From Vulcanisaeta souniana JCM 11219 (lineage in GTDB: Archaea > Thermoproteota > Thermoprotei > Thermoproteales > Thermocladiaceae), in contig NZ_AP026830.1 in assembly GCF_026000775.1 (NCBI RefSeq), positions 2,255,056-2,319,055 of the forward strand: a stretch of 64,000 bases of DNA, in the 5' to 3' direction. The translations under genes were made by a program, and so were the position numbers. Of this stretch, positions 1 through 64,000 are shown piece by piece. Under the pieces are notes generated by a model. That model was not told the origin of the DNA and did no database searches. It worked only from the letters and a program-made list of their open reading frames with translations. Position 1 is the first letter of the stretch. The number at the start of each line of letters is the position of its first letter.

Positions 1-1
1 G

Positions 2-481
2 GAAACGATCAATAGGATTGGAAAGAGGATAACACTGGAGCGTACAATTAAGGTCTTTCAATGGGCTAAGGAGACCAGCATTGATCACGTGGGTTCCTTC
101 GTGATAGGTTTCCCATGGGAATCCATTGATGACATGAAGAATACAGTTAAGTTCGCCATGAAACTCAACCCATCCTATGCCCAATTCACTGTGGCAACTC
201 CATACCCAGGCACACCACTTTACCAGCAGGCAGTTAATGATAACCTAATTGAGGATTTCAATTGGGAGCATTACACCACGTTGAGGGCCGTTATGAGGGG
301 TTATAAATTCACCAAGGAGCAGGCCCAGAAGATGCTTCAGTGGGCTTACGTGAAGTACTACAGTAGGCTTGGCTTTTTGATTCATGAGTTGGTGCATGGT
401 AGGTTGGGGACTGTGATAACGGCCATTAAGAATTCATTAGTGCCGTGGTTCACCGAGAGACTGCTTGGGCGTAGTGAGTAA
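2..481 (+). CDS. Radical SAM protein, C-terminal part (gene begins before the window)
   Basis: The reading frame is open from base 2, so the gene is cut by the window edge; no CX3CX2C cluster motif is visible because it lies upstream. What remains is the C-terminal half of a radical SAM TIM barrel: the stretch around SFVIGFPWES (near base 89-118) and the later TPYPGTPLY motif are typical of B12-binding-type radical SAM proteins, where they form the last strands and the substrate-side loop. A helical, basic tail follows. Substrate cannot be told. An internal GTG at 89 could be mistaken for a start, but similarity to the family begins before it. Confidence 0.8.
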   Translation, partial: ETINRIGKRITLERTIKVFQWAKETSIDHVGSFVIGFPWESIDDMKNTVKFAMKLNPSYAQFTVATPYPGTPLYQQAVNDNLIEDFNWEHYTTLRAVMRGYKFTKEQAQKMLQWAYVKYYSRLGFLIHELVHGRLGTVITAIKNSLVPWFTERLLGRSE

Positions 482-482
482 A

Positions 483-1169
483 TTAAGTGCTGGTGCTAAG
501 TATTTCCCTCAAGGCCGTTAGACTTCTCCTACCTGGCAATGTGGCGTTAACAAAGGAATCTCTATTCATGTTCACACCCCACGCCTTAATGATCTCCAGC
601 ACCCTATCAAGGTCATCCGTGAATGTTCCATTCTCGACATAATTATGCACAAAGTTTAATGCACTATACATGGTATTAAGGCCGTGAACCTTGGCTAGCC
701 AAACAATAATGTCAGGCACGTTTAGGACCACCAGGTTTTTCTCGCTCATTCTAATGATTAATCTCATGTATAATGTTGTGACGTTATTCACAGTAACGCA
801 CTGTACCTTTTCGCAATCGTTATCGTTTACTATATAAGTATCATGAACCTTAATACTACCTGTCCCGAATTCTATGGATAACGAGGCACTTAACTTTCCA
901 AGCCTAAAGATTTCTATTTCACCACCAAGTTTCTCCACAATCCTTCTCATTCTCCTGAAGAACTTGTGAACTTCATTCCTATCGCAGTTTCTGGTCAGTA
1001 ATGGCGTTGTTGCAAGTATAGGCAAATCCATGCAGTTTAGGTTAAGGTTACTGCATCGTTCAGCTCTTTTATATAGAATAAACAGTATTAGGTGCAGGGT
1101 ATCCAGGTACTTTATTGGGCATTCATTAATTGGTACATCTCTAAAATCCATAAAGCCAATCACTTGCAT
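483..1169 (-). CDS. Hypothetical protein, 228 aa
   Basis: Not recognised. The protein is soluble, with no clear membrane segment or signal peptide. It has several scattered cysteines (for example in the ERCSNLNLNC region near residues 38-47 and DNDCEKVQC near 117-125) that do not form a known zinc or Fe-S pattern. The C-terminal half is helical. It is convergent with the radical SAM gene (only one base separates the stops) and lies downstream of rps24e on the same strand. Coding is supported by length and normal composition only. Confidence 0.6.
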   Translation of the reverse strand: MQVIGFMDFRDVPINECPIKYLDTLHLILFILYKRAERCSNLNLNCMDLPILATTPLLTRNCDRNEVHKFFRRMRRIVEKLGGEIEIFRLGKLSASLSIEFGTGSIKVHDTYIVNDNDCEKVQCVTVNNVTTLYMRLIIRMSEKNLVVLNVPDIIVWLAKVHGLNTMYSALNFVHNYVENGTFTDDLDRVLEIIKAWGVNMNRDSFVNATLPGRRSLTALREILSTST

Positions 1170-1222
1170 CCCGGTAGTTACTTAAAAACCTATTGATATA
1201 CACCCGTAGAACTACAGGTCAA

Positions 1223-1612
1223 TTACTTCTTAACGGCTTTCTTTTCAGACTTCCTCTTCTTCATCTCCTCACGGAATTTCTTAGCCTCCTCCTTAGGCAT
1301 ATTCCTAAGCTTCACGTAAAGCGGCTCCAGTCTCTCGCCAGTGTTTGGGTCGTCATAGACATGCGCCTCCACAGTGCTCCTGTGCCTACCATACTCAGTG
1401 ATCACCCTTAACACATATACCTGCTTGGCATCAACACCAATTGCCTTAGCAACCTCCTCCCTTAACTGTAACCTGCTTGGTGTTGGTAAGCCGACGTGCC
1501 AAGCCTCAGCAATAACCTCCTTACGACCAATTGCCTTATTCTCCCTAATATTGAGTAACTTAAAACTGATCTTACCAGCCTCCACACCCTCTGGTAATTG
1601 TGGTACTGACAT
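1223..1612 (-). CDS. rps24e: Ribosomal protein S24e
   Basis: Small-subunit ribosomal protein of archaea and eukaryotes. The 129 aa sequence shows the S24e core: an N-terminal strand with KLLNIRENKAIGRKE (residues about 18-32), the conserved PSR motif (T-P-S-R, about 44-47), then the VITEYGRH segment and a lysine-rich C-terminal tail. Length is usual for Thermoproteales. It follows the Spt4 gene on the same strand with a 54 bp gap, an order common in archaea. Confidence 0.95.
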   Translation of the reverse strand: MSVPQLPEGVEAGKISFKLLNIRENKAIGRKEVIAEAWHVGLPTPSRLQLREEVAKAIGVDAKQVYVLRVITEYGRHRSTVEAHVYDDPNTGERLEPLYVKLRNMPKEEAKKFREEMKKRKSEKKAVKK

Positions 1613-1666
1613 CCCAGTGTGAGGCGGAGCAACCCCTTAATAAGCATTAAACCCTTTAAGTGGGAT

Positions 1667-1900
1667 TCACAGGACCTCGATTGCGTACATGCCCTCCTTA
1701 GTAATGCCGAGTTTCTTGGCTATGCAGGACTCCTCAGGCTTCAGTATTATTATCAAGCCCATCCAGTCCTTAGTGAACTCCGTACCACCGCAAACAGGGC
1801 ACTTATCACTTTCCTCTGGCACGATAGCCTTACAATTCCTACAAGCCTTATAACCAGGCAATGGACTGCGCCTTACCGGTCTTCTGCCCCTTGTGCTCAT
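1667..1900 (-). CDS. spt4: Transcription elongation factor Spt4 (RpoE'')
   Basis: 77 aa zinc-finger protein that pairs with Spt5/NusG and binds the RNA polymerase clamp to promote processive elongation. Two zinc knuckles are visible: CRNC near residue 20 and CPVC near residue 35. They are followed by the Spt4 strand DWMGLIIILKPEESCIAKKLGI. A basic N-terminal extension (RGRRPVRR) precedes the first finger. Located just upstream of rps24e, the usual archaeal arrangement. Confidence 0.93.
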   Translation of the reverse strand: MSTRGRRPVRRSPLPGYKACRNCKAIVPEESDKCPVCGGTEFTKDWMGLIIILKPEESCIAKKLGITKEGMYAIEVL

Positions 1901-2012
1901 TACATGCGTTGTGCGGTTTACTTTAATAAACTTTAACTTTTATTCATCATTAAATTATTATATTTTCGTCATTGCCATAGCTATAAATAGGCGTTGAACC
2001 CAGGTTAGAGAT

Positions 2013-2072
2013 ATGAGGTTACGCATGGGTAAACACTCTTTAACCCATCTAACAACGGTAAATGTACCATGA
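2013..2072 (+). other. Leaderless mini-ORF upstream of the glycosylase gene
   Basis: A TATA-like box (CTATAAATA, about 1980-1988) sits 25-26 bp upstream of an ATG at 2013, the spacing of a leaderless mRNA. This ATG opens a 19-codon frame whose TGA overlaps the ATG of the downstream HhH-GPD gene (ATGA at 2069-2072). The peptide has no recognisable family. It may be a leader that couples translation to the next gene, or simply the 5' UTR; the sequence shows geometry only. Confidence 0.4.
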
Positions 2073-2788
2073 ATGGCGTGATTAATAAACTCCTTGAGGT
2101 ATTCAAAGGAATGAGAAGTGAATTGGAGAGTGTTGGTTGGTTTCCTGGAGATGCCGAGTCAACCAAGTGGTGGGGCGGTGCTGAGTCTCCCGATGAGGTT
2201 GTTATAACCGCAATACTTGTTCAGCAAACCCGATGGGATGCAGTTCATGCTGCCCTTAACAGGCTTAGGCAAATGGGCCTTAACAGGCTGGAGAGTGTGG
2301 CCAATACAGACCCTGGCTACTTGGCTGAGGTTATTAAGGGCGTTAATTATAGGTTCACGAAGGCCATGAGGCTGGTGAGGCTTGCCAGGAACATAACAAT
2401 GATTGGTGGGTTAGAGGCGCTAAGGCGTAGGCCTGATGTTAGGGAATTCCTGCTTGGGCAGGAGGGCATTGGTAAGGAAACCGCGGACTCAATAATGCTC
2501 TTTGCCCTTAACATGCTGTCGATACCCATATCCCAATACATGAAGCGTGTGATTAATAGGATCCTGGGTACTGAGTTGGGTGATGGGTATGAGACGTGGA
2601 AGGGGTTTCTCGAGGAGTTACTACCGAGGGACCTTTATGTGTATAAACTCGTGCATGCATCAATAGTTACAATAGGCAAGAAGTACTGTCTATTGGACAA
2701 CCCGCTATGCAATGAATGCCCATTAAGGGAGGTATGTCTCTACGCAAAGAATAGGGAATTACCTTCCATTCAACAACGCCACAATTAA
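2069..2788 (+). CDS. HhH-GPD DNA glycosylase with 4Fe-4S cluster (endonuclease III / MagIII-like), active-site residues altered
   Basis: 239 aa, base-excision-repair fold. Visible parts: N-terminal helices with VQQTRWDAV, a helix-hairpin-helix motif around GIGKETAD (residues 133-140) and a C-terminal Fe-S loop C207-X6-C214-X2-C217-X5-C223. In endonuclease III the residue after the second hairpin glycine pair is the catalytic Lys; here that position is Glu137, as in monofunctional MagIII-type alkyl-base glycosylases. The position of the nearly invariant catalytic Asp (before a Y/H-x-x-R-V-x-N-R stretch) is Ser155. So the scaffold is intact but the Asp is missing: either a divergent glycosylase or a non-catalytic lesion binder. 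The 3' end overlaps the convergent Tsr3 gene by 30 bp. Confidence 0.85.
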   Translation: MNGVINKLLEVFKGMRSELESVGWFPGDAESTKWWGGAESPDEVVITAILVQQTRWDAVHAALNRLRQMGLNRLESVANTDPGYLAEVIKGVNYRFTKAMRLVRLARNITMIGGLEALRRRPDVREFLLGQEGIGKETADSIMLFALNMLSIPISQYMKRVINRILGTELGDGYETWKGFLEELLPRDLYVYKLVHASIVTIGKKYCLLDNPLCNECPLREVCLYAKNRELPSIQQRHN

Positions 2789-3319
2789 ACGCGTTATTCC
2801 TTCCTCAACATCGTCAATGCCCAACAACTCCCTCTCAGGCGTTAGGTCACTGACGGCATACCTCTCCAGGTACCTGGCGTTCACGCTGAGGAAGTTTGGC
2901 CCCCATTTATAAAGCCGCAGAACGGCCTCAGCTTCCTTCCTGAAGCCCAGTATGTATAATGCGGCGGCCACGGCCTCTATTGTGCTCAGTATGTATGGCT
3001 TACCATAATGGGGTGGGTTAACAGCTATGAGTAACGGTAATCTCCTCCTTACGAAGTAAACCCTGGGCAACTTATCGTGTAGCTCCACGGCTCTCCTCCA
3101 GGAGCAGTCTATTATGGATAGACCCCTGCGTATTACCGTGTCCCTGTCGCTTAGTGTTAATGGCGACTTGGCAGTTGGATCAAGGAGTATAGAGCCCCTC
3201 GGCAGGTGCCTAACGCTATCGACTAGCTGTACAAATCCAAACCTAGCCATTTTTACTGCGGTGTTCTTGCTTGGATCATCCTGCGGCAACCTATGTATAA
3301 ATATTCTTGGTAATTGCAT
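2759..3319 (-). CDS. tsr3: Tsr3-type rRNA aminocarboxypropyltransferase (DUF367)
   Basis: 186 aa. In archaea and eukaryotes Tsr3 uses S-adenosylmethionine to add the aminocarboxypropyl group to the hypermodified pseudouridine of small-subunit rRNA. The N-terminal RLI-like domain has HRLPQDDPSKNTAVKMARFG. The C-terminal DUF367 core has CSWRRA (about 93-98), LPLLIAVNPPHYGKP and a helix starting LSTIEAVAAAL, all family hallmarks. Normal length. Convergent with and overlapping the glycosylase gene; divergent from the aldehyde oxidoreductase genes, with a 57 bp AT-rich intergenic region between. Confidence 0.92.
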   Translation of the reverse strand: MQLPRIFIHRLPQDDPSKNTAVKMARFGFVQLVDSVRHLPRGSILLDPTAKSPLTLSDRDTVIRRGLSIIDCSWRRAVELHDKLPRVYFVRRRLPLLIAVNPPHYGKPYILSTIEAVAAALYILGFRKEAEAVLRLYKWGPNFLSVNARYLERYAVSDLTPERELLGIDDVEEGITRLIVALLNGR

Positions 3320-3376
3320 AACTATGAGGTATTACTAACTTAATACTTTAATAACTAACTCCCATAATAATAAGCA

Positions 3377-5728
3377 ATGAGTAAATTGCCTCATTATAGG
3401 GAGGGCCTCCGCGCCGTGACAGCCTCCGGCGAGTACATTGATGACATACCCACCCTGCCTGGCACGCTTTACATGGCTATATACAGAAGTCCATATGCCC
3501 ATGCACGGATCCTCAGGGTGGACCTCGGCGGGGTCCTTGAGCATGGTGGCATTGCCTACGGGCCCAATGACCTGGCAAAGGTAATACCCAACCAATTCCC
3601 GCTGGCCGTGGAGGCACCGATTAAGTACTACCCCTTTGCCCGGGATAAGGCTAGGTTTGTCGGTGAACCCATAGCCGTGGTCCTAGCAAACGATCCTTAC
3701 AAAGCCATTGACCTACTTGATTACGTTCAGGTTGATTTCGAACCCCTGAAACCAGTTGTGTCCTTTGACGATGCATTGAAGGGCGACGTTCTTGTCCATG
3801 AGGAAGTCAAGTCCAATATAGCCATGTATAGACACATGAAGTTTGGCCCAGTTGATAAGGTGTTCTCAGAGTCCCCCATTTTAGTGAAGAGGGAGTTTTA
3901 TTACCCGAAGCATAGTGCAATGCCGTTGGAGACCTATGGCGTGCTTGCCCACTATATTGGTGGCGAGTTAAACGTGTGGGCCAATGTACAGGGACCAATG
4001 TTAATAGCGTATTTCGTGGCCAGGGCATTGGGCATACCAACAAGCAACCTGAGACTCTTTAGTCCTAGAGATGTAGGTGGTAGCTTTGGTTCCAAGTATT
4101 CGCTCTACCCATACATAACCCTGGCGGCTGCGGCGTCAATACTAAGCGGTAAACCGGTTAAGTGGGTTGAGAGCAGGACGGAGCACCTGGTAGGCAGTAA
4201 CTCAGGTGGCGCTAGGAAGGGCGTTGTGGAGGTTGCGGCAACGAGGGATGGAATGATCCAGGGATTTAGGTTTAGGTTCTATGAAGACGTTGGCGCATAC
4301 CCAAGGCCCCCAGATCCAGGCGCCCTATTTAGGGTTCATGGAAATATGAATGGTGCATACGATGTTAGGGCTATTGAGGTTGAGGACTACGTGGTAATCA
4401 CCAATAAGTTACCAACGGGCCTAAATAGGGCCTATGGTGGACCACCATTTTATTACATGTTTGAAATTGCCGTTAATGAACTAGCCCGTGAATTAGGCAT
4501 AGACCCGCTCGAGCTCAGGATTAAGAACCTCGTTAGGGAGTTCCCGAAGAAGGTCGGTGATGAGTACTTCTACGAGACTGTTACAGGCGGGCTTTACCCA
4601 AGGCAGGATTATGAGAGGGTTGTTAGGGCTATTGAGCCTGAGTATAGGCGTTGGCTTGAGGAGAGGAGGAAAAACCCGAACATTGGTGTTGGTGTTGCGG
4701 TCATTGTCGAGCCCGCAGGCACAAACCTAGGCTATACAGACCTTGCAATTGAGCCTAGTAAGCGTAAGTACCCACACTCCGGCTCCGGTTCCTACGTAAC
4801 CATTAGCATAGACATGAGCGGTTACATTAGGGTTTTCGTTAATGGCACAAATGAGGGGCTTGGTCATGAGACAACGCTCGCTGAGGTCATTGCCTCGGAA
4901 TTTGGTGTTGATCCATCGATTGTGGCTGTTGAGAATAGGGTTGATACCACGAGGACGTGGGCATTATCAGATGGTTCATACTCATCCAGGTTCGCCCCAA
5001 TAGTAGTTAGTGCAGCAATACTCGCCGCTAGGCAGTTGAAGGATAAATTAACTAGGCTCGCAATGGCGATACTTGGCACAGATAAGGTTGGTTATGAGAA
5101 TGGTCAATTCTACGACATAAATAACCCAAGTAGGAGGATTGATATTAGGAGGATGGCATCATCAATTAATTGGGACCCAGGCTCGCTACCTGAGGGCCTA
5201 GACGCATCGTTAAGCGCCACCGTGTTTTACCAACCACCAACCGTTAAGGCTGCCGAGGGTGATAGGATCAACTCCTCAGCCACGTATGCAATACAGGCGC
5301 AATTAGCGGTTATAGAGCTTGACCCAAATACGTACGACATTAAGGTTAGGAAGTACGTTATAGCCCACGATGCAGGTAGGGTATTGAAGAGGGAGTTCGT
5401 TGATGGACAGTTAATGGGTGGTTTAATGCATGGGCTTGCTCTCACGTTGTATGAGGAGTTGATGTATGATGACCAGGGTAATCCAGTAACAACTAGCCTT
5501 GATATTTATGAATCACCAACGCTCGCTGAGGCCGTGGGTATTGACATGGAGTTCATACACTTCGAAACACCGACTAAGCACCTTGTCTCTGGTGCTCATG
5601 GTGTTGGTGAGGGTGTAATGATGGGTGTACCGGCGGCAATCGTCAACGCCCTAGCATCAATAATTGGTAAGGCAGTGACTGACCTGCCATTGAGGCCGTA
5701 TAAGATTATGAGGGCTATTGAAGGGTGA
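3377..5728 (+). CDS. Aldehyde/xanthine oxidoreductase family, molybdopterin-binding large subunit (CoxL-like)
   Basis: 783 aa catalytic subunit that binds the molybdenum pyranopterin and oxidises an aldehyde or N-heterocycle with water as oxygen donor. The N-terminal domain has the [18 protein letters not shown] and SPYAHARIL motifs. The Mo domain contains GGSFGSK, the ARG-like [10 protein letters not shown] stretch, and the C-terminal GVGEG motif with the proposed catalytic Glu745. The selenocysteine/cysteine loop typical of CO dehydrogenase was not seen, so an aldehyde oxidoreductase is more likely; in Sulfolobus and Thermoproteus relatives act on glyceraldehyde in the non-phosphorylating Entner-Doudoroff route. 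Overlaps the start of the next gene, so the two form an operon. Confidence 0.9.
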
Positions 5729-7155
5729 TGGGTATGGCCTACTCACTCGGTTTTCCCAGGGGATTTAAGTACGTTAGGGCTTCAACAATTGATGAGGCGT
5801 TGAAGCTACTTAGTGAGTATGGTGGTGATGCCAAGGTGCTTGCTGGCGGTATGAGTCTCATGCCAATGCTTAAGCTCAGGATGACTGAGGTTAAGTACCT
5901 AGTTGATATACTAGGTATTAATGAACTTAGGTATGTTAGGGTTGATGGTAATTACCTAAGGATTGGTGCTTTGACGACACATGGCGACATTGCAATGAAT
6001 AAATTAGTGAATGAATATGCGAAGATACTTAGTGAATCTGCCTGGCACATAGCGGATATTCAGGTTAGGAACCTGGGCACAATAGGCGGTAGCATAGCCC
6101 ATGCAGACCCAGCGGCTAATTACTACCCAGCCCTAATAGCCCTGGACGCTGAGGTTATCATTAAGGGCATTGGTATGGAGAGGGCGATTAAGGTTTCAGA
6201 CCTGTATAAGGGGCCTTATATGACTGATTTGAAGCAGAATGAAATAATTACCGAGATCAGAATACCGCTTAGCGGTTTAAGAGGTGTTTATGAATTCTTT
6301 AGGAGAGGTGGTGCGTCATTTCCAAGCGTGATAGTTGCAGTTACTTATCGGGAGAGGGATGGCGTTGTAACTGACTCAAGGATAGCAATAGGCGCGGTCT
6401 ACCCAGAGCCAGTGCTGGTGAGTGGTCACCTGAATGGGCTTGAGGTTAAGGAGGTTAGGGCTAGGGTAAGTGATATTGTTAATACCATATTCTCATCAAT
6501 AGATGCAAAGCCCCTTGAGGACACCCACGCACCCAGTGATTATAAGGTTAGGGTAGCCAGGAACCTATTGACTAAGGCGTTGATGAGTATAGCTAATGGC
6601 TCAATGCAGTACCTGAAGACACCCACCAAGGAGGACTTGATTAGGTGGGAGTATAGGGATGGCGTTGAGTACGTGAGTGACCTAGTTAGAGTTAGGGTTA
6701 ATGTTAATGGGCAGTGGATTGAGGACCTGGTGGAGCCAAGGCTACTACTCCTCGACTTCCTGAGGAGACATGGCTTTAGGGAGGTTAGGAGGGGTTGTGA
6801 TGAAGGTAAGTGCGGTGCATGCACTGTGCTTGTTGATGGTAGGGCCATTAAGTCATGCATGGTCCCGGTGGTCAGGGTTTCAGGGCACTCGGTAACCACG
6901 ATAAGGGGTTTGAGTAAGGGTATGGAGTTGCACCCAATACAGAGGGCGTTCCTTGAGGAGTACGCAATGCAATGCGGCTTCTGTACTCATGGATTCATGA
7001 TGGTCACTCATGACTACCTCACGAACATTGATCCAGTGGCTGATGAGGATGTCATGAAACTGAGCATAAAGAATATATGCCGCTGTACCGGTTATGCCAA
7101 CATTATTAAGGCGATAAAGAGGGCCGCCAAGTATATGGGCGGTAGTTCCGTGTAA
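5728..7155 (+). CDS. Fused FAD-binding (CoxM-like) and 2Fe-2S (CoxS-like) subunits of aldehyde oxidoreductase
   Basis: About 475 aa joining two subunits that are usually separate. Residues 1 to about 290 are the FAD domain (AGGMSLMPML near 41-50, then RNLGTIGGSIAHADP). Residues about 320-476 are the electron-transfer domain with two 2Fe-2S sites: C358-X4-C363-X2-C366-X11-C378 (plant type) and C417-X2-C420 with C452-X-C454. The order FAD then Fe-S is the reverse of xanthine dehydrogenase chains. ATG at 5728 overlaps the upstream TGA (TGATG); GTG at 5725 is an alternative. Together with the large subunit this makes a two-polypeptide enzyme passing electrons from Mo via Fe-S to FAD. Confidence 0.9.
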   Translation: MGMAYSLGFPRGFKYVRASTIDEALKLLSEYGGDAKVLAGGMSLMPMLKLRMTEVKYLVDILGINELRYVRVDGNYLRIGALTTHGDIAMNKLVNEYAKILSESAWHIADIQVRNLGTIGGSIAHADPAANYYPALIALDAEVIIKGIGMERAIKVSDLYKGPYMTDLKQNEIITEIRIPLSGLRGVYEFFRRGGASFPSVIVAVTYRERDGVVTDSRIAIGAVYPEPVLVSGHLNGLEVKEVRARVSDIVNTIFSSIDAKPLEDTHAPSDYKVRVARNLLTKALMSIANGSMQYLKTPTKEDLIRWEYRDGVEYVSDLVRVRVNVNGQWIEDLVEPRLLLLDFLRRHGFREVRRGCDEGKCGACTVLVDGRAIKSCMVPVVRVSGHSVTTIRGLSKGMELHPIQRAFLEEYAMQCGFCTHGFMMVTHDYLTNIDPVADEDVMKLSIKNICRCTGYANIIKAIKRAAKYMGGSSV

Positions 7156-7250
7156 GGTATTCTCTTTTTGTTTCTTTCTATTCAAAAGTAACGGATTCAA
7201 TCAGGAATTATTTAATTTTACTTCCTAAAAATTATTAAAGACCACAATTA

Positions 7251-7991
7251 ATGCATATAGTAATGGACATTACTAACTCAACAATAACGCAACCTGAGAT
7301 CTTCGGCTTCATACCACAGAACATATTTTACACCGTATTGGCTGCCGCGGTCATAATAATCGTGGGCTACATAATCGGTAGACTCATTGAAATACTGATT
7401 AAGAAAATATCATACACCACAGGTCTTGATGCCTTCTTCAGGAAAACCTCCGTTGGTCGTGCATTACTTAGGAGTGGTTATACGGCTGGTGACTTCCTTG
7501 GCCTATTCGTTAAGTGGATCATTTACATAGCGGCGATTTTCTACGCACTACTAGAGCTATCCTACGCAAGCCCAAACCTGGCCTTCCTGTACGACACATC
7601 GAGGAGTGTATTAACATATCTACCATACCTAGTCTCTGGTGTTATTATATTAATAATTGGTTTAATAATGGTTGATTGGATAAGTGACTATTTTAAGCGT
7701 AGTTACCCAGCGAATGATCAGTACGCACAGACCCTACTCAACTTCGTAGGTGATGCCTTTAGATTCATACTTTACTACATGGTCATAACGATAGCCCTGA
7801 GCGTCATGAAGGTCAATGTGACGATACTTTACATATTCGCCCAAGGACTAGCATGGGCAGTGGCCATTGGACTAGGCATTGCCATCGGCCTTGTACTCGC
7901 TGTACCCCTGAGGGAACCATTGAGGAGGTTCCTGGAGCAGGAGTGGAGGCAGGGCGGGAGGAGGAATGAGGGAGGTGGGGGTGGTGGTTAA
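7251..7991 (+). CDS. Membrane protein with conserved TM-helix repeats (MscS/CmpX-like)
   Basis: 246 aa with about five membrane segments. Two copies of the conserved TM-helix pattern found at the N-terminus of some small-conductance mechanosensitive channels are visible: IIIVGYIIGRLIEILIKK (about 36-53) and the VSGVIILIIGLIMVDW region (about 128-143). The large cytoplasmic MscS beta domain is absent. The tail ends in a charged then poly-glycine stretch (GGRRNEGG...), probably cytoplasmic. ATG at 7251 or 7263 are both possible starts. The 3' end overlaps the glycosyltransferase gene by 26 bp. Confidence 0.75.
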   Translation: MHIVMDITNSTITQPEIFGFIPQNIFYTVLAAAVIIIVGYIIGRLIEILIKKISYTTGLDAFFRKTSVGRALLRSGYTAGDFLGLFVKWIIYIAAIFYALLELSYASPNLAFLYDTSRSVLTYLPYLVSGVIILIIGLIMVDWISDYFKRSYPANDQYAQTLLNFVGDAFRFILYYMVITIALSVMKVNVTILYIFAQGLAWAVAIGLGIAIGLVLAVPLREPLRRFLEQEWRQGGRRNEGGGGGG

Positions 7992-9237
7992 GCCCATTGT
8001 TGGCGTTATAATGTATCAAACCAGTTACTCCAAGGGGCAGGAATTAGTGGCCCAGAGGATGGTTAAGTGGTTCCTTAGGCTTGGTTATGAGGCCTACTTG
8101 ATAACCAGTGTTTACCATGACGGTAATGAAGTGGTTAAGAGAAGGGCCGTGGAGACATCCCTCGAGGGTTACATATTTCAGGAGAAGGATAATGTCATTG
8201 GACTACCCACAATTAGGGTTGATAGTTACATGGCTAAGTGGCCACCCAGGAGGATCATGTTCAAGAACTTCATTGATGTTCTCAGGAGGATAAGTGATAA
8301 TTTCGGTATCAATTCGTTAATAACGCATTCAACGCTTTGGAACGGACCTGAGGAAACTTCAAAATACGTGATGTGGAGGAGAATGCTGACGACACTTGGC
8401 CTTGAGGGCAGTGGGGTCTTCTTTGGGCACATGAGTCATTATCAACCGCCTGACCCAACTAGGTACGACATAGTTGAGAGGTCGTATAGGTTGGCCTGGA
8501 ATCACGTGGCCTTTCCCGAGGTATTCAAGGCCGCTAACCTAGTGCTCTGCGTTACACCGCTTGAGGGTGAGGAGATGATTAGGATGGGTGCGAGGCCTGA
8601 GCAAATCTACGTATTTCCAGGGGGCATTGACGATGATGAGGTGGCTGACCTGAGCGTCGTTGATTCGAGTGACTTCAGGGTTAAGTATAGGATTCCCGAT
8701 GATGTTAAGATAGTGGCTTACCTGGGCACTGTTGAGGAGAGGAAGAACCCATTGGCAGTCGTCAGGGTTGCCAGGATGCTTAGGCATAGGCGTGACGTGC
8801 ACTTCGTAATTGCTGGCAAACCCGGTGATCAGTGGGACGAGGTTGTTAATGAGGCTAGGGACTTAAGTAATGTGACCTTGACTGGGGAGTTGAGTATTGA
8901 GGATAAGAAGAAGTTGATTAAGGAGGCTTACGTGAACATAATAATGAGCAAGATGGAGGCCCTCGGGCTGACGCAACTGGAGTTCATGTATGGCGGTGTT
9001 CCCGTAATAACCTCCGCGGTCTATGGCCAAAAATGGGTCGTTAGGAATGGTGTTGATGGGATACACGTTAATGGCCCAGACGATGTTGAGGGCGCCGCCA
9101 AGGCCGTGGAGAGGCTCCTCGATAATCCAGAGGAGAGGGATAGGATGGGTAGGAATGCCAGGGAGAGGGCCTCGCAATTATTAATGAGTAAGCTCATTAA
9201 GGAACTCGCCGTTAAGATCGAGGAGTACCTGCGCTAG
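7966..9237 (+). CDS. Glycosyltransferase family 4 (GT-B fold)
   Basis: 423 aa, soluble. The N-terminal Rossmann half has SYSKGQELVAQRM, a sugar-acceptor domain start typical of GT4. The C-terminal nucleotide-sugar half has the VAYLGTVEERKNP hinge motif (about 248-260) and the EALGLTQLEFMYGGVPVI segment (about 326-343), carrying the E-X7-E-type motif, here with Glu at both ends. Donor and acceptor sugars cannot be read from sequence. The start overlaps the preceding membrane gene in another frame, suggesting co-transcription; the stop overlaps the convergent gene by 4 bp. Confidence 0.88.
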   Translation: MREVGVVVKPIVGVIMYQTSYSKGQELVAQRMVKWFLRLGYEAYLITSVYHDGNEVVKRRAVETSLEGYIFQEKDNVIGLPTIRVDSYMAKWPPRRIMFKNFIDVLRRISDNFGINSLITHSTLWNGPEETSKYVMWRRMLTTLGLEGSGVFFGHMSHYQPPDPTRYDIVERSYRLAWNHVAFPEVFKAANLVLCVTPLEGEEMIRMGARPEQIYVFPGGIDDDEVADLSVVDSSDFRVKYRIPDDVKIVAYLGTVEERKNPLAVVRVARMLRHRRDVHFVIAGKPGDQWDEVVNEARDLSNVTLTGELSIEDKKKLIKEAYVNIIMSKMEALGLTQLEFMYGGVPVITSAVYGQKWVVRNGVDGIHVNGPDDVEGAAKAVERLLDNPEERDRMGRNARERASQLLMSKLIKELAVKIEEYLR

Positions 9238-9635
9238 GGATCAAGCAGGGTGCTGTTGAATTGCTCGATTATTGAGTAGACAATCCAAGCCATCTCTATG
9301 GACCATAGGAAGTAGATCAGCGGCGTTATGTTTACGGTAACCCCATAGGCCGCGATCGTACCCGGTATTGAGAGGAATATTGCCGTTATTAACGTCGCCT
9401 CACCAAGGATAACCGGGTAAACAAGCACGTGACCCGCCAGTAAACCGCGTAGGAATGCCAGCAGTATGAAGATTACGATCAACGTAATGTACCCAGTGAT
9501 TATTGCCGTGAATTGGATGGGTAGGTGCGCCATGTATGAGCTGAGTAGTGAGTATAGTATTAGTATTAGGATTAGGAGTAGTACGTCGGTGGCCGCATTG
9601 ACGGCACCACTTATTAACCTATCCCTGACCCTCAT
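9234..9635 (-). CDS. Four-helix membrane protein, unknown
   Basis: 133 aa with four predicted membrane helices (about residues 15-35, 41-62, 70-95, 100-122) and short loops. The N-terminus is basic (MRVRDR), so it is probably cytoplasmic. No family recognised. It overlaps the upstream gene (9632-9967) by an ATGA-type junction and so is translated with it; the pair may be a small membrane complex. Confidence 0.6.
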   Translation of the reverse strand: MRVRDRLISGAVNAATDVLLLILILILYSLLSSYMAHLPIQFTAIITGYITLIVIFILLAFLRGLLAGHVLVYPVILGEATLITAIFLSIPGTIAAYGVTVNITPLIYFLWSIEMAWIVYSIIEQFNSTLLDP

Positions 9636-9967
9636 GATGGGGTCACCGTACTGGTGACATTGGCGATCCCAGGCATCGACACGGTTATGTTTATTGGTAG
9701 ATTAAGTGATGTTATGGGCATTATGATGCGTCCAAAACCGTAAGGCTCAACATAAACGCTCCTTGAGAGGCCTCTCTGTGTTATTGTTATTACTAATGGT
9801 AGTGGCAACGGATTATGCATCGTGAAGTTTAGGTAATACCCGATACCTGACTGATAAATACTGGCACTAACGTACCTGCTTAAATTACCCATCGTTAATG
9901 TTGAGATGCCGAGTACGATCAAGGTAATCACTAGCGAGAGTATTGCCAACGCAATTGCAACTCTCAC
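9632..9967 (-). CDS. Single-pass membrane protein with extracytoplasmic domain, unknown
   Basis: 111 aa. An N-terminal hydrophobic helix (about residues 3-25) acts as signal anchor. It is followed by a beta-rich, N-glycosylation-sequon-bearing domain (NFT, NIT, NVT) expected outside the cell. Its last bases overlap the start of the four-helix membrane gene, so the two are an operon. No function recognised. Confidence 0.6.
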   Translation of the reverse strand: MRVAIALAILSLVITLIVLGISTLTMGNLSRYVSASIYQSGIGYYLNFTMHNPLPLPLVITITQRGLSRSVYVEPYGFGRIIMPITSLNLPINITVSMPGIANVTSTVTPS

Positions 9968-10086
9968 AAAAATCGGTAATTTGATTGAGTAATAAGTCTT
10001 AACGCCTTGGTAATTTAGGAATACGTATGGATTAATTAAGTATTTACAGAAAAACTTATTTACTCCTTTGAGTCAATAAGGAAGAT

Positions 10087-10347
10087 ATGGGTAAAATAAA
10101 GACTAGTATCTACATCGATGAGGAATTATGGAGGGAGTTTAAGAGACATGCTGCGGAGCAGGGTTTAGACGTTAGCGAATTACTGGAGGAATTGATTAAA
10201 GAGGAATTGATGATTGAGCTTGATACGCTAATACCCGAGGAGACCAATCCTGAACTTGATTTCGAACCGATTAAGCCCAGGGAACCGGTGAGTGGTCTCG
10301 TGAGGGAGATGAGGGATGAAAGAGAGAATAGTTTATCTAGACAGTAG
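10087..10347 (+). CDS. VapB-like antitoxin, ribbon-helix-helix type
   Basis: 86 aa. The N-terminus KIKTSIYIDEELWREFKRHA fits a ribbon-helix-helix DNA-binding fold (strand then amphipathic helix), followed by the second helix DVSELLEELI. The acidic, proline-containing C-terminal half would wrap the toxin. The gene overlaps the PIN-domain toxin gene by 32 bp in another frame, the classic antitoxin-first layout. RHH antitoxins repress their own promoter, and a TATA-like stretch (CTTATTTA near 10057) lies upstream. Confidence 0.8.
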   Translation: MGKIKTSIYIDEELWREFKRHAAEQGLDVSELLEELIKEELMIELDTLIPEETNPELDFEPIKPREPVSGLVREMRDERENSLSRQ

Positions 10348-10771
10348 CGCCATAGTGAAGAGGTACATTTCTGAACCAGGCAGTGATTATGTAAAAACAC
10401 TTTACTTAAGCTCCTATACGGGTAGCGTAAAATTGGCATTCAATATATGGAACATAGGAGAGGTATTAGGGGTCCTTGATAGGGCAAGAATGAGGAAGTT
10501 CATAACTGATGATGAATATAAAACCGCTAAGCTACGATTCATAAGAGAAACCCTAAGGCTAGTTAAATTAGGTATCCTTATGGTTATGCCAATTAAGTTA
10601 TCGATACTAAGGAGCGCATGGACAATAATCGAGAATTACCATATTTATCAAGCTGATGCCATACAGGTGGCAACAGCAAGGTTTGTAGGTGCCAGTGAAG
10701 TTGTTACGGCTGATAAGAAATTGTATCAAGTGTTAATTAATGAGGAGTTGAATGCTAAATACATCGGTTAG
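10316..10771 (+). CDS. vapC: VapC-like toxin, PIN-domain ribonuclease
   Basis: 151 aa. PIN domains cleave RNA with Mg2+ held by acidic residues. Visible: the first Asp in YLDSSAIVKRY (residues 7-17), the mid-domain Glu in NIGEVLGV, and the conserved ADAIQVATA and VTADKKLY motifs near the C-terminus. Length is typical. The overlap with the antitoxin gene supports a functional pair. Archaeal VapC targets include tRNA and rRNA; none can be assigned here. Confidence 0.87.
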   Translation: MKERIVYLDSSAIVKRYISEPGSDYVKTLYLSSYTGSVKLAFNIWNIGEVLGVLDRARMRKFITDDEYKTAKLRFIRETLRLVKLGILMVMPIKLSILRSAWTIIENYHIYQADAIQVATARFVGASEVVTADKKLYQVLINEELNAKYIG

Positions 10772-10788
10772 GTAGGTAATTACTAGTA

Positions 10789-11031
10789 CTACAGTGCCTG
10801 TAGGCCCCTCGTTATGAGTATTGCCCCTGCCCAGGCGATTACGGCTATGAAGGCAACCTTATACGTGACCACCGCCAGTACGTAAAGCACGCTCTCCAGG
10901 GATGGCGGCTGTGGTATTGAGATACCCGTGAACAACTCTATGTATGCAAGTACGGAGGCCACCAGCAGTAGGGCTATTCCGATGCCGATCAATACGAGGC
11001 CAACCCTACGCTTCGTGGCGCTTGAAGACAT
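10789..11031 (-). CDS. Small two-helix membrane protein, unknown
   Basis: About 80 aa if it starts at the ATG at 11031 (MSSSATKRRVGL). The longer frame to 11085 would overlap archease and adds a basic, unlikely leader. Two membrane helices (about residues 12-34 and 50-78 of the short form) flank a short proline-rich loop. No family recognised. It lies immediately downstream of archease on the same strand. Confidence 0.55.
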   Translation of the reverse strand: MSSSATKRRVGLVLIGIGIALLLVASVLAYIELFTGISIPQPPSLESVLYVLAVVTYKVAFIAVIAWAGAILITRGLQAL

Positions 11032-11068
11032 ACAGTAATCAATGCGTAGCTCCTTTTTAATGCGTAAC

Positions 11069-11515
11069 CTAGATATCAACCACAAACGTGAGCCTCCAGT
11101 AACTATCGACCTTCCTAATCTCCATCATGTTGTAGGTCATTGCCTTGACTATTAGGCCCCTATAGCCATGCTTATCGATGTCGAAGTGTTCACCGCCAAC
11201 AGTGGCCTTAACCCTATATGGTCCATTACCCTCAATACTGACTTCCCTAAAGTAATCGCCATAGGCGAATTTCCTACCATCGAATAGGTAAATGAATTCA
11301 TCAATCCAATTAAACAATAACTGCTCAAGGTCCTCACCATCCACGTTAACCTCCACGAACTCCCTCGGCTCGACCCTATCAATGTAGTAGGTAAGGCCCG
11401 CGACACCCAGTGCGGCGTTTTTGAATGCATCCTCGAGTGTACAGCCGTAGGCTATCACGGTAATATCCGCCGTATGCTCCCCATACTCATACCTGGTGGG
11501 TAATTGACACTGCAT
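11069..11515 (-). CDS. Archease, RtcB tRNA-ligase cofactor
   Basis: Archease speeds guanylylation of the RNA ligase RtcB, which joins exons after tRNA intron removal; this fits a genome with interrupted tRNA genes. Motifs: [10 protein letters not shown] with the metal-binding His/Asp (near residue 8 of the short form), [26 protein letters not shown] and the C-terminal KAMTYN then LTFVVDI with the terminal Asp. ATG at 11515 gives the standard length of about 148 aa; ATG at 11545 would add ten residues not usual in the family. Confidence 0.93.
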
Positions 11516-11604
11516 CAAGATGCCACTGCCAAACCCCTTTAACAACCTTACGTGCTATTAATCATGACGTATTTAGGATCAACAAGTCATTAATGTACGT
11601 CATT

Positions 11605-12681
11605 TTAATCATCCATTCGTAAATACCTCTTAATTAGCTTATCGTAATCGACCTCCCTAAGTATTGGATCGGCAAGCCTATACTCACCCTCCCTAACCTT
11701 CACAACGAAGTTATAATTAATTAAGGCGTTCAATGCATTCAGAAGTTCTCTATCTCCGAATTCCCTACCAAGCCTTGCCATCACGGCGAACTTTATGTCC
11801 TTCCACCTATTCACGACTTTTAACACTGAAAGTATGGCTAGGTAAAGCGCCTTGTTAACCTTGTCCTCGAGGAAGTGCTCTATTTCATTAATCATTATCT
11901 TAACCCCCTCATTAATTGTCTCCCTCAACGCCTCATCAACGCCTAGGCTCCTAATGCCGTGATAATTACCAAATAATGTTAGCCAACCAACAACACCATC
12001 AAGCCTATCAACGACGATGTCAAAAGAGTTAAATTGAACGCCCGACTCCTTGAACCCTCTCCTAAGGAATTCTCTGGATAATTCGTCATTAAACGGCCTT
12101 AGTTTAACCTCGACAGGTGGTCTGCCATATAATGGGGACTCAGGGTTTGGCTTGAGCAGTGTCTTTACGAGACCTATGTAAGAGCCTGTGAATATGAATG
12201 AAACCCTAGGATTACTCATGAATACATTGCCGAGTATTCTCAGGAATTGACCACTAACCCTACTCAACTCCTGAACTTCGTCAAGCCCAATAACCGTATC
12301 CTCATCAATAGATAGTAAGAGCTCAAGCAGGCTATTAAATACCCTGGAACCCCTGCTCAGGGTTATTCCTGCTGAACCAACTATGAAGTTTAGAGATACA
12401 TTGAGCCTAAGTTTTAAACGTGACCTATTAATCTCATTAATTAGCATCATTAATAAATCCCTAAGCGTTGTAACACCCCTAGCATTAACATAGATAGCCC
12501 TAAATCCCTCCCTGGATAATTCATTTAACACAACTTTCATTAGGCTGGTTTTACCGATACCACGCTGACCGCCGATGATGACCCAATTACCAGCCCTAAC
12601 CTGTCTCTTAACATACTCAACCTCCTCATCCCTACCAAAGAGCTCACCCCTAGTCTCCTTTGGGTGCAAATCAAAAAGCAT
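11605..12681 (-). CDS. Archaeal STAND-type ATPase (Arch_ATPase family)
   Basis: 358 aa P-loop NTPase. Walker A is GGQRGIGKTS (about residues 36-45) and Walker B is VIGLDEVQEL (about 134-143); a sensor region with FIFTGSYIG follows. The C-terminal third is helical with a winged-helix-like end (LADPILREVDYDKLI). These lineage-expanded archaeal ATPases are often linked to mobile elements or to membrane/DNA tethering, but their roles are mostly unknown. A degraded paralogue lies at 18170-19210 with the same end motif. A TATA-like box (TTTATAA on the minus strand, about 12714-12720) precedes it. Confidence 0.85.
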   Translation of the reverse strand: MLFDLHPKETRGELFGRDEEVEYVKRQVRAGNWVIIGGQRGIGKTSLMKVVLNELSREGFRAIYVNARGVTTLRDLLMMLINEINRSRLKLRLNVSLNFIVGSAGITLSRGSRVFNSLLELLLSIDEDTVIGLDEVQELSRVSGQFLRILGNVFMSNPRVSFIFTGSYIGLVKTLLKPNPESPLYGRPPVEVKLRPFNDELSREFLRRGFKESGVQFNSFDIVVDRLDGVVGWLTLFGNYHGIRSLGVDEALRETINEGVKIMINEIEHFLEDKVNKALYLAILSVLKVVNRWKDIKFAVMARLGREFGDRELLNALNALINYNFVVKVREGEYRLADPILREVDYDKLIKRYLRMDD

Positions 12682-13022
12682 AGTAGACTCTGCAGTAACA
12701 GAAGACCCAGCAGTTATAAAGGTATCTCATGTAAATCATTAATTAATCCCCTGAATCGCGTCTCTAACCTATGAACAGTAATTAGGCTTACACAAACAGA
12801 GAAGACAAAACACGAAATCAAGAATGAATAGGGTGCCCGCAACCTTACGTGTTGTACCCGTGGGATTACTTTTTAAGTGAGCCAGAGATTCATTAATGTG
12901 CATCGTTGGGTTTACGCAATTGATACATAGATTAAGCTCTTCACTAGGGATATCAATTCATTTAGGTTATTGATCATTAATGCTGCAATACCCATATCAT
13001 ATTAACAACGTATGAATTACTA
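12682..13022. other. Gene-free AT-rich stretch
   Basis: 341 bp between the divergent ATPase and the small membrane gene. It holds the ATPase promoter at its left end. I see no open frame of convincing length, no tRNA, and no C/D-box motif pair in the rest. Confidence 0.5.
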
Positions 13023-13331
13023 ATGAACGTACTTAATACATACGTGGATTCATTAATTACTACCGTAGCCCCATACTCAGGGTCTATAATCAATAACGTG
13101 GTTTACTTCATAAACTCCATTACATACTTAGTAATCGCTGCCCTTGTTATAATCTTTCTTATAACGTCGACATTCATGGTTAATGGCATAGTGAGGAGTT
13201 TGAGGGATGACTTCAAGGCCATGATGAACATCTTTAGGTCGGATATGGAAATCATCATGTGTATTGCATTAATAATGCTCCTTATATCCCTATACTCACA
13301 TTGGGGATCTCAATTATTAGAATTTAATTAG
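13023..13331 (+). CDS. Small membrane protein, two TM helices, unknown
   Basis: 102 aa. Two strong hydrophobic segments (about residues 28-55 and 78-96) flank a charged loop VRSLRDDFKAMMNIF. No family recognised. It sits at the left edge of a decayed segment (13.4-14.8 kb) and may itself be a remnant or accessory gene. Confidence 0.5.
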   Translation: MNVLNTYVDSLITTVAPYSGSIINNVVYFINSITYLVIAALVIIFLITSTFMVNGIVRSLRDDFKAMMNIFRSDMEIIMCIALIMLLISLYSHWGSQLLEFN

Positions 13332-13423
13332 AATTTAAATGTGGCATTATTTATGACGAATCCCGAAAATCTTAAAGTCATGAAAGGATATAAATAAAAT
13401 GCTTTTGGTTGATGAAAATAACT

Positions 13424-14035
13424 ATGAGGGTTAATGATTATTTAAGGGTAATACAACCATTAGGTTTAAGGTTCATAACCCGTGAGTTGATTAGGAGGAT
13501 TTTGAAGATATCATACTATTATAAGGATCTAAGAATATTTACGGAGCAGGATTTTAAAGTACTAATGAAATATTAAGCGCTTAGGTTATGAATTATCCTC
13601 GTCTAATAATGATGCCTTGTTAAAGACCCCTTTTGGGATGCTCTATGCTCCTAAGATTTCACAGCTTTAATGTTTGAAGACTATGATAAGATGTACTCGC
13701 ACCTAGATGTAAAGGGTAAAGTATTGCTAGACGTAGGTGCATTTTTAGGTGAGACGGCGCTGTTTTTCATAAAGTTAAGGTTACTCGATATGGCTAGGGA
13801 GTTCAATAAGGTTTACAGTGAGGTGAGTAATTTTGTTGTTAAGCTTGATTGTGAGGACTGCGAACTTAGCGCCATAACTAGGGATTACAACGCCTCACTC
13901 AGTTTTGGAGTTTATGATTGAGTGGCGTTCAAAGGAAGTTGGACATATCAATTGATAGGGCATCAAGCATGCCTAAGGACTTTGATTGCATGGTTATTAA
14001 AAATAGGCTACTTCATTGCATACGTAAGTCATAAA
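13424..14035 (+). pseudogene. FkbM-type methyltransferase remnant
   Basis: Protein-like pieces of an FkbM-family SAM methyltransferase occur in successive frames. The first runs 13424-13576 (N-terminal helix, ends in TAA). A second frame follows (RLGYELSSSN then TPFGMLYAPKISQL). The third, 13670-13921, holds the SAM-binding motif GKVLLDVGAFLGETALFF. A short C-terminal piece (MPKDFDCMVIK) lies near 13970. At least three frame breaks and an internal loss downstream of the SAM motif mean no full-length enzyme can be made. Such enzymes usually decorate surface glycans. Confidence 0.75.
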
Positions 14036-14070
14036 TCTAATTAAGTGCTTATTATCTAATTCCAATAACA

Positions 14071-14690
14071 ATGGCTAAGAAAATCACGGTAATAACTAGG
14101 TATTTCTGGCCGGAGGGTGGTGGTGCTGAGCAGGCGACATACCTAGTCGTTAGGGATGTGTTATCACAGGTTGGTGATGTAACGGTTATTTCTGGAACCA
14201 GGAAACCAGCTGTTGTGAATGGTGTTAATTACGTACATTGGAACTCGCTTTCAAGGAGTAGTAAGTCTAGGGTGTTGCTTGAGTCCATGCTCAGGTTTGG
14301 GGACATTAAGAGGGTGATTATGGAGTCGGACATTGTTTACATACCGTCTAATGCGGTATTACCTCTGGCAATTCCTGTCAGGAGGGTTAACCCGAGCGCA
14401 GGATTATCCTTCACCTCCATGATTTCCAAGTAATTAATTATGAGGCTGCCGTTATAAACGGTAGAGGTGCAGGCCTTATTGGGCAGGTTAGGATTGAGAG
14501 GTTTGACGGTAGTTTAATTAGGGCGTTGAGCCTTGGCTATCTTAGTTGGCTAGGTCCATTATATGCCGTCGTGCTTGACTATGTATGATGAGGAAGTATC
14601 GAGGTTATGCTTATCTAAGGCTGGAGAGATAATTAGATGGCTGGGGGCATCATAAGGTCTTTATCGAATATTTCAAGTGATAAAAAGGGC
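14071..14690 (+). pseudogene. Glycosyltransferase family 4 remnant
   Basis: The intact-looking N-terminus MAKKITVITRYFWPEGGGAEQAT (read as two pieces, starting at 14071) is the typical acceptor-domain start of GT4 enzymes. The frame ends at 14433. The match continues in another frame from about 14411 (HLHDFQVINYEAAVI...) to the TGA at 14587, and again as LCLSKAGEIIRWLGAS near 14610-14658. The nucleotide-sugar-binding C-terminal half is not recoverable. Together with the FkbM remnant this marks a dead glycan-biosynthesis patch. Confidence 0.78.
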
Positions 14691-14835
14691 AAGTCTTGCC
14701 CCCTTTTAAGGATAGAAGGAGTTCAGAAACCCAAGGTATACTTTAAAGGGAGCAACCAGGTTAAGCATTATTACACCCTAGGTATTATTTGGGTCTAGAT
14801 GGTTTATAGGAATGGGTCTTTAGTGGGGAATGCAA

Positions 14836-16071
14836 TTATTTAATTATTAATTCATTAATCTCAACCGGGTATTTTGTGAGGAACTCAATGCCATCCTTCC
14901 TAACCAGTACTGTGTCTGAGTGCCTGAATCCACCGAGACCCGGCACATATATTCCCGGCTCCACTGAGAACACCATGCCAGGTAGGAACTTACCCTCATA
15001 ACCAATGTCAATGAATGGCCTCTCGTGACCCTCAATACCCAGTCCATGGCCAACATGGTGCCTAAGGTACTCATAAACACCTAACTCCTTAGCCTTCTCC
15101 CTAACTGCCTTATCAACCTCCTTGATATCGCCATAGGGCCTAATCAACATTAGGGCGGCCTCCCTAATCCTCATCATCTTCTCATAAAGATCCCTATGCG
15201 AGTCCCTGGCGTATTTCACAAATAGCGTCCTCTCAAGCTCCGCAGAGTAACCACCTATGTCTGGACCAGAGCCTATCCCAAGCACGTCACCCTCACTGAT
15301 CCTCCTATGGATCGAGATTATGTGTGGATATGCCGAGTATTCCCCAACCTGCCCCCTGAATCCAACGTCCAAGGGCTCCGGGTACTTAATGGTCATGTAA
15401 TCATCACCAAAGTACTCCTTCAACCTCCTACTCGCCTCCAGGCTCGCCTCGAAGGCTACCTCCCAGTCGTACTTACCCGGCCTTATGTAATTCATGGCAA
15501 TGTCGATGGCCTTCGCAGCCCACTCACCACTGATCCTGATTAGGTTGATTTCCTCCTCGTTCTTTGTTAATCTCATGTTCTCAATGACATCCCTGAAAGG
15601 CTTAACCTCAATCCCAGTTTTCTGAAGTAATTCCGAGAGAGTTGGTCCGTAGTATCCCCAGTATGAGGGAGCCCCTGCTGGGTTATCCATCCCAATGCTC
15701 TTGATCCCGTAATCACGGGCCAGCTCCATTACCCAATCCCTAATTAGTAGGATGACGTGTGGATCACCGGGGAAGTCAAAGTAGAAGTACCTCCTACCTA
15801 CAACGTGGCTGTTCATTACCCTTTCCATGAATTCAAGGCGGTCCTTCTCAAGGAGCGGTGATATTAGGGTGATCTCGCCGTCCCTGGGTACTATGAGTAT
15901 GAAGGGTCTCTCAGTCGACAATATATAGAGGTTCGTTAGGTAGAATATGTTGGGCAGGTTAGTAATGTACACAGCATCCAACTCATTTCTATCCATGTAC
16001 TCCCTGAGGGCGTTAATACGGTGCCTCAACTCGCCCTCGGTAATCCTGGGAATCATCAAGAAATAACGCAA
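14836..16071 (-). CDS. M24-fold (Xaa-Pro peptidase/creatinase-like) protein lacking several metal ligands
   Basis: 411 aa with an N-terminal creatinase-type domain and a C-terminal pita-bread domain. The catalytic-region histidines are present: H342 in HHVGHGLG and H349 in EGHE, plus Glu371 in SVEPG. Aligned by motif spacing to metallo-aminopeptidases, the first metal Asp position is Gly267, the second is Glu278 (SAELERT instead of SDxTRT) and the last metal Glu is Ser385 (GFRHSD instead of RIED). A dinuclear metal centre is therefore doubtful. Metal-free M24 enzymes exist (creatinase) and some relatives act on non-peptide amides, so the Xaa-Pro peptidase label is uncertain. Confidence 0.8.
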   Translation of the reverse strand: MRYFLMIPRITEGELRHRINALREYMDRNELDAVYITNLPNIFYLTNLYILSTERPFILIVPRDGEITLISPLLEKDRLEFMERVMNSHVVGRRYFYFDFPGDPHVILLIRDWVMELARDYGIKSIGMDNPAGAPSYWGYYGPTLSELLQKTGIEVKPFRDVIENMRLTKNEEEINLIRISGEWAAKAIDIAMNYIRPGKYDWEVAFEASLEASRRLKEYFGDDYMTIKYPEPLDVGFRGQVGEYSAYPHIISIHRRISEGDVLGIGSGPDIGGYSAELERTLFVKYARDSHRDLYEKMMRIREAALMLIRPYGDIKEVDKAVREKAKELGVYEYLRHHVGHGLGIEGHERPFIDIGYEGKFLPGMVFSVEPGIYVPGLGGFRHSDTVLVRKDGIEFLTKYPVEINELIIK

Positions 16072-16184
16072 TAAAACCCATTATAAGTAATCCCCATCGT
16101 GATAATGGGTAGGTGATTGGCCGGGTAGCGCAGGGGGCTAATTGGCACTTGAAGAATTAAAAGGGGGGTAGTTAAGAATCTGCC

Positions 16185-16754
16185 GTGTGGGACACCAGGG
16201 ATTTCCTTAGGTATATGGGTGTTATTGCAGCCGTGACTGCCTGGCTCGTCATTGCAGTAAGCGTGAGTGTTAATCCATGGTTCATTTTCACGAAAAACGC
16301 CTTCAGCGACCTGGGCGGTCCCCATGCCGCTGACCCCTGGATCTACAACTATGGATTAATAACAGCATCGATCTTCATAGACCTATACTCAATAAACCTA
16401 CTCCTGCTATCCAGGAATAAGGTTGAGGACTTTGCCTCAGCCCTAGTATTCGTCTCAGGCCTATTCCTTGCACTGATAGGTATTTACCACGAGGGAACCC
16501 AGCCCCATGTATTCGTATCAACTTGGTTCTTCGCCCAGATGGATATGGCAATAATCACATGGGGCATTGGTTCGTTAATCGCTAGGGATAGGAGGTTAGG
16601 TCTGTTTTCATTGTTTCTCGGTATAATGGCACCCGTAATAGCGTTGATCATTCCATGGCCCTCAGCGGCCACCGTGGAGGCCTATGGAATTACCGTGATA
16701 GATTCCTGGGTAGCCATAATGACGTACCTAGATGCCAGGCACTTAATTAGGTAA
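16185..16754 (+). CDS. DUF998-like membrane protein
   Basis: 189 aa with six predicted membrane helices. The second-helix region KNAFSDLGG is the hallmark of the DUF998 family (F-S-D-L-G), and a later YHEGTQPH loop matches family position. The start is GTG at 16185. Family function is not known. Convergent with the YjjX-type gene, with a hairpin between them. Confidence 0.72.
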   Translation: MWDTRDFLRYMGVIAAVTAWLVIAVSVSVNPWFIFTKNAFSDLGGPHAADPWIYNYGLITASIFIDLYSINLLLLSRNKVEDFASALVFVSGLFLALIGIYHEGTQPHVFVSTWFFAQMDMAIITWGIGSLIARDRRLGLFSLFLGIMAPVIALIIPWPSAATVEAYGITVIDSWVAIMTYLDARHLIR

Positions 16755-16782
16755 GTCCATGCCAAGTCTTGGCTGGGTTAGC

Positions 16783-16801
16783 GGAGGTAAAGTTTGCCTC
16801 C
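16783..16801. terminator. Hairpin between convergent genes
   Basis: An 8-bp stem (GGAGGTAA pairing with TTGCCTCC, one T-G wobble) with a 3-nt loop lies between the stops at 16754 and 16819. A smaller 5-bp stem (GCCAA/TTGGC, 16761-16773) is just upstream. No long T run follows on either strand, so a terminator role is inferred from position. Confidence 0.35.
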
Positions 16802-16818
16802 ATTCTACCTGCCTAGGA

Positions 16819-17364
16819 TTATGAACCTCTAAATAATTCCGTATTCCACGGCATCCTGGGTATCAATGCCATGTATACGGCCTCTGTATTAAGCACGACC
16901 CTATCTATGAACCTCCTCGTTAGCGCACCAACCAATCCATACCTCCTACCCAGGTTGGGTTCGCCATAATACCCACTAACGACATTATTCAACTCGATTC
17001 CCTGTAATACTTTGTTCATGAACCTTTTAGGTACCATAAACCCAGGGCTCATGCCCAGGGTTATTTCACCGTCACTATCGATTATTGAAGCGATGGTCAC
17101 ATCAATGCCCTCATTAAAGCCTTCAATCCTAAGTATTCCAGCCTCAATGCCAACACCGAAGTCGGCGCTCTGCACCATGTTGATCGCATACCTAGCCCTC
17201 TTGACGGCCCCGTTAATGATTTCACTAAGACCAATGGGTTCAGGGGATAAATCATTGGGTGGCTCAACTGAAATTACATTAACCCTGAAACCAGCAAGCC
17301 TAAACGCTAATTCCGTGCCCCTTACCTTATTCGGGTTTCTGGAACCAAGGGCTACGGGTATCAC
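16819..17364 (-). CDS. Inosine/xanthosine triphosphatase (YjjX/DUF84)
   Basis: 181 aa house-cleaning NTPase that removes ITP and XTP. Family motifs: ALGSRNPNKVRGTELAF at the N-terminus (nucleotide-binding SxNPxK), GAVKRARYAI, VGIEAGI with the metal-binding Glu (about 71-77), and the C-terminal GLVGALTRRFIDR. TATAA on the minus strand at 17388-17393 is 24-29 bp from the ATG, implying a leaderless mRNA. Confidence 0.9.
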   Translation of the reverse strand: MIPVALGSRNPNKVRGTELAFRLAGFRVNVISVEPPNDLSPEPIGLSEIINGAVKRARYAINMVQSADFGVGIEAGILRIEGFNEGIDVTIASIIDSDGEITLGMSPGFMVPKRFMNKVLQGIELNNVVSGYYGEPNLGRRYGLVGALTRRFIDRVVLNTEAVYMALIPRMPWNTELFRGS

Positions 17365-17401
17365 GGCAAGTAAAGCAAATCTAGGGGTTATAAGGGTTAT
17401 A

Positions 17402-17460
17402 ATCCGTGATGAGGTTTAGTCGCCTACCGAGCAAATGAAGAATGACTCCAATGCTGACCT
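17402..17460 (+). ncRNA. C/D-box guide sRNA candidate 1
   Basis: Motif order and spacing fit an archaeal C/D-box sRNA: C box GTGATGA (17406-17412), 14-nt guide (17413-17426), D' box CCGA (17427-17430), 4-nt spacer, C' box ATGAAGA (17435-17441), 12-nt guide (17442-17453), D box CTGA (17454-17457). Such RNAs direct fibrillarin to 2'-O-methylate rRNA or tRNA opposite the fifth base upstream of D or D'. No clear own TATA box is seen. The rest of the 300-bp gap (to 17664) shows nothing. Confidence 0.7.
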
Positions 17461-17664
17461 CCATCGTTTTAATGAGCAACCTCTTACGTAAGGTAAGGAT
17501 TAGGATGACGATAATGAAACCTAATACCCATTAGAGCACACGGTTACTAAAGGTCGATAGTAAAATCGCTTGCTACACCATAACGCGCCTTAATAATTCC
17601 ATGATTAATCCAGGATTTAATTAGAAACCTATTCCGCTCTTTATGATAGGGTACTTATTAATTC

Positions 17665-18126
17665 TCACTCAATATAGAGGGTAGTCCCTGAGTACTTAGC
17701 AGTCCTTAGTTGAGATACCCTTCTCGCAAGCTTTATGGTGGCCTCCACAGCCCTCCTTGCATACTCCTCAGCCCTCTCCAGCGCTTGCATCCTATTAGCT
17801 CCAGGACCGATTATTCCCATGCCGACGGGCTTGCCGTAGTCCACGGATAGATCCATCAACTTCCTAGCGGTTTGCTGAGCAACAACCTCATCATGCTTAG
17901 TCTCGCCCTGTATCACAGCACCTATGGCGGCAACGGCGTCAACATCATCCTTAGCTAAGAGCTCTTTAACGGCTATGGGCATGTCGTATGTACCCGGCAC
18001 CTTGGCCACGTAGGTGACCTCAGCACCGAGGAATCTGGCGTGCTCAAGGGCCTTTTGAAGCATTAAGTACGTAACGTCGTAGTTAAACTCCGCAACCACA
18101 ATCGCAAGCCTAACCCTATCCGCCAT
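17665..18126 (-). CDS. ribH: 6,7-dimethyl-8-ribityllumazine synthase
   Basis: 153 aa enzyme of riboflavin synthesis that condenses the 5-amino-6-ribitylaminouracil intermediate with dihydroxybutanone phosphate. Motifs: VAEFNYDVT (ring-stacking Phe near residue 13), [26 protein letters not shown] with the phosphate-binding GET and the catalytic His. Archaeal-type length; forms icosahedral or pentameric shells in relatives. No other riboflavin gene is nearby. Confidence 0.95.
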
Positions 18127-18169
18127 ACACCATGTTTAAGACGAGTCTAAATTAAAGCTTAATCCCAAC

Positions 18170-19210
18170 ACCTAACCCTATCACTAATCCTCCTAAGTAT
18201 TGGGTCGGCAATCAAGTACTGATTATTAACCTTCATCACGAATTCATTATCCACGAGTTCCTGAGAAGTTTCGTAACCTCACCATCACTTATAGACTTAC
18301 CTTCCCTCAACTCAAGATACCTCTTAACCTCAGACCAGGCTGCGCCCTGCTTAAGGGCATTGATTATTGGCACATACCTCCTTGAACCCATAGCCTAGCG
18401 AAGTTACAAAACTCCTCTTCAACAATACCCGAGGCAATACCTATAGTCCTATCAAGAGCCTCGGGGCCTGGATTACTAATGTATGTAAGTCCAAATAATG
18501 ATAACCAACCAACAACGCCATCTAACTCATCCATGGCTTTACCAATTAGATCCTCGCTAACAATAATGCCTGCCCTGCTAAACTCACGCCTTAAGAAGCC
18601 CAGTGGCTGCTCATGCGTGAATGGCTTTAATTCAATTATTTCAATGTATCTACCGTACAGTGGTGAGTCAGGGTCATTGAGACTTAGATAATTGTAAAGC
18701 GTACCGACCTTTGATCCGGCGAATACGAAGGGAATATTTCTCAGACTGTCATAGACGTAGGCGAATATCGGCAGTAAACTATAACCCCTCATTTTATTCA
18801 ACTCCTGTACCTCATCAATTATCACAACCAAGTGTTTACCTTCTGGTGATACCCATTCATTAATGGCATCAAATAGTGATGGGATTGATACATCCTTAGT
18901 CAATTCACTGAACTCTATAGTGAAACCCATTATTGATAAACCCCTAATCCTACTTAGGAAATCAATCAATCTTCGGCTAATTGGCAATAATTGACAGGGA
19001 TTTAGCAAGCTCATTTAGGAAGTTCCTAATCGTTATGTAGCTCATGCCCTCTAACCTTCTTGCATCAATGTATATCCTAACCATGTCCTTTGTGGCGGCC
19101 TTAACAAGTGATGTCTTACCGACACGCCTAAAGCCAATCACAGAGTAATTGCCCTGTTTAATGCTGAAAATCTCAATTGCCTAATCTCGGTTTCTCTACC
19201 ATATGCCTAA
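18170..19210 (-). pseudogene. Degraded archaeal STAND-type ATPase
   Basis: Pieces of an Arch_ATPase lie in at least three frames. An N-terminal piece with Walker A (GFRRVGKTSLVKA, about 19100-19140) ends at a stop near 18988. The central piece 18364-19014 carries Walker B (VVIIDEVQEL) and the sensor FVFAGSKVG. C-terminal pieces continue at 18240-18380 (LKQGAAWSEVKRYLEL) and, after another shift, YLIADPILRRISDRV at 18176-18220. The intact paralogue at 11605-12681 ends with the same LADPILRE motif. Frame breaks make this a recent pseudogene unless they are sequencing errors. Confidence 0.82.
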
Positions 19211-19404
19211 GGCATCATTTGGAGTGTACGTCCAATCACGCTGCAGAGTGGTAATTCCCTTGCTTAGGTGGTAGAAGTAGGTGTGCTGTTCGTCCTATCA
19301 ATTCTACAACGCCGCTCACAGAATTCGTAGTGACTAATTATTCTCTTCGTGATCTCGGCAATTATGTCTAGTAGTGATGGGTCAGTGTTTAATGGTAATT
19401 GATT

Positions 19405-20496
19405 TTAATCAACGACGCCCTCCTCAGTGATCCTAAAGGTAACCTCCCTCTCTGGGTGGTATGGCGAGTCGAATATCTTGGCGATCCTGACATTCTCCTT
19501 ACCCTTCCTCAGCCAAACCCTGTACGTTGCGCCATGGGCGATCACATTACCACCAGCGGGCTTAAGGGGGTTTCCGAAGAAGACGTCCGGCTGCGCAACC
19601 ACTTGGTTTGTGACGACTACGGCTGCGTTGTATATGTCGGCGATCCTGAGTAGTTGGGCTATGTGGTGGTTGAGCTTCTGCTGTCTCTCGGCTAGGTTCT
19701 CCCTGCCCGGGTACTCACTCCTGAAGTGGGCTACCAATGAGTCAATGACTATTAGGCCAATGTTCTCCTTCTCAATGATCTTCTTACTCTCCTCAACAAT
19801 CATCATTTGGTGATCACTGTTGTAGGCCCTGGCGTAGAGAATGTTCCTAAGGGCCTCCTGCGGGTCCAAACCCCTGTACTTGGCTATCTGCATGATCCTC
19901 TCGGGCCTAAAGGTATTCTCGGTATCAACATACAAAGCCTTAGCCTTCAGGCCACCCTTATCCTCAGGCAATTGAACCATTATGCTCAATTGATGGCAGA
20001 GTTGGGTCTTACCGCTGCCGAATTCACCGACCAGCTCCGTAATGGCCTTGGTCTCAATGCCGCCACCAAGCAACTCATCCAGCGCCCTAACGCCAGTGCT
20101 AATCCTCCTGATGCCCCTCCTCTTCTCGTAAAGCTCGTAGGCAGTTATGAATGGTGTTAAGCCAATGAGCTTCTGTGCAGATGCAATAATCTGCTTGGCC
20201 CTATCCTCGCTACCCAGTATGTCGGATAGCTCCTTAACGCTTGCAAAGGCAACGTCCCTAGCCGTGTTATAGCCAGCCTCCCTGAGCTTCTGTGCCGTGA
20301 CTCTTCCAACGCCCTCAATCTCCTCAACATCAATGACTGGATAACCACCACTGACGGTTGCTGTGACGACAGTACCGGCGCCTTCCTTGCTGCCCTCCTC
20401 CTCACCAGTGTCCTCTGCTTCCTCAATGGGTTCCTCCTCCTTCTCCTCCTCAACTTCCTGCTGTTCCTCCTCCACTCTCTTCCTCCCCTTTGGCAT
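19405..20496 (-). CDS. radA: DNA repair and recombination protein RadA
   Basis: Archaeal RecA/Rad51 recombinase. An acidic, Glu-rich N-terminal extension (about 45 residues) precedes the helix-hairpin-helix domain (EGVGRVTAQKLREAGY, near 63-78). The ATPase core follows, with Walker A GEFGSGKTQ (about 161-169) and Walker B LIVIDSLVAHF, plus the polymerisation FITAYELYEK linker. The QKLNHH and NQVVAQPD loops bind DNA. ATG at 20496 is preferred over an upstream GTG at 20505: a TATA-like TTTTTTAAG (20522-20531) lies about 30 bp before it. Confidence 0.97.
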   Translation of the reverse strand: MPKGRKRVEEEQQEVEEEKEEEPIEEAEDTGEEEGSKEGAGTVVTATVSGGYPVIDVEEIEGVGRVTAQKLREAGYNTARDVAFASVKELSDILGSEDRAKQIIASAQKLIGLTPFITAYELYEKRRGIRRISTGVRALDELLGGGIETKAITELVGEFGSGKTQLCHQLSIMVQLPEDKGGLKAKALYVDTENTFRPERIMQIAKYRGLDPQEALRNILYARAYNSDHQMMIVEESKKIIEKENIGLIVIDSLVAHFRSEYPGRENLAERQQKLNHHIAQLLRIADIYNAAVVVTNQVVAQPDVFFGNPLKPAGGNVIAHGATYRVWLRKGKENVRIAKIFDSPYHPEREVTFRITEEGVVD

Positions 20497-20554
20497 ACTC
20501 CTCACTGGGGAATAAATGGTAATTACTTAAAAAACTAAGTGTAACTACGAAGGC

Positions 20555-21166
20555 CTAGTGAGTGTTGCCTCTTAACCTTAACCATACGCCTATGCAGGTC
20601 TCGCGCCAAAGCCTATTAATATCACCATCCCCCTCAGCAATGCGCTTGAGTGTGCTCAATACATCACTATCATTAACGACGGGCTTCACGTAGGCCACGT
20701 CATCATCATAACCACAGGTAGCCCTGAGTAACCTATCAACAGCCCTCCTTCCAATGAGCCTCCTGAGCTCACCCCAAGTGTAACCAACGTAACCCAACGA
20801 TTTGTAGAGCTTATCGGCAGGTTCATTACCAAGCCACGTAGTTGCAATATATACATCGGAGTCAGCGCAGATCTCCTCGATGGTGCTCATCAAGATCTTG
20901 CCAATACCCAAGCCCCTGCATTTTTCAGCAACGGCTATGTAGTAAATGATGCACAGCCTGACGGAGCCAACGTTGATGCCATAATAAACAGCGGCGCCCA
21001 CGCTTGAGCCATTGACTATTGCCAACGCCACTGAGCCGACGCCATAATCAACAACGGCCCTTGCATACCTATAGGCTGAGCCAAAGAAATCCCTCAATAT
21101 CTGCTCGGCGGAACCCATTAACTCCTTACTACCTATGAGTACCGTGATCGATCCGTCGCAGTCCAT
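20555..21166 (-). CDS. GNAT-family N-acetyltransferase
   Basis: 203 aa. The acetyl-CoA-binding motif A is clear: IAVAEKCRGLGIGKILMSTIEE (two pieces; R/Q-x-x-G-x-G/A at about 83-88). It is followed by motif B (NEPADKLYKSLGYV). The C-terminal 70 residues extend beyond the GNAT core and are unassigned. Substrate unknown. It lies between radA and rps11 on the same strand. Confidence 0.85.
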   Translation of the reverse strand: MDCDGSITVLIGSKELMGSAEQILRDFFGSAYRYARAVVDYGVGSVALAIVNGSSVGAAVYYGINVGSVRLCIIYYIAVAEKCRGLGIGKILMSTIEEICADSDVYIATTWLGNEPADKLYKSLGYVGYTWGELRRLIGRRAVDRLLRATCGYDDDVAYVKPVVNDSDVLSTLKRIAEGDGDINRLWRETCIGVWLRLRGNTH

Positions 21167-21235
21167 AAAGACACCCCTGTTAATTACGAGTTAATTCAAT
21201 TTATTAACAACCAGGACCAAGACAGTTATAGCTAA

Positions 21236-21751
21236 TTATACCCTCCTGCCGCGTCTGCCTCCAGGTGGCCTAATGGTATCTGTCGGTATTGGTGTCACAT
21301 CCTCAATGCGACCAATTATCAAACCAGCCCTAGCCAAAGCCCTAATTGCAGCTGCCGCGCCAGGACCTGGCGTCTTAGGGCCGTAGCCACCAGGTGCCTT
21401 AACCTTTATGTGCACTGCATTAATACCCCTGCTCATGGCTATCTGTGCGGCCTTGTACGCAGCCATCATTGCCGCATACGGACTTGGTTTATCCCTGTCA
21501 GCCTTAACCACTTGTCCACCACTAACCCTCGCTACGGTCTCGGCACCAGTTAAATCAGTGATTATTATAATAGTATTGTTATAACTGGAGTAGACATATG
21601 CGACGCCCCACCTAAGCTTCTTAGCCCCACTAATCTGCGTTGGCTTTATCTCGGGTAACTGCATTGATTGCGGCGCTGACTGTTGCGCCGACTGTGACTG
21701 CTGTTGCCCCTGAACCTCCTCTCCAGCCTTCTCAGTGTTTTCCTGCGACAT
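21236..21751 (-). CDS. rps11: Ribosomal protein S11 (uS11)
   Basis: 171 aa; the conserved core begins near residue 42 ([20 protein letters not shown]) and ends in the basic [11 protein letters not shown] tail that contacts rRNA. The core is of standard archaeal size. The first 40 residues are an unusual Gln/Ser-rich low-complexity extension ([16 protein letters not shown]). It is not in the usual S13-S4-S11 cluster within this window. Confidence 0.96.
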
Positions 21752-21799
21752 TCAGTTGATCCGAAATCTACTCATTTTATAAATTTTCTTGCCATCGAC

Positions 21800-22534
21800 C
21801 TAGTAAGCACTCTCCATATTCTCAACAATACTCACCAAGTGGCTAGTGCCAACCCTAAACCTCATGGGGTCGGGTTCCCTCTCTGCTGCACTCATCAACT
21901 CAAGAACCTGCTGGTAAGTCCTAACACCACCCGCAACCTTAATCCCAACCCTCGGATTATACCTCCTAGATAGCTCAGCCATGAGCCTCACATTCTCCAA
22001 CTGAGCCCCGGTCTTATTACCAAGTCTCTCCGCGTAACTCCTCTCCTCAAACCCAGTACTCGTCTTTACGAAGTCCGCCCCAGACTGCATCACAATCCTA
22101 TAGAGTTCGAGCTTCTCCTCCCTAGTCGTGTAGGCGTCCTCAACTATTACCTTAATGATCTTGCCCTCCCTATGGGCGGTCTCAACCACAGTGTTTATAT
22201 CATGCTCAATCTCACCCCAAAGCCCAGACTTAACAAGGCCTATTGGGGCTACGATATCAAGTTCGTCGGCGTACCGTGAGTAGCGCTTAATGGCGTCTAT
22301 CCTGGCCTCCGTTGTGCCGGCGCCAAATGGGAAGTCAACCACAGCAACCACCTTGAAGGTATAGCCCTTACGTGCCATGTACTCCCTGGCGTACCTAAGG
22401 AATACTGGGTTTATGGTTATTGAGTATGCGCCGTACCTGGCCGTATCCTCGATTAATGCCTCGATATCCCTGGTTGTGCCGTATGGCCTCAGGTACGTAT
22501 TATCTATTAAACCTATGATATTCATACCCGTCAA
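21800..22534 (-). CDS. deoC: Deoxyribose-phosphate aldolase
   Basis: 244 aa TIM-barrel class I aldolase joining acetaldehyde and glyceraldehyde-3-phosphate. The Schiff-base lysine is in the FVKTSTGF motif (about residue 154), the second lysine in GIKVAGGVR (about 194-202), and the EDAYTTREEK loop is in place. Start at ATG 22534 or the ATG three codons later. Links deoxynucleoside salvage to central carbon metabolism. Confidence 0.94.
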   Translation of the reverse strand: MTGMNIIGLIDNTYLRPYGTTRDIEALIEDTARYGAYSITINPVFLRYAREYMARKGYTFKVVAVVDFPFGAGTTEARIDAIKRYSRYADELDIVAPIGLVKSGLWGEIEHDINTVVETAHREGKIIKVIVEDAYTTREEKLELYRIVMQSGADFVKTSTGFEERSYAERLGNKTGAQLENVRLMAELSRRYNPRVGIKVAGGVRTYQQVLELMSAAEREPDPMRFRVGTSHLVSIVENMESAY

Positions 22535-22606
22535 TTATGGATTAAACCCATTAATGCCTTACCACCTAAAATACTTATTAAATTTCATTAATACGTAGTA
22601 ATAGGT

Positions 22607-23794
22607 ATGAGCGAACCAACCATTAAGTCTGTTAGGGTTTTGACGGTTATGGGGAATTTCGAGTGGCCCATTGTTAAGGTTGAGCTTAGTAATGGGCTCG
22701 TTGGCTATGGCGAGTGCCACAGAGGTCCAGGCATTAAGGAGGTCCTGAGAAGGGCCGAGGAGTTGATTAGGGGTAGGGAGGTTAACGTCGAGTACTTACT
22801 AAGGCTCGTCAGGAAGCACATACCGAATTCCGAGTGGGGCGTTGTTAATAACGCAATAAGCGGCTTGGAGACAGCCCTCTGGGACTTGAAGGGTAAGTTA
22901 ACGGGACTCCCGGTCTATGAACTACTCGGTGGTAGGGTTAGGGATAGGGTCGCTGTTTACGCGGACCTGCACGCTGGTGCTGGTATTACTGAGACCGGTG
23001 GTAAGAGGTGGGTTGAGCTGGCCAGTACTGAGGTTGCCTACAACGTTGAGAATTATGTAAGGAGGGCCAGGGAGGCGATGGGCATGGGATTTAGGTACAT
23101 TAAGTTTGATGTTGATGTGCCGGAGAACATGATGGAGACCGAGTTCGATAGGACAGTGGGCATGAAGGTCGTTAAGTTCGTTACATCATTCATAGGTGGC
23201 GTCAGGGATGCTGTTAAGTATGATGTTGATATAATGATTGATGGGCACTGGGCCTTCAGTGTGCCCACGGCTTTAGCCATAGCCAGGGAATTGGCTAGGT
23301 ATGATGTCTTTTGGTTCGAGGACCCGGTACCGCCTGAGAACATCGATGCCATGATGGAGGTTAGGCTCAAGTCGCCTGTGCCCATAGCCACTGGCGAGAA
23401 GTTGTATAGGCTTTCACAATTCAGGGAGTTAATTGGCAAGGGGGCCACTGATATTATACACCCAGACGTTCAGAGGCTCGGTGGTTTACTGGAGATGAAG
23501 AAGATCGCCTACCTAGCAGAGGAGTACTATGTACCGGTTGCAATACATAACATCTCAAGCCCAATAGGGACAATGGCCAACGCGCACGTGGCAGCCACCA
23601 TAGGGGACTTCATAGCCATTGAGTGGCACGCTATTGATTTACCCTGGTGGCCCGACATGGTTAGGGAGGGTATGATAATTAGGGACGGCCACATAATACC
23701 GCCAAAGAGGCCTGGTCTCGGAGTTGAACTAAACGAGAGGGTAGCCATCGATCACGCTAAGGATCAAGGTGAAGTTAAGGAATTTCTCCAATAA
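22607..23794 (+). CDS. Enolase-superfamily sugar-acid dehydratase (gluconate dehydratase-like)
   Basis: 395 aa. The N-terminal capping domain covers residues 1 to about 125. The barrel carries the general-base lysine region YIKFDVD, the three metal ligands in DGHW, FEDPVPP and TGEK, and the C-terminal AIHNISSPIG with the conserved His. The overall pattern resembles the D-gluconate/galactonate dehydratase of Sulfolobus and Thermoproteus, which forms 2-keto-3-deoxygluconate in the branched Entner-Doudoroff route. That would fit the aldehyde oxidoreductase at 3.4-7.2 kb, but substrate is inferred. Confidence 0.8.
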   Translation: MSEPTIKSVRVLTVMGNFEWPIVKVELSNGLVGYGECHRGPGIKEVLRRAEELIRGREVNVEYLLRLVRKHIPNSEWGVVNNAISGLETALWDLKGKLTGLPVYELLGGRVRDRVAVYADLHAGAGITETGGKRWVELASTEVAYNVENYVRRAREAMGMGFRYIKFDVDVPENMMETEFDRTVGMKVVKFVTSFIGGVRDAVKYDVDIMIDGHWAFSVPTALAIARELARYDVFWFEDPVPPENIDAMMEVRLKSPVPIATGEKLYRLSQFRELIGKGATDIIHPDVQRLGGLLEMKKIAYLAEEYYVPVAIHNISSPIGTMANAHVAATIGDFIAIEWHAIDLPWWPDMVREGMIIRDGHIIPPKRPGLGVELNERVAIDHAKDQGEVKEFLQ

Positions 23795-23832
23795 AAACTA
23801 CTTATTAAACACCAGGGGATCACTTGCTTAGT

Positions 23833-23892
23833 TGAAGTGATGAGTGAGCCTCGAACATAGAGTTGATGAAGAAATCGAACCGGGCTGATTAT
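23833..23892 (+). ncRNA. C/D-box guide sRNA candidate 2, both guides match tRNA T-arm sequence
   Basis: C box GTGATGA (23837-23843), first guide 23844 onward, degenerate D' (possibly TAGA, 23858-23861), C' box TTGATGA (23063 + 800, i.e. 23863-23869), second guide up to 23884, D box CTGA (23885-23888). A TATA-like TTATTAAA (23802-23809) is about 26-28 bp before the expected 5' end. Guide 1 (GTGAGCCTCGAAC) is the complement of a T-loop plus 3' T-stem; guide 2 (AATCGAACCGGG) is the complement of tRNA positions 49-60. With D'=TAGA, the fifth-base rule places the methyl on C56. The RNA ends just before the convergent L14e stop. Confidence 0.78.
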
Positions 23893-23894
23893 TA

Positions 23895-24200
23895 CTACTG
23901 CTGTGTTGGTACCATTGTCAGCTTTGGCTTGATCGCTTGCTTCATGTAGTCAACTAGGTTAGCTTCCTCTATTGCCTTGAGTACCTCTTCGTCGCTGGCA
24001 CCCCTCTTGACATTCACCTTATACTCTGTTGGTTCGATGTGCTTGACGTTGACCGCCCTCCTCTTGACACCCGTGAGTGTCCTTGGCCCGGTGACTATTA
24101 CGAAGTTTTCATCCTTAATGTCCACAATGACGCACTTCCTACCTGCTTCTCTACCCGCCACCTTCACGCATACCCTGCCAATATCGAAGACCCTAGGCAT
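23895..24200 (-). CDS. rpl14e: Ribosomal protein L14e
   Basis: About 101 aa large-subunit protein of archaea/eukaryotes with a KOW-like beta barrel at the N-terminus (FDIGRVCVKVAGREAGRKCVIVD), then FVIVTGPR and the VKRRAVNVKHIEPTE stretch. The C-terminal helix is DEEVLKAIEEANLVDYMK. Two adjacent Met codons start the frame; the second (24200) is as likely as the first. Confidence 0.94.
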   Translation of the reverse strand: MPRVFDIGRVCVKVAGREAGRKCVIVDIKDENFVIVTGPRTLTGVKRRAVNVKHIEPTEYKVNVKRGASDEEVLKAIEEANLVDYMKQAIKPKLTMVPTQQ

Positions 24201-24313
24201 CAAGCACGGGTAGTGCAGGGCTTTATAAGCATTTCATGTTTCGAACCTTGTTCTTGGTAATATATAAAGTATGTACTAATACTCTTTATAAGTATATTTA
24301 ACTTTTAATAATC

Positions 24314-25165
24314 ATGGGTCTCCAAGAAATTTCAGAGAAATATAGGCGCTACTCAAATGATTTAATGAATATACTTAGATTGAGGACTAAGCCCATTGGC
24401 GTGGCACTAATAGATAAGGACCCAAGTGAATTAGGCATTAACGCACTCCGCCCTGTTAAACACCTCCGCAGGAAACTAACCTTTTGTCAAATGACCGCCG
24501 CTGCCAGGTACTACGGCATGGGAATGGTGGCTACACTTGAGGACATGGCGTGCCCTGGCGAAATAATAATCTTCGGCTTCGCTGAACCTCCTGAGTACTT
24601 CCTCGACGGTAGTCTCAGTTATGGTTTGTATACAAAGACTAAGGAGACCGGTAGGGCCCTCGATAGTAGCCTACCAAGGCTCCCTGCGGGCAAGTACAGG
24701 GCGTTGTTAACTATGCCCCTCGATAATGTTGCTTATGAACCACAGGTAGTTATGGTTTATGGAACACCAGGCCAAATGGTTAAGTTGGTCACTGCCTACG
24801 TATACACCAGTGGTGAGAAGGTTACGTTAAGCGCCAGCGGTAAGGCTGGTTCTGACACAGCTGTTGCCGACGTTCTTCTCACTAATAAACCTAGGCTTGC
24901 GCTACCCGGCTATGGTGATAGGATTGTTGGGCATGTGGAGGATTACGAAATGCTCTTTGTAACGCCAGCAACCATGCTAGGCGATATTATCGATGCACTC
25001 AAGGAGCAGAACAAGACTAACTTCATTGTCTATCCGCCAATGCCAAGCGTATTCTACAGGGTTGACTTTGGTTCCATACCTGTCATTGGGAGTTTCTATG
25101 CTGAGTTCCTTAGGGAGGTTGATGAGAAGGTAAAGAAGGAGAGAGGTGGTGCTAATGGAGAATGA
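24314..25165 (+). CDS. DUF169 family protein
   Basis: 283 aa, no membrane segments. Family pattern: LRTKPIGVALID near residues 20-31, then a cysteine in LTFCQMTAAARYYG (about 55-68), a second in DMACPGE (about 78-84), and GYGDRIVG later. The function of DUF169 is not established; its conserved cysteines suggest metal, sulfur or redox chemistry. A TATA-like TTTATAAG (24285-24292) lies about 26 bp before the ATG, so this is the first gene of a leaderless operon. The stop overlaps the next gene (ATGGAGAATGA). Confidence 0.82.
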   Translation: MGLQEISEKYRRYSNDLMNILRLRTKPIGVALIDKDPSELGINALRPVKHLRRKLTFCQMTAAARYYGMGMVATLEDMACPGEIIIFGFAEPPEYFLDGSLSYGLYTKTKETGRALDSSLPRLPAGKYRALLTMPLDNVAYEPQVVMVYGTPGQMVKLVTAYVYTSGEKVTLSASGKAGSDTAVADVLLTNKPRLALPGYGDRIVGHVEDYEMLFVTPATMLGDIIDALKEQNKTNFIVYPPMPSVFYRVDFGSIPVIGSFYAEFLREVDEKVKKERGGANGE

Positions 25166-25640
25166 GGAACTTGATAATTTGATAAAGAATGCCAAGGAAA
25201 GGGCCACCCAATTACTCGTTGAGACAGAGAATTGCGCATACTCGCCCTTCGTGGCCTTGCTCGAGGCCTTAAACATTAAGGCATCGCCTGAGCTGCTGGC
25301 AATACCAATAGGCTTTGCCGGTGGTTTAAGTGGTTCTGGGCATCTTTGTGGTGCTCTATGGGCTTCCGTAGCTGCCGTGAGCATTTATATGAAGAGGAAA
25401 ATAGATGAGGAAAGAAGTGGTAGGCAGAGTGGCGAGTCATTCACTGCGTACCATAGTAATCTTCATAGTAAGGTTGTGGAGGTGTATAAGCAATTCATTA
25501 ATATGTTTGGGTCACCAGACTGTAAAGACCTAAATCCAAAATTTGACCTAGTATCGCCTGAGCAACGTAAGAAGTGCACAGTCATTGTTAGGAAATCCAC
25601 TGAGATTACGCTGAGGGTGTTATTAGGTGGTGGTAAATGA
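25155..25640 (+). CDS. C_GCAxxG_C_C family putative redox protein
   Basis: About 161 aa, soluble helical protein. The family cysteines are visible: NCAYSP near residue 27, the glycine-rich FAGGLSGSGHLCGALW block (about 55-70), and later C in SPDCKDL and KKCTV. Members are thought to be thiol/redox or metal-binding proteins and often neighbour disulfide oxidoreductases, as here. ATG at 25155 overlaps the end of the DUF169 gene; GTG at 25146 is an alternative. The stop overlaps the next start (ATGA). Confidence 0.8.
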   Translation: MENEELDNLIKNAKERATQLLVETENCAYSPFVALLEALNIKASPELLAIPIGFAGGLSGSGHLCGALWASVAAVSIYMKRKIDEERSGRQSGESFTAYHSNLHSKVVEVYKQFINMFGSPDCKDLNPKFDLVSPEQRKKCTVIVRKSTEITLRVLLGGGK

Positions 25641-27058
25641 GCACGGAAATCACCGGCAGGGAGGCTGAAGGCATTAAGTGGGACTTTGTGGCCATTGGTT
25701 CTGGTACGGCTGGCGCTGATGCGGCAATACGGGCTGCCCAGCTGGGACTTAAGGTGCTACTCATAGAGAGGGATAGGAGTAGGTTAGGTGGTACCTGCGT
25801 TAATGTTGGCTGTGTACCCACGAAGAAGTTGCTGTACCTTGCTGATCATTATCATGAGTTAGGTAGGTTCCTCATTAATGAGGGTTTGATCGCAAGCACA
25901 AAGTTGGATGTTAAGGCTATGTTTGAGGCTAAGGATCGATTAATAAGCCAAGTGATATCCTGGTACACGTTCAAGGTGCTCCCGAGTTATGGCGTAAGGC
26001 AATTAATTGGTGAGGCTAGGTTGGTATCACCTAGGTCGATTAAGGTTGGTGATTCAATAATAGAGGCTAGGAACGTCCTAATAGCCACTGGCTCTAGGCC
26101 GAAAATACCGCCAATAAAAGGCATGGAGCAGGGGTTGAGGAGCGGCTTTGCCGTAACCAGTGATGACTTCTTCTACCTTAGGTCCATACCTGACAGTGTT
26201 TTGATTATTGGTGGCGGTGCGATTGGGATTGAGCTTGGCACGTTATTGAGCAAGCTTGGTTCTAGGGTAACCATTGTTGAGGTTATGGATAGATTATTAC
26301 CAACGTTCCCAGATCCAGAGCTTGGTAATTACCTCGCCAGTAGGATTATGATGGAAATGTATGGAGTTAACGTTAAGGTGGGTACGTCAGTAACCGAGGT
26401 GGATCCAAGTAATAAAATGGTTAGGTTATCCAGTGGTGAGACTGTGAAGGTTGATGCCGTCCTAATAGCCACAGGTAGGGAGCCCAACACCCAGGGGCTT
26501 AACCTTGAGGGTGTTGGCGTTGAGGTTAGGAATGGCGCCGTCATGGTTGATGATCACTCGAGGACTAATATACCTGGTATCTACGCAGCTGGCGATGTAA
26601 CTGGTAAGTACATGTTGGCCAGTGTGGCTAAGGTTCAGGGTATTGCGGCTGCGGAGAACGCCGCAGGCCTTGATTCTAGGGTTGATTACTCATTAGTGCC
26701 CATGGTTGTTTTCTCAGACCCAGAAATAGCATCTGTGGGTATCTCGGTTGGTAAGGATGATCCCAGGTACGTCATAGCCAAAATGCCTAATTATATAAAT
26801 TACAGGGCAATTGCATATAATAAGCCATATGGCTGGACAAAAATAGTGGTAGATAGGGCTGGTGGAAAAATCGTTGGTTTTCATATGATTGGTCCATGGG
26901 CCTCTGAGATCGTTAACATGGCAACGATAGCCATTAAAAAGGGATTAACACTTGATGAGGCAAAAGAACTTGTATTTTCACATCCAGTCTTCTCAGAACT
27001 TTTAATAGATACCATGGAACTAGTCTCTGGAGGTAATGTATATTTGCCCAAGAGATGA
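25637..27058 (+). CDS. Pyridine nucleotide-disulfide oxidoreductase (dihydrolipoamide dehydrogenase/MerA-like)
   Basis: 473 aa class I flavoprotein. FAD-binding GSGTAGADAA near residues 20-29, redox-active disulfide in GGTCVNVGCVPTKK (C52 and C57 region), NAD(P)-binding GGGAIGIELG (about 192-201), second FAD motif IYAAGDV, and the C-terminal interface with FSHPVFSE carrying the His-Glu acid/base pair of this class. The MerA-specific C-terminal cysteine pair is absent. The gene is translationally coupled to the GCAxxG gene, so a dedicated protein-thiol or small-thiol substrate is likely; lipoamide is only one option. Confidence 0.85.
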   Translation: MSTEITGREAEGIKWDFVAIGSGTAGADAAIRAAQLGLKVLLIERDRSRLGGTCVNVGCVPTKKLLYLADHYHELGRFLINEGLIASTKLDVKAMFEAKDRLISQVISWYTFKVLPSYGVRQLIGEARLVSPRSIKVGDSIIEARNVLIATGSRPKIPPIKGMEQGLRSGFAVTSDDFFYLRSIPDSVLIIGGGAIGIELGTLLSKLGSRVTIVEVMDRLLPTFPDPELGNYLASRIMMEMYGVNVKVGTSVTEVDPSNKMVRLSSGETVKVDAVLIATGREPNTQGLNLEGVGVEVRNGAVMVDDHSRTNIPGIYAAGDVTGKYMLASVAKVQGIAAAENAAGLDSRVDYSLVPMVVFSDPEIASVGISVGKDDPRYVIAKMPNYINYRAIAYNKPYGWTKIVVDRAGGKIVGFHMIGPWASEIVNMATIAIKKGLTLDEAKELVFSHPVFSELLIDTMELVSGGNVYLPKR

Positions 27059-27439
27059 ATACGTAGATATATTTTGTTGTTGGTAAATATAGAATTGATT
27101 TAAAAAACTATAAATAATGATTAGACATACATACTAAAGATCCTATGTCCCTAGATGTTGTGAATTATTATTTGAATAAGCATACTGTTGCTGTTGCCAT
27201 TGGTGATCATAGGGTTAGTTGGAAGAAGCTTAATTCTGAGGCTAATAAAACTACATAGGTACCAAGAGGCCCAATGGGCAAGGTACCAATACTAATAGTT
27301 CAAGGTAAATAGTGTAACGGGCATTAAAGGAAGGAATAGTGAGCAGTTAGAATATAATAAAATTATTATAGTTATATCTAATATATTATATAGATTATTT
27401 AATACTAGCATTTAAAAGAATTTTATTGTTGAAAATGCT
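27059..27439 (+). other. Gene-poor gap with a promoter-bearing small ORF
   Basis: 381 bp. A TATA-like CTATAAATA (27108-27116) stands about 33 bp before an ATG at 27145 that opens a 37-codon frame (ending at a TAG, 27256-27258) beginning MSLDVVNYYLNKH; no family is recognised. A further protein-like scrap (VPRGPMGKVPILIVQGK) follows before a stop. This looks like the remains of a small gene. The right end holds the promoter of the acyl-CoA synthetase gene. Confidence 0.4.
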
Positions 27440-29173
27440 ATGAAGAAATTAAGGCCTAGGAGAAGCGATAAAGAAGAACAGAATCAACAGGAACAGAAAG
27501 AAACCAAGGAAATTAGTGGCTTTAGGGATTATCCATTGACCGTTGATAAAATACTTACCTGGGCCTCATATGCCTTCCCTAACAATGAGATTGTTTACTG
27601 GCCTCCTGGCGGTTCCAGGGCCTCTGTTACGTTTTCCCAATTTGCTGATAGAGTTCGTAGGGTTGCTGCAGCACTTATGGACTTGGGTCTACGGTCAGGT
27701 AAGCCGTGGGAGTTCGGTTCGAAGATAGCCGTAATGGAGTGGGATACCCTTAGGTATGTTGATTTATTCTACGCAATACCATCAATAGGCTCTACACTAT
27801 TTACGGTAAACATCAGATTAGCGCCACATGAAGTCATGTATACCATGAGCATTGCAAAACCCGATGCCCTAGTCATAAACATTGACGACTTTGAACCATT
27901 CATAAAGCCAATACTTGATAATATTAAGACCATTAAACTCGTCATTTACATGAGCGATAGGAGCAAAGGGCCGAGTCAGGATTACGGCATCAAGACAGTC
28001 CCTTACGAGGAATTACTGAAGCATGAACCGTTGAAGGAATTCCCAGAGATTGACGAGAGGACACCGGCCACAATGCTATTCACTTCAGGAACAACGGGAC
28101 CGCCAAAGGGCGTCTACTTCACGCATAGGCAGCTTGCCCTTCATGCATCGTCAGTAACAATAGCCCTGAGCTATCCACCCTATAATATCGGTGTCAAGGA
28201 TGTGTCAATGCCGTTAATACCATTATTCCATGTACATGGTTGGGGCACACCATATGTGGTTATGCTATCGGGTACCAGGAAATACGTATTGCCTGGCAGG
28301 TATGACTGGGGACACATACTAAGGCTAATTCATGATGAGGGAGTGACGTACACGGGCGGCGTACCAACAATATTATACGTACTACTTACGCATCCTGATT
28401 CCTCGAAGTATGACCTAAGGGGTTTGAGGTTTGGTAATGGTGGCTCTGCAATGCCCGAGGGTCTTTATAACGCGGCTAAGGCTAGGGGTATTATCGTGGC
28501 TTCAGGTTATGGAATGACAGAGACGGCTCCCGTGCTTACAATGGCCTACTTAAGGCCTGAGTATCTGAACTGGTCTGAGGATGAGAAGAAGCAATTGGTT
28601 CTTAGAACTGGTCTGCCGATACCCCTTGTTCAGTTGCGTGTTGTTGATGAGCAGGACAATGACGTACCAATGGATGGAAAGACCATTGGCGAGTTGGTGG
28701 TTTGGTCCCCGTGGATTGCCAAGGAGTACCTAGATGATCCAGAGAAGACTAGGAATGCCTGGCGCAATGGTTGGTTCCATACGGGAGATGTTGCGGTGTG
28801 GTTCCCAGACGGTTATATTTTCATAGTTGATAGGCTTAAGGATGTGATCAAGAGCGGCGGTGAGTGGATATCAAGTGTTAAGTTGGAGAGTATAATCAGT
28901 ACTCATCCTGCCGTGGGTGAAGTGGCTGTGATCGGTGTTCCCCATGAGAAGTGGGGTGAGAGACCCGTGGCCATCGTAGTGCCTAAGCCCGGGGAGAGAA
29001 TTACAGAGGATGAGATCAGGAACTACCTAATGCAATTCGTGGGGAGAGGTGAAATACCGAAGTGGTGGTTGCCTGATAAGATCATTATTGTTGAGGCTGA
29101 GTTACCGAAGACAAGTACGGGTAAGATCGACAAGAAGCTACTCAGGGATAGATTTAAGGATGAATTCACATGA
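27440..29173 (+). CDS. AMP-forming acyl-CoA synthetase
   Basis: 577 aa ANL-superfamily ligase that activates a carboxylic acid (probably medium/long-chain fatty acid) to acyl-CoA through an acyl-AMP. Motifs: P-loop-like TSGTTGPPKG (about 216-225), GYGMTETAP (about 357-365), HTGDVAVW and the DRLKDVIKSGGEW hinge, and the catalytic Lys in STGKIDKK near the C-terminus. The first 30 residues are a charged, Gln/Lys-rich extension. A TATA-like TTTAAAAG at 27411-27418 gives a leaderless start. The following ACT, thioesterase and CoA-transferase genes form an acyl-CoA neighbourhood. Confidence 0.92.
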   Translation: MKKLRPRRSDKEEQNQQEQKETKEISGFRDYPLTVDKILTWASYAFPNNEIVYWPPGGSRASVTFSQFADRVRRVAAALMDLGLRSGKPWEFGSKIAVMEWDTLRYVDLFYAIPSIGSTLFTVNIRLAPHEVMYTMSIAKPDALVINIDDFEPFIKPILDNIKTIKLVIYMSDRSKGPSQDYGIKTVPYEELLKHEPLKEFPEIDERTPATMLFTSGTTGPPKGVYFTHRQLALHASSVTIALSYPPYNIGVKDVSMPLIPLFHVHGWGTPYVVMLSGTRKYVLPGRYDWGHILRLIHDEGVTYTGGVPTILYVLLTHPDSSKYDLRGLRFGNGGSAMPEGLYNAAKARGIIVASGYGMTETAPVLTMAYLRPEYLNWSEDEKKQLVLRTGLPIPLVQLRVVDEQDNDVPMDGKTIGELVVWSPWIAKEYLDDPEKTRNAWRNGWFHTGDVAVWFPDGYIFIVDRLKDVIKSGGEWISSVKLESIISTHPAVGEVAVIGVPHEKWGERPVAIVVPKPGERITEDEIRNYLMQFVGRGEIPKWWLPDKIIIVEAELPKTSTGKIDKKLLRDRFKDEFT

Positions 29174-29179
29174 ATTATG

Positions 29180-29788
29180 TTAAGTAACTGTAATGATGCT
29201 CTGCGTGTCTCTCCGTTCGATTTTAATACTATGTCTGGCGCCAGTTGTCTCAAATAAGCCCTTGATTATTCCTCTTGTCATCGGCATCCCAACATCTTCA
29301 TCAAAGGCCTCAGTAATTGAGACAGTTATTCCACCCTGTGCAAATCTCATGTCAACAAGTACCAATACCCCGAGCGCCGTTAGTATCCTTAGTGAAGTAT
29401 AAATGGCATCCCTAGCGTCGACCACAGAATCAAGTAAATGTCTCATTAATTCTTTACCATACTCATATCCAAGTCTCTCCAGTAATTCGGGGTCTCTCTC
29501 CATTACGTAGTAAAGCACGGCCTTCATAAAGTCCTCTTTAACGAAACCCAGCAATGTAATGGGTAATTCAGTAGAATTCACTGTATTAACGCCGTCCACG
29601 TTACCCAGCTCATTCATTAGCCTGGTATCGGCCTTGCCCTCCACCTCAATGAGAATTGCATAATTATTACCCACTATATTTCTTATGTTCATGTTATGGG
29701 ACCTAATAATACCCGTAATGTCATTAAGAAGCCCAGGTCTATCCCTTGAAATACTTACTAATAGCCAAACCATAATAATATAGATCAA
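29180..29788 (-). CDS. ACT-domain regulator with second, V4R-like domain (paralogue 1)
   Basis: 202 aa. The N-terminal 70 residues form an ACT domain (SRDRPGLLNDITGIIRSHNMN), a small-ligand-binding fold. After a linker the C-terminal domain contains LGYEYGKELMRHL (about 108-120) and GMPMTRGIIKGLFE (about 171-184). These same positions are conserved in the paralogue at 38960-39613 (LGYEMGLSMA and GLPFTRGYLLG). The second domain resembles the V4R hydrocarbon/ligand-binding fold by pattern only. No DNA-binding domain is seen. Convergent with the acyl-CoA synthetase gene (6 bp between stops), suggesting a role in sensing metabolites. Confidence 0.72.
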   Translation of the reverse strand: MIYIIMVWLLVSISRDRPGLLNDITGIIRSHNMNIRNIVGNNYAILIEVEGKADTRLMNELGNVDGVNTVNSTELPITLLGFVKEDFMKAVLYYVMERDPELLERLGYEYGKELMRHLLDSVVDARDAIYTSLRILTALGVLVLVDMRFAQGGITVSITEAFDEDVGMPMTRGIIKGLFETTGARHSIKIERRDTQSIITVT

Positions 29789-29844
29789 TTAGGGTACTTT
29801 AAAGATTACTAACTTATGGTCGTAGAACAAAATAATTATGGCCT

Positions 29845-30414
29845 TTACTTAGCATCCTTAAGTTCCCAAATAATCCTCCTTAATATAGGCTCGCCGATGT
29901 GCCTAAGCACGTCAATACTTGGCGGATTAAGGCAGTGCTTGAATTCATAAGGTACATTAATCCCTAAACTACCTAGGCACTTAGCCATTCTATACCAATT
30001 ACTTGATTCGTAAATACCACACTTAATCGCAGCAAGGAGAAACATTAACTCTTTAAGGGATTTACATACCATTACCTCATTATCACTATTAAAGAACACA
30101 TATTCTCTCTCATCAATTATCTCCAATTCGCTCCTGACTACAGAGTTTACATCAATGTCCAGTGAATTACCATAAACTAATTGGCCAGCCTTAATTATAT
30201 AAACGAAGAATAGGGTGTTACGGGGTCTCCTAAATACTTGTAAATCCACATTCCCACTAACCCTGGGTATTTCACTGGGTACTTCCTCCATAAACACTGT
30301 AATGTCAATATCACCGCCGCTACAGTCGGTCGATCCGCCATACACGTATATAGCGTACGCACTTCTGAACCTATTAACTACTTCATTAATTGTGTCACTA
30401 GGTATGCAATCCAC
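29845..30414 (-). CDS. Nucleotidyltransferase-fold protein
   Basis: 189 aa. The Pol-beta-type active-site pattern is present: YGGSTDCSGGDIDITVF (GGS followed by D-I-D, residues about 25-41), with a third acidic residue in NVDLQVF (about 56-62). The C-terminal half is helical and could hold a substrate-binding HEPN-like bundle. Such minimal nucleotidyltransferases occur as antitoxins or as antibiotic-modifying enzymes; no partner toxin gene adjoins. Substrate unknown. Confidence 0.72.
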   Translation of the reverse strand: MDCIPSDTINEVVNRFRSAYAIYVYGGSTDCSGGDIDITVFMEEVPSEIPRVSGNVDLQVFRRPRNTLFFVYIIKAGQLVYGNSLDIDVNSVVRSELEIIDEREYVFFNSDNEVMVCKSLKELMFLLAAIKCGIYESSNWYRMAKCLGSLGINVPYEFKHCLNPPSIDVLRHIGEPILRRIIWELKDAK

Positions 30415-30461
30415 TTAATATGCATGGGTTAATGCTTAATAAGTATGATATTTGATTAATT

Positions 30462-30881
30462 ATGAAAATGCCATTTAGAGTTAAGTACTATGTTTATTGG
30501 ACTGACACTGATGCGGCAGGTATTGCGCACTTCACATCATTTCTAAGGCTTATTGAGCATGCAGAGGAAGATTTCTATAGGGAAAATGGTATTCTTCATT
30601 ACCACTCGATCGCCCCACGTAGAGAACTCTTCATAACCTATACGGCGCCATTACGGAGAGGTGATGTTGCCATTGTTGAGCTATGGCTTGATGAAGCAAG
30701 GACCCGGGCGATTAGGTATAGGTTTAGGGTAATTAATGAGACCACGGGTAAAAACGCTGCTGAAGGCTACCTAGTATTTACTTGTGTTAATAATGAGAAT
30801 GGTGAGCTGAGGGCTATTCCATGTCCTGAGGAACTCATTAACGCCTGGAAGAGAACTCTCGATAGTACTAGTACTCAATAA
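30462..30881 (+). CDS. Acyl-CoA thioesterase, 4HBT hot-dog fold
   Basis: 139 aa. The signature WTDTDAAGIAHFTSFLRLIEHA (two pieces; residues 14-35) carries the catalytic Asp of the 4-hydroxybenzoyl-CoA thioesterase-like family, followed by YTAPLRRGD. It would hydrolyse acyl-CoA to free acid and CoA in the cytoplasm. Its 3' end overlaps the convergent CoA-transferase gene by 14 bp, part of the acyl-CoA cluster. Confidence 0.88.
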   Translation: MKMPFRVKYYVYWTDTDAAGIAHFTSFLRLIEHAEEDFYRENGILHYHSIAPRRELFITYTAPLRRGDVAIVELWLDEARTRAIRYRFRVINETTGKNAAEGYLVFTCVNNENGELRAIPCPEELINAWKRTLDSTSTQ

Positions 30882-31971
30882 ATCTGACATCAGTGGGTTC
30901 ACCATTGAACCTAATGGGGTTCCTAACGAGTCTCACTACGCCTAACTCTGGGTGCCTAATCTCAGCAAGTACATACCTATTCACGTAATTATCCCTAGCT
31001 AAATCCGCCATGTTGTAAATGGGGCCAGCAGGTATTCCATTACTTAGGAGAAGGCTTACCCAGTCATCTCTATCCCTTGTTAGGAATATTCCCTGGAGTA
31101 TTTTCTCGAGCTCGTCCTGGTTCTTAACCCTGTCAGGGTTTGTCCTAAATCTAGGATCATCAGTCAATTCAGGCCTACCAATGGCCTTACAGAACATCCT
31201 CCAGATCTTATCATTACCAACTGCGAGTATGAACATCTTACCGTCCCTGGCCCTGAAGGCTTGGTACGGGGCGACAACACTCATGTACTTAGTACCCAGT
31301 GGTCTCGGTACATTACCCGTGAAGAAATAGTAAAGTAGGTGCATACCCATTATGTATAGGGCTGAGTCCAGCATTGGTACGGTAATCCTAATACCCTTAC
31401 CCTCCCTATCCCTAACCCTAAGCGCCGATAGTATTGCTATTACCGAGAAGAAGCCAGTCACCATGTCAGTTATTGGAACACCAACCTTAACAAAGGTCCC
31501 ATCCTCACAACCCGTGACGCTCATCAAACCGCTCATACCCTGAATAACAACGTCAAAGGCAGGGTAATCCTCATACTCACTACCTGGTATGAAACCCTTA
31601 ATCGATACGTAAATAATCCTCGGATTAATCTTACTCACAGTGTCATAATCAATGCCAAGTCTCTCCGCAACTCCAGACCTGTAATTCTCGATTAAAACGT
31701 CAGCGTCCCTAACCATCTCATAAAACCTACTCCTATCACTCTCATTCTTAAGGTCGAACCTAATAACGCGCTTATTCCTATTCATTGCCAAATAATACGT
31801 GCTGGCCCCATCCTTGATTACGTGGCCCCACGTCCTAGTCATGTCACCCTCAGGGGACTCAACCTTAACGACATCTGCACCCAAGTCACCAAGTATTGAT
31901 GTCGCAAAGGGACCAGCCGCAGAATGCGTTAAATCAATCACCCTAACGCCATCAAGTGGAGTTTTACTCAT
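30868..31971 (-). CDS. Class III CoA-transferase (CaiB/BaiF family)
   Basis: About 367 aa from ATG 31971 (MSKTPLDGVRVIDL); ATG at 31992 adds seven residues not usual in the family. Family III motifs: HSAAGPFATSILGDLGADVVKVE (two pieces) at the N-terminus and LIENYRSGVAERLGI. The catalytic Asp is expected in YPAFDVVIQGMSGLM. These enzymes move CoA between carboxylic acids. Acyl donor and acceptor are not readable, but the neighbouring synthetase and thioesterase point to fatty or aromatic acid metabolism. Confidence 0.9.
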   Translation of the reverse strand: MSKTPLDGVRVIDLTHSAAGPFATSILGDLGADVVKVESPEGDMTRTWGHVIKDGASTYYLAMNRNKRVIRFDLKNESDRSRFYEMVRDADVLIENYRSGVAERLGIDYDTVSKINPRIIYVSIKGFIPGSEYEDYPAFDVVIQGMSGLMSVTGCEDGTFVKVGVPITDMVTGFFSVIAILSALRVRDREGKGIRITVPMLDSALYIMGMHLLYYFFTGNVPRPLGTKYMSVVAPYQAFRARDGKMFILAVGNDKIWRMFCKAIGRPELTDDPRFRTNPDRVKNQDELEKILQGIFLTRDRDDWVSLLLSNGIPAGPIYNMADLARDNYVNRYVLAEIRHPELGVVRLVRNPIRFNGEPTDVRFIEY

Positions 31972-32168
31972 AACAAACCTGAACGTATTCACTAGATTTT
32001 AATGTTTACTTAGCCGTACGCGGTGAACTTCGCCATAATTATTAATAATGATGACACGGATAATGTGGGTCATGGTTATTATTTAGATAAATTATTAAAT
32101 AACATAGGAATCATTGTCGTTATTATTTTCCAGAAAAGATTTAATTATTTCATTAAATAAAAAGTACA

Positions 32169-32813
32169 ATGAAGCCAGGATTAAGGCGCGTGATTAGGTA
32201 TGATGGCAAGTCCTCGTATGAAATTAGGATTGCTGGGTTAACTAGGGAGCTACCGATAGTAAGCATTGGTATTATTAATATCGAGGATCAACGATTCAAG
32301 GCATACATAGCCTCTGATGCGGAGCTTGTGCTCAGCGACGTGGAGTTTATAAGCGTGGTCTCTAGGGAGCTCGCAAAACACATAGCCCCATTTAGCCCAG
32401 AGGTTATTGCAGCACCTGAGGCTAAGGCCATTGCCATTACCTATGAGGTTTCCAGGAGGCTAGGCATTGCCAAGTTCATCATTGCTAGGAAGGGCATCAA
32501 GGCATACATGAGCAGCCATGCGGAGGTAATTGTTAATTCGATAACAACTGGAGTGGCACAAAGACTTGTCCTTGATGATGAGTCAATACGGTACGTGAAA
32601 AATAAGAGGACTTGCATTATTGACGATGTGGTCTCCACGGGAAGTACCATTAGGGCTATCGAGAACTTGATAGGGAGTGCTGGCGGTAATATTGTATGCA
32701 GGGCTAGTGTTTGGCTTGAGGGCCCATGGATTGATGACGACTGGGTAATCCACATAGGCGAATTACCAATATTTATAGAGCAGGTGAATGATAAAAAGCG
32801 CATCGATCATTGA
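32169..32813 (+). CDS. Type I phosphoribosyltransferase (adenine PRTase-like)
   Basis: 214 aa. The 13-residue PRPP-binding motif is clear: CIIDDVVSTGSTIRA (about 154-168). The upstream AAPEAKAIAITYEVSRRLG and the KGIKAYMS stretch match the purine PRTase layout (adenine or hypoxanthine PRTase-like proteins of archaea). An N-terminal 40-residue beta hairpin region is extra. Could be a salvage enzyme or a PurR-like regulator; no DNA-binding domain is seen. Confidence 0.82.
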   Translation: MKPGLRRVIRYDGKSSYEIRIAGLTRELPIVSIGIINIEDQRFKAYIASDAELVLSDVEFISVVSRELAKHIAPFSPEVIAAPEAKAIAITYEVSRRLGIAKFIIARKGIKAYMSSHAEVIVNSITTGVAQRLVLDDESIRYVKNKRTCIIDDVVSTGSTIRAIENLIGSAGGNIVCRASVWLEGPWIDDDWVIHIGELPIFIEQVNDKKRIDH

Positions 32814-32974
32814 CTCACCGGTTCTGCTTATAACATAATTCCCATAAATACCTGGTAAATAAAGGTGCTAATCCCGGGAATACACTCACCAGGTTCATGC
32901 ATGCTTAATAATCAGATAAGGGTTGTGGAAAAAATGGTTATGTGTTTTTACATTAATGCCATTTACCTTCCCTA

Positions 32975-34303
32975 TTAATCAAGTGCCCTTCTAACGGTCT
33001 CTGGGCCAATTGATGCGCCTATTATGGTCATTGCAGCACCAATCATGACTACTATTGACGGGGCCAATGCAGCTGCCGTTATTGGACTCATACTACCCTT
33101 AAGGTTTGCGTAGAGTATTAATGCAAATGTTGGTGCCAGTGATCCGATTGCAGCATTTAGATTCCAACCGAAGCCTATGCCGCTCCATCTGACCTCCGTT
33201 GGGAATATCTCGGAGAAGTAGGCCGTCTGCACGGTGGCGCTTAGGGTGAATATGAAGTACATGAGAGCGAGTGAGGTAGCCATTATGGGTATTGAGAGCG
33301 TCGTTAAGGCCAGGTAAAGCGGGTATATTGTTACGAGGAGTATTGCGGTTGGTATTATCAGCATCCTTCTCCTTCCGAATAGGTCGGTTAAGTAGCCACC
33401 GAATGTATTACCTATTATACCGCCAATGCTACCGAGCATTAGCGGTAAGTATGTTAATTGGACAAAGGCCTTCTGAAGTTCCGGTATGTAGCTGGACAGT
33501 AGTTTTGTGAATGTGGTTACAAAGCCATAACCTGCATAAAACACGAAGGTTAGGCCAAGGTTTATCAGTATCACAAGGACGAGACTGAACCAGTACCTCC
33601 TAATGGCGGTTGCCAATGGCACCTTGACTATCCTGCCCTCCTCTTTCTTCCTCTCCCAAAGTATTGATTCTGGTGCGGCAAACCTTATGATTAGGCCTAT
33701 GATAACGACGACTGCGCCGCTCAGGAAGAGTATTCTCCATCCAATCGTGCCTATTGGGTAATAGGCGCTGACAAGAAGTAGTAGGCCTGAGGCAAGTAGT
33801 GAGGCAACGGACATACTTGAATTAAGCACACCATTAACTAGCCCACGCCACTTGGGCGATGCGAACTCCAGTGCCCACACAACTCCACCGCCTGCCTCGC
33901 CGCCGTATCCAAACCCCTGTACGAACCTAAATATTGTTAGCAAAATGGGTGCCCAAATACCTATTTGCGAGTACGTTGGTAGTAATGCAATGACTATGGT
34001 TGCTATGGCCATGGTTATTGCATCACCAAGCAGTGCATTCCTCCTACCGTGTTTATCACCAACGTGACCAAAGAAAATGGCACCCAGGGGTCTCGCGAAG
34101 TAACCAACAGCAAAAATAAGCAGTGTATAGAGGAGTCCAGCCAATGGGTTTGCCTTAGGGAAGAACAAGTCACTAATATAAGGCACCAGTGAAAAGTAAA
34201 TTAGGAAGTCATAATATTCGAGTGCCCATGCAAAGAAGGTTGATATTGAGGCAAGCATCAAGCCTCTCCTTCTAGTGCTTTCTGGTATTGTTGGCCCACT
34301 CAT
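32975..34303 (-). CDS. MFS transporter, metabolite:H+ symporter type
   Basis: 442 aa with twelve membrane helices. The family signatures are present: WALEYYDFLIYFSL in helix 1, GHVGDKHGRRNALL in the loop between helices 2 and 3 (the MFS G-x-x-x-D-x-x-G-R-R motif), FVQGFGYGGEAGGG in helix 4-5 and DLFGRRR in the second half. The pattern is that of the MHS group (proline/betaine, citrate or shikimate transport). Substrate unknown. It stands alone, with promoter-like AT-rich DNA upstream. Confidence 0.88.
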   Translation of the reverse strand: MSGPTIPESTRRRGLMLASISTFFAWALEYYDFLIYFSLVPYISDLFFPKANPLAGLLYTLLIFAVGYFARPLGAIFFGHVGDKHGRRNALLGDAITMAIATIVIALLPTYSQIGIWAPILLTIFRFVQGFGYGGEAGGGVVWALEFASPKWRGLVNGVLNSSMSVASLLASGLLLLVSAYYPIGTIGWRILFLSGAVVVIIGLIIRFAAPESILWERKKEEGRIVKVPLATAIRRYWFSLVLVILINLGLTFVFYAGYGFVTTFTKLLSSYIPELQKAFVQLTYLPLMLGSIGGIIGNTFGGYLTDLFGRRRMLIIPTAILLVTIYPLYLALTTLSIPIMATSLALMYFIFTLSATVQTAYFSEIFPTEVRWSGIGFGWNLNAAIGSLAPTFALILYANLKGSMSPITAAALAPSIVVMIGAAMTIIGASIGPETVRRALD

Positions 34304-34378
34304 AGTGATCCATTCAATTAAGTAAGTATTTAAAGTGTTACCTATGAATATATAGGGTTAATAATAATTATACCCACT

Positions 34379-35614
34379 CTACCATCCCTTAACCGTGGAC
34401 AAATACATACTCAAAACCTCCCTGGCCAATTCCCGCTTATGCAATGGACCAACCCTCCTGACCACACCACCCTTATTTAATACGAGGACCTCATCCTTCT
34501 CAGTACCAAATCCCTTACCCTCACCAACTAGGTGAGCCAGGGCTAAATCCCAGTCACCCTCCCTTGCCCTCCTCATCGTCTTCTCAATTAATTCCTCCTC
34601 CGAAATACCAACCTCAGCCTTATAGGCTATTAGGAATGTACCTGGCGAGACCCTCTTCAAGTCCCTGGCCATCTTGGGAGCTTGAATAAGTTCCACAACG
34701 ACCCTCTCCAGGTCACTACTTATCTTACCCTCAACCCTATCCTTAACATAGAAGTCCAGTGGGGCAGCCGTTAATATGGCAAGGTCATAGTGTCGATTAC
34801 TGACAAGTCTCATTACGACATCGTACATTTCCATAACACCCTCAACCCTAAAAACCTCCGTATTAGGTGGATCACCAATGCTCACGGGTCCCTTAACCAG
34901 GGTAACCCTGGCACCCCTAGCCATTACCTCCCTGGCAAAGTAGTAACCGGTTAATCCACTGCTGGGTGTTGTTATGTATTTAGTGGCGTCAATGCTTTCA
35001 TGGGTTGGCCCAGAGGTTACTAGAACTGATAAACCATACATGTCCCTTGGTGCTAATAAGTCAATCACTGACTCAACAACTTCCTGATTCTCAACCAACT
35101 TAGCCTTACCTTCACTGAGGACCGGCTCAACAAACCGCACGCCCAATCCCCTCAGCCTCTCAATATTACTCCTAACCAGTGGGTTCCTCCACATGGACTC
35201 GTTCATGGCAGGTACGAGGAGCAATGGCACACCAGCGCCCAGGGCAGTCATTGCACATAAAGCCACAGGCGTATCCCCAATGCCATTAGCCACCTTGCCG
35301 ATGGTGTTCGCGGTAGCTGGCACAACCACCACTGCATCAGCAACCGTGCATATGTTAACATGTTCCGCATAGCCACTCAACTCCACATACGCCGGATTAC
35401 CCGTAGCCCATTCCATAACCCTAGGACCAAGTAACCTACTGGCTTCCCTACTCATGAACGTAACCACATCCGCGCCATGTCTAATCAACTCCCTGGCAAT
35501 ATCTGGAGCCCTATAAACCGAGACGCCACCTGTTAGAGCAAGGACAACCCTCTTACCACGCAGTAAATTGCTCCTCGAGCCCTTGATCAGTTCAATATCC
35601 TCCCTAAAGGGCAC
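34379..35614 (-). CDS. coaBC: Bifunctional CoaBC: phosphopantothenoylcysteine decarboxylase / phosphopantothenate-cysteine ligase
   Basis: 411 aa coenzyme A biosynthesis enzyme. CoaC half (residues about 20-190): ALTGGVSVYRAPDI flavin-binding start, catalytic His in YAEHVNIC, substrate motif PAMNESMW and the flexible lid cysteine region. CoaB half (about 195-411): VTSGPTHESID nucleotide-binding start and the dimerisation KISSDLE motif (K-I-S/K). Standard archaeal length. Confidence 0.94.
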   Translation of the reverse strand: MPFREDIELIKGSRSNLLRGKRVVLALTGGVSVYRAPDIARELIRHGADVVTFMSREASRLLGPRVMEWATGNPAYVELSGYAEHVNICTVADAVVVVPATANTIGKVANGIGDTPVALCAMTALGAGVPLLLVPAMNESMWRNPLVRSNIERLRGLGVRFVEPVLSEGKAKLVENQEVVESVIDLLAPRDMYGLSVLVTSGPTHESIDATKYITTPSSGLTGYYFAREVMARGARVTLVKGPVSIGDPPNTEVFRVEGVMEMYDVVMRLVSNRHYDLAILTAAPLDFYVKDRVEGKISSDLERVVVELIQAPKMARDLKRVSPGTFLIAYKAEVGISEEELIEKTMRRAREGDWDLALAHLVGEGKGFGTEKDEVLVLNKGGVVRRVGPLHKRELAREVLSMYLSTVKGW

Positions 35615-36194
35615 AGCAGTAAAGATCCACCAAATTATTAAGTGTTCCGACCAAAGCCCGCACTAGAGTTGGTTCGATCTTCATTCTAGCTTTCATTGCA
35701 GTAATTCGCTGGCTCTTCATCACAGTTTGCCCACGTTTCTTAAGAATCAGTGGTTACCAAAATGCCATCTCCCTAAGATTTTTGAACGCAAATTGAGGAA
35801 ATCCTAGTCATTGGCTCCATTCTCATCCACCGAAGCTCTTAACTACTGCAGTTGAGCACATTACCAATAACAAGTGAAATGGGCTACCTACTAAATCCAT
35901 ACTATAATACCTTAATTAGTACAGATCCATTTTCATTTAGTGTGAAGTCACCATAAAGATGGTCTCATTAATTCCATCAGACCATGCGATTACAATCACA
36001 TCTCATTACCCAACCGCCTCATCACTCACGTAATGGGCGCAATACCCCTTATTTAAATCATGTACTGCGTAATATTCATTATAATCACAATGAAGAGCTA
36101 TAAAAGAGGTCTAAGTAGTGCTCCCTTCTTAATCTTTTAATTACTTTCAATTAATTAACAAGGTTATTGCCATAATGCTCCTAATCACCGTGTG
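35615..36194. other. Long intergenic region holding a guide RNA
   Basis: About 580 bp before the first AbrB operator. It contains the C/D-box candidate at 35973-36030 on the minus strand and no protein-like frame. A weaker C-box-containing stretch at 35660-35725 is described under rejected items. Elsewhere nothing is seen. Confidence 0.5.
35973..36030 (-). ncRNA. C/D-box guide sRNA candidate 3
   Basis: On the minus strand: C box GTGATGA (36025-36019), 12-nt guide GGCGGTTGGGTA (36018-36007), D' ATGA (36006-36003), 3-nt spacer, C' box GTGATTG (35999-35993), 12-nt guide TAATCGCATGGT (35992-35981), D box CTGA (35980-35977). Both guides are exactly 12 nt and the D'-C' spacer is 3 nt, the textbook archaeal geometry. 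A TATA-like TTTAAATAA (complement of about 36049-36057) is about 26 bp before the expected 5' end near 36030. D' and C' are one to two bases off consensus. Confidence 0.78.
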
Positions 36195-36225
36195 GTTTCA
36201 CGAAAGTTTCACAATTCAGTTTCAC
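36195..36225 (+). promoter_or_regulatory. Triple GTTTCAC direct repeat, operator-like
   Basis: GTTTCAC occurs three times, at 36195-36201, 36206-36212 and 36219-36225 (steps of 11 and 13 bp, about one helical turn each). It lies directly upstream of a TATA-like CTTAAAAA (36233-36240), 23-30 bp before the ATG at 36263. The same heptamer flanks the promoter of the paralogous gene at 45.1 kb. Inferred to be the binding site of the encoded AbrB-like protein. Confidence 0.6.
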
Positions 36226-36262
36226 AAAATCCCTTAAAAAGCACAATAGTTACAGTACTGCG

Positions 36263-36584
36263 ATGGCAGTTATAAATAGAATTAGGGTTGGGAAAAAAAG
36301 GATTGCCAATAAATGAACTCCCGTATACCGTGAAGATATACATCAACAACCAAGTCTTGATACCGGCGAATCTCATCAAGGCCCTTGGCCTAAGCAAAGC
36401 AAAGTATGCAGACATAGTAATAGAGTATAATGGTCAAAGAATAAAACTAAAGGACATAAAGCTGCTCAGGACTAGGCATACGGACTCTAGGCAATTCACA
36501 ATACCCAGGGAAATCAGGGAGACCTACGGCATAAGGTCACTCGATGAAGTAATAATTCATGAAATAATACCAAAGACAAGATAG
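36263..36584 (+). CDS. Tandem AbrB-like DNA-binding protein (paralogue 1), frame broken at an A7 run
   Basis: The body of the protein (frame of 36288-36584) has two swapped-hairpin AbrB-like repeats: VKIYINNQVLIPANLIKALGL and RQFTIPREIRETYGI. In that frame the only start is a TTG at 36288. However, an ATG at 36263, correctly spaced from the TATA box, opens a second frame (MAVINRIRVGKK) that runs into the same region. Dropping one A of the seven-A run at 36293-36299 joins the two and gives an N-terminus exactly as long as that of the paralogue at 45188 (LPY at residues 19-21 in both). So either slippage at A7, a real frameshift mutation or a sequencing error. Confidence 0.75.
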
Positions 36585-37050
36585 GAAAACGTGATCATAA
36601 ATATCTAATCAACCCTATGATAATGGATTAACCCCTTGAACAATGGTCTCCGGATCCTAACCAATTCACAATCCTCACACCCAGCGGATCCTCAAGGTTT
36701 AGGAAATAAAAAGCCATAAAATGCACATGGAATTACCCTCAACAGAATTTAATAGTCCACTTCCACCGTGGTAGTTATCGTCATCGGTCCATACAGCCAG
36801 ACCAAGGGACGGCAATTACCAAGTAGATACCACCGCGCACGCTCCAAGATTAGTTGAAAGACCAAGGAGGAAAGAACGAAGTATGTACCAATACCAGCGA
36901 AGCCGATAAACCAAGGTAAGTGCAACATAATATCATGATGAGCTAAGCAAGGTTGAGCTGAACAATGGAGTACTTGATCAGGTTGTTGAAGATCTAGGTG
37001 ACTGGAGCCACGGATCCGAACAAAACAAGCCATAAATACGACAAAACCGG
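36585..37050. other. Gap without clear gene; possible coding scraps
   Basis: 466 bp. Plus-strand protein-like fragments occur out of frame with one another (for example VVVIVIGPYSQTKGRQ near 36770 and LSKVELNNGVLDQVVEDLG near 36950-37005), suggesting a decayed gene that I cannot identify. A minus-strand frame here is not convincing. Confidence 0.35.
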
Positions 37051-37170
37051 TGGTGGGCCCGCCGGGATTCGAACATTCCCCGCGGTTAACCCGCGACCGG
37101 GACCTCCCGGTTATGAGCCTTACGCGGGGCGATTGCCCCAGGGCGCTCTACCTGGCTAAGCTACGGGCCC
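37051..37170 (-). tRNA. tRNA-Met-type (CAU) with two non-canonical introns
   Basis: Acceptor GGGCCCG (37170-37164) pairs with CGGGCCC (37061-37055); A73 at 37054, CCA encoded at 37053-37051. Anticodon CAT at 37115-37113. The anticodon stem closes only if 21 nt (37140-37120) are removed between positions 29 and 30: CCC + GG pairs with CCGGG. The T-stem closes only if 22 nt (37096-37075) are removed between positions 52 and 53: CCGG + G, then TTCGAAT, then CCCGG. Each insert folds as a hairpin (GGGGC/GCCCC; CGCGG/CCGCG) consistent with a bulge-helix-bulge site. Mature length 74 nt. G1-C72 argues against initiator; elongator Met or Ile2 cannot be separated. A TATA-like box (GCTTAAAAG on the minus strand, about 37194-37202) is upstream. 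Confidence 0.93.
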
Positions 37171-37351
37171 CATGCCAGTGATTACTTTGCGTCTTTTAAG
37201 CTTTTAGTCCCCGTAACTCACCACTTGGATATGCTGGGCTAAATGGTCATGGTATTAACATGAAGATGCTTACTTATTTCATTCTATTGCGTAGCCCGGC
37301 TCGTAATAGAACTTGCATAATTTTACATGATTTTCTAGTCTCAATATGGGT

Positions 37352-37798
37352 TTAACCAAAGAGGTTTACCTCAGGTACATTCTCTGCTGTTGCCTTTTCA
37401 TTAAGTACATCGTTGCTTATTTCTATTGTGTACTTAAGCCTTGCGGTGTATACCACGTTGTTTTGCTCTTCACCGGTTGGTGTCAGTGATATCTCTCCGG
37501 TTACTTTGGCGTAGCCCTTTTCCTCATTATTCCTCATTAGTTTCCAAACCATGTTAACACTGTACTTGCCGCCAACATCCTTAACGTCCCAAGTCCTCTC
37601 ACCGGGCGTTAACCCGTAATCCGTGGAAAAGGACTTCACAAGTTGCATGAAGCTTGTTCCGGAGTCGTCAAGCGGTACCGATAGGCCGGCCTCCCTGGGC
37701 CACCTCTCGAGTCTCTTCCTCCTGGCATCCTCACTGGCTGACTTGCTTATTTTTATGGGAATCTCTAAATCCCTCTCATACACTGTCGTGAAACTCAT
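37352..37798 (-). CDS. Hypothetical protein, 148 aa
   Basis: Not recognised. Soluble, with a charged helical N-terminal third (SEDARRKRLERWPREAG) and a beta-rich C-terminal two thirds (YSVNMVWKLMRN..., ARLKYTIEIS) that resembles a small beta-barrel or lipocalin/START-like sheet by pattern only. No cysteines, no membrane segment. It stands alone between tRNA-Met and the CCG-domain gene. Confidence 0.6.
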   Translation of the reverse strand: MSFTTVYERDLEIPIKISKSASEDARRKRLERWPREAGLSVPLDDSGTSFMQLVKSFSTDYGLTPGERTWDVKDVGGKYSVNMVWKLMRNNEEKGYAKVTGEISLTPTGEEQNNVVYTARLKYTIEISNDVLNEKATAENVPEVNLFG

Positions 37799-37912
37799 AC
37801 AACTTGCGTAAGGCCTCCCAGAATAAAAACGCTTCCCCTATTGGCATTACCTAGGAAGGATCGCCAAATGGTACTATTTCAATACTATTTTACTGTCAGT
37901 ACAACGTGTTGC

Positions 37913-38872
37913 CTATTCTGGTTCGATGATCTCGTTTATATCCAGGATCTGAGCCGCGCCTTCGGCGTTCCTGCCTAGGTTTGCAAGGCATATTGGGCAT
38001 ACGGTCACCACGGTCTTTGATAGTCTCGCAAGATTTTCAATCCTTATCTTAGCTATTTTCTTAGACAGCTCTGGGCTGAGCGACTCGAGGGGTCCTCCGC
38101 AGCATGTTGATGTTTCCCTACCGGTTATCATGGGATCTTCAAGGTGCTTAATGCCAGCATTATCAAGTATTGACCTGTAAATGTCATATTTGTTCAGGTA
38201 CCTGGCGTATAGGCATGAATCATGTATGACTACATCATTACCTATCCTGGACCTCACCTTAATGCCCTTGATTAGGTCTAGGTAGTTCACCACCTCAAAG
38301 TTGAGTTTGAAGTAGTTCGGTGCGACGTTTACCAATACATTGTGGGTGTGCGGGTCAATCGTTATAACCCTCTTAACTTCATACTTCCTAAGTGTCTTGA
38401 GCACGGTATTTTCAAAGTAATCCATAAACGCATCCTCAGCCCCAATTTCATGAAGTAGTGCGCCGCTGTATGGTTCATCCTCGTAGAGGAAACCGAAACT
38501 AATGCCTGCCTTCTGTAGCGCCCTGGCTATATTCCTTACTATGCCATTGGCCCTATCAATATCAGCCTTGTTTGGTTTTACCATGAAGCCCGCAAACCTG
38601 GACAATATGCCTCCCAAGCCAGCTCTTGATAACGTACCGGCAAAGGCGCTTAATGATGAACCCTTGATCTTCTCAATCCATGGCACTAACTCATTGATCA
38701 TGGGGGCCATTTGATATAGGCATGAGGTGTAGATTATTGTGCTACCGCCCCTGGGTATGTTAAGATCCTTCGCCCACTCACTGCAATATGCCTTGTCCAT
38801 TGGTATTGGTAAACCGTTTGAATTAAGGCTGCCCTTCATTATTTCAATCAGTGATTTAACCCAACTTTCCAA
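37913..38872 (-). CDS. CCG-domain (HdrB/GlpC-like) Fe-S oxidoreductase, orphan copy
   Basis: 319 aa. One complete CCG cysteine-rich domain is visible: HDSCLYARYLNK (about 220-231), TCCGGP (about 261-266) and CPICLANL (about 296-303). The N-terminal copy is degenerate (YTSCLYQ near residue 51). CCG domains in heterodisulfide reductase HdrB hold non-cubane 4Fe-4S clusters and act on disulfides or pass electrons. The paralogue at 47434-48393 has the same length and motifs and is linked to a ferredoxin and a flavin dehydrogenase; this copy has neither next to it, but an ACT regulator lies just upstream on the same strand. Confidence 0.85.
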   Translation of the reverse strand: MESWVKSLIEIMKGSLNSNGLPIPMDKAYCSEWAKDLNIPRGGSTIIYTSCLYQMAPMINELVPWIEKIKGSSLSAFAGTLSRAGLGGILSRFAGFMVKPNKADIDRANGIVRNIARALQKAGISFGFLYEDEPYSGALLHEIGAEDAFMDYFENTVLKTLRKYEVKRVITIDPHTHNVLVNVAPNYFKLNFEVVNYLDLIKGIKVRSRIGNDVVIHDSCLYARYLNKYDIYRSILDNAGIKHLEDPMITGRETSTCCGGPLESLSPELSKKIAKIRIENLARLSKTVVTVCPICLANLGRNAEGAAQILDINEIIEPE

Positions 38873-38959
38873 AGGAGCTCACCGGTGTTACTCATTGTTA
38901 ACGTCTATTTAAGCATTAATTATTATTTATTAGGTCAATTAATAATTATTATGAACGCA

Positions 38960-39613
38960 CTACCTACCCTTAATGTATATGTTTACCCTGGTCTTATTTA
39001 TTATGACATCAAGGTTACAATCACACTTGAGGAGTATCTTCGTCACACCCAATAGGTAGCCCCTGGTGAAGGGTAAGCCGGTATCCAGGTCAAAGGGCTC
39101 AATTAGAGACACGCTAACTAGGTTGCCGTTTTTATCTGGATTTGTGTTTATGCTCTCAATACCCTTAGCCAGGTTCATTATGACTAGCATGTTTATTGCC
39201 GTCTCGAGCACTTTATCCATAGTTGAGTTAGCCGGTATTTCATACTTAGTCCTCATCATTATGCTGGCCATGGATAGACCCATCTCGTAGCCCAGTTTCG
39301 TCAGGAAAGCATTAACCTCGCCACTACTTTGCGTTATGCGCATTAATATGCTTGTGAGGGTCTCCTTGTCGAATCCCACGAGCTCCATTGGCGCCTCATG
39401 ACTTGCCCAAATGTCGTGTATACCATCAATACTCCTTAACTTATTGATGGCGTTTATTGGCAATGAGTCGCTGAGTCTCATGGCTATGACCCTCTCTGAC
39501 TCCGAGGGTATTGAGACAAAGACCCACTCAATACTTGCATAGTCCTTTATAACCCCCGTTATCTCGTAAAGCATCCCACGCCTATTTGCTGTCTTAATTA
39601 CGAGTAATGTCAT
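38960..39613 (-). CDS. ACT-domain regulator with second, V4R-like domain (paralogue 2)
   Basis: 217 aa with the same architecture as 29180-29788: ACT domain over the first 70 residues (ANRRGMLYEITGVIKDY), then a ligand-binding-like domain with LGYEMGLSMASIM (about 107-119) and TGLPFTRGYLLGVTK (about 181-195). No DNA-binding part is visible. It precedes the orphan CCG gene on the same strand with an 87 bp gap and may respond to the redox or acid metabolite handled there. Confidence 0.7.
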   Translation of the reverse strand: MTLLVIKTANRRGMLYEITGVIKDYASIEWVFVSIPSESERVIAMRLSDSLPINAINKLRSIDGIHDIWASHEAPMELVGFDKETLTSILMRITQSSGEVNAFLTKLGYEMGLSMASIMMRTKYEIPANSTMDKVLETAINMLVIMNLAKGIESINTNPDKNGNLVSVSLIEPFDLDTGLPFTRGYLLGVTKILLKCDCNLDVIINKTRVNIYIKGR

Positions 39614-39782
39614 TAATGATCTAGTAAACGTAAGGGACTTTAAACCAGACTAATCGTAGACACGTCTTCTGAAATTAATGCCCATAGTCTTTAAAGCAGT
39701 TAGAGGTTATCCTCGGGACTGGCCGGGAGCGTTTCATGGGAGGCAAGGGCTTATTAACCAAACCATTTAGTGAAGATGGGGT

Positions 39783-40208
39783 ATGTCAAGCGGTAGTAAT
39801 TATGATGAGCTATATATGAAGCTATTGGATAGGGCATACACGTTGATAACTCCGAGGATCCAAAGGAGGCAGGAAATACCGAGGTTAAGTATTCAGGTCC
39901 AACCGAAGAAAACCATCATTCAGAACTTCAGGGACGTTGCGCAAAGGCTAAACAGGGACCCAACTCACATAGCCAGGTTCTTCCTTAAGGAACTGGCCCT
40001 ACCTGGTAGTATTGATGGCAATACCCTCGTTCTTTATGCAGAGAGGAGCCCAAGGACCCTCGAGGCCGTTTATGAGAGGTACATTAAGTTCTACGTGGAG
40101 TGCCCAGTGTGTCACTCAATAGATACCTACCTTGAGAGGGACGGTAGGATATACGTACTTGTATGCACTGCTTGCGGTGCTAGGACACCTAGAAAGGGCA
40201 TCAGCTAA
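39783..40208 (+). CDS. Translation initiation factor aIF2 beta
   Basis: 141 aa subunit of the heterotrimer that brings Met-tRNAi to the ribosome. A helical start, the central alpha-beta domain (HIARFFLKELALPGSID, about 60-76) and a C-terminal C2-C2 zinc ribbon (CPVC then CTAC). TATA-like CTTATTAA (39750-39757) is about 28 bp upstream of the ATG, so leaderless. Confidence 0.94.
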   Translation: MSSGSNYDELYMKLLDRAYTLITPRIQRRQEIPRLSIQVQPKKTIIQNFRDVAQRLNRDPTHIARFFLKELALPGSIDGNTLVLYAERSPRTLEAVYERYIKFYVECPVCHSIDTYLERDGRIYVLVCTACGARTPRKGIS

Positions 40209-40291
40209 CTCTACAGTTTTTCGCTTAAAGTATATGGGGTCAATCATTTAATAAACATGAAGAAGGGTTTTTATTTTCTACAGGCATCCAG

Positions 40292-41932
40292 GTGGCTGTG
40301 TCACTTGGTGGATATCCAATTGTTTTAACTGGTGAAGTCGCGACAATGAGTGACACGCATGGTTCGTCTGTGGTTGGGTTCGCAAGCGCAATACCGGAGA
40401 ATTACTTTAGGGATTGGGTTGCCCGCAGGTTCTTTAGGTTAAAGAGCAATAGGGAGGGCAGGGTCTTCAGGGCCCCCTATGGCTTATCCAAGGTAGAGGC
40501 CGCGCTCCTTGCGCATGGCTATACAAGGAATGACGTGATTATAGCAGATCCCTACAAACTCGATAGGGTGATTGGTCCAAATACCCGTGTTGTTGGCATT
40601 TATGTAATGGACCCACTGGGTTTAAGCTATGGTTCAGGTATTGTTTATTGGATCCTAAAACTTGCGGATCTACCATACAGTGGATTACCGTATATCGCAA
40701 AGTCCTTCCTGCAAGTCATAAATCACCCAGCCATTAAGAGGCATAGGGATCACCTTAAGGTGGTTGTTGGTGGGCCTGCCGGGTGGCAAATCACAGACAC
40801 CGGTAAGCAAAGAGAGTTGGGCGTTGACGTTGTTTATGAGGGTGAGTTTGAGGAGGACGGACCACAGTTATTTGATAAACTGATAAAGGGCGAACCAGCA
40901 CCAGAAAGGTTTGTTGCCCATAGGCCGGTCCCAGTTGATATCATACCAACGATTGCCACGCCGTCCATTGGCGGTATGGTTGAGGTCACCAGGGGTTGTG
41001 GCAGGGGCTGTCAATTCTGCACACCAACACTTAGCGGCATGATAAGGTCGATCCCGTTTGAGGGCCACATTGACAGGGAGATAAAGCTGAACATAGAGGT
41101 TGGTGGTTTCGAGGAAATAACGTTACATAGCGAGGAATTCTTCAGATACGGCGCCAAGGGCATTGAACCTAATCCCGAGAAGGTCCTCGACTTGACTGTG
41201 AAGGCTTATAAACTCGTTAAGTCATATGGTGACAATTATGAACTGACCACGGACTTCACTACAGCTGCTGTGGTTAAATACGCGCCTAAGATGGTTAAGG
41301 AGGTATCGGAGTACATGAATGAAGGTGGCACCTGGCACTTCATTGAAATGGGCATCGAGACAGGCTCACCTAGGTTACTAAGGATGTTAATGGCTGGTAA
41401 GGCGCTTCCGTATAAGCCCGAGCAGTATCCAGATGTAGTCGAGGAGGCCATTGGGATCCTTAATGACAATCACTGGGTTGTGGTGGGCACTATGATACTT
41501 AACCTACCCGGTGAGACCGATGATGATGTAATAAAAAGTCTCGAATTGCTTGATAGGATTAGTAAGCTTAGGGTCCTCACCTTCCCATTACCCTTCATAC
41601 CAATGGGTGCACTAAGGAAAAGAGACTTCACAATACTTGATAGGTTGCTTGAAGATCCATTACGGCGCGAATTCATACTTAAGGCATTCATAAAGTCCTT
41701 CGAGGAGGCCAAGGCATTTAGTAGCCTTATAACTAGGAAGGTTGAGAACTTCATTGTTAAAAGGCTCATTGGGTACATAGCAGTTAGCAGCTTCAACCTG
41801 GTTCTCAAGAGGTACAAGGAGAAGCTTGGTTCGTTGATTGAGCAATACGGGGAATTCAGGGAGAGAATTAAGGAGGAGGTTAATAGGGCTTCTGTGAGCA
41901 TAAGGCTGCATGATGACTTTAACGAGCAATGA
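40292..41932 (+). CDS. B12-binding-domain radical SAM protein (archaeal family)
   Basis: 546 aa. The N-terminal third resembles a cobalamin-binding Rossmann domain (YGLSKVEAALLAHGYTRND, then VVGIYVMDPLG) but no B12-ligand DXHXXG is evident. The radical SAM cluster motif is TRGCGRGCQFC with C236, C240, C243 (CX3CX2C); GIETGSPRLL and TMILNLPGE follow. The last 110 residues are a helical extension. Substrate unknown; relatives include methylthiotransferase-like and tRNA-modifying proteins. GTG start at 40292; other GTGs nearby cannot be excluded. Confidence 0.85.
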   Translation: MAVSLGGYPIVLTGEVATMSDTHGSSVVGFASAIPENYFRDWVARRFFRLKSNREGRVFRAPYGLSKVEAALLAHGYTRNDVIIADPYKLDRVIGPNTRVVGIYVMDPLGLSYGSGIVYWILKLADLPYSGLPYIAKSFLQVINHPAIKRHRDHLKVVVGGPAGWQITDTGKQRELGVDVVYEGEFEEDGPQLFDKLIKGEPAPERFVAHRPVPVDIIPTIATPSIGGMVEVTRGCGRGCQFCTPTLSGMIRSIPFEGHIDREIKLNIEVGGFEEITLHSEEFFRYGAKGIEPNPEKVLDLTVKAYKLVKSYGDNYELTTDFTTAAVVKYAPKMVKEVSEYMNEGGTWHFIEMGIETGSPRLLRMLMAGKALPYKPEQYPDVVEEAIGILNDNHWVVVGTMILNLPGETDDDVIKSLELLDRISKLRVLTFPLPFIPMGALRKRDFTILDRLLEDPLRREFILKAFIKSFEEAKAFSSLITRKVENFIVKRLIGYIAVSSFNLVLKRYKEKLGSLIEQYGEFRERIKEEVNRASVSIRLHDDFNEQ

Positions 41933-42036
41933 TTCATTATTTAAACAACGCCATCATTTAATGCCTAATAATTTTCCCTTTATCTTAACTGTCAATAGTT
42001 AGAAACCTTGATAAGCAACCTAATCGGGTAATTTCT

Positions 42037-43170
42037 GTGGGTGTTAATAATAAGCCGGTGGAGGAACTGGACACCCTGATTATTAAGAGGGCCTATTATG
42101 TACTTGGTATTAGCATAGCAGGTCTATCGTTAATTATGCTTAACTGGCTTGGTCTATCCTCAATAATGTTTAATGTAATGACCATAAAGAGGATAGTGCT
42201 TGGTGCAGTGTATTACATTGTGCCCATGGCCACTGCGATGGCTGGGTTCGCCATAACCCAATTACCAGCCACATTCCTACTCAGTAGATTTGGTAATAGG
42301 GTGTCCATGTTCCTAGGCCTATTACTGAACGGTATTTCCCTTATCTTCTCGGCCACCGACAGTTACCACATGGCTTTATTCCTCAGGTTTCTGGCAGGCA
42401 TGGGGCTTGGTCTATATTTAATACCATCATTACTATTAATACTTGGTTGGTGGAGCATCAGAGGATTAACAAGGTGGGTACAGGTTGCCTACCTATCATC
42501 AATAACGATCCTCATACCACTCTCGTCATTACTGACCATGGGCATGGCGCGTAGCACCGCAATATACCTGGGCGTGGCATCCCTCGTGTTAGCCATACTC
42601 GTACTCTTTACAACTAAGGATGCGGTAATAATAAGGAAGATATCGATGGTGGCGGTTATGAATAATCCAGATATCCTCATACTATCCATAGCCTTCTCAA
42701 TACCCTGGGGAGTGTACCTAAGCCTATTCCCATTGATCATGCAATTGAGTAATTACCTCGGCATAATGGAACTAACTATACCCATGGCCATAACACCATT
42801 ACTATATAGGTTCAGGCACTCCGTGAAGACCGAGAAACGCACAGCTCTCCTATACCTAACCATAGGCCTTGGTGTACTTGTGGCGTTAATGGGCATAAGT
42901 AATACTTGGGAATTCATATTAGCACCGGTCGGTCTCATGTTCACATTAATCCTACTCCTAATACTGTACATGGTTAATGACCTCGTAAGCCCAATACTAA
43001 TCGCCCAATCCACTGGCTACCTACTAACGGTGTCCTCAATAATCGGCTCAATAATAGGTATAATAACAGGTTACTCAGTACAATACCTAGGGACACTTGG
43101 TTGGATAGTAATTGGCGCATTGTTTGCAGCTTCATCAATATTCTACAGAATCCTAAAGGTAACCTTATGA
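42037..43170 (+). CDS. MFS-type transporter
   Basis: 377 aa with eleven to twelve membrane helices. The loop between helices 2 and 3 has LSRFGNRVSM, a weak MFS motif A, and helix 4 has FLAGMGLGLYLIPSLL. It resembles the nitrate/cyanate-type branch loosely. Substrate unknown. Start is GTG at 42037; no better upstream start is in frame. Confidence 0.78.
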   Translation: MGVNNKPVEELDTLIIKRAYYVLGISIAGLSLIMLNWLGLSSIMFNVMTIKRIVLGAVYYIVPMATAMAGFAITQLPATFLLSRFGNRVSMFLGLLLNGISLIFSATDSYHMALFLRFLAGMGLGLYLIPSLLLILGWWSIRGLTRWVQVAYLSSITILIPLSSLLTMGMARSTAIYLGVASLVLAILVLFTTKDAVIIRKISMVAVMNNPDILILSIAFSIPWGVYLSLFPLIMQLSNYLGIMELTIPMAITPLLYRFRHSVKTEKRTALLYLTIGLGVLVALMGISNTWEFILAPVGLMFTLILLLILYMVNDLVSPILIAQSTGYLLTVSSIIGSIIGIITGYSVQYLGTLGWIVIGALFAASSIFYRILKVTL

Positions 43171-43216
43171 AAGCCATTAAATTTATGACCTTTAGAACAA
43201 AAATTTAATTAGGTAT

Positions 43217-43654
43217 TTATTCCCTAACCTTTGGGTATCTATCGAGCCTCGCGACCTCCCTAACGGCCTCCAAGTCACCGAGCAAGTCCCTAATGGAGAT
43301 CACGCCAACTACAACATCATTCTCGTCAACAACAATCACATGCCTAACCCTGTAGTTAACCATTAGGGATGCAACGGCGCTTATGGGATCATCAACCCTA
43401 GCCCTAACAACCCTGGGACCCATGGTCCCAACCTTACCAACCGGAGTATCAAGCGGAAGCCTATTGGCCAAGGCCCTAATCACATCACGCTCAGTTATTA
43501 TACCACGCAACTTCATACTATTTAAATCCTCAACAATAACAACGGAGCCCGTATTCTCCTTGGCCATCAAATCCACGGCCTCGATAAAGGGCTTATCCTC
43601 AGTAATAACCAGGGGCTTCTTCCTAACCATATCAATCGCCCTCACATCAACCAC
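43217..43654 (-). CDS. Tandem CBS-domain protein
   Basis: 145 aa made of two CBS repeats: residues about 7-65 (PFIEAVDLMAKENTGSVVIVED then RGIITERDVIRAL) and about 75-135 (DPISAVASLMVNYRVRHVIVVDE then VGVISIRDLL). CBS pairs bind adenosine nucleotides or SAM and regulate partner proteins; the partner is not evident here. Confidence 0.92.
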   Translation of the reverse strand: MVDVRAIDMVRKKPLVITEDKPFIEAVDLMAKENTGSVVIVEDLNSMKLRGIITERDVIRALANRLPLDTPVGKVGTMGPRVVRARVDDPISAVASLMVNYRVRHVIVVDENDVVVGVISIRDLLGDLEAVREVARLDRYPKVRE

Positions 43655-43829
43655 CCAACATTAACTTTCTTAACTAATTAATAAGCATTATTACATGAAA
43701 CCCATATATTATACACTATATACGTAAAAATAACAATGTACTTTAGCAACAATTAAATAAATAATTAATCACATAATTAAATAACAAATATAGAAACCCA
43801 AGGCTTTTTAAAGCCAAGTAAACAATAAT

Positions 43830-43891
43830 GCACGTGATGAGTAGGGACCTCGCCGTCCGGATAAATGACGAGTTTGCCGAGTGCTGAGTTA
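43830..43891 (+). ncRNA. C/D-box guide sRNA candidate 4
   Basis: C box GTGATGA (43834-43840), guide of about 17 nt, D' box CGGA (43858-43861), 3-nt spacer, C' box ATGACGA (43865-43871), 12-nt guide GTTTGCCGAGTG (43872-43883), D box CTGA (43884-43887). A TATA-like CTTTTTAAAG (43804-43813) is centred about 22-26 bp before the expected 5' end. The second guide complements CACTCGGCAAAC, which resembles a conserved stretch of archaeal 23S rRNA as I recall it. It sits in a 400-bp gap (43655-44059) otherwise empty. Confidence 0.75.
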
Positions 43892-44059
43892 AACCATAAT
43901 CAGCTTACCTTTCAACTGGTTAATACCAATCTACTCCTCATTTTCTATTTCTAGAGGAAATCCTTTACAAATTGAAATAAGTAAACAGAAATAAAGTCCA
44001 AAGCATACTGAAAGTACTACCCAGGCAATCTTTAAAAATAGTAAATGCAAAAAATACCT

Positions 44060-44512
44060 ATGACGAGAAAAACCCTAGCACTAGTACTACCCACGTTAAT
44101 ACTCCTGGTAGCACTAATGGCGGGAACAACAATGGCGATGCAGGTAACAAAGATAAAGCCAGACACACCAGGCGTAACAATAATCAAGGAAGTAACAACA
44201 CTAAAGCTGAAAATACTACCACCAACCCACAGAATAGACCCAACATTACCGCCTAATACAGGCGTATTGATAGGACCATACACATTAAGCTCAGGACAAG
44301 AATTAGCGGCTTATGTAACATGGTCACCATCATATGCAACTTTATTCGTAGGTGTAATAAATGCAAATACATGGTCAGGATATGGAGGCTATGTTAACGG
44401 TGGCTCGGCTCTCCTTACATTTAGCCCGGGATCTGGCTCCTGGTATATTCTCGTATATAATGTAAGCCCATATACTGTTAGTGCCACAATATATGTATTC
44501 TTAGTGGGATAA
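44060..44512 (+). CDS. Secreted or cell-surface protein, unknown
   Basis: 150 aa. The N-terminus MTRKTLALVLPTLILLVALMA (two pieces) is a signal peptide with a cut expected after TTMAM. The mature part is beta-rich, threonine/proline-rich at first and then Gly/Ser/Tyr-rich (WSGYGGYVNGGSALL), like small extracellular beta-sandwich proteins. ATG at 44060 is preferred over 44045: a TATA-like CTTTAAAAA (44031-44039) is about 25 bp before it. Confidence 0.72.
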   Translation: MTRKTLALVLPTLILLVALMAGTTMAMQVTKIKPDTPGVTIIKEVTTLKLKILPPTHRIDPTLPPNTGVLIGPYTLSSGQELAAYVTWSPSYATLFVGVINANTWSGYGGYVNGGSALLTFSPGSGSWYILVYNVSPYTVSATIYVFLVG

Positions 44513-44514
44513 AA

Positions 44515-45024
44515 TCATTTAGTCGTAGTATATGCATCAGTAATATTATATTTTGTTAAATTAAAATTATATACATAATTAACTGATGCATTTACTATAT
44601 TTGTTGTATTATTACATGAAAATTCATATATATTATCATTATATTTAACTAAATGACACTGGGAGAACAAAGTGATCATCATGTCCTTTTTATCATTCAT
44701 AATATTATATTTAGTCATAAAGAATATACTATAAAACAAGGTCCCTAATATTATTAGTAAAGCCATACCGGTAATGATTAATTTCCTACTTTTGGCATTT
44801 TTAATATTTTTATAAATATATACATTATCTTTATCTTTCTTTATTTCTTCCAGTGTTTTTCCATCTTTTATTAGTATTTTGTTTAGGTTTACTTTGTCTA
44901 TTATTCCTATGTAGTGCCAGGTATTTCCATGCTTAATGTATACGTAGTTCCCTGCCTTTATTACCACTGTTCCTGGTCTTCCACATCTTGGGCACATGCC
45001 CATACCTATTGCTTTACTTGGCAT
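44515..45024 (-). CDS. Zinc-ribbon membrane protein, unknown
   Basis: 169 aa. An N-terminal zinc knuckle (CPRCGRPG, residues about 11-18) with no second CxxC pair seen nearby is followed by KAGNYVYIKHGNTWHYIG, a KOW-like or DNA/RNA-binding strand set. One membrane helix (about 82-104) separates it from a C-terminal outer domain with several N-glycosylation sequons. Very AT-rich. Convergent with the secreted-protein gene (two bases between stops). Confidence 0.6.
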   Translation of the reverse strand: MPSKAIGMGMCPRCGRPGTVVIKAGNYVYIKHGNTWHYIGIIDKVNLNKILIKDGKTLEEIKKDKDNVYIYKNIKNAKSRKLIITGMALLIILGTLFYSIFFMTKYNIMNDKKDMMITLFSQCHLVKYNDNIYEFSCNNTTNIVNASVNYVYNFNLTKYNITDAYTTTK

Positions 45025-45072
45025 TTTGGTTTAGTTTCAATCCCTGATTTAAATACCTTACTTCTCTTTTTG

Positions 45073-45140
45073 CCGTGAAACCACTATTTACCACTGTGGG
45101 TGTTGGTGTTTTTTAATTCTGTTTCCCGTTAGTTTCACGG
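45073..45140. promoter_or_regulatory. Inverted CCGTGAAAC / GTTTCACGG repeat, operator-like
   Basis: A perfect 9-bp inverted repeat (45073-45081 and 45132-45140, 50 bp apart) lies upstream of the second tandem-AbrB gene. Its GTTTCAC core is the heptamer repeated three times upstream of the first paralogue. It is just before a TATA-like TTATTTAA (45145-45152). Inferred operator for autoregulation. Confidence 0.55.
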
Positions 45141-45187
45141 AGCATTATTTAATTGTGGCAATGTTGAGGAACTGATCGGTGGTAAAC

Positions 45188-45514
45188 ATGGTACTTAGGG
45201 TAACTATCCATAGGAGAACAAAGAGGATCAATGTGGTAAGTCTACCTTATCTAGTTAAGGTGTACATAAATAACCAAGTTCTATTACCAGCTAGCCTAGT
45301 TAGGGCCTTAGGCCTATCTAACCATAGGTTTGTTAATATAGAGCTTGAGTATAAGGGTTTCATGATCGAGCTAAGGAACGTTAGACTACTCAGGACTAGG
45401 CATACGGACTCTAGGCAATTCACAATACCCAGAGATGTAAGGAAATTATATGGTATTGGCCCTAGTGATATTATTAAGATACTATCCATAGAGCCATCCA
45501 TTGTTAATCAATGA
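45188..45514 (+). CDS. Tandem AbrB-like DNA-binding protein (paralogue 2)
   Basis: About 108 aa, intact. Two swapped-hairpin repeats: LVKVYINNQVLLPASLVRALGL and RQFTIPRDVRKLYGI. The linker LLRTRHTDSR is identical to paralogue 1 and its DNA is identical over 44 nt (45389-45432 versus 36465-36508). ATG at 45188 aligns with the ATG at 36263 of the paralogue; GTG at 45179 is an alternative. Probably a transcriptional regulator binding its own GTTTCAC-containing promoter. Confidence 0.8.
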   Translation: MVLRVTIHRRTKRINVVSLPYLVKVYINNQVLLPASLVRALGLSNHRFVNIELEYKGFMIELRNVRLLRTRHTDSRQFTIPRDVRKLYGIGPSDIIKILSIEPSIVNQ

Positions 45515-45697
45515 TTGTATTAAAAGTCCGCAAATTAAATTAAAACCAAACCTAAAATTCTAAGATCAATAGTATTGCTTACATTAACATTTTAATTGCT
45601 GATGAAATTGGCGCGATCATTTTAAACTAAAACACGGTCAATATTAGTACAACCGAACTGGTCGTAATAGCGCCATAGATTTAAAGATACAGTAATT

Positions 45698-47107
45698 TCA
45701 ATCAAATATTTTTCCCGGGTTAAAAACACCATGCGGGTCAAATATTTCCTTCACGTTTTTCATTAGGTTTATTATGGTGTCTTCATTGTTATTTTTGGCA
45801 CCAAGTGCCTCCCTAAGTAGTCCTTTCTTCTGAGTTCCTATACCATGTTCCGCACTAACTGTGCCTTTGAGTCTTACAGCCAGCTTACCAACATCCTCAA
45901 AGAACCTAGTGATCCTCTCCATCTCGTCCCTGTCTGTTCGCCTAGCCCAGGCGCTTGGGTGTAGGTTTCCATCCCCAATGTGCCCACCAAGCATCATCTT
46001 AACATGATGCTTCCTACCCAGATCCTGAAGTTCTCTGACTGCCTCAGGTAATTTGCTCATTGGTACTGCAATATCCTCAATGAGGAGAAAGGCGTCTGTG
46101 CCGTAATCATTAAACGCAGCCTTCAATTGAGCGGAGTAGAGCATTCTCCTTGGTTCTAGCAACTTCGAGAATTCCTGCCACGTGGATGCCCTATTAATGA
46201 TACTACCACCATTAAGTGATATATCATTATTAAGCTTGGAGAGCACTTGTTGCTCGCTGCCTCCGTAGGTATCAACGCCAATCCACAGGTAGTACCCGGG
46301 TTCCAAGCCGAGTATTTGTGCCGTCTTGTCATCAACGAATTCTGTGACCATGGGCCACAGCCTATCCTTCCTTACCCTAATTACTGCATTAACAAGGGAC
46401 TCAGCGTTATCAAACCTAGCCAGCAAACCAACGAAGGACTCAGGCAATGGGGCAAGTCTCAGGGTCGCCTCTGTAACAATACCCAGGGTACCCTCGGAAC
46501 CAATAAAGAGTTGAACTATGTTGTAGCCTTCCCTGCACTTAATAGTCCTACAACCAACCCTAATAGCATCGCCAGTCCCAATAACCGCCTCAAGGCCAAG
46601 TACCCAGTGGGATGCCGGACCGTACTTGGCGCCCCTCATTCCACCGCCGCCGTTATTAACCACACCACCAATCGTCGCAGTCTTTGATGATGCTGGGTCC
46701 ACAGGCCACTGAAGGCCATAACCCATTAATTCCAGGTTCAGTTCATCAACCTTAATCCCGGGTTGAACTCTTACGTACCAGTCTATGTCTGAGATCTCGA
46801 TTATTGAGTTCATTCTCTCCATTGAGACTATCACAGTGTTCTCAAGCTTTGGTGTTGCATTTCCCGAGAGACTTGTATTGGAGCCTACCGGTATTATCTT
46901 GAAGCCGTAATCGATGGCCAACCTAACGACCTTAATAACCTCATCAGTATTGATTGGCTGAATAACTGCCATGGGCCTAACACCTGGTTCTGAGGACGCA
47001 TCATGACTGTATAGGGTAAGTATATGCGGCTCCGTGAATAATCTATCTTTAAATACGGTCTCAAGCTCCCTAATCACGTCACCCCTACCCTGAGACATAC
47101 TAGTCAT
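45698..47107 (-). CDS. FAD-linked 2-hydroxyacid dehydrogenase (GlcD/D-lactate dehydrogenase type)
   Basis: 469 aa. PCMH-type FAD domain with IIPVGSNTSLSGNATP (about 77-92), VQPGIKVDELN and GGVVNNGGGGMRGAKYG (about 146-162), followed by the C-terminal cap and substrate domain with GGHIGDGNLHP (metal/substrate His, about 381-391) and SAEHGIG near the end. It oxidises D-lactate, glycolate or a related acid. Electrons would pass to the ferredoxin-like and CCG subunits encoded immediately upstream (12 bp gap), forming a membrane-associated respiratory complex with quinone or a disulfide as acceptor. Confidence 0.9.
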   Translation of the reverse strand: MTSMSQGRGDVIRELETVFKDRLFTEPHILTLYSHDASSEPGVRPMAVIQPINTDEVIKVVRLAIDYGFKIIPVGSNTSLSGNATPKLENTVIVSMERMNSIIEISDIDWYVRVQPGIKVDELNLELMGYGLQWPVDPASSKTATIGGVVNNGGGGMRGAKYGPASHWVLGLEAVIGTGDAIRVGCRTIKCREGYNIVQLFIGSEGTLGIVTEATLRLAPLPESFVGLLARFDNAESLVNAVIRVRKDRLWPMVTEFVDDKTAQILGLEPGYYLWIGVDTYGGSEQQVLSKLNNDISLNGGSIINRASTWQEFSKLLEPRRMLYSAQLKAAFNDYGTDAFLLIEDIAVPMSKLPEAVRELQDLGRKHHVKMMLGGHIGDGNLHPSAWARRTDRDEMERITRFFEDVGKLAVRLKGTVSAEHGIGTQKKGLLREALGAKNNNEDTIINLMKNVKEIFDPHGVFNPGKIFD

Positions 47108-47119
47108 GCCGAACCACCA

Positions 47120-47437
47120 CTACTTAAGCATTGTTTCTAGAATAATTGCCTTAAAACTATGTATCGCATCAGCAATTTTAATGCCTGCAGGGCACTGGGT
47201 ATCGCAGGCCGCGCAGTGTAGGCAGGTCATTATTGGATCAATAACGTCAATGCCCACCTCCGTGTCCCTACCTCGACCAAAACCATCTTCAATTAAGGCT
47301 TTGATTAGGTTTATTCTGCCCCTAGGCCCATAGGCCCTACTACGTAGTGTATTGAATGTTGGACACGGGAATTCACAGAATCCACAATACATACATTTTT
47401 TAACCTCATCGTGGATTTCCTTAATATTCATCATCAC
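47120..47437 (-). CDS. Two-[4Fe-4S] ferredoxin subunit (GlpC/HdrC-like)
   Basis: 105 aa. Two classic cluster motifs: CMYCGFCEFPCP (about 15-26) and CLHCAACDTQCP (about 72-83), in the arrangement of the N-terminal half of GlpC/GlcF and of HdrC. Its start overlaps the end of the CCG gene by 4 bp and it precedes the FAD subunit, so the usual single GlcF polypeptide is split into two genes here. Confidence 0.9.
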   Translation of the reverse strand: MMMNIKEIHDEVKKCMYCGFCEFPCPTFNTLRSRAYGPRGRINLIKALIEDGFGRGRDTEVGIDVIDPIMTCLHCAACDTQCPAGIKIADAIHSFKAIILETMLK

Positions 47438-48393
47438 CTGCTCACCTCGATTATCTCTGCGATGTCGAATAGGTTGGCCTCAATACCGCTAAGTTTAATG
47501 CCCCTCCTCAGGTTTACGTAGCATATTGGGCACTGAACAATGACATTACAGGAAAGCCTAACCAGTTCCCTAACCCTATTACTAGCCACCCTACCGGCGA
47601 TTTCCGGGTATGTGGACTCGATGGGGCCGCCACAGCAATGCGAGGTATCCCTGCCCGTTATTACCGGGTCCTCCTTAACATCAGCCTTACCCCTAAGCAA
47701 ACCCCTAATCAAGTCATGCTTGTTCAGGTACCTGGCGTATAGGCATGAGTCATGAACAGTGAACTCGCTAAGCTTAACCTTCACCCTGCCTGGGTCGAGG
47801 TAGTCCAGATAACTCCTAACCTTAATGTTGAATTCAGGCACGTACTTGGGGTAGAGCCTCTCGAGTGTGTACTGGGTGTGTGGATCTATGGTTATTACCT
47901 CACTCACGTTATTGTCCCTAAAAACCTTGTAAACACTCCTTGCATAATCCGCGAACTCGTTTACGAAACCCAACTCGTAGAGCAGGGCACCACTGTAGGG
48001 CTCATTGTCGAGGACCCTGAACCTCACGCCAATTCCCTTGAGCATGTTATGGATGTTTCTAACGATCCTATTAGCCCTATCAAGCTCCTCATCACTGGGC
48101 CTAAGCAGTGCTTTGCCAAAGACCCTGGTGCCTACGACAGCAAATCTAGTCAATACACCACCCTTAGTGACACCAAACTTCTCAAGCTCAGTCACAGCCT
48201 TTTCAATGACAGGAGCTAATTGATAAAGGCATGATGTGTATAGAATGGTGCCGCCATCACTATCAAACACCAAGTCCTCCCTCCACCTACTGCATATTGA
48301 CCTATCGACCGGAAATGGAAGCCGGGAATCCCTAAGACTAGTTACAATTACATCCCTCAACGCCCTAAACCAATCAAGGGACACAAAGGGCAA
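47434..48393 (-). CDS. CCG-domain (HdrB/GlcF C-terminal-like) subunit
   Basis: 319 aa, paralogue of 37913-38872. HDSCLYARYLNKHD (about 223-236), HCCGGP (about 264-269) and CPICYVNL (about 299-306) form one full CCG domain; the N-terminal copy keeps only YTSCLYQ. First gene of a three-gene operon with the ferredoxin and FAD subunits of a 2-hydroxyacid dehydrogenase, where it would be the terminal electron-transfer subunit. Confidence 0.88.
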   Translation of the reverse strand: MPFVSLDWFRALRDVIVTSLRDSRLPFPVDRSICSRWREDLVFDSDGGTILYTSCLYQLAPVIEKAVTELEKFGVTKGGVLTRFAVVGTRVFGKALLRPSDEELDRANRIVRNIHNMLKGIGVRFRVLDNEPYSGALLYELGFVNEFADYARSVYKVFRDNNVSEVITIDPHTQYTLERLYPKYVPEFNIKVRSYLDYLDPGRVKVKLSEFTVHDSCLYARYLNKHDLIRGLLRGKADVKEDPVITGRDTSHCCGGPIESTYPEIAGRVASNRVRELVRLSCNVIVQCPICYVNLRRGIKLSGIEANLFDIAEIIEVSR

Positions 48394-48668
48394 AACACGT
48401 AGTAATTATTAAAATGTTAATACTTAGGTACTAAATTAATTGGCGAAGAGGAAATTAATATTAGGTTTAGTAACTAGGTTTATTGATACTAGGATACTTT
48501 GATCCACTTATCGTATAAGGTTTCGTCATAATTAATGAACAGTCAATGCGAATTCGCCATTAAAAAGACAACAAATATCACCCACTTGAGGCGGGGAAGA
48601 GGGTCAGTAATAATTTACGCGCCGTCATTAATAACCTATATTAATTGGTTAGTTTAATTTAGTACCTG

Positions 48669-48917
48669 GTGTCTGGTGAAGAGTTGCATAGGCTTGTGAG
48701 GGATCTCTCAGATTCGGGATTTAGGGGTGTTATTAAGGCGTACTATGTTAAGAGAGGGTTGGGAACCCTTACAATTGAATTCATTATTTATAGGAAGCCA
48801 AATACCGTCAGAAGGCTTTGGATGAGGATTAGGAGATCCCTTGAGGTTATTCCATCCCTTGTTATGGCCCTGGTTATTGGTTTTGTACTAGCGTTAATTA
48901 TGAGGTGGTTTACCTAA
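48669..48917 (+). CDS. Small C-terminally anchored membrane protein, unknown
   Basis: 82 aa from GTG at 48669. A charged N-terminal domain of about 50 residues with a beta hairpin (GVIKAYYVKRGLGTLTIEFIIYRK, read as two pieces) precedes one membrane helix (about 60-79). Tail-anchored topology. No family recognised; stand-alone gene. Confidence 0.55.
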   Translation: MSGEELHRLVRDLSDSGFRGVIKAYYVKRGLGTLTIEFIIYRKPNTVRRLWMRIRRSLEVIPSLVMALVIGFVLALIMRWFT

Positions 48918-49123
48918 TTCGCAGTATTTAAGTACAGTACTTAGTCTGAGTCCGTTACCAACGCATTCGCTCTCTATGGTCCCCCATCTATTAGTATTGA
49001 CGGTGCCTAACCTCGTCCTTTATGGGTAATGCGCATACCAATATCCCTGGCCACAGCATTCATAGCTTAATGCAGATTATTGTTAATTAGTTCGTGGGTA
49101 TTTTAATTGGTTCAATTAATGCG

Positions 49124-50542
49124 TTATCCGAGGAAGCCAAGTTTCCTAAGCCTCTCAAGTTCCTCCTGAGCCCTGTTTTTAACCAACTCCATTGTATCGT
49201 TACAGTACTTAATACCGTTCATTGTTATTTCCCTGGCGTAACCAATGTACCTATTAGGGCTAAGGCTAAGTAACCTTTCATCCTTAATGCCCAATTCCCT
49301 TATTGATTTTTCGTAGTCCTCAGCACTCATCTTAGAGCCTTTGAAAATCGATAAGGCCTTCTCGTAGGCATCCACCACACCAAGCGCCCTTAGCCTAACC
49401 TGCACTGCCTCACTAAGCACCTCCCAGTGGCTTGTTAGATCCCTATTCAAGGCTTCATTATTCACCTCAAGGCCACTTAATACATTGGTTAATCTCCTTA
49501 CGCCCAGTATTACGTGACCGATCCCAAGACCTATGTTCCTCTTGATCGTGGAGTCACTTAGGTCCCTCTGAAGCCTACTCACCTGTATGTACCTGCCTAT
49601 TTCCATGAGTATTGATGAGCCGAGTTTTAGGTTGCCCTCGGCGTTCTCGAGATCCACAGGGTTGACCTTATGGGGCATTGTGGAGGAGCCTATTGGTTTT
49701 CCGCGTATGCGTATGTAACCGAGCATGTTGTATACCCAGAGGTCCTGGGACAGGTTAATTAAGGATTGTGACATTGAACCAATCACCATTAGTAGGTGGG
49801 TTATGGAGTCTGGAGGGAGTATTTGGATGCTTACTGGAGCTGGTTCGAAGCCCAGGCCCATGACGAAGTTATTCAGTTCCCCTATCCAATTAATGTCGCC
49901 ACTGATCATTGGGAAGCTTGCCATTGAGCCTGTGGCGCCCGAGACCTTCCCCTGAAGCCTTATGTTTGTTATTTCCCTTAACCAATAACAGACCCTGGAT
50001 GCATGGTAAGCTATTTCCTTGCCGAAGGTTGTTGGCGTTGCTGGTTGCCCATGTGTTCTCCCGAGCATTGGTGTATCGGCATAATTACTCATTATAGTGG
50101 TTAGAGCGTTTATCAACCCAGCTAGTTCTAGGACTAGGTGTTTGTAGGTCGCTATCTTGATTAGGATTCCCAGGGCTAGGTTATTGGTATCCTCAGACGT
50201 TAACCCTAGATGCACCAAATGCGCTACCCTGCCCAGGCCGACGGACTCCAGTTTTTCCCTGAGTAGGTATTCCACTGCCTTAACGTCGTGGCCAAGCCTA
50301 TCCTCGAGCTCCTTAAAGCGCCTATAATCATCAGCACTAAACCCCAGGGCAAGTAATGAGGATCTCTCTTCTTCGCTTAATGGCTTGATTAAGCCCACCC
50401 TGCCTAAGGTCCTTACGAGGAAATCCAGGTATAAAACCTCAACCCTTATCCTATACGTGGTGAGCGCCATCTCGGAGACCGAAGCGGCATAATCCCTTAA
50501 TTCATCGTAGTACCTATCGTCCAATGGTGAGATAAAGCCCAC
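49124..50542 (-). CDS. purB: Adenylosuccinate lyase
   Basis: 472 aa if started at GTG 50542 (GFISPLDDRYYDELR), which aligns with the family N-terminus; an upstream ATG at 50611 would add 23 unusual residues. A TATA-like TTTTTTAAAC (plus coordinates 50562-50571) is about 26 bp before the GTG, supporting it. Motifs: GRTHGQPATPTTFGKE with the catalytic His and the fumarase/aspartase signature SSTMPHKVNP. It cleaves SAICAR and adenylosuccinate in purine synthesis and is divergent from purA. Confidence 0.94.
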   Translation of the reverse strand: MGFISPLDDRYYDELRDYAASVSEMALTTYRIRVEVLYLDFLVRTLGRVGLIKPLSEEERSSLLALGFSADDYRRFKELEDRLGHDVKAVEYLLREKLESVGLGRVAHLVHLGLTSEDTNNLALGILIKIATYKHLVLELAGLINALTTIMSNYADTPMLGRTHGQPATPTTFGKEIAYHASRVCYWLREITNIRLQGKVSGATGSMASFPMISGDINWIGELNNFVMGLGFEPAPVSIQILPPDSITHLLMVIGSMSQSLINLSQDLWVYNMLGYIRIRGKPIGSSTMPHKVNPVDLENAEGNLKLGSSILMEIGRYIQVSRLQRDLSDSTIKRNIGLGIGHVILGVRRLTNVLSGLEVNNEALNRDLTSHWEVLSEAVQVRLRALGVVDAYEKALSIFKGSKMSAEDYEKSIRELGIKDERLLSLSPNRYIGYAREITMNGIKYCNDTMELVKNRAQEELERLRKLGFLG

Positions 50543-50561
50543 AAACCCGCTGCCCGGGTTG

Positions 50562-50629
50562 TTGTTTAAAAAATTTATTAACCGCAATGGTAATGTATTA
50601 CGCGTACTCACTGGAGCAATATTTAAATA
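50562..50629. promoter_or_regulatory. Divergent purB/purA promoter region
   Basis: Two TATA-like boxes: TTTTTTAAAC on the minus strand (50562-50571) for purB, and ATTTAAAT (50621-50628), which is palindromic, about 28 bp before GTG 50654 of purA. Both spacings suggest leaderless transcripts. No operator repeat was noticed. Confidence 0.5.
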
Positions 50630-50653
50630 AGTGTTTGTATGATTGATAAAAAA

Positions 50654-51670
50654 GTGTCACTAACGGTTGTTGTGGGCGGTTTTTTCGGCGACGAAGGTAA
50701 GGGCAAGGCTGTGTCATACCTAGGACTAATGGACAAACCAGGTATATGTGTTAGGACCGGGTCCATAAATGCTGGGCATACCGTGAATTATAACGGGAAG
50801 TCCTGGAAACTTAGGATACTACCATCATGCTTCGTCAACGAATCTACCAGGTTAATGGTAGCGCCTGGTGCGTTATTGAAAATAGACGTGCTGCTTAAGG
50901 AGATCGAGGAAACAGGGAGTAGGGATAGGGTTTGGGTTGATATAAATACGGGCGTAATCGAGGACAGACACGTGGAGAACGAGAGAAGCAACGAGTATCT
51001 TATGAAGACAATAGGCTCCACCGGGCAGGGCGTGGGTGCGGCAATGGTTGATAGGATATTGAGGGTTCTAAAGACGGCTAAGGATTTCCCGGAGCTCAAG
51101 GGTTTCATAACCGACGTTAGTGGGGAGGTTAATGAGGAATTGGATAGGGGTGGTAAGGTGATTATTGAGGGTACCCAGGGTACATTCCTAAGTCTTTACC
51201 ACGGTACATACCCCTTCGTTACGTCTAGGGACACGACGGCAGCCGGTGTGATCAGTGAGGTTGGGGTTAGCCCAAGGTTGGTTAGTGACATTATACTTGT
51301 GTTTAAGGCCTATGTGACTAGGGTTGGGGCTGGTGAACTACCGGGGGAGTTAAGCGCGGATGAGGTTATCGCGAGGGGCTGGGTTGAAAGAGGCACAGTC
51401 ACGGGTAGACCAAGGCGCGCAGCGCCATTTAGTATCGACCTGGCTAGGAGGGCTGTCATGCTAAATAGGCCGACTCAAATAGCCATTACGAAGTTCGACG
51501 CATTATTCCCAAGCGCCCGCGGCAAGAGGAAATGGGTTGACTTACCTGTTGAGGCTAGGAAGTGGGTGGAGGAGATTAGTGAGGCTTTGAGGGTGCCGGT
51601 TACGTTAATAGGGACCGGCGAGGACTCGATGGACATGATTGACATGAGACGTGAGGTGGTTGGACCATGA
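50654..51670 (+). CDS. purA: Adenylosuccinate synthetase
   Basis: About 338 aa, the short archaeal form. GTG at 50654 (SLTVVVGGFFGDEGKGK) matches the family N-terminus; ATG at 50639 would add five residues and lies only about 13 bp from the TATA box. GTP-binding GDEGKGK, catalytic Asp in GDEG, the NAGHTV switch with its His, and the IMP-binding TGQGVGAAM region are present. Joins IMP and aspartate with GTP; partner of the adjacent lyase. Its end overlaps the next gene (ATGA). Confidence 0.93.
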   Translation: MSLTVVVGGFFGDEGKGKAVSYLGLMDKPGICVRTGSINAGHTVNYNGKSWKLRILPSCFVNESTRLMVAPGALLKIDVLLKEIEETGSRDRVWVDINTGVIEDRHVENERSNEYLMKTIGSTGQGVGAAMVDRILRVLKTAKDFPELKGFITDVSGEVNEELDRGGKVIIEGTQGTFLSLYHGTYPFVTSRDTTAAGVISEVGVSPRLVSDIILVFKAYVTRVGAGELPGELSADEVIARGWVERGTVTGRPRRAAPFSIDLARRAVMLNRPTQIAITKFDALFPSARGKRKWVDLPVEARKWVEEISEALRVPVTLIGTGEDSMDMIDMRREVVGP

Positions 51671-53085
51671 TTTACGATGTCGCCATAATTGGGGGAGGGC
51701 CAGCCGGCTTATTTGCTGCCTACGAAATCGTGGAGAACGCCAAGGACGTGAGTGTGGTGCTTATTGATAAGGGTTACATGCCGAGGCAGAGGCATTGCCC
51801 ATTGGCTAAGATTGGTAAGTGTGTCTGTGTACCCTGCCACATAACCCATGGCATTGGCGGTGCTGGACTCTTTAGTAGTGGTATCATTAATTTAAGGCCT
51901 GACATTGGCGGTGACCTTCAGGAAATCCTAAACAGCTGGGACTCAGCCAACCTACTCATTGATTACATCGATAGGGTCTTCCTTAAGTTCGGCGCGTCTC
52001 AGGAAAGGGTCTTCGAGCCCAGGGGACCCACCTTTGAGGAATACCAAAGGTCCCTAGCCCGTGTTGGCGCCCAATTGGTACCCATTAGGCAGAGGCACAT
52101 TGGTACTGATGGTTCTACGAGGGTTATTGAGAACTTCGTTTCTTATCTAACCGAGGCTGGCGTAAGGTTCATCACAGGTACTGCTGTTGAACACGTTGAA
52201 CGCAATAATAAAACACACATGTTAAGGACCAGGAGGGGCATTATTGAGGCTAGGACAGTATTGATGGCCCCAGGTAGGGCGGGAGCTGAGTGGTTCAGGG
52301 ACGAAGCCAGGAAGCTAGGCATTGAATTAATGCCGAACCCACTCGATGTTGGCGTTAGGGTTGAAGTTCCGAAGTACGTCATGGATCCCGTTACCAACCT
52401 ATACATGGACCCAAAGATCATTATGTACACGAGGTCCCATGACGACAAGGTCAGGACCTTCTGCGTAAATCCAGGGGGTTTCGTTGTAATGGAGAGGTAT
52501 GATGACGGCACGGTTGGCGTTAATGGAGAAACATACGTGGATAGAGGAAGTAATAATACGAATTTCGCATTACTAACTTCAATTAGGCTTACGGACCCCA
52601 TGGAGGACACCATTGAGTATGGCAAATCAATAGCCAGGTTAGCCACAAAGTTAGGTGGCGGTAAACCAATAATACAGAGACTCGGTGATCTTGAGGATGG
52701 CAGGAGATCCACGTGGGATAGGATTAGGAGGAATGTCATTGAGCCAACCATGAAAATAGTGACGCCCGGCGACATTGGGATGGCACTACCACATAGGGTG
52801 CTTGATAACTTAATGGAATTCCTAAGCAAAGTGGACAGTGTAATACCTGGACTCGCCTCCAAATACACACTACTCTATGCACCGGAGATTAAGTATTACA
52901 GCATGAGAGCGATTGTTAATAAGTTCATGGAAACCACGGTAGATGGCGTATTTGCGGCTGGTGACGGAGCTGGCCTATCGAGGGGCATCAACGTTGCTGC
53001 AGCCACGGGCATACTGGCTGCTTGGGGAGTACTCATGAAGCTCGGTAAGGAACCTAGGAACGAGCTAATCACCAAGGTTAAGTAA
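51667..53085 (+). CDS. FAD-dependent dehydrogenase, COG2509-like
   Basis: 472 aa flavoprotein. N-terminal dinucleotide fold IIGGGPAGLFAAYE (about 8-21). Then comes a cysteine-rich family motif RHCPLAKIGKCVCVPC (C42, C49, C51, C54 region) followed by GIGGAGLFSSG. The C-terminal ending has FAAGDGAGLSRGI. Biochemical role of this family is not established. It is translationally coupled to purA, which hints at a nucleotide-linked or simply co-regulated function. Confidence 0.8.
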   Translation: MIYDVAIIGGGPAGLFAAYEIVENAKDVSVVLIDKGYMPRQRHCPLAKIGKCVCVPCHITHGIGGAGLFSSGIINLRPDIGGDLQEILNSWDSANLLIDYIDRVFLKFGASQERVFEPRGPTFEEYQRSLARVGAQLVPIRQRHIGTDGSTRVIENFVSYLTEAGVRFITGTAVEHVERNNKTHMLRTRRGIIEARTVLMAPGRAGAEWFRDEARKLGIELMPNPLDVGVRVEVPKYVMDPVTNLYMDPKIIMYTRSHDDKVRTFCVNPGGFVVMERYDDGTVGVNGETYVDRGSNNTNFALLTSIRLTDPMEDTIEYGKSIARLATKLGGGKPIIQRLGDLEDGRRSTWDRIRRNVIEPTMKIVTPGDIGMALPHRVLDNLMEFLSKVDSVIPGLASKYTLLYAPEIKYYSMRAIVNKFMETTVDGVFAAGDGAGLSRGINVAAATGILAAWGVLMKLGKEPRNELITKVK

Positions 53086-53107
53086 TTAAGGACTAATCAT
53101 TCCCACC

Positions 53108-54124
53108 CTAGGAGTTAAACTGTTCAATTATACTCCTCAGTCTCTCCATGTCTATGTGGCTACCGGTTATTACAGCCACCACATTACCAGTATTGCCCTG
53201 ACCGAAGTCCTTAGCCAAATTACCATTTATTACAGGACCTATTGCTATGGCACCTGCCCCCTCAGCAACAACATGTTCGTGCTTTAACAATAGGTATATG
53301 GCTTTTTCAATATTGTTTTCACCAACGAGGTATATGCCACCCAAGTAACGCCTTATGTATTCAAAGGGTATTTCACCAGGTCTGGAGGCAAGTCCATCAG
53401 CAATTGTCCTAATATCACTGAGTACTACTGGCCTACCTTCCTTAAGGGATAGCACGTAAAACGGTGCACTCTCAGGCTGAACTCCGTAAACCTTCACATC
53501 CGGCTTAACATGCCTCATTAGGTAGGAAACTCCAGCAGGTAATGCACCACCGCCAAGCGGTATGAGTATGGCATTAACACTGGGTAGGTCCTCAAGTATC
53601 TCAAGCCCAATGGTTGCATGACCAGCAATTATGTAATAATCATTGAACGTATGCACAAGCTTAATCCTCGGATTACCCGAAACAATCTCGAGAGCCTTCC
53701 TCTCGGCCTCCACATAAGACCTGCCATACTTAATAACCTCAGCGCCATACCTCTCCATATCCTCGACCTTAGCCCTCGGTGTTGTCTCTGGGACAACCAC
53801 AGTAGCCCTAACCTTCAATACATTAGCCACGTACGCCAACGCAACAGCATGGTTCCCGGTGGATACTGTTAGGAAGTGTTCATAACCATCACGCATGTAC
53901 CTGTGAACAGCAAAAAATACGCCCCTAATCTTGAAGCTACCACCCCTTTGCAAATTCTCTAGCTTTAGGTAAACATTCAAGTCATTACTCGACAGGAATT
54001 CCGACCTATATATGGGAGTTCTAATTACGTGACCTAGTGATTCCATTCTCCTAGTGAAATCCCAAGCCTCCTGAATAAGGGGCATTAAGTCAATAATGCC
54101 ATTACCACTCATACCAATACCCAT
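53108..54124 (-). CDS. ilvA: Threonine/serine dehydratase, PLP-dependent
   Basis: 338 aa fold-type II PLP enzyme. The PLP lysine is in GGSFKIRGV (about residue 63), the phosphate-binding loop in LGGGALPAGVSYL (about 193-205), and STGNHAVALAY matches the substrate loop SxGNxA. There is no C-terminal ACT regulatory domain, so it is the short, probably catabolic form giving 2-oxobutanoate or pyruvate. Divergence to serine racemase-like function is possible. An amino-acid permease gene follows upstream on the same strand. Confidence 0.9.
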   Translation of the reverse strand: MGIGMSGNGIIDLMPLIQEAWDFTRRMESLGHVIRTPIYRSEFLSSNDLNVYLKLENLQRGGSFKIRGVFFAVHRYMRDGYEHFLTVSTGNHAVALAYVANVLKVRATVVVPETTPRAKVEDMERYGAEVIKYGRSYVEAERKALEIVSGNPRIKLVHTFNDYYIIAGHATIGLEILEDLPSVNAILIPLGGGALPAGVSYLMRHVKPDVKVYGVQPESAPFYVLSLKEGRPVVLSDIRTIADGLASRPGEIPFEYIRRYLGGIYLVGENNIEKAIYLLLKHEHVVAEGAGAIAIGPVINGNLAKDFGQGNTGNVVAVITGSHIDMERLRSIIEQFNS

Positions 54125-54185
54125 GATAAGATCGGAATAAAAACAATAAATAAATATTATTTTTAGTGTCCTGGTACTAACGCAA

Positions 54186-56030
54186 TTACTTCTTCATTTC
54201 TCCAATTACCTGATCTATAGCCTTCGTCCTAAATGCACTATAGACAGCCCAGTAGTGGAATATTAGCGTGACTATTGCCGCAATGACCGTGTCAATGGGG
54301 AATGATATTACCTTATGTAATCCGAAGGAACCATAGTAGGAGAGTATTGTGATCACAATCATGTAGGTGGGCAACCAAACACCAGCCCTGAACTCCCTCC
54401 TTAAGTAGTCACTACCTAGTCGATAAAGCACGGCCATGCTAACGTATATTAGCACTACCGTGACGATAACATACACCAACAAGCCTAAATCATTATAGAC
54501 CTTCAACCCCTTGGTCAAGCCGTAGAAGTAGGAGAATGACAATGCTATGCCTACAGCATCAATGAGCCCCAGGGTTAACGATATGGGGAGCCTTACATTC
54601 AGTCTCTTATATGCATAATAACCAAAGTAAATAGGTAACCCCACAAATGCGGCTAGGAAGAACTTGGATACAGTACCAAAACCTGACCAGTAGATGACCA
54701 GGGATGCCGCAAGTGTGGCTATCGGAGCAAGGACTGGCATGGCCCATAATTTGAACGAACGTGGTAGTTCAGGGGCGGTCCTCCTTAATGCTTGCACTGC
54801 TATGCCGCCAATAACCATGTAGGTGAGTACCCTGCCAACAGTGGTGAATGACACTATGGATTGCCACGTTGGAAATGGCAATAGGTATAGGGCGCCGAGT
54901 ACTGCTATGGTGATTAGGGACCACTTGGGTATCCTGGTGCGGCTTAGTGTTAGGAACCAGGAGGGTAAGTAACCATCTGCTGAAATACCATAGAGAGACC
55001 TGGTCGCGCCACCGGTGGATACGAATCCCGTACCTGCTGGTGAAACAACGGCATCTGTCAGGAACACTATTAACCAAGCCGTTAGGAATGCCGCTGCGGC
55101 TGGAATAACGTACCTTAGGGACTCTAGTAATTGCGCTATTGGCGCCTTGGATATTGAGGATGTTCTTAACGCCGACCAGGCGCCCTCCTTGATACCAATT
55201 ACATTCCAATGAATTGCGCCTATAAAGGCGAGCTCAAGCAGGATATATATCGTCATTGCAATCAGTATTGCGCTTATAACCGCAAAGGGAATATCCTTAC
55301 TGGGATTCCTGCCCTCGCCGCCGTACTCAATGGCCTGCCTAAAACCAAGGTAGGCAAACAAAACGCCTCCAGTGGGCATTGCGTAAAACACAGCTGCCCA
55401 ACCCGTGTATGGCGCAGTACCGCTTGTCGGTATGAAACCACCCCCTGCTGTGAAGTTGGCCGGGTTGAAGGCTAGTGCCATCATTATTATTGCCGTTATT
55501 GAGGGTATCAGTAGCTTCCACCAACCGACACCATAAACAACATCACCGACCGCCTTAACACCTATATAATTCACATAAACAAATAGCGCCAGGAATAAGT
55601 AGGCAATTACGTAACCAAGTACCGTCAGAGTGCCGGTAGATGTATTGTACAGTTGCGGGAAGAAGAAGGATAGGTACCTAGTTGCCGTTAGGGCCTCGGT
55701 GGGTGGTACAGCCGTTATTGCCAGGAAGTACGACCAACCGAGTAGAAAACCTGCAAAACCACCAAATACATAGTGGGGGTATCTAACGAGGGCGCCGGAC
55801 TTCGGTATCGCAGAGGCGATTTCAGCATTGGCGAATGCTATAAGCAGTATTATGACCCCGGCTATTATCCAGGACAGCAATGCAGCACCGCCAGTATATG
55901 AGGCAGCATACATGGGCGCGAATAACCAACCAGCGCCAATTATTTCGCCGATTGAGAGGAACAGCAACCTACGCCTATCCAAAGCCCTGCGTAACTCCCT
56001 ATCAGTCCTAATACCAAAGTCCTCTGCCAT
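54186..56030 (-). CDS. APC-superfamily amino-acid permease
   Basis: 614 aa with about fourteen membrane helices. The helix-1 unwound motif is SIGEIIGAGWLFAP (about 26-39) and the helix-6 region has GFRQAIEYGGEGRNP (the conserved E-x-G-x-E-x-K/R-N-P element near 235-249). The last two helices and the C-terminal tail exceed the 12-helix core. It likely imports amino acids; the neighbouring threonine dehydratase would fit threonine/serine use. Confidence 0.88.
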   Translation of the reverse strand: MAEDFGIRTDRELRRALDRRRLLFLSIGEIIGAGWLFAPMYAASYTGGAALLSWIIAGVIILLIAFANAEIASAIPKSGALVRYPHYVFGGFAGFLLGWSYFLAITAVPPTEALTATRYLSFFFPQLYNTSTGTLTVLGYVIAYLFLALFVYVNYIGVKAVGDVVYGVGWWKLLIPSITAIIMMALAFNPANFTAGGGFIPTSGTAPYTGWAAVFYAMPTGGVLFAYLGFRQAIEYGGEGRNPSKDIPFAVISAILIAMTIYILLELAFIGAIHWNVIGIKEGAWSALRTSSISKAPIAQLLESLRYVIPAAAAFLTAWLIVFLTDAVVSPAGTGFVSTGGATRSLYGISADGYLPSWFLTLSRTRIPKWSLITIAVLGALYLLPFPTWQSIVSFTTVGRVLTYMVIGGIAVQALRRTAPELPRSFKLWAMPVLAPIATLAASLVIYWSGFGTVSKFFLAAFVGLPIYFGYYAYKRLNVRLPISLTLGLIDAVGIALSFSYFYGLTKGLKVYNDLGLLVYVIVTVVLIYVSMAVLYRLGSDYLRREFRAGVWLPTYMIVITILSYYGSFGLHKVISFPIDTVIAAIVTLIFHYWAVYSAFRTKAIDQVIGEMKK

Positions 56031-56201
56031 ACAACTTGATCTACTTGACTAACTTATAAATTTTATATTATATAATATATATTTTATCATTGCATTATTA
56101 TTAATAATTATATAAAATAAGTCTCATAATTAAAAGACTAAAACGCAATCTTAATGCCGCCAACGATAAAAATTTAAAAACCACTATAAAGAGAGAAAAC
56201 C

Positions 56202-56290
56202 GCCCCGGTGGCCGAGCGGTCTAAGGCGTCGGGCTGCAGAACTAGCGGAGACCCGATTTTTCCCGGGTTCGAATCCCGGCCGGGGCTCCA
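56202..56290 (+). tRNA. tRNA-Cys (GCA) with an 11-nt intron at 37/38
   Basis: Acceptor GCCCCGG (56202-56208) pairs with CCGGGGC (56280-56286); U73 (56287), which is typical of tRNA-Cys, and CCA (56288-56290) are encoded. Anticodon stem TCGGG/CCCGA, loop CTGCAG + A, anticodon GCA at 56236-56238. The intron 56240-56250 lies at the canonical 37/38 site: central helix CTGC/GCGG with AGA bulges cut after AG on both sides. T-arm CCGGG-TTCGAAT-CCCGG. TATA-like TTTAAAAA (56173-56180) is about 26 bp upstream. Confidence 0.93.
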
Positions 56291-56563
56291 CCGCAGGTCA
56301 CTATGTAATTGTTTTGTGTTTTGGTTGTTGATTCCGTGATTGAGAATTTAAATGCAGGCTTTTTACTGTGCGGACCTTAGCATTAAGGAAAGTGATGAAT
56401 TACGAGGTATGGATATTGTTTAGCTCATGAATGCAATTGTATTGATTTATTTTTATTTGTATTTTTTCTTAGTCTTTTATTTAATTTTATAAGATTATTT
56501 TTCTAATGCATTTTTTGCACTTGGTTTTATTATTTTTATTCACTTGAATACTTCGAAACGCGT

Positions 56564-56980
56564 ATGAGTTCAGGTAAGGACAAAGTAAGTATGATCGTGT
56601 TCTCAGGTACGGAGGATAAGTTAATACCAGTGGGTGTGATTTCTCAGGCGGCTGCGGCGCTTGGTTATGAAGTGAATATCTTCTTCACCGGCTGGGCCAT
56701 GTTTAAGTTGTTAAAGAATCCGACACCGCCTATTTGGCCCAAGGAGTTTGAGCAATTTGCCCCTAGACTTCAAGAGGGTATGGCTAGGATAAAGGCGCCG
56801 ACTTGGCTTGACATGCTTAGGGAAGCAAAGGGTATGGGTGCCAAGGTGTACGTGTGCTCAATGATGTCAGCTGCGGCAGGTCTTAAGAGGGAGGATTTCG
56901 ATCCAGAACTTGTCGATGACGTTGTTGGCGTAACAACATTCCTGGAAATGGCTAAGGGTGGTCAAGTACTCTTCATATGA
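56564..56980 (+). CDS. DsrE/DsrF-like sulfur-transfer protein
   Basis: 138 aa. N-terminal IVFSGTEDKLIPVGVISQAAAALGYEV and the conserved cysteine in VYVCSMMSAAAGL (about residue 104) mark the DsrE2-type peroxiredoxin-like fold, where this Cys carries a persulfide or thiosulfonate. The TFF/TFFG-like membrane part of some DsrE2 proteins is absent. First gene of a four-gene set (DsrE, TusA, SQR-like, DUF1641) with gaps of 4-16 bp. Conserved neighbour of TusA in sulfur-oxidising and sulfur-reducing archaea. Confidence 0.88.
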   Translation: MSSGKDKVSMIVFSGTEDKLIPVGVISQAAAALGYEVNIFFTGWAMFKLLKNPTPPIWPKEFEQFAPRLQEGMARIKAPTWLDMLREAKGMGAKVYVCSMMSAAAGLKREDFDPELVDDVVGVTTFLEMAKGGQVLFI

Positions 56981-56984
56981 GGTG

Positions 56985-57233
56985 ATGGCTGTGAGCCAGG
57001 GAAATAAGATTGTAGTGGACGCGAGGGGTATTGCCTGCCCGGGACCCATTACTGAGGTTGTTAAGGCGTATAGGAATGCGAGGAATGGTGATATAATAGA
57101 GGTTCATGCCACGGATCCAGGCTTTGAACCCGACATCAAGGCCTGGATTCAGAGGACTGGTAACCAACTCGTGGAACTCAGGAAGGATTCAGACAAGATA
57201 GTCGCAGTGATTAAGGTAACGGCGAAGAAGTGA
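56985..57233 (+). CDS. tusA: TusA-family sulfur carrier
   Basis: 82 aa from ATG 56985 (MAVSQGNKIVVDARG); the frame extends upstream into dsrE but the short form matches the family. The carrier cysteine is in GIACPGPITEV (C-P-x-P motif). TusA shuttles persulfide sulfur between proteins, here most likely to or from DsrE and perhaps the SQR-like flavoprotein. Confidence 0.9.
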   Translation: MAVSQGNKIVVDARGIACPGPITEVVKAYRNARNGDIIEVHATDPGFEPDIKAWIQRTGNQLVELRKDSDKIVAVIKVTAKK

Positions 57234-57249
57234 GGGCGGTGATTTAGTG

Positions 57250-58443
57250 ATGGCTAACAATAAAAAGAGGGTTGTTATTATTGGCGGTGGCGCAGGTGGC
57301 GTTGTACTGGCTAATAGGCTTCCCAAGGATGAATTCGATATAACAATAATCGACAAACAACCCTATAATTACTTCCTACCCTGGCTTCTTTACATAGCCT
57401 TCAAGGGCTCCAGGAAACCCATTAAGCGCGAGATACGTTCTGTATTGAAGCCCTGGGTTAATTTCATACAGTCCGGGGCCAATGTGGTTAATCTTCAGGA
57501 TAGGTATGTGGAGCTTGAAAGTGGGAAGAGGCTGGAGTATGATTATGTGGTTATTGCCACGGGAGCTAGTGTGGATTACTCAAGGGTTCCCGGCCTTGAT
57601 AAGGTCACTGAGAAGTTTGGCAATTACCATAGTAATGAGGATAATGCCTGGAGGGTTTGGCAAACGTTGAATAAGATGAGGGAGGGGACATTGGCAGTAA
57701 TATTGGCTCCTGGTGCGTATAGATGCCCACCGAGTCCTCTGGAAGGCGTATTTCTTGCTGAGGAGTTCTTCAGAAGGAGAGGTTTAAGGGATAGGGTAAG
57801 GATTGTCTTTGCCACCTTCTATCCAAGGCCATATCCTGCGGAGCCCATGAATGAGTTGATAGAACCACTGCTTAAGGAGAGAGGTATTGATTACGTAACC
57901 TTCTATACGCTTGATCGTATAGATCCTGAGAAGGGAGTTGCCTATTCCATGGAGGGCGAGGAATTGAAATTTGACTCAGCAATAGTTATACCACCACATG
58001 TTGGTGTTGGTATTAAGTACGTGCCAGGCGATGTACTTGATAGTGACGGCTTTGTTCAAGCAGATAAATTCACCAATAGGGTTAAGGGTTTTGATGATGC
58101 CTTTGTGATCGGTGACGCCTCGGCTCTTCCTGTGGCAAAGACAGGGGTTACAGCCCATTTGCAGGCTGGCGTAGTTGCTAAGATACTCCAGGGCGAGGAT
58201 GCCCGCAACACTGGGCGTACCAATTGCCCATTTGATGTTGGCTATGGGCTTGGCACATTCGTAATAAGTGACTTCTATAATCCAACTATTAAGTATCCAA
58301 TAAACAGGATTAACCACTTGTTTAAGGTTGCCTTTGCAGCCACTTATTGGGATATGCTACTCTATCCAGAGCTTTGGGATCCGGTATTCGAGTCTTATTT
58401 CGAAGCAACGGAACCAGCCAGAATACGCCATCTATATGGGTGA
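57250..58443 (+). CDS. Sulfide:quinone oxidoreductase-like FAD flavoprotein
   Basis: 397 aa. FAD motif VVIIGGGAGGVVLANRL (about 8-24), second motif DYVVIATGAS, a cysteine in AYRCPPSPLEG (about 156-166) that matches a redox Cys of SQR/flavocytochrome c families, another in TNCPFDVG (about 322), and the AHLQAGVVAKIL element near the C-terminus. Only two of the SQR cysteines are evident, so the reaction could be sulfide, persulfide or NAD(P)H-linked. It belongs to the DsrE-TusA operon, which suggests sulfane-sulfur chemistry at the membrane surface. Confidence 0.82.
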   Translation: MANNKKRVVIIGGGAGGVVLANRLPKDEFDITIIDKQPYNYFLPWLLYIAFKGSRKPIKREIRSVLKPWVNFIQSGANVVNLQDRYVELESGKRLEYDYVVIATGASVDYSRVPGLDKVTEKFGNYHSNEDNAWRVWQTLNKMREGTLAVILAPGAYRCPPSPLEGVFLAEEFFRRRGLRDRVRIVFATFYPRPYPAEPMNELIEPLLKERGIDYVTFYTLDRIDPEKGVAYSMEGEELKFDSAIVIPPHVGVGIKYVPGDVLDSDGFVQADKFTNRVKGFDDAFVIGDASALPVAKTGVTAHLQAGVVAKILQGEDARNTGRTNCPFDVGYGLGTFVISDFYNPTIKYPINRINHLFKVAFAATYWDMLLYPELWDPVFESYFEATEPARIRHLYG

Positions 58444-58448
58444 GGATT

Positions 58449-59072
58449 ATGGCTGAGAACCAAGTAGAACTTGAGCGTAAGTTGCTTGATGTATTAACAC
58501 CTGAGTACCTGGAGCCGCTTATTAAGTTTCTTAGGATTATGAGGAGACTTGATGAGCTTGGTGTACTTGATTCATTGAGTGACCTATTGAGTAATGAGAT
58601 TCTTGAGGATCTCCTTAAATCCCTAACCACAACCAGTATTATTAAGTTACTTAATGATTATGATAAGTTGTTATCCGTATTGACTAAGCTTACGGATCCC
58701 AAGGTCAAGGATGGCGTTGAGAAATCGCTTGATCTTATAGGGACATTGGGCAGCACAGGTGTACTGGACACGCTGAGGGATATATTTGGCGACCCAGATG
58801 TGCTGAGTGAGTTGGTACACACGTTAATTAACCAGAATAGTACCTACTTAATGACTAACCTGGATACGCTGCTTGAATTCATGGCGCGCATTAGGTGCTG
58901 CGCCTATGTTGCTTCTCTGAATGCCGCTAGGGACGTCATAGTTGATGGAAAGTCAGTGGCCGAAACAATGAGCGAGATGTTGAGGGATAATGATGCAAAA
59001 AGGGGCTTAAGGTTCATGTTATTGGCTGCTAAGTACCTAGGCAGGCAAATAAAGGAAAGCGAACTTAGATAA
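58449..59072 (+). CDS. DUF1641 family protein
   Basis: 208 aa from ATG 58449 (MAENQVELERKLL), 5 bp after the preceding stop; a longer frame overlapping the flavoprotein gene is not supported. All-helical, with repeated LDSLSDLLSNEILEDLL and LDLIGTLGSTGVLDTLRDI units typical of DUF1641. The family often accompanies formate-dehydrogenase-like or SQR-like genes and may tether flavoproteins; no catalytic residues are evident. Convergent with the regulator gene (no gap). Confidence 0.82.
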   Translation: MAENQVELERKLLDVLTPEYLEPLIKFLRIMRRLDELGVLDSLSDLLSNEILEDLLKSLTTTSIIKLLNDYDKLLSVLTKLTDPKVKDGVEKSLDLIGTLGSTGVLDTLRDIFGDPDVLSELVHTLINQNSTYLMTNLDTLLEFMARIRCCAYVASLNAARDVIVDGKSVAETMSEMLRDNDAKRGLRFMLLAAKYLGRQIKESELR

Positions 59073-59945
59073 TTATGCCTTTGCATATATTATGTATGCC
59101 CTAATTCCGTTAAAATCATCAACCCCCTGGTAATACTCCCTAAATAGCAACCCTTCATTTCCCATTAAAAGTACGTAGGCCTTAATGTAATCCCTTAACT
59201 GAAGCTTTTCCCTGGTGGCTATTACACGGATTATCATGTTATCCCTCCTATATGATACCTTGTCCTCTTTATTCATGAGGAGCAATTCAAGAGCCACCTG
59301 TATCGGTGAAACCCCTACCACCCTGTAGATCATTGTATGGTTTTCATTACTCGCCTGGTATATTGCGTCTAGGTATGGTTTAACAATCTCTGAGTCCAGC
59401 AGGGAGTCCATTACCACCGCTACGGAACCTCCATGGTTAGTTACTGTGTACACTATTTCCTCGAAGCCCTGCGGTTCATAATTAACCAATCTCTGCATGG
59501 CGCAGGTACATTTGGTGAATTCTAGGTAGCTGGTGGGGACACTGTCTGTGTGGAAGGCTACTGCGGTCGCCCTCAATACCCTATATATTCTGAAGGTCAT
59601 GCTTGGTATTGTCCCTATGCCGATGTCTATAATGTACATTCCTGGGGTAACATCTACCTTGTCCTGAGTGAGGTTCCTGAAGTTAAGCCTATACATGTAC
59701 CTCCTCCTCTCCTTCACATCTAGGTAGGCCTCTATCAATCCTCTCTTACGCAGTAGGTTAATGGCGTTTCTGGCCGTTCTTGTACCAAGTCCCGTACCGT
59801 CAATAATCTCCTTAAATGTGAGGTAGTTCTTATTATTTATTAGGTGCTCAAATTCCAAGTAATTAATGACTAACCTAGCAGAAAGAGGTAAGTCCTCAAG
59901 CGGGCTTACTGCTTCTCCCTCTTCCTCCTCACGCCTGTCAATCAT
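59073..59945 (-). CDS. Winged-helix protein fused to a tetrapyrrole-methylase-like domain
   Basis: 290 aa. Residues about 20-95 are a wHTH (LTFKEIIDGTGLGTRTARNAINLLRKRGLIEA, read in pieces) with the wing RRRYMYRLN. Residues about 102-290 resemble the CobA/Dph5 methylase fold: YIIDIGIGTIPSMTFRIYRVLRA (glycine-rich first loop and T-x-R-x-x-x-x-L-x-A), VAFHTDSVPTSY, GGSVAVVMDSLL (place of the GDP motif, here altered) and VVGVSPIQVALEL (place of PGISS). The GDP motif is lost, so methyl transfer is doubtful and ligand sensing more likely. It faces the sulfur operon and may regulate it. Confidence 0.65.
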   Translation of the reverse strand: MIDRREEEEGEAVSPLEDLPLSARLVINYLEFEHLINNKNYLTFKEIIDGTGLGTRTARNAINLLRKRGLIEAYLDVKERRRYMYRLNFRNLTQDKVDVTPGMYIIDIGIGTIPSMTFRIYRVLRATAVAFHTDSVPTSYLEFTKCTCAMQRLVNYEPQGFEEIVYTVTNHGGSVAVVMDSLLDSEIVKPYLDAIYQASNENHTMIYRVVGVSPIQVALELLLMNKEDKVSYRRDNMIIRVIATREKLQLRDYIKAYVLLMGNEGLLFREYYQGVDDFNGIRAYIIYAKA

Positions 59946-60389
59946 TGTAATACTAAAGGTTATTAAAACTGTAAATAAAGCTTCCTTTTTAACGCAGTTA
60001 TGGTTTTTCGATTTTCCGGCGCTTGTGAATAACCGCGATTAATTGACTACGTTTATAACCATGCTTTATTGTTGACTTTTTAATATGGTTATTTTCGTTT
60101 CCTTCTGCTACCTTGATTACCTTCTTCCGTTGCCTGTCTGTAAATGGTGGGTACCCTGAGTACATATTGCGATGCATTGAGTTACTTACAGGAAAAGTAC
60201 CCAAGGATGCAGAGGTTTAATGCAAACCAACAGAGACATTGTCAGTGCAGTAAACCGCTCTTCAAGGCCTTACAGGTAAATGGAGTCACGAGGGCTAAAT
60301 CCAAATGCTATTAGTGAATAATGAGATCCGTGGTAACGGAAAGACAAGTGGGAGTACGATGTAGATCGAAGAATATTTCTAAGTAATGA
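59946..60389. other. Gap without clear gene
   Basis: 444 bp. A lysine-rich minus-strand frame (59998-60204) has no recognisable family and unlikely composition. A plus-strand scrap near 60180-60300 (GTLSTYCDALSYLQEKYPRMQRF) is protein-like but lacks a start. No tRNA or box pair was seen. Confidence 0.35.
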
Positions 60390-61421
60390 TCAGGCTCTGT
60401 TAAATCCAAATTTCTTAATTATGTAATTATAGGCCGAGTAGGCCGCCAGGGCTCCCTGGCCGGCGGCCACAATGATCTGCCTAAAGTCCCTTGGTGTTAG
60501 ATCAATGCAATCACCAGCTGCATAGATACCGACCATATTTGTCTCCATTATGTGGTTAACCTTTATGTAGCCATCCTGTGAGAGTTCAAGGCCAATCCTC
60601 CTGAATAACTCGATTGGTGGTTCTGCGCCGATCTCCACGAATAAGCCATCCAGCGGTAACTCAATGGTCTCCTTGGTATCTACCCTCTGTAGTATTGCTT
60701 TCCTGAGTAATTTATCGCCTTGTAGTTCCTTAACTATGGCATTCCATATGATCTCTATCTTAGGGTTCTTGAGGAGGAGGTCCTGGTAGTACTTCTGAGC
60801 CCTTAGCTGGTTTCTTCTGTGTATTACGTAGACCTTACTGGCGTACTCAGTGAGTAACAATGCGGCTGAGGCTGCCGAGTCACCACCGCCAACCACAGCG
60901 ACGACCTTACCCTTGAACAATGGTGCATCGCAGGGTGCGCAGTAGCTGACGCCCCTACCGTTAAACGTATCCTCGCCTGGCACATTGAGCTTCCTCTTTT
61001 TCTCACCTACAGCGATTATTATGGTCCTAGCCGTGTACTCATCACCATTTAGGGTATAAACCTTGAATAGTTCACCATCTCTTTCCACGTTCTCCACGGA
61101 ATCAATAATTATTGGCACATTGTAGTACTTAACATGTTCCTCGAACTTGGTCACTAGGTCGGGGCCCATTATCCTTGTATAGCCAAGGTAATTTTCAACC
61201 CAGCCGGACTTACCGACTTGCCCGCCGATCTCCTCAGTAATTATTATCGTGCTCATTCCATACCTAGCTGCATAGATTGCCGCTGACATTCCCGCTGGTC
61301 CTCCGCCGATTATCACCGTGTCATAGACCTTACTTGTCAATTCCCCACTGACCCCAAAGTCCATTTTAGTAACTGAGATCTTTATGGAGCTACTCATTGT
61401 GCCGTAAAGCTCTGTATTCAA
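60390..61421 (-). CDS. trxB: Thioredoxin reductase (TrxB-like)
   Basis: 343 aa. FAD motif IIGGGPAGMSAAIYAARYG (about 37-55), redox dithiol CAPC in VSYCAPCDAP (about 159-162), NAD(P)-binding VVGGGDSAASAA with the HRRNQLRA element that favours NADPH, and C-terminal GIYAAGDCIDLTPRDFRQ. The first 25 residues are an extra, weakly conserved leader; ATG at 61397 is an alternative start. It is 23 bp downstream of galT on the same strand. Confidence 0.92.
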   Translation of the reverse strand: MNTELYGTMSSSIKISVTKMDFGVSGELTSKVYDTVIIGGGPAGMSAAIYAARYGMSTIIITEEIGGQVGKSGWVENYLGYTRIMGPDLVTKFEEHVKYYNVPIIIDSVENVERDGELFKVYTLNGDEYTARTIIIAVGEKKRKLNVPGEDTFNGRGVSYCAPCDAPLFKGKVVAVVGGGDSAASAALLLTEYASKVYVIHRRNQLRAQKYYQDLLLKNPKIEIIWNAIVKELQGDKLLRKAILQRVDTKETIELPLDGLFVEIGAEPPIELFRRIGLELSQDGYIKVNHIMETNMVGIYAAGDCIDLTPRDFRQIIVAAGQGALAAYSAYNYIIKKFGFNRA

Positions 61422-61444
61422 TAAAAACCTAACGCAGCTAATTA

Positions 61445-62428
61445 CTACGCCTTGTAAGTACAGTTCTTGAGTACGGAATCTCTCAACCTCTCGGCATTTT
61501 CCTCAGGTACTGAGTCGTAAGTGAAGTTGCCGCCGCCTGTCTCCATGCCGGCCGCGTACTTAATCTTATCCTCATCTCTAAGTACACCATAGACCTCAAT
61601 ATGCAGATGATAATGTGGGTAACTACCCCTCAGTGGTGCTTGATGCAGAACCATTATGTAGGGCATGGTCTTTTTACTGAATACATGATTTAAGCCGCAT
61701 AGTGATACCTTGAGGGCTTCTGCTAGTCCCCTAATCTCCTCATCCGTGAGTTCCGTCATTAATTGGACATGTCTCCTTGGATATACATGAACCTCAAATG
61801 GCCAATGTGAGTAAAAGGGCATGAATGATACCCAGTGATCATTACTGTGGATTACCCTAATACCATCCTTAAGCTCAGCACTTATTATATCGCAGAAGAG
61901 ACATTTACCATGTTTGTTAAGGTATTCCCTGGAACTCTCGAGTTCTCTCTCCACCCTGCTTGGCGTGAAGGGTAACACATAGATTTGACTGTGCGGGTGT
62001 GTTAATGAGACACCGATTTCCCTGCCCTTGTTCCTGAACCAGAGGAAGTATTGTGCATATTCCTTACTTGACTCCTCCCTTACCTTATTAATTATCATCT
62101 TTAGGATATACTCTATTTGGTCAATAGGTAGGTTGCTAATGTCATCAATATTGTGCTCAGGGGTCTCAACAACCACATAGCACCTACCCACTGACTTACC
62201 TGTCCTGTAAAACCAGTGATTACCTGGCTCTGGCGCCTCCTCCATCAGCATTGGATACCTATTCTCAAGAATTAGGGCTCTCCATCCATGCCCGGTCTCC
62301 GGGTTCCCAGGACAGAACGGGCAGTAATTGCTTGGTTGCCATGGTCTGAAACGCCTAATATTGGATACCAAGACCCACTCCCTAAGTGTTGGGTCCCACC
62401 TGAGCTCCATAGTTGGCCTACTGCCCAT
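61445..62428 (-). CDS. galT: Galactose-1-phosphate uridylyltransferase
   Basis: 327 aa HIT-superfamily enzyme of the Leloir pathway. Zinc-type cysteines in CPFCPGNPETG (about 36-46), the active-site HPHSQ motif in LTHPHSQIYVLP (about 157), a second CLFC pair, and YHLHIEVYG near the C-terminus. ATG at 62428 overlaps the end of galK by 11 bp; ATG at 62410 also possible. Translationally coupled with galactokinase. Confidence 0.95.
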   Translation of the reverse strand: MGSRPTMELRWDPTLREWVLVSNIRRFRPWQPSNYCPFCPGNPETGHGWRALILENRYPMLMEEAPEPGNHWFYRTGKSVGRCYVVVETPEHNIDDISNLPIDQIEYILKMIINKVREESSKEYAQYFLWFRNKGREIGVSLTHPHSQIYVLPFTPSRVERELESSREYLNKHGKCLFCDIISAELKDGIRVIHSNDHWVSFMPFYSHWPFEVHVYPRRHVQLMTELTDEEIRGLAEALKVSLCGLNHVFSKKTMPYIMVLHQAPLRGSYPHYHLHIEVYGVLRDEDKIKYAAGMETGGGNFTYDSVPEENAERLRDSVLKNCTYKA

Positions 62429-63677
62429 GTATGGCCACCCCGCTGTCTATACTAACGATCCATCCCCTGGGGGCCAGGCCCCTGCTCAGGACCTTATTCA
62501 GTAGATCCTTAGCCTTATCCTCATCCCTAACCAATGCTATGACGGAACCTCCCAAGCCGGCTCCTGATAACTTTGCGCCATAGGCACCCTCGCTAACCAG
62601 GAAGTTAACCAACTCATCTATTGCAGGTAAACTAACGTCATAGTATTCACTGAGTAGCCTATGTTGGTAAGTCATGATCCTACCCACGAAGGCCTCCCTC
62701 CAATCATAACTAGAGAGGAGACTATCAACCTCGGCCTCACTCAATCCAAGCGCCCTCTCTATTTCAGTAATTCCGACAGTTTCACCCCTAATGACCCTTA
62801 ACGCCAATTTCGTACTCTCGTTAGCCCTCAGGGTGTAGAGCATCCTTCTCCTGGATGCGTCACGTAATTCACTAATGAATGGCGCGATTTCATCCTCAAT
62901 CACCTCATCCCAGCGGACCTCCCAGTAATGTGCACCAAGCTTGTTCCTTAGGTTCCTGGGCAAGTCCATACTCAGTAGTTTGTTGAGTCCCTCGTCGATC
63001 TCCAATTGACGTTTGGGATGAATGTCGGCCGTACTATGCCTAATGCCAGTATCAATAACCAGGAATACGCCTCCAAGCCTCGGTAGTGTAGTCACATTAT
63101 ATGGTGGCTTGGTTTCAATAACCACGATATCACCAAAGGCAGCGGCATACTGATCAAGCCTACCGCAAGGCACACCCATGATATCGTGCTCAGCCTCATA
63201 GGCGATCTCAGCTATTAACTTCCTATCTAGATTAAGCCCATTCAATGCACTGATGGCTGAGGATAGGGACACTAGTAATGTACCACTGCTGCCGAGCCCA
63301 GAGGACATTGGCACATTACTACGTATCCAGGCCCTAAATGGTCTAATACCGTACCCACGCCTCATGAATGCCATTACTAGTGCCCTTACGTAATTACCGA
63401 ACCATTTACTGTTAACAAGCCCCACATTACTCTGTGAAAATTCATCGATGAATTTCACCCCCTCATCCCTTAAATTCCCCGACGCCACCACGAAATTACC
63501 CTGCGAGAGTGAGATAGCTGTGTATGTCCTTAGGTTTATGCCGACGGCAACAACGGGTAAACCCTTATAGTCCTGGTGCGTATTCAGGAAGTCCAATCTA
63601 CCAGGTGCGGACGCCACTAGGGCAGGTTCCTCATTAAAGAATTCCCTGAATTCCTTAATGGCCATGTTCGCAGTCAT
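62418..63677 (-). CDS. galK: Galactokinase (GHMP family)
   Basis: About 419 aa from ATG 63677; the frame to 63695 is longer but a TATA-like TTAATATA (minus strand, about 63704-63712) is about 30 bp from the shorter start. Motifs: APGRLDFLNTHQDY (divergent galactokinase signature G-R-x-x-x-x-x-x-H-x-D-Y), SSGLGSSGTLLVSL (GHMP ATP loop), PCGRLDQYAAAFGD with the catalytic Asp region, and LSGAGLGGSVIAL. First enzyme of galactose use, followed directly by galT. Confidence 0.93.
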   Translation of the reverse strand: MTANMAIKEFREFFNEEPALVASAPGRLDFLNTHQDYKGLPVVAVGINLRTYTAISLSQGNFVVASGNLRDEGVKFIDEFSQSNVGLVNSKWFGNYVRALVMAFMRRGYGIRPFRAWIRSNVPMSSGLGSSGTLLVSLSSAISALNGLNLDRKLIAEIAYEAEHDIMGVPCGRLDQYAAAFGDIVVIETKPPYNVTTLPRLGGVFLVIDTGIRHSTADIHPKRQLEIDEGLNKLLSMDLPRNLRNKLGAHYWEVRWDEVIEDEIAPFISELRDASRRRMLYTLRANESTKLALRVIRGETVGITEIERALGLSEAEVDSLLSSYDWREAFVGRIMTYQHRLLSEYYDVSLPAIDELVNFLVSEGAYGAKLSGAGLGGSVIALVRDEDKAKDLLNKVLSRGLAPRGWIVSIDSGVAIHGQ

Positions 63678-63744
63678 AATTACCGCTAAACACACAACCC
63701 CATATATTAAAGGATTAAAGGAGCCTTATTAATGAAGCATTGTG

Positions 63745-64000
63745 GTTAATACACGTAGAGAAACCATTATGGGGTTAACGGTTGATGTTCTTGAGTCTGA
63801 CCACGGCGTAGAGACTGTGGAAAACACGTCAAGAGAAAGCGGTGAGTCTACGACAAAAATAGTGAAGACACTATTATTCAAGGCAGGTGCTAGATACTGA
63901 TGTTGGTGCAGCAACGCCACTCAGCAATAAGGTTTTGATGCCTAGGATTATGGTCGTTATGGATCCATCAATGCTAAAGAATGAGTATGTATTATGTGGC
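63745..64000 (+). pseudogene. YbaK/EbsC-type aminoacyl-tRNA deacylase remnant (runs off the window)
   Basis: The frame MGLTVDVLESDHGVETVE... (ATG at 63769) reads through KIVKTLLFKAGARY and stops at a TGA at 63897-63899; this is the first half of a YbaK domain (the IVKTLLFKA strand is diagnostic). One base out of frame the end of the domain follows at once: DVGAATPLSNKVLMPRIMVVMD and beyond the window. About fifty central residues are missing between the two parts. An internal deletion plus frameshift leaves it non-functional unless the gene is mis-sequenced. Confidence 0.75.

Follow-up and report, generated by a model that had tools for sequence, protein, structure and literature searches.

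Does the short element at positions 23833-23892 of the window (the whole 64-kb stretch of DNA analysed here, from a complete archaeal genome of 2.43 Mb, labelled G000) encode a guide RNA, and, if so, which tRNA does it read and which nucleotide does it mark? An earlier note on this DNA had proposed a C/D-box sRNA whose two guides both complement the tRNA T-arm, a compact replacement for the enzyme Trm56. The follow-up analysis retains the RNA and assigns it a different target: we put at roughly 0.7 the probability that this is a C/D methylation-guide sRNA dedicated to the initiator tRNA-Met, with guide 2 directed at the T-arm and guide 1 at the anticodon arm. Judged from sequence, the RNA is of a familiar type, and what sets it apart is its target.

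The approximate transcript, whose ends are predicted, lies on the forward strand and has a C box (RUGAUGA) towards one end of its ~60 nt and a D box (CUGA) towards the other, as an archaeal C/D sRNA should. The C box (GTGATGA, 23837-23843) is followed by the conserved part of guide 1 (GTGAGCCTCG, 23844-23853), a degenerate D' region (CATAGA, 23856-23861), a clear and conserved C' box (TTGATGA, 23863-23869, read from the sequence and from alignment A1), guide 2 (TCGAACCGGG, 23875-23884) and the D box (CTGA, 23885-23888), all on the same strand. Both the TGATGA of box C and the CTGA of box D are invariant in alignment A1; the identity of box D' is uncertain, CATA giving a 12-nt spacer and TAGA one of 14, and the C at 23856 is kept in all aligned members except one. 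An AT-rich, TATA-like promoter element (TTATTAAA, 23802-23809, forward strand), which the earlier note had also seen, can be read some 28 bp ahead of the C box, and relatives have comparable AT-rich stretches 5' of theirs. The convergent neighbour, identified from its ORF, is a ribosomal protein L14e-like gene (23895-24203, reverse strand); by tblastn synteny it adjoins the sRNA in nine of nine Vulcanisaeta loci checked, this one included, and is not its neighbour in any of four Caldivirga loci.

BLASTN, pattern searches and sequence-profile searches recovered the sRNA in 15 genomes (11 of 12 from Vulcanisaeta and four of five from its sister genus, Caldivirga), family membership being set by matches to profile model R1 at E <= 1e-10. 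The members in G016 and G019 were recovered by the profile though absent from its own input, and the reversed pattern, run as a control, gave zero matches. Searches of the remaining 30 genomes of the order yielded no convincing homologue; weak matches in Pyrobaculum/Thermoproteus-type and other genera were read as different sRNAs, and a scan of genome contigs with TGATGAGTGAGCYYCG returned mostly chance bacterial matches. Since the element is kept in both order and sequence across the two genera, it is not a chance motif; the comparison identifies the locus as a real, conserved C/D-box sRNA gene, with the C, C' and D boxes that the earlier note had described. A different C/D sRNA, with guide TTCACGTACCGG-CTGA, is common to G024 and G041 of another family (L329 and L337).

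The proposed replacement of Trm56 began from a sound premise: the enzyme (PF01994) is absent from this genome and from 44 of the 45 genomes of the order, being present only in G025, with positive controls. Not one of this genome's 46 tRNA-like loci contains GTTCGAGGCTCAC, the sequence that guide 1 was supposed to complement; all their T-loops read TTC(A/G)A(A/G)T, then CC. The longest contiguous run that guide 1 can pair at any T-arm is of eight bases (ATGTTCGA), two of which belong to the adjoining intron, and the TCGAAC part of guide 1 becomes TCGAGC, TCGATC, TCAAAC or CCGTGC in relatives. Neither guide 1 nor guide 2 sets its fifth base opposite C56 in actual tRNAs. A pattern search for a C56 guide found instead TGATGA-CGAGGGATTTGAACG-CTGA at G000:C1:2083552-2083576, within a second sRNA (TGATGACGAGGGATTTGAACGCTGA, locus L265) that complements GTTCAAATCCC with its fifth base on C56. 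The motif GTTC(A/G)A(A/G)TCC is present in all 46 tRNA-like loci, and the L265 sRNA fits nearly all tRNAs; counterparts (L258, L251 and L261) occur in G021 (Vulcanisaeta), G003 (Caldivirga) and G029 (another family, f3). This pairing makes the L265 sRNA the likely Trm56 replacement, and the gene at 23833-23892 is thus not that replacement. A dual T-arm guide whose guide 1 makes Cm56 in place of Trm56 would account for the missing enzyme and for the six bases of GTTCGA that TCGAAC can pair; but the rest of the guide 1 complement is found in no tRNA, TCGAAC is not conserved, and a better, conserved Cm56 guide lies elsewhere in the genome, so that we regard this reading as highly improbable.

When both guides were scored against the 46 tRNA-like loci of this genome, guide 1 scored highest on L025, and guide 2 scored highest on L025 and two other tRNAs equally. 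L025 carries the pair A1-U72 (AGCGGGG...CCCCGCU), which we take to be a mark of an archaeal initiator tRNA, together with G29-G30-G31 paired with C39-C41 and the anticodon CAU. Two further CAU tRNAs in the genome have anticodon stems differing from that of L025. Three G-C pairs at 29-31:39-41 are a near-universal initiator feature (PMC7531240). By these sequence features L025 is the initiator tRNA-Met; an elongator tRNA-Met is ruled out by A1-U72 and 29-31:39-41, two other CAU tRNAs being at hand. Among the 45 loci of the Caldivirga genome G001, the best tRNA for both guides is likewise a CAU tRNA with A1-U72 and G29-31:C39-41. Scans of 16S and 23S rRNA, in the genome itself and in relatives, gave no convincing target for either guide, since even the best matches to its own rRNA stop at nine contiguous pairs or contain mismatches, and none of them singles out a site.

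Introns or inserts interrupt several of the tRNA genes. The initiator gene (L089, L090-L095) contains a ~19-nt variable-loop insert, apparently a non-canonical intron, in G000, G015, G018, G019 and G021, and lacks it in G014 and G017. Two introns interrupt a CAU-anticodon tRNA gene at 37054-37170 of the window (reverse strand), one falling where T-stem and T-loop meet; this gene scores under the Rfam gathering threshold and is not among the ARAGORN predictions for the window. Introns just 5' of the T-loop also split the T-stem in the tRNA genes L068, L069, L070, L083, L084 and L088, so that T-arm guides could pair with these tRNAs only after splicing.

The assignment to the initiator is carried by guide 2. 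It forms ten contiguous Watson-Crick pairs with CCCGGTTCGA, which is found in the initiator tRNA-Met (L025) and in both tRNA-Gln (L021 and L061), the three scoring equally. The earlier note's claim of a T-arm match therefore stands for CCCGGTTCGA in real tRNAs, and fails for the exact sequence predicted, CCCGGTTCGATT, where the tRNAs read CCCGGTTCGAAT. In the initiator the paired stretch is nt 49-58 (CCCGGUUCGA); a published guide criterion asks for an uninterrupted run of at least nine Watson-Crick pairs that takes in the fifth-base site (PMC4644070), and guide 2 has ten, site included, while guide 1 in this genome, with two G·U pairs, does not reach that number. Scored against all tRNAs, shuffled versions of guide 2 do as well as the real one in 0.7% of cases here and in 0 of 150 in G001.

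Taken within this genome, the equal scores would allow guide 2 to methylate tRNA-Gln(UUG/CUG) besides or instead of the initiator, since all three tRNAs carry CCCGGTTCGA; the comparison between genera makes this unlikely. The initiator T-arm reads CCCGG-UUC(G/A)AAU in Vulcanisaeta and GGUGG-UUCGAAU in Caldivirga, whereas the tRNA-Gln matches in G001 have a 3' part near-identical to that of Vulcanisaeta. Guide 2 of G001 (ATTTGAATCAC / AUUUGAAUCAC) makes 11 of 11 pairs, two of them G·U, with the altered initiator T-arm GUGGUUCGAAU, and no longer fits the Gln-type T-arm. There, GTGGTTC occurs in the initiator alone among the 45 tRNA-like loci, and the initiator scores 22 against 18.5 for the next best tRNA. 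With the initiator T-arm changed and the 3' part of tRNA-Gln kept, guide 2 follows the initiator and not tRNA-Gln. Eleven of 12 guides 2 fit the T-arm of their own initiator better than they fit its counterpart in the other genus, the exception, G004, fitting both equally. A finer correspondence is seen at position 57, where a G57 tRNA is matched by a guide C in G000, G017 and G021 and an A57 tRNA by a guide U in G014 and G018; in the latter two, guide 2 tracks the A57 of the initiator, against tRNA-Gln matches consistent with G57. The correspondence is broken in G015, G016 and G019, and mismatches between guide 2 and the initiator T-arm occur in G002, G015, G016, G018 and G019. The assignment of guide 2 to the initiator T-arm is, on these co-varying sequences, well supported.

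Guide 1 is more difficult to judge. Its nt 1-10 (GTGAGCCTCG / GUGAGCCUCG) form ten of ten pairs, two of them G·U, with nt 27-36 of the initiator (CGGGGCUCAU), a segment that includes the G29-G31 signature and the CAU; the Caldivirga guide (GTGAGCTCCG / GUGAGCUCCG) also makes ten of ten pairs with nt 27-36, with one wobble moved. These ten nucleotides are conserved and paired, and later ones are variable. When all tRNAs are considered, however, shuffled guides 1 score as high as the real one in 21% of cases here and 54% in G001, so the score alone means little. Once guide 2 has fixed the initiator as the pre-specified target, the probability of the match falls to P=0.0075 in this genome and P=0.0275 in G001, values from two genera that are not independent. 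Because the anticodon arm is invariant, it offers no true covariation for guide 1.

A substantial competing explanation, which we hold to be somewhat short of an even chance, is that guide 2 alone is functional and that guide 1 is an orphan or drifting sequence matching the anticodon arm by chance. It draws on the lack of significance over all tRNAs, on the degenerate D' and, according to a review, on the usual presence of one target-less guide in tRNA-targeting sRNAs. It sits less easily with the choice of the same initiator as top tRNA for guide 1 in both genera, with the P values obtained once guide 2 sets the target, and with the confinement of conservation to nt 1-10, where the changes are mainly pairing-preserving C/U swaps opposite G. 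A reading of the sRNA as a double guide is favoured here, though not yet well supported. Much less probable is a role for guide 1 in Cm34 formation on the initiator, with the TCGA of nt 8-11 serving as a cryptic D' box. The fifth base would then face C34, and other archaeal tRNAs are known to receive Cm34 from C/D guides, but the guide would be only 7 nt long against the usual 10-12, and the TCGA word is lost in Caldivirga (CCGT), in G022 and in G023.

Methylation sites were assigned by the fifth-base rule (PMC7994747, PMC4644070), and for both guides the exact positions given here are tentative. The earlier note had guide 2 pointing at G53; by this rule that holds in G000, and also in G017 and G021, because one extra G adjoins box D. 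It appears to be a local one-base shift, as in nine other genomes of the two genera (G014, G015, G016, G018, G019 and G001-G004) the fifth base stands opposite U54, whose occurrence in both genera suggests that U54 is the older site. For guide 1 the predicted site ranges over nt 26-29, varying with the genome and with the choice of D': a D' whose first base is the conserved C, the 13th nt after box C, gives a 12-nt spacer and G29, and a D' placed on the TGA-like word 1-2 nt later moves the site to nt 28 or 27. The G29 site would here be a G·U pair and might be unproductive, which would leave guide 1 the part of an anchor; one published study accepts second guides of this non-productive sort (PMC4644070).

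In the mechanism that we propose, the D guide (guide 2) would pair with the initiator T-arm, at nt 49-58 in this genome, and direct a fibrillarin sRNP, into which the RNA, if expressed in stable form and bound by L7Ae, Nop5 and fibrillarin, would assemble, to place a 2'-O-methyl group on the base opposite its fifth nucleotide, predicted to be U54 in nine family members and G53 here and in at least two relatives. The D' guide (guide 1) would pair with that tRNA at nt 27-36, so recognising both the G29-G31 signature and the CAU loop, and might either direct a second methylation in the anticodon stem, at nt 27-29, or serve as an anchor that selects the initiator over tRNA-Gln and elongator tRNA-Met.

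Two reported modifications fall in the two arms that this sRNA pairs, Um54 and Gm29. A 2018 table (PMC6313347) gives the enzyme for archaeal Um54 as 'Unknown' and refers to Kuchino et al. 1982, a paper on the initiator tRNAs of archaea; a 2021 review states that no guide RNA has been reported for U54 and that the presence of Um54 still has to be proved more clearly (PMC7912444). Gm29 was assigned to the initiator tRNA of S. acidocaldarius by Wolff et al. 2020 (PMC7668247). In the literature consulted, S. acidocaldarius is the one organism for which initiator Um54 is reported, and a look for tRNA modification data on Vulcanisaeta or Caldivirga yielded none. The parallel runs across orders, and we treat it as a lead, not proof. 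At its most ambitious the proposal would be of a free-standing sRNA that reads two identity regions of the initiator (the G29-G31/CAU arm and the T-arm) and installs methyl groups on U54 and on a G of the anticodon stem, matching the Um54 and Gm29 of Sulfolobus, and hence of a first archaeal Um54 guide and of an RNA devoted to maturing the start tRNA; we consider this full version doubtful. The sRNA could explain an initiator-tRNA mark whose maker has been unknown since 1982, and would single out the tRNA with which translation begins, in a lineage where the target nucleotide has apparently shifted by one position. As the RNA, the tRNA and the nucleotide can each be named, the question is directly testable.

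Three known systems invite comparison. In Pyrobaculum, according to the account of Renalier et al. 2005 given in a review (PMC7912444), a C/D sRNP makes Cm56 in tRNA. As described there, that system resembles the present one in using a C/D sRNA to guide T-loop methylation of tRNA in an organism without Trm56; it differs in that the Pyrobaculum guide addresses C56 of tRNAs, whereas the RNA described here would read one tRNA and points at position 53 or 54, the likely equivalent of the Cm56 guide in this genome being another gene, L265. The C/D sRNA families of Pyrobaculum (110 families in six species, with 16% of guides predicted on tRNA; Lui et al. 2018 as summarised in reviews) are of the same RNA kind and from the same order; according to those reviews they pair one tRNA guide with one orphan guide, unlike the arrangement proposed for this RNA. 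A parallel to a double guide is the tRNA-Trp intron/sR50 guide of Pyrococcus and Haloferax, which directs Cm34 and Um39 (PMC7994747) and in which, as may be the case here, a single C/D RNA with two guides serves two sites of one tRNA. That guide is an intron of its own target, with both sites in the anticodon region, whereas the RNA at 23833-23892 is a free-standing gene, whose guides would span the anticodon arm and the T-arm of the initiator.
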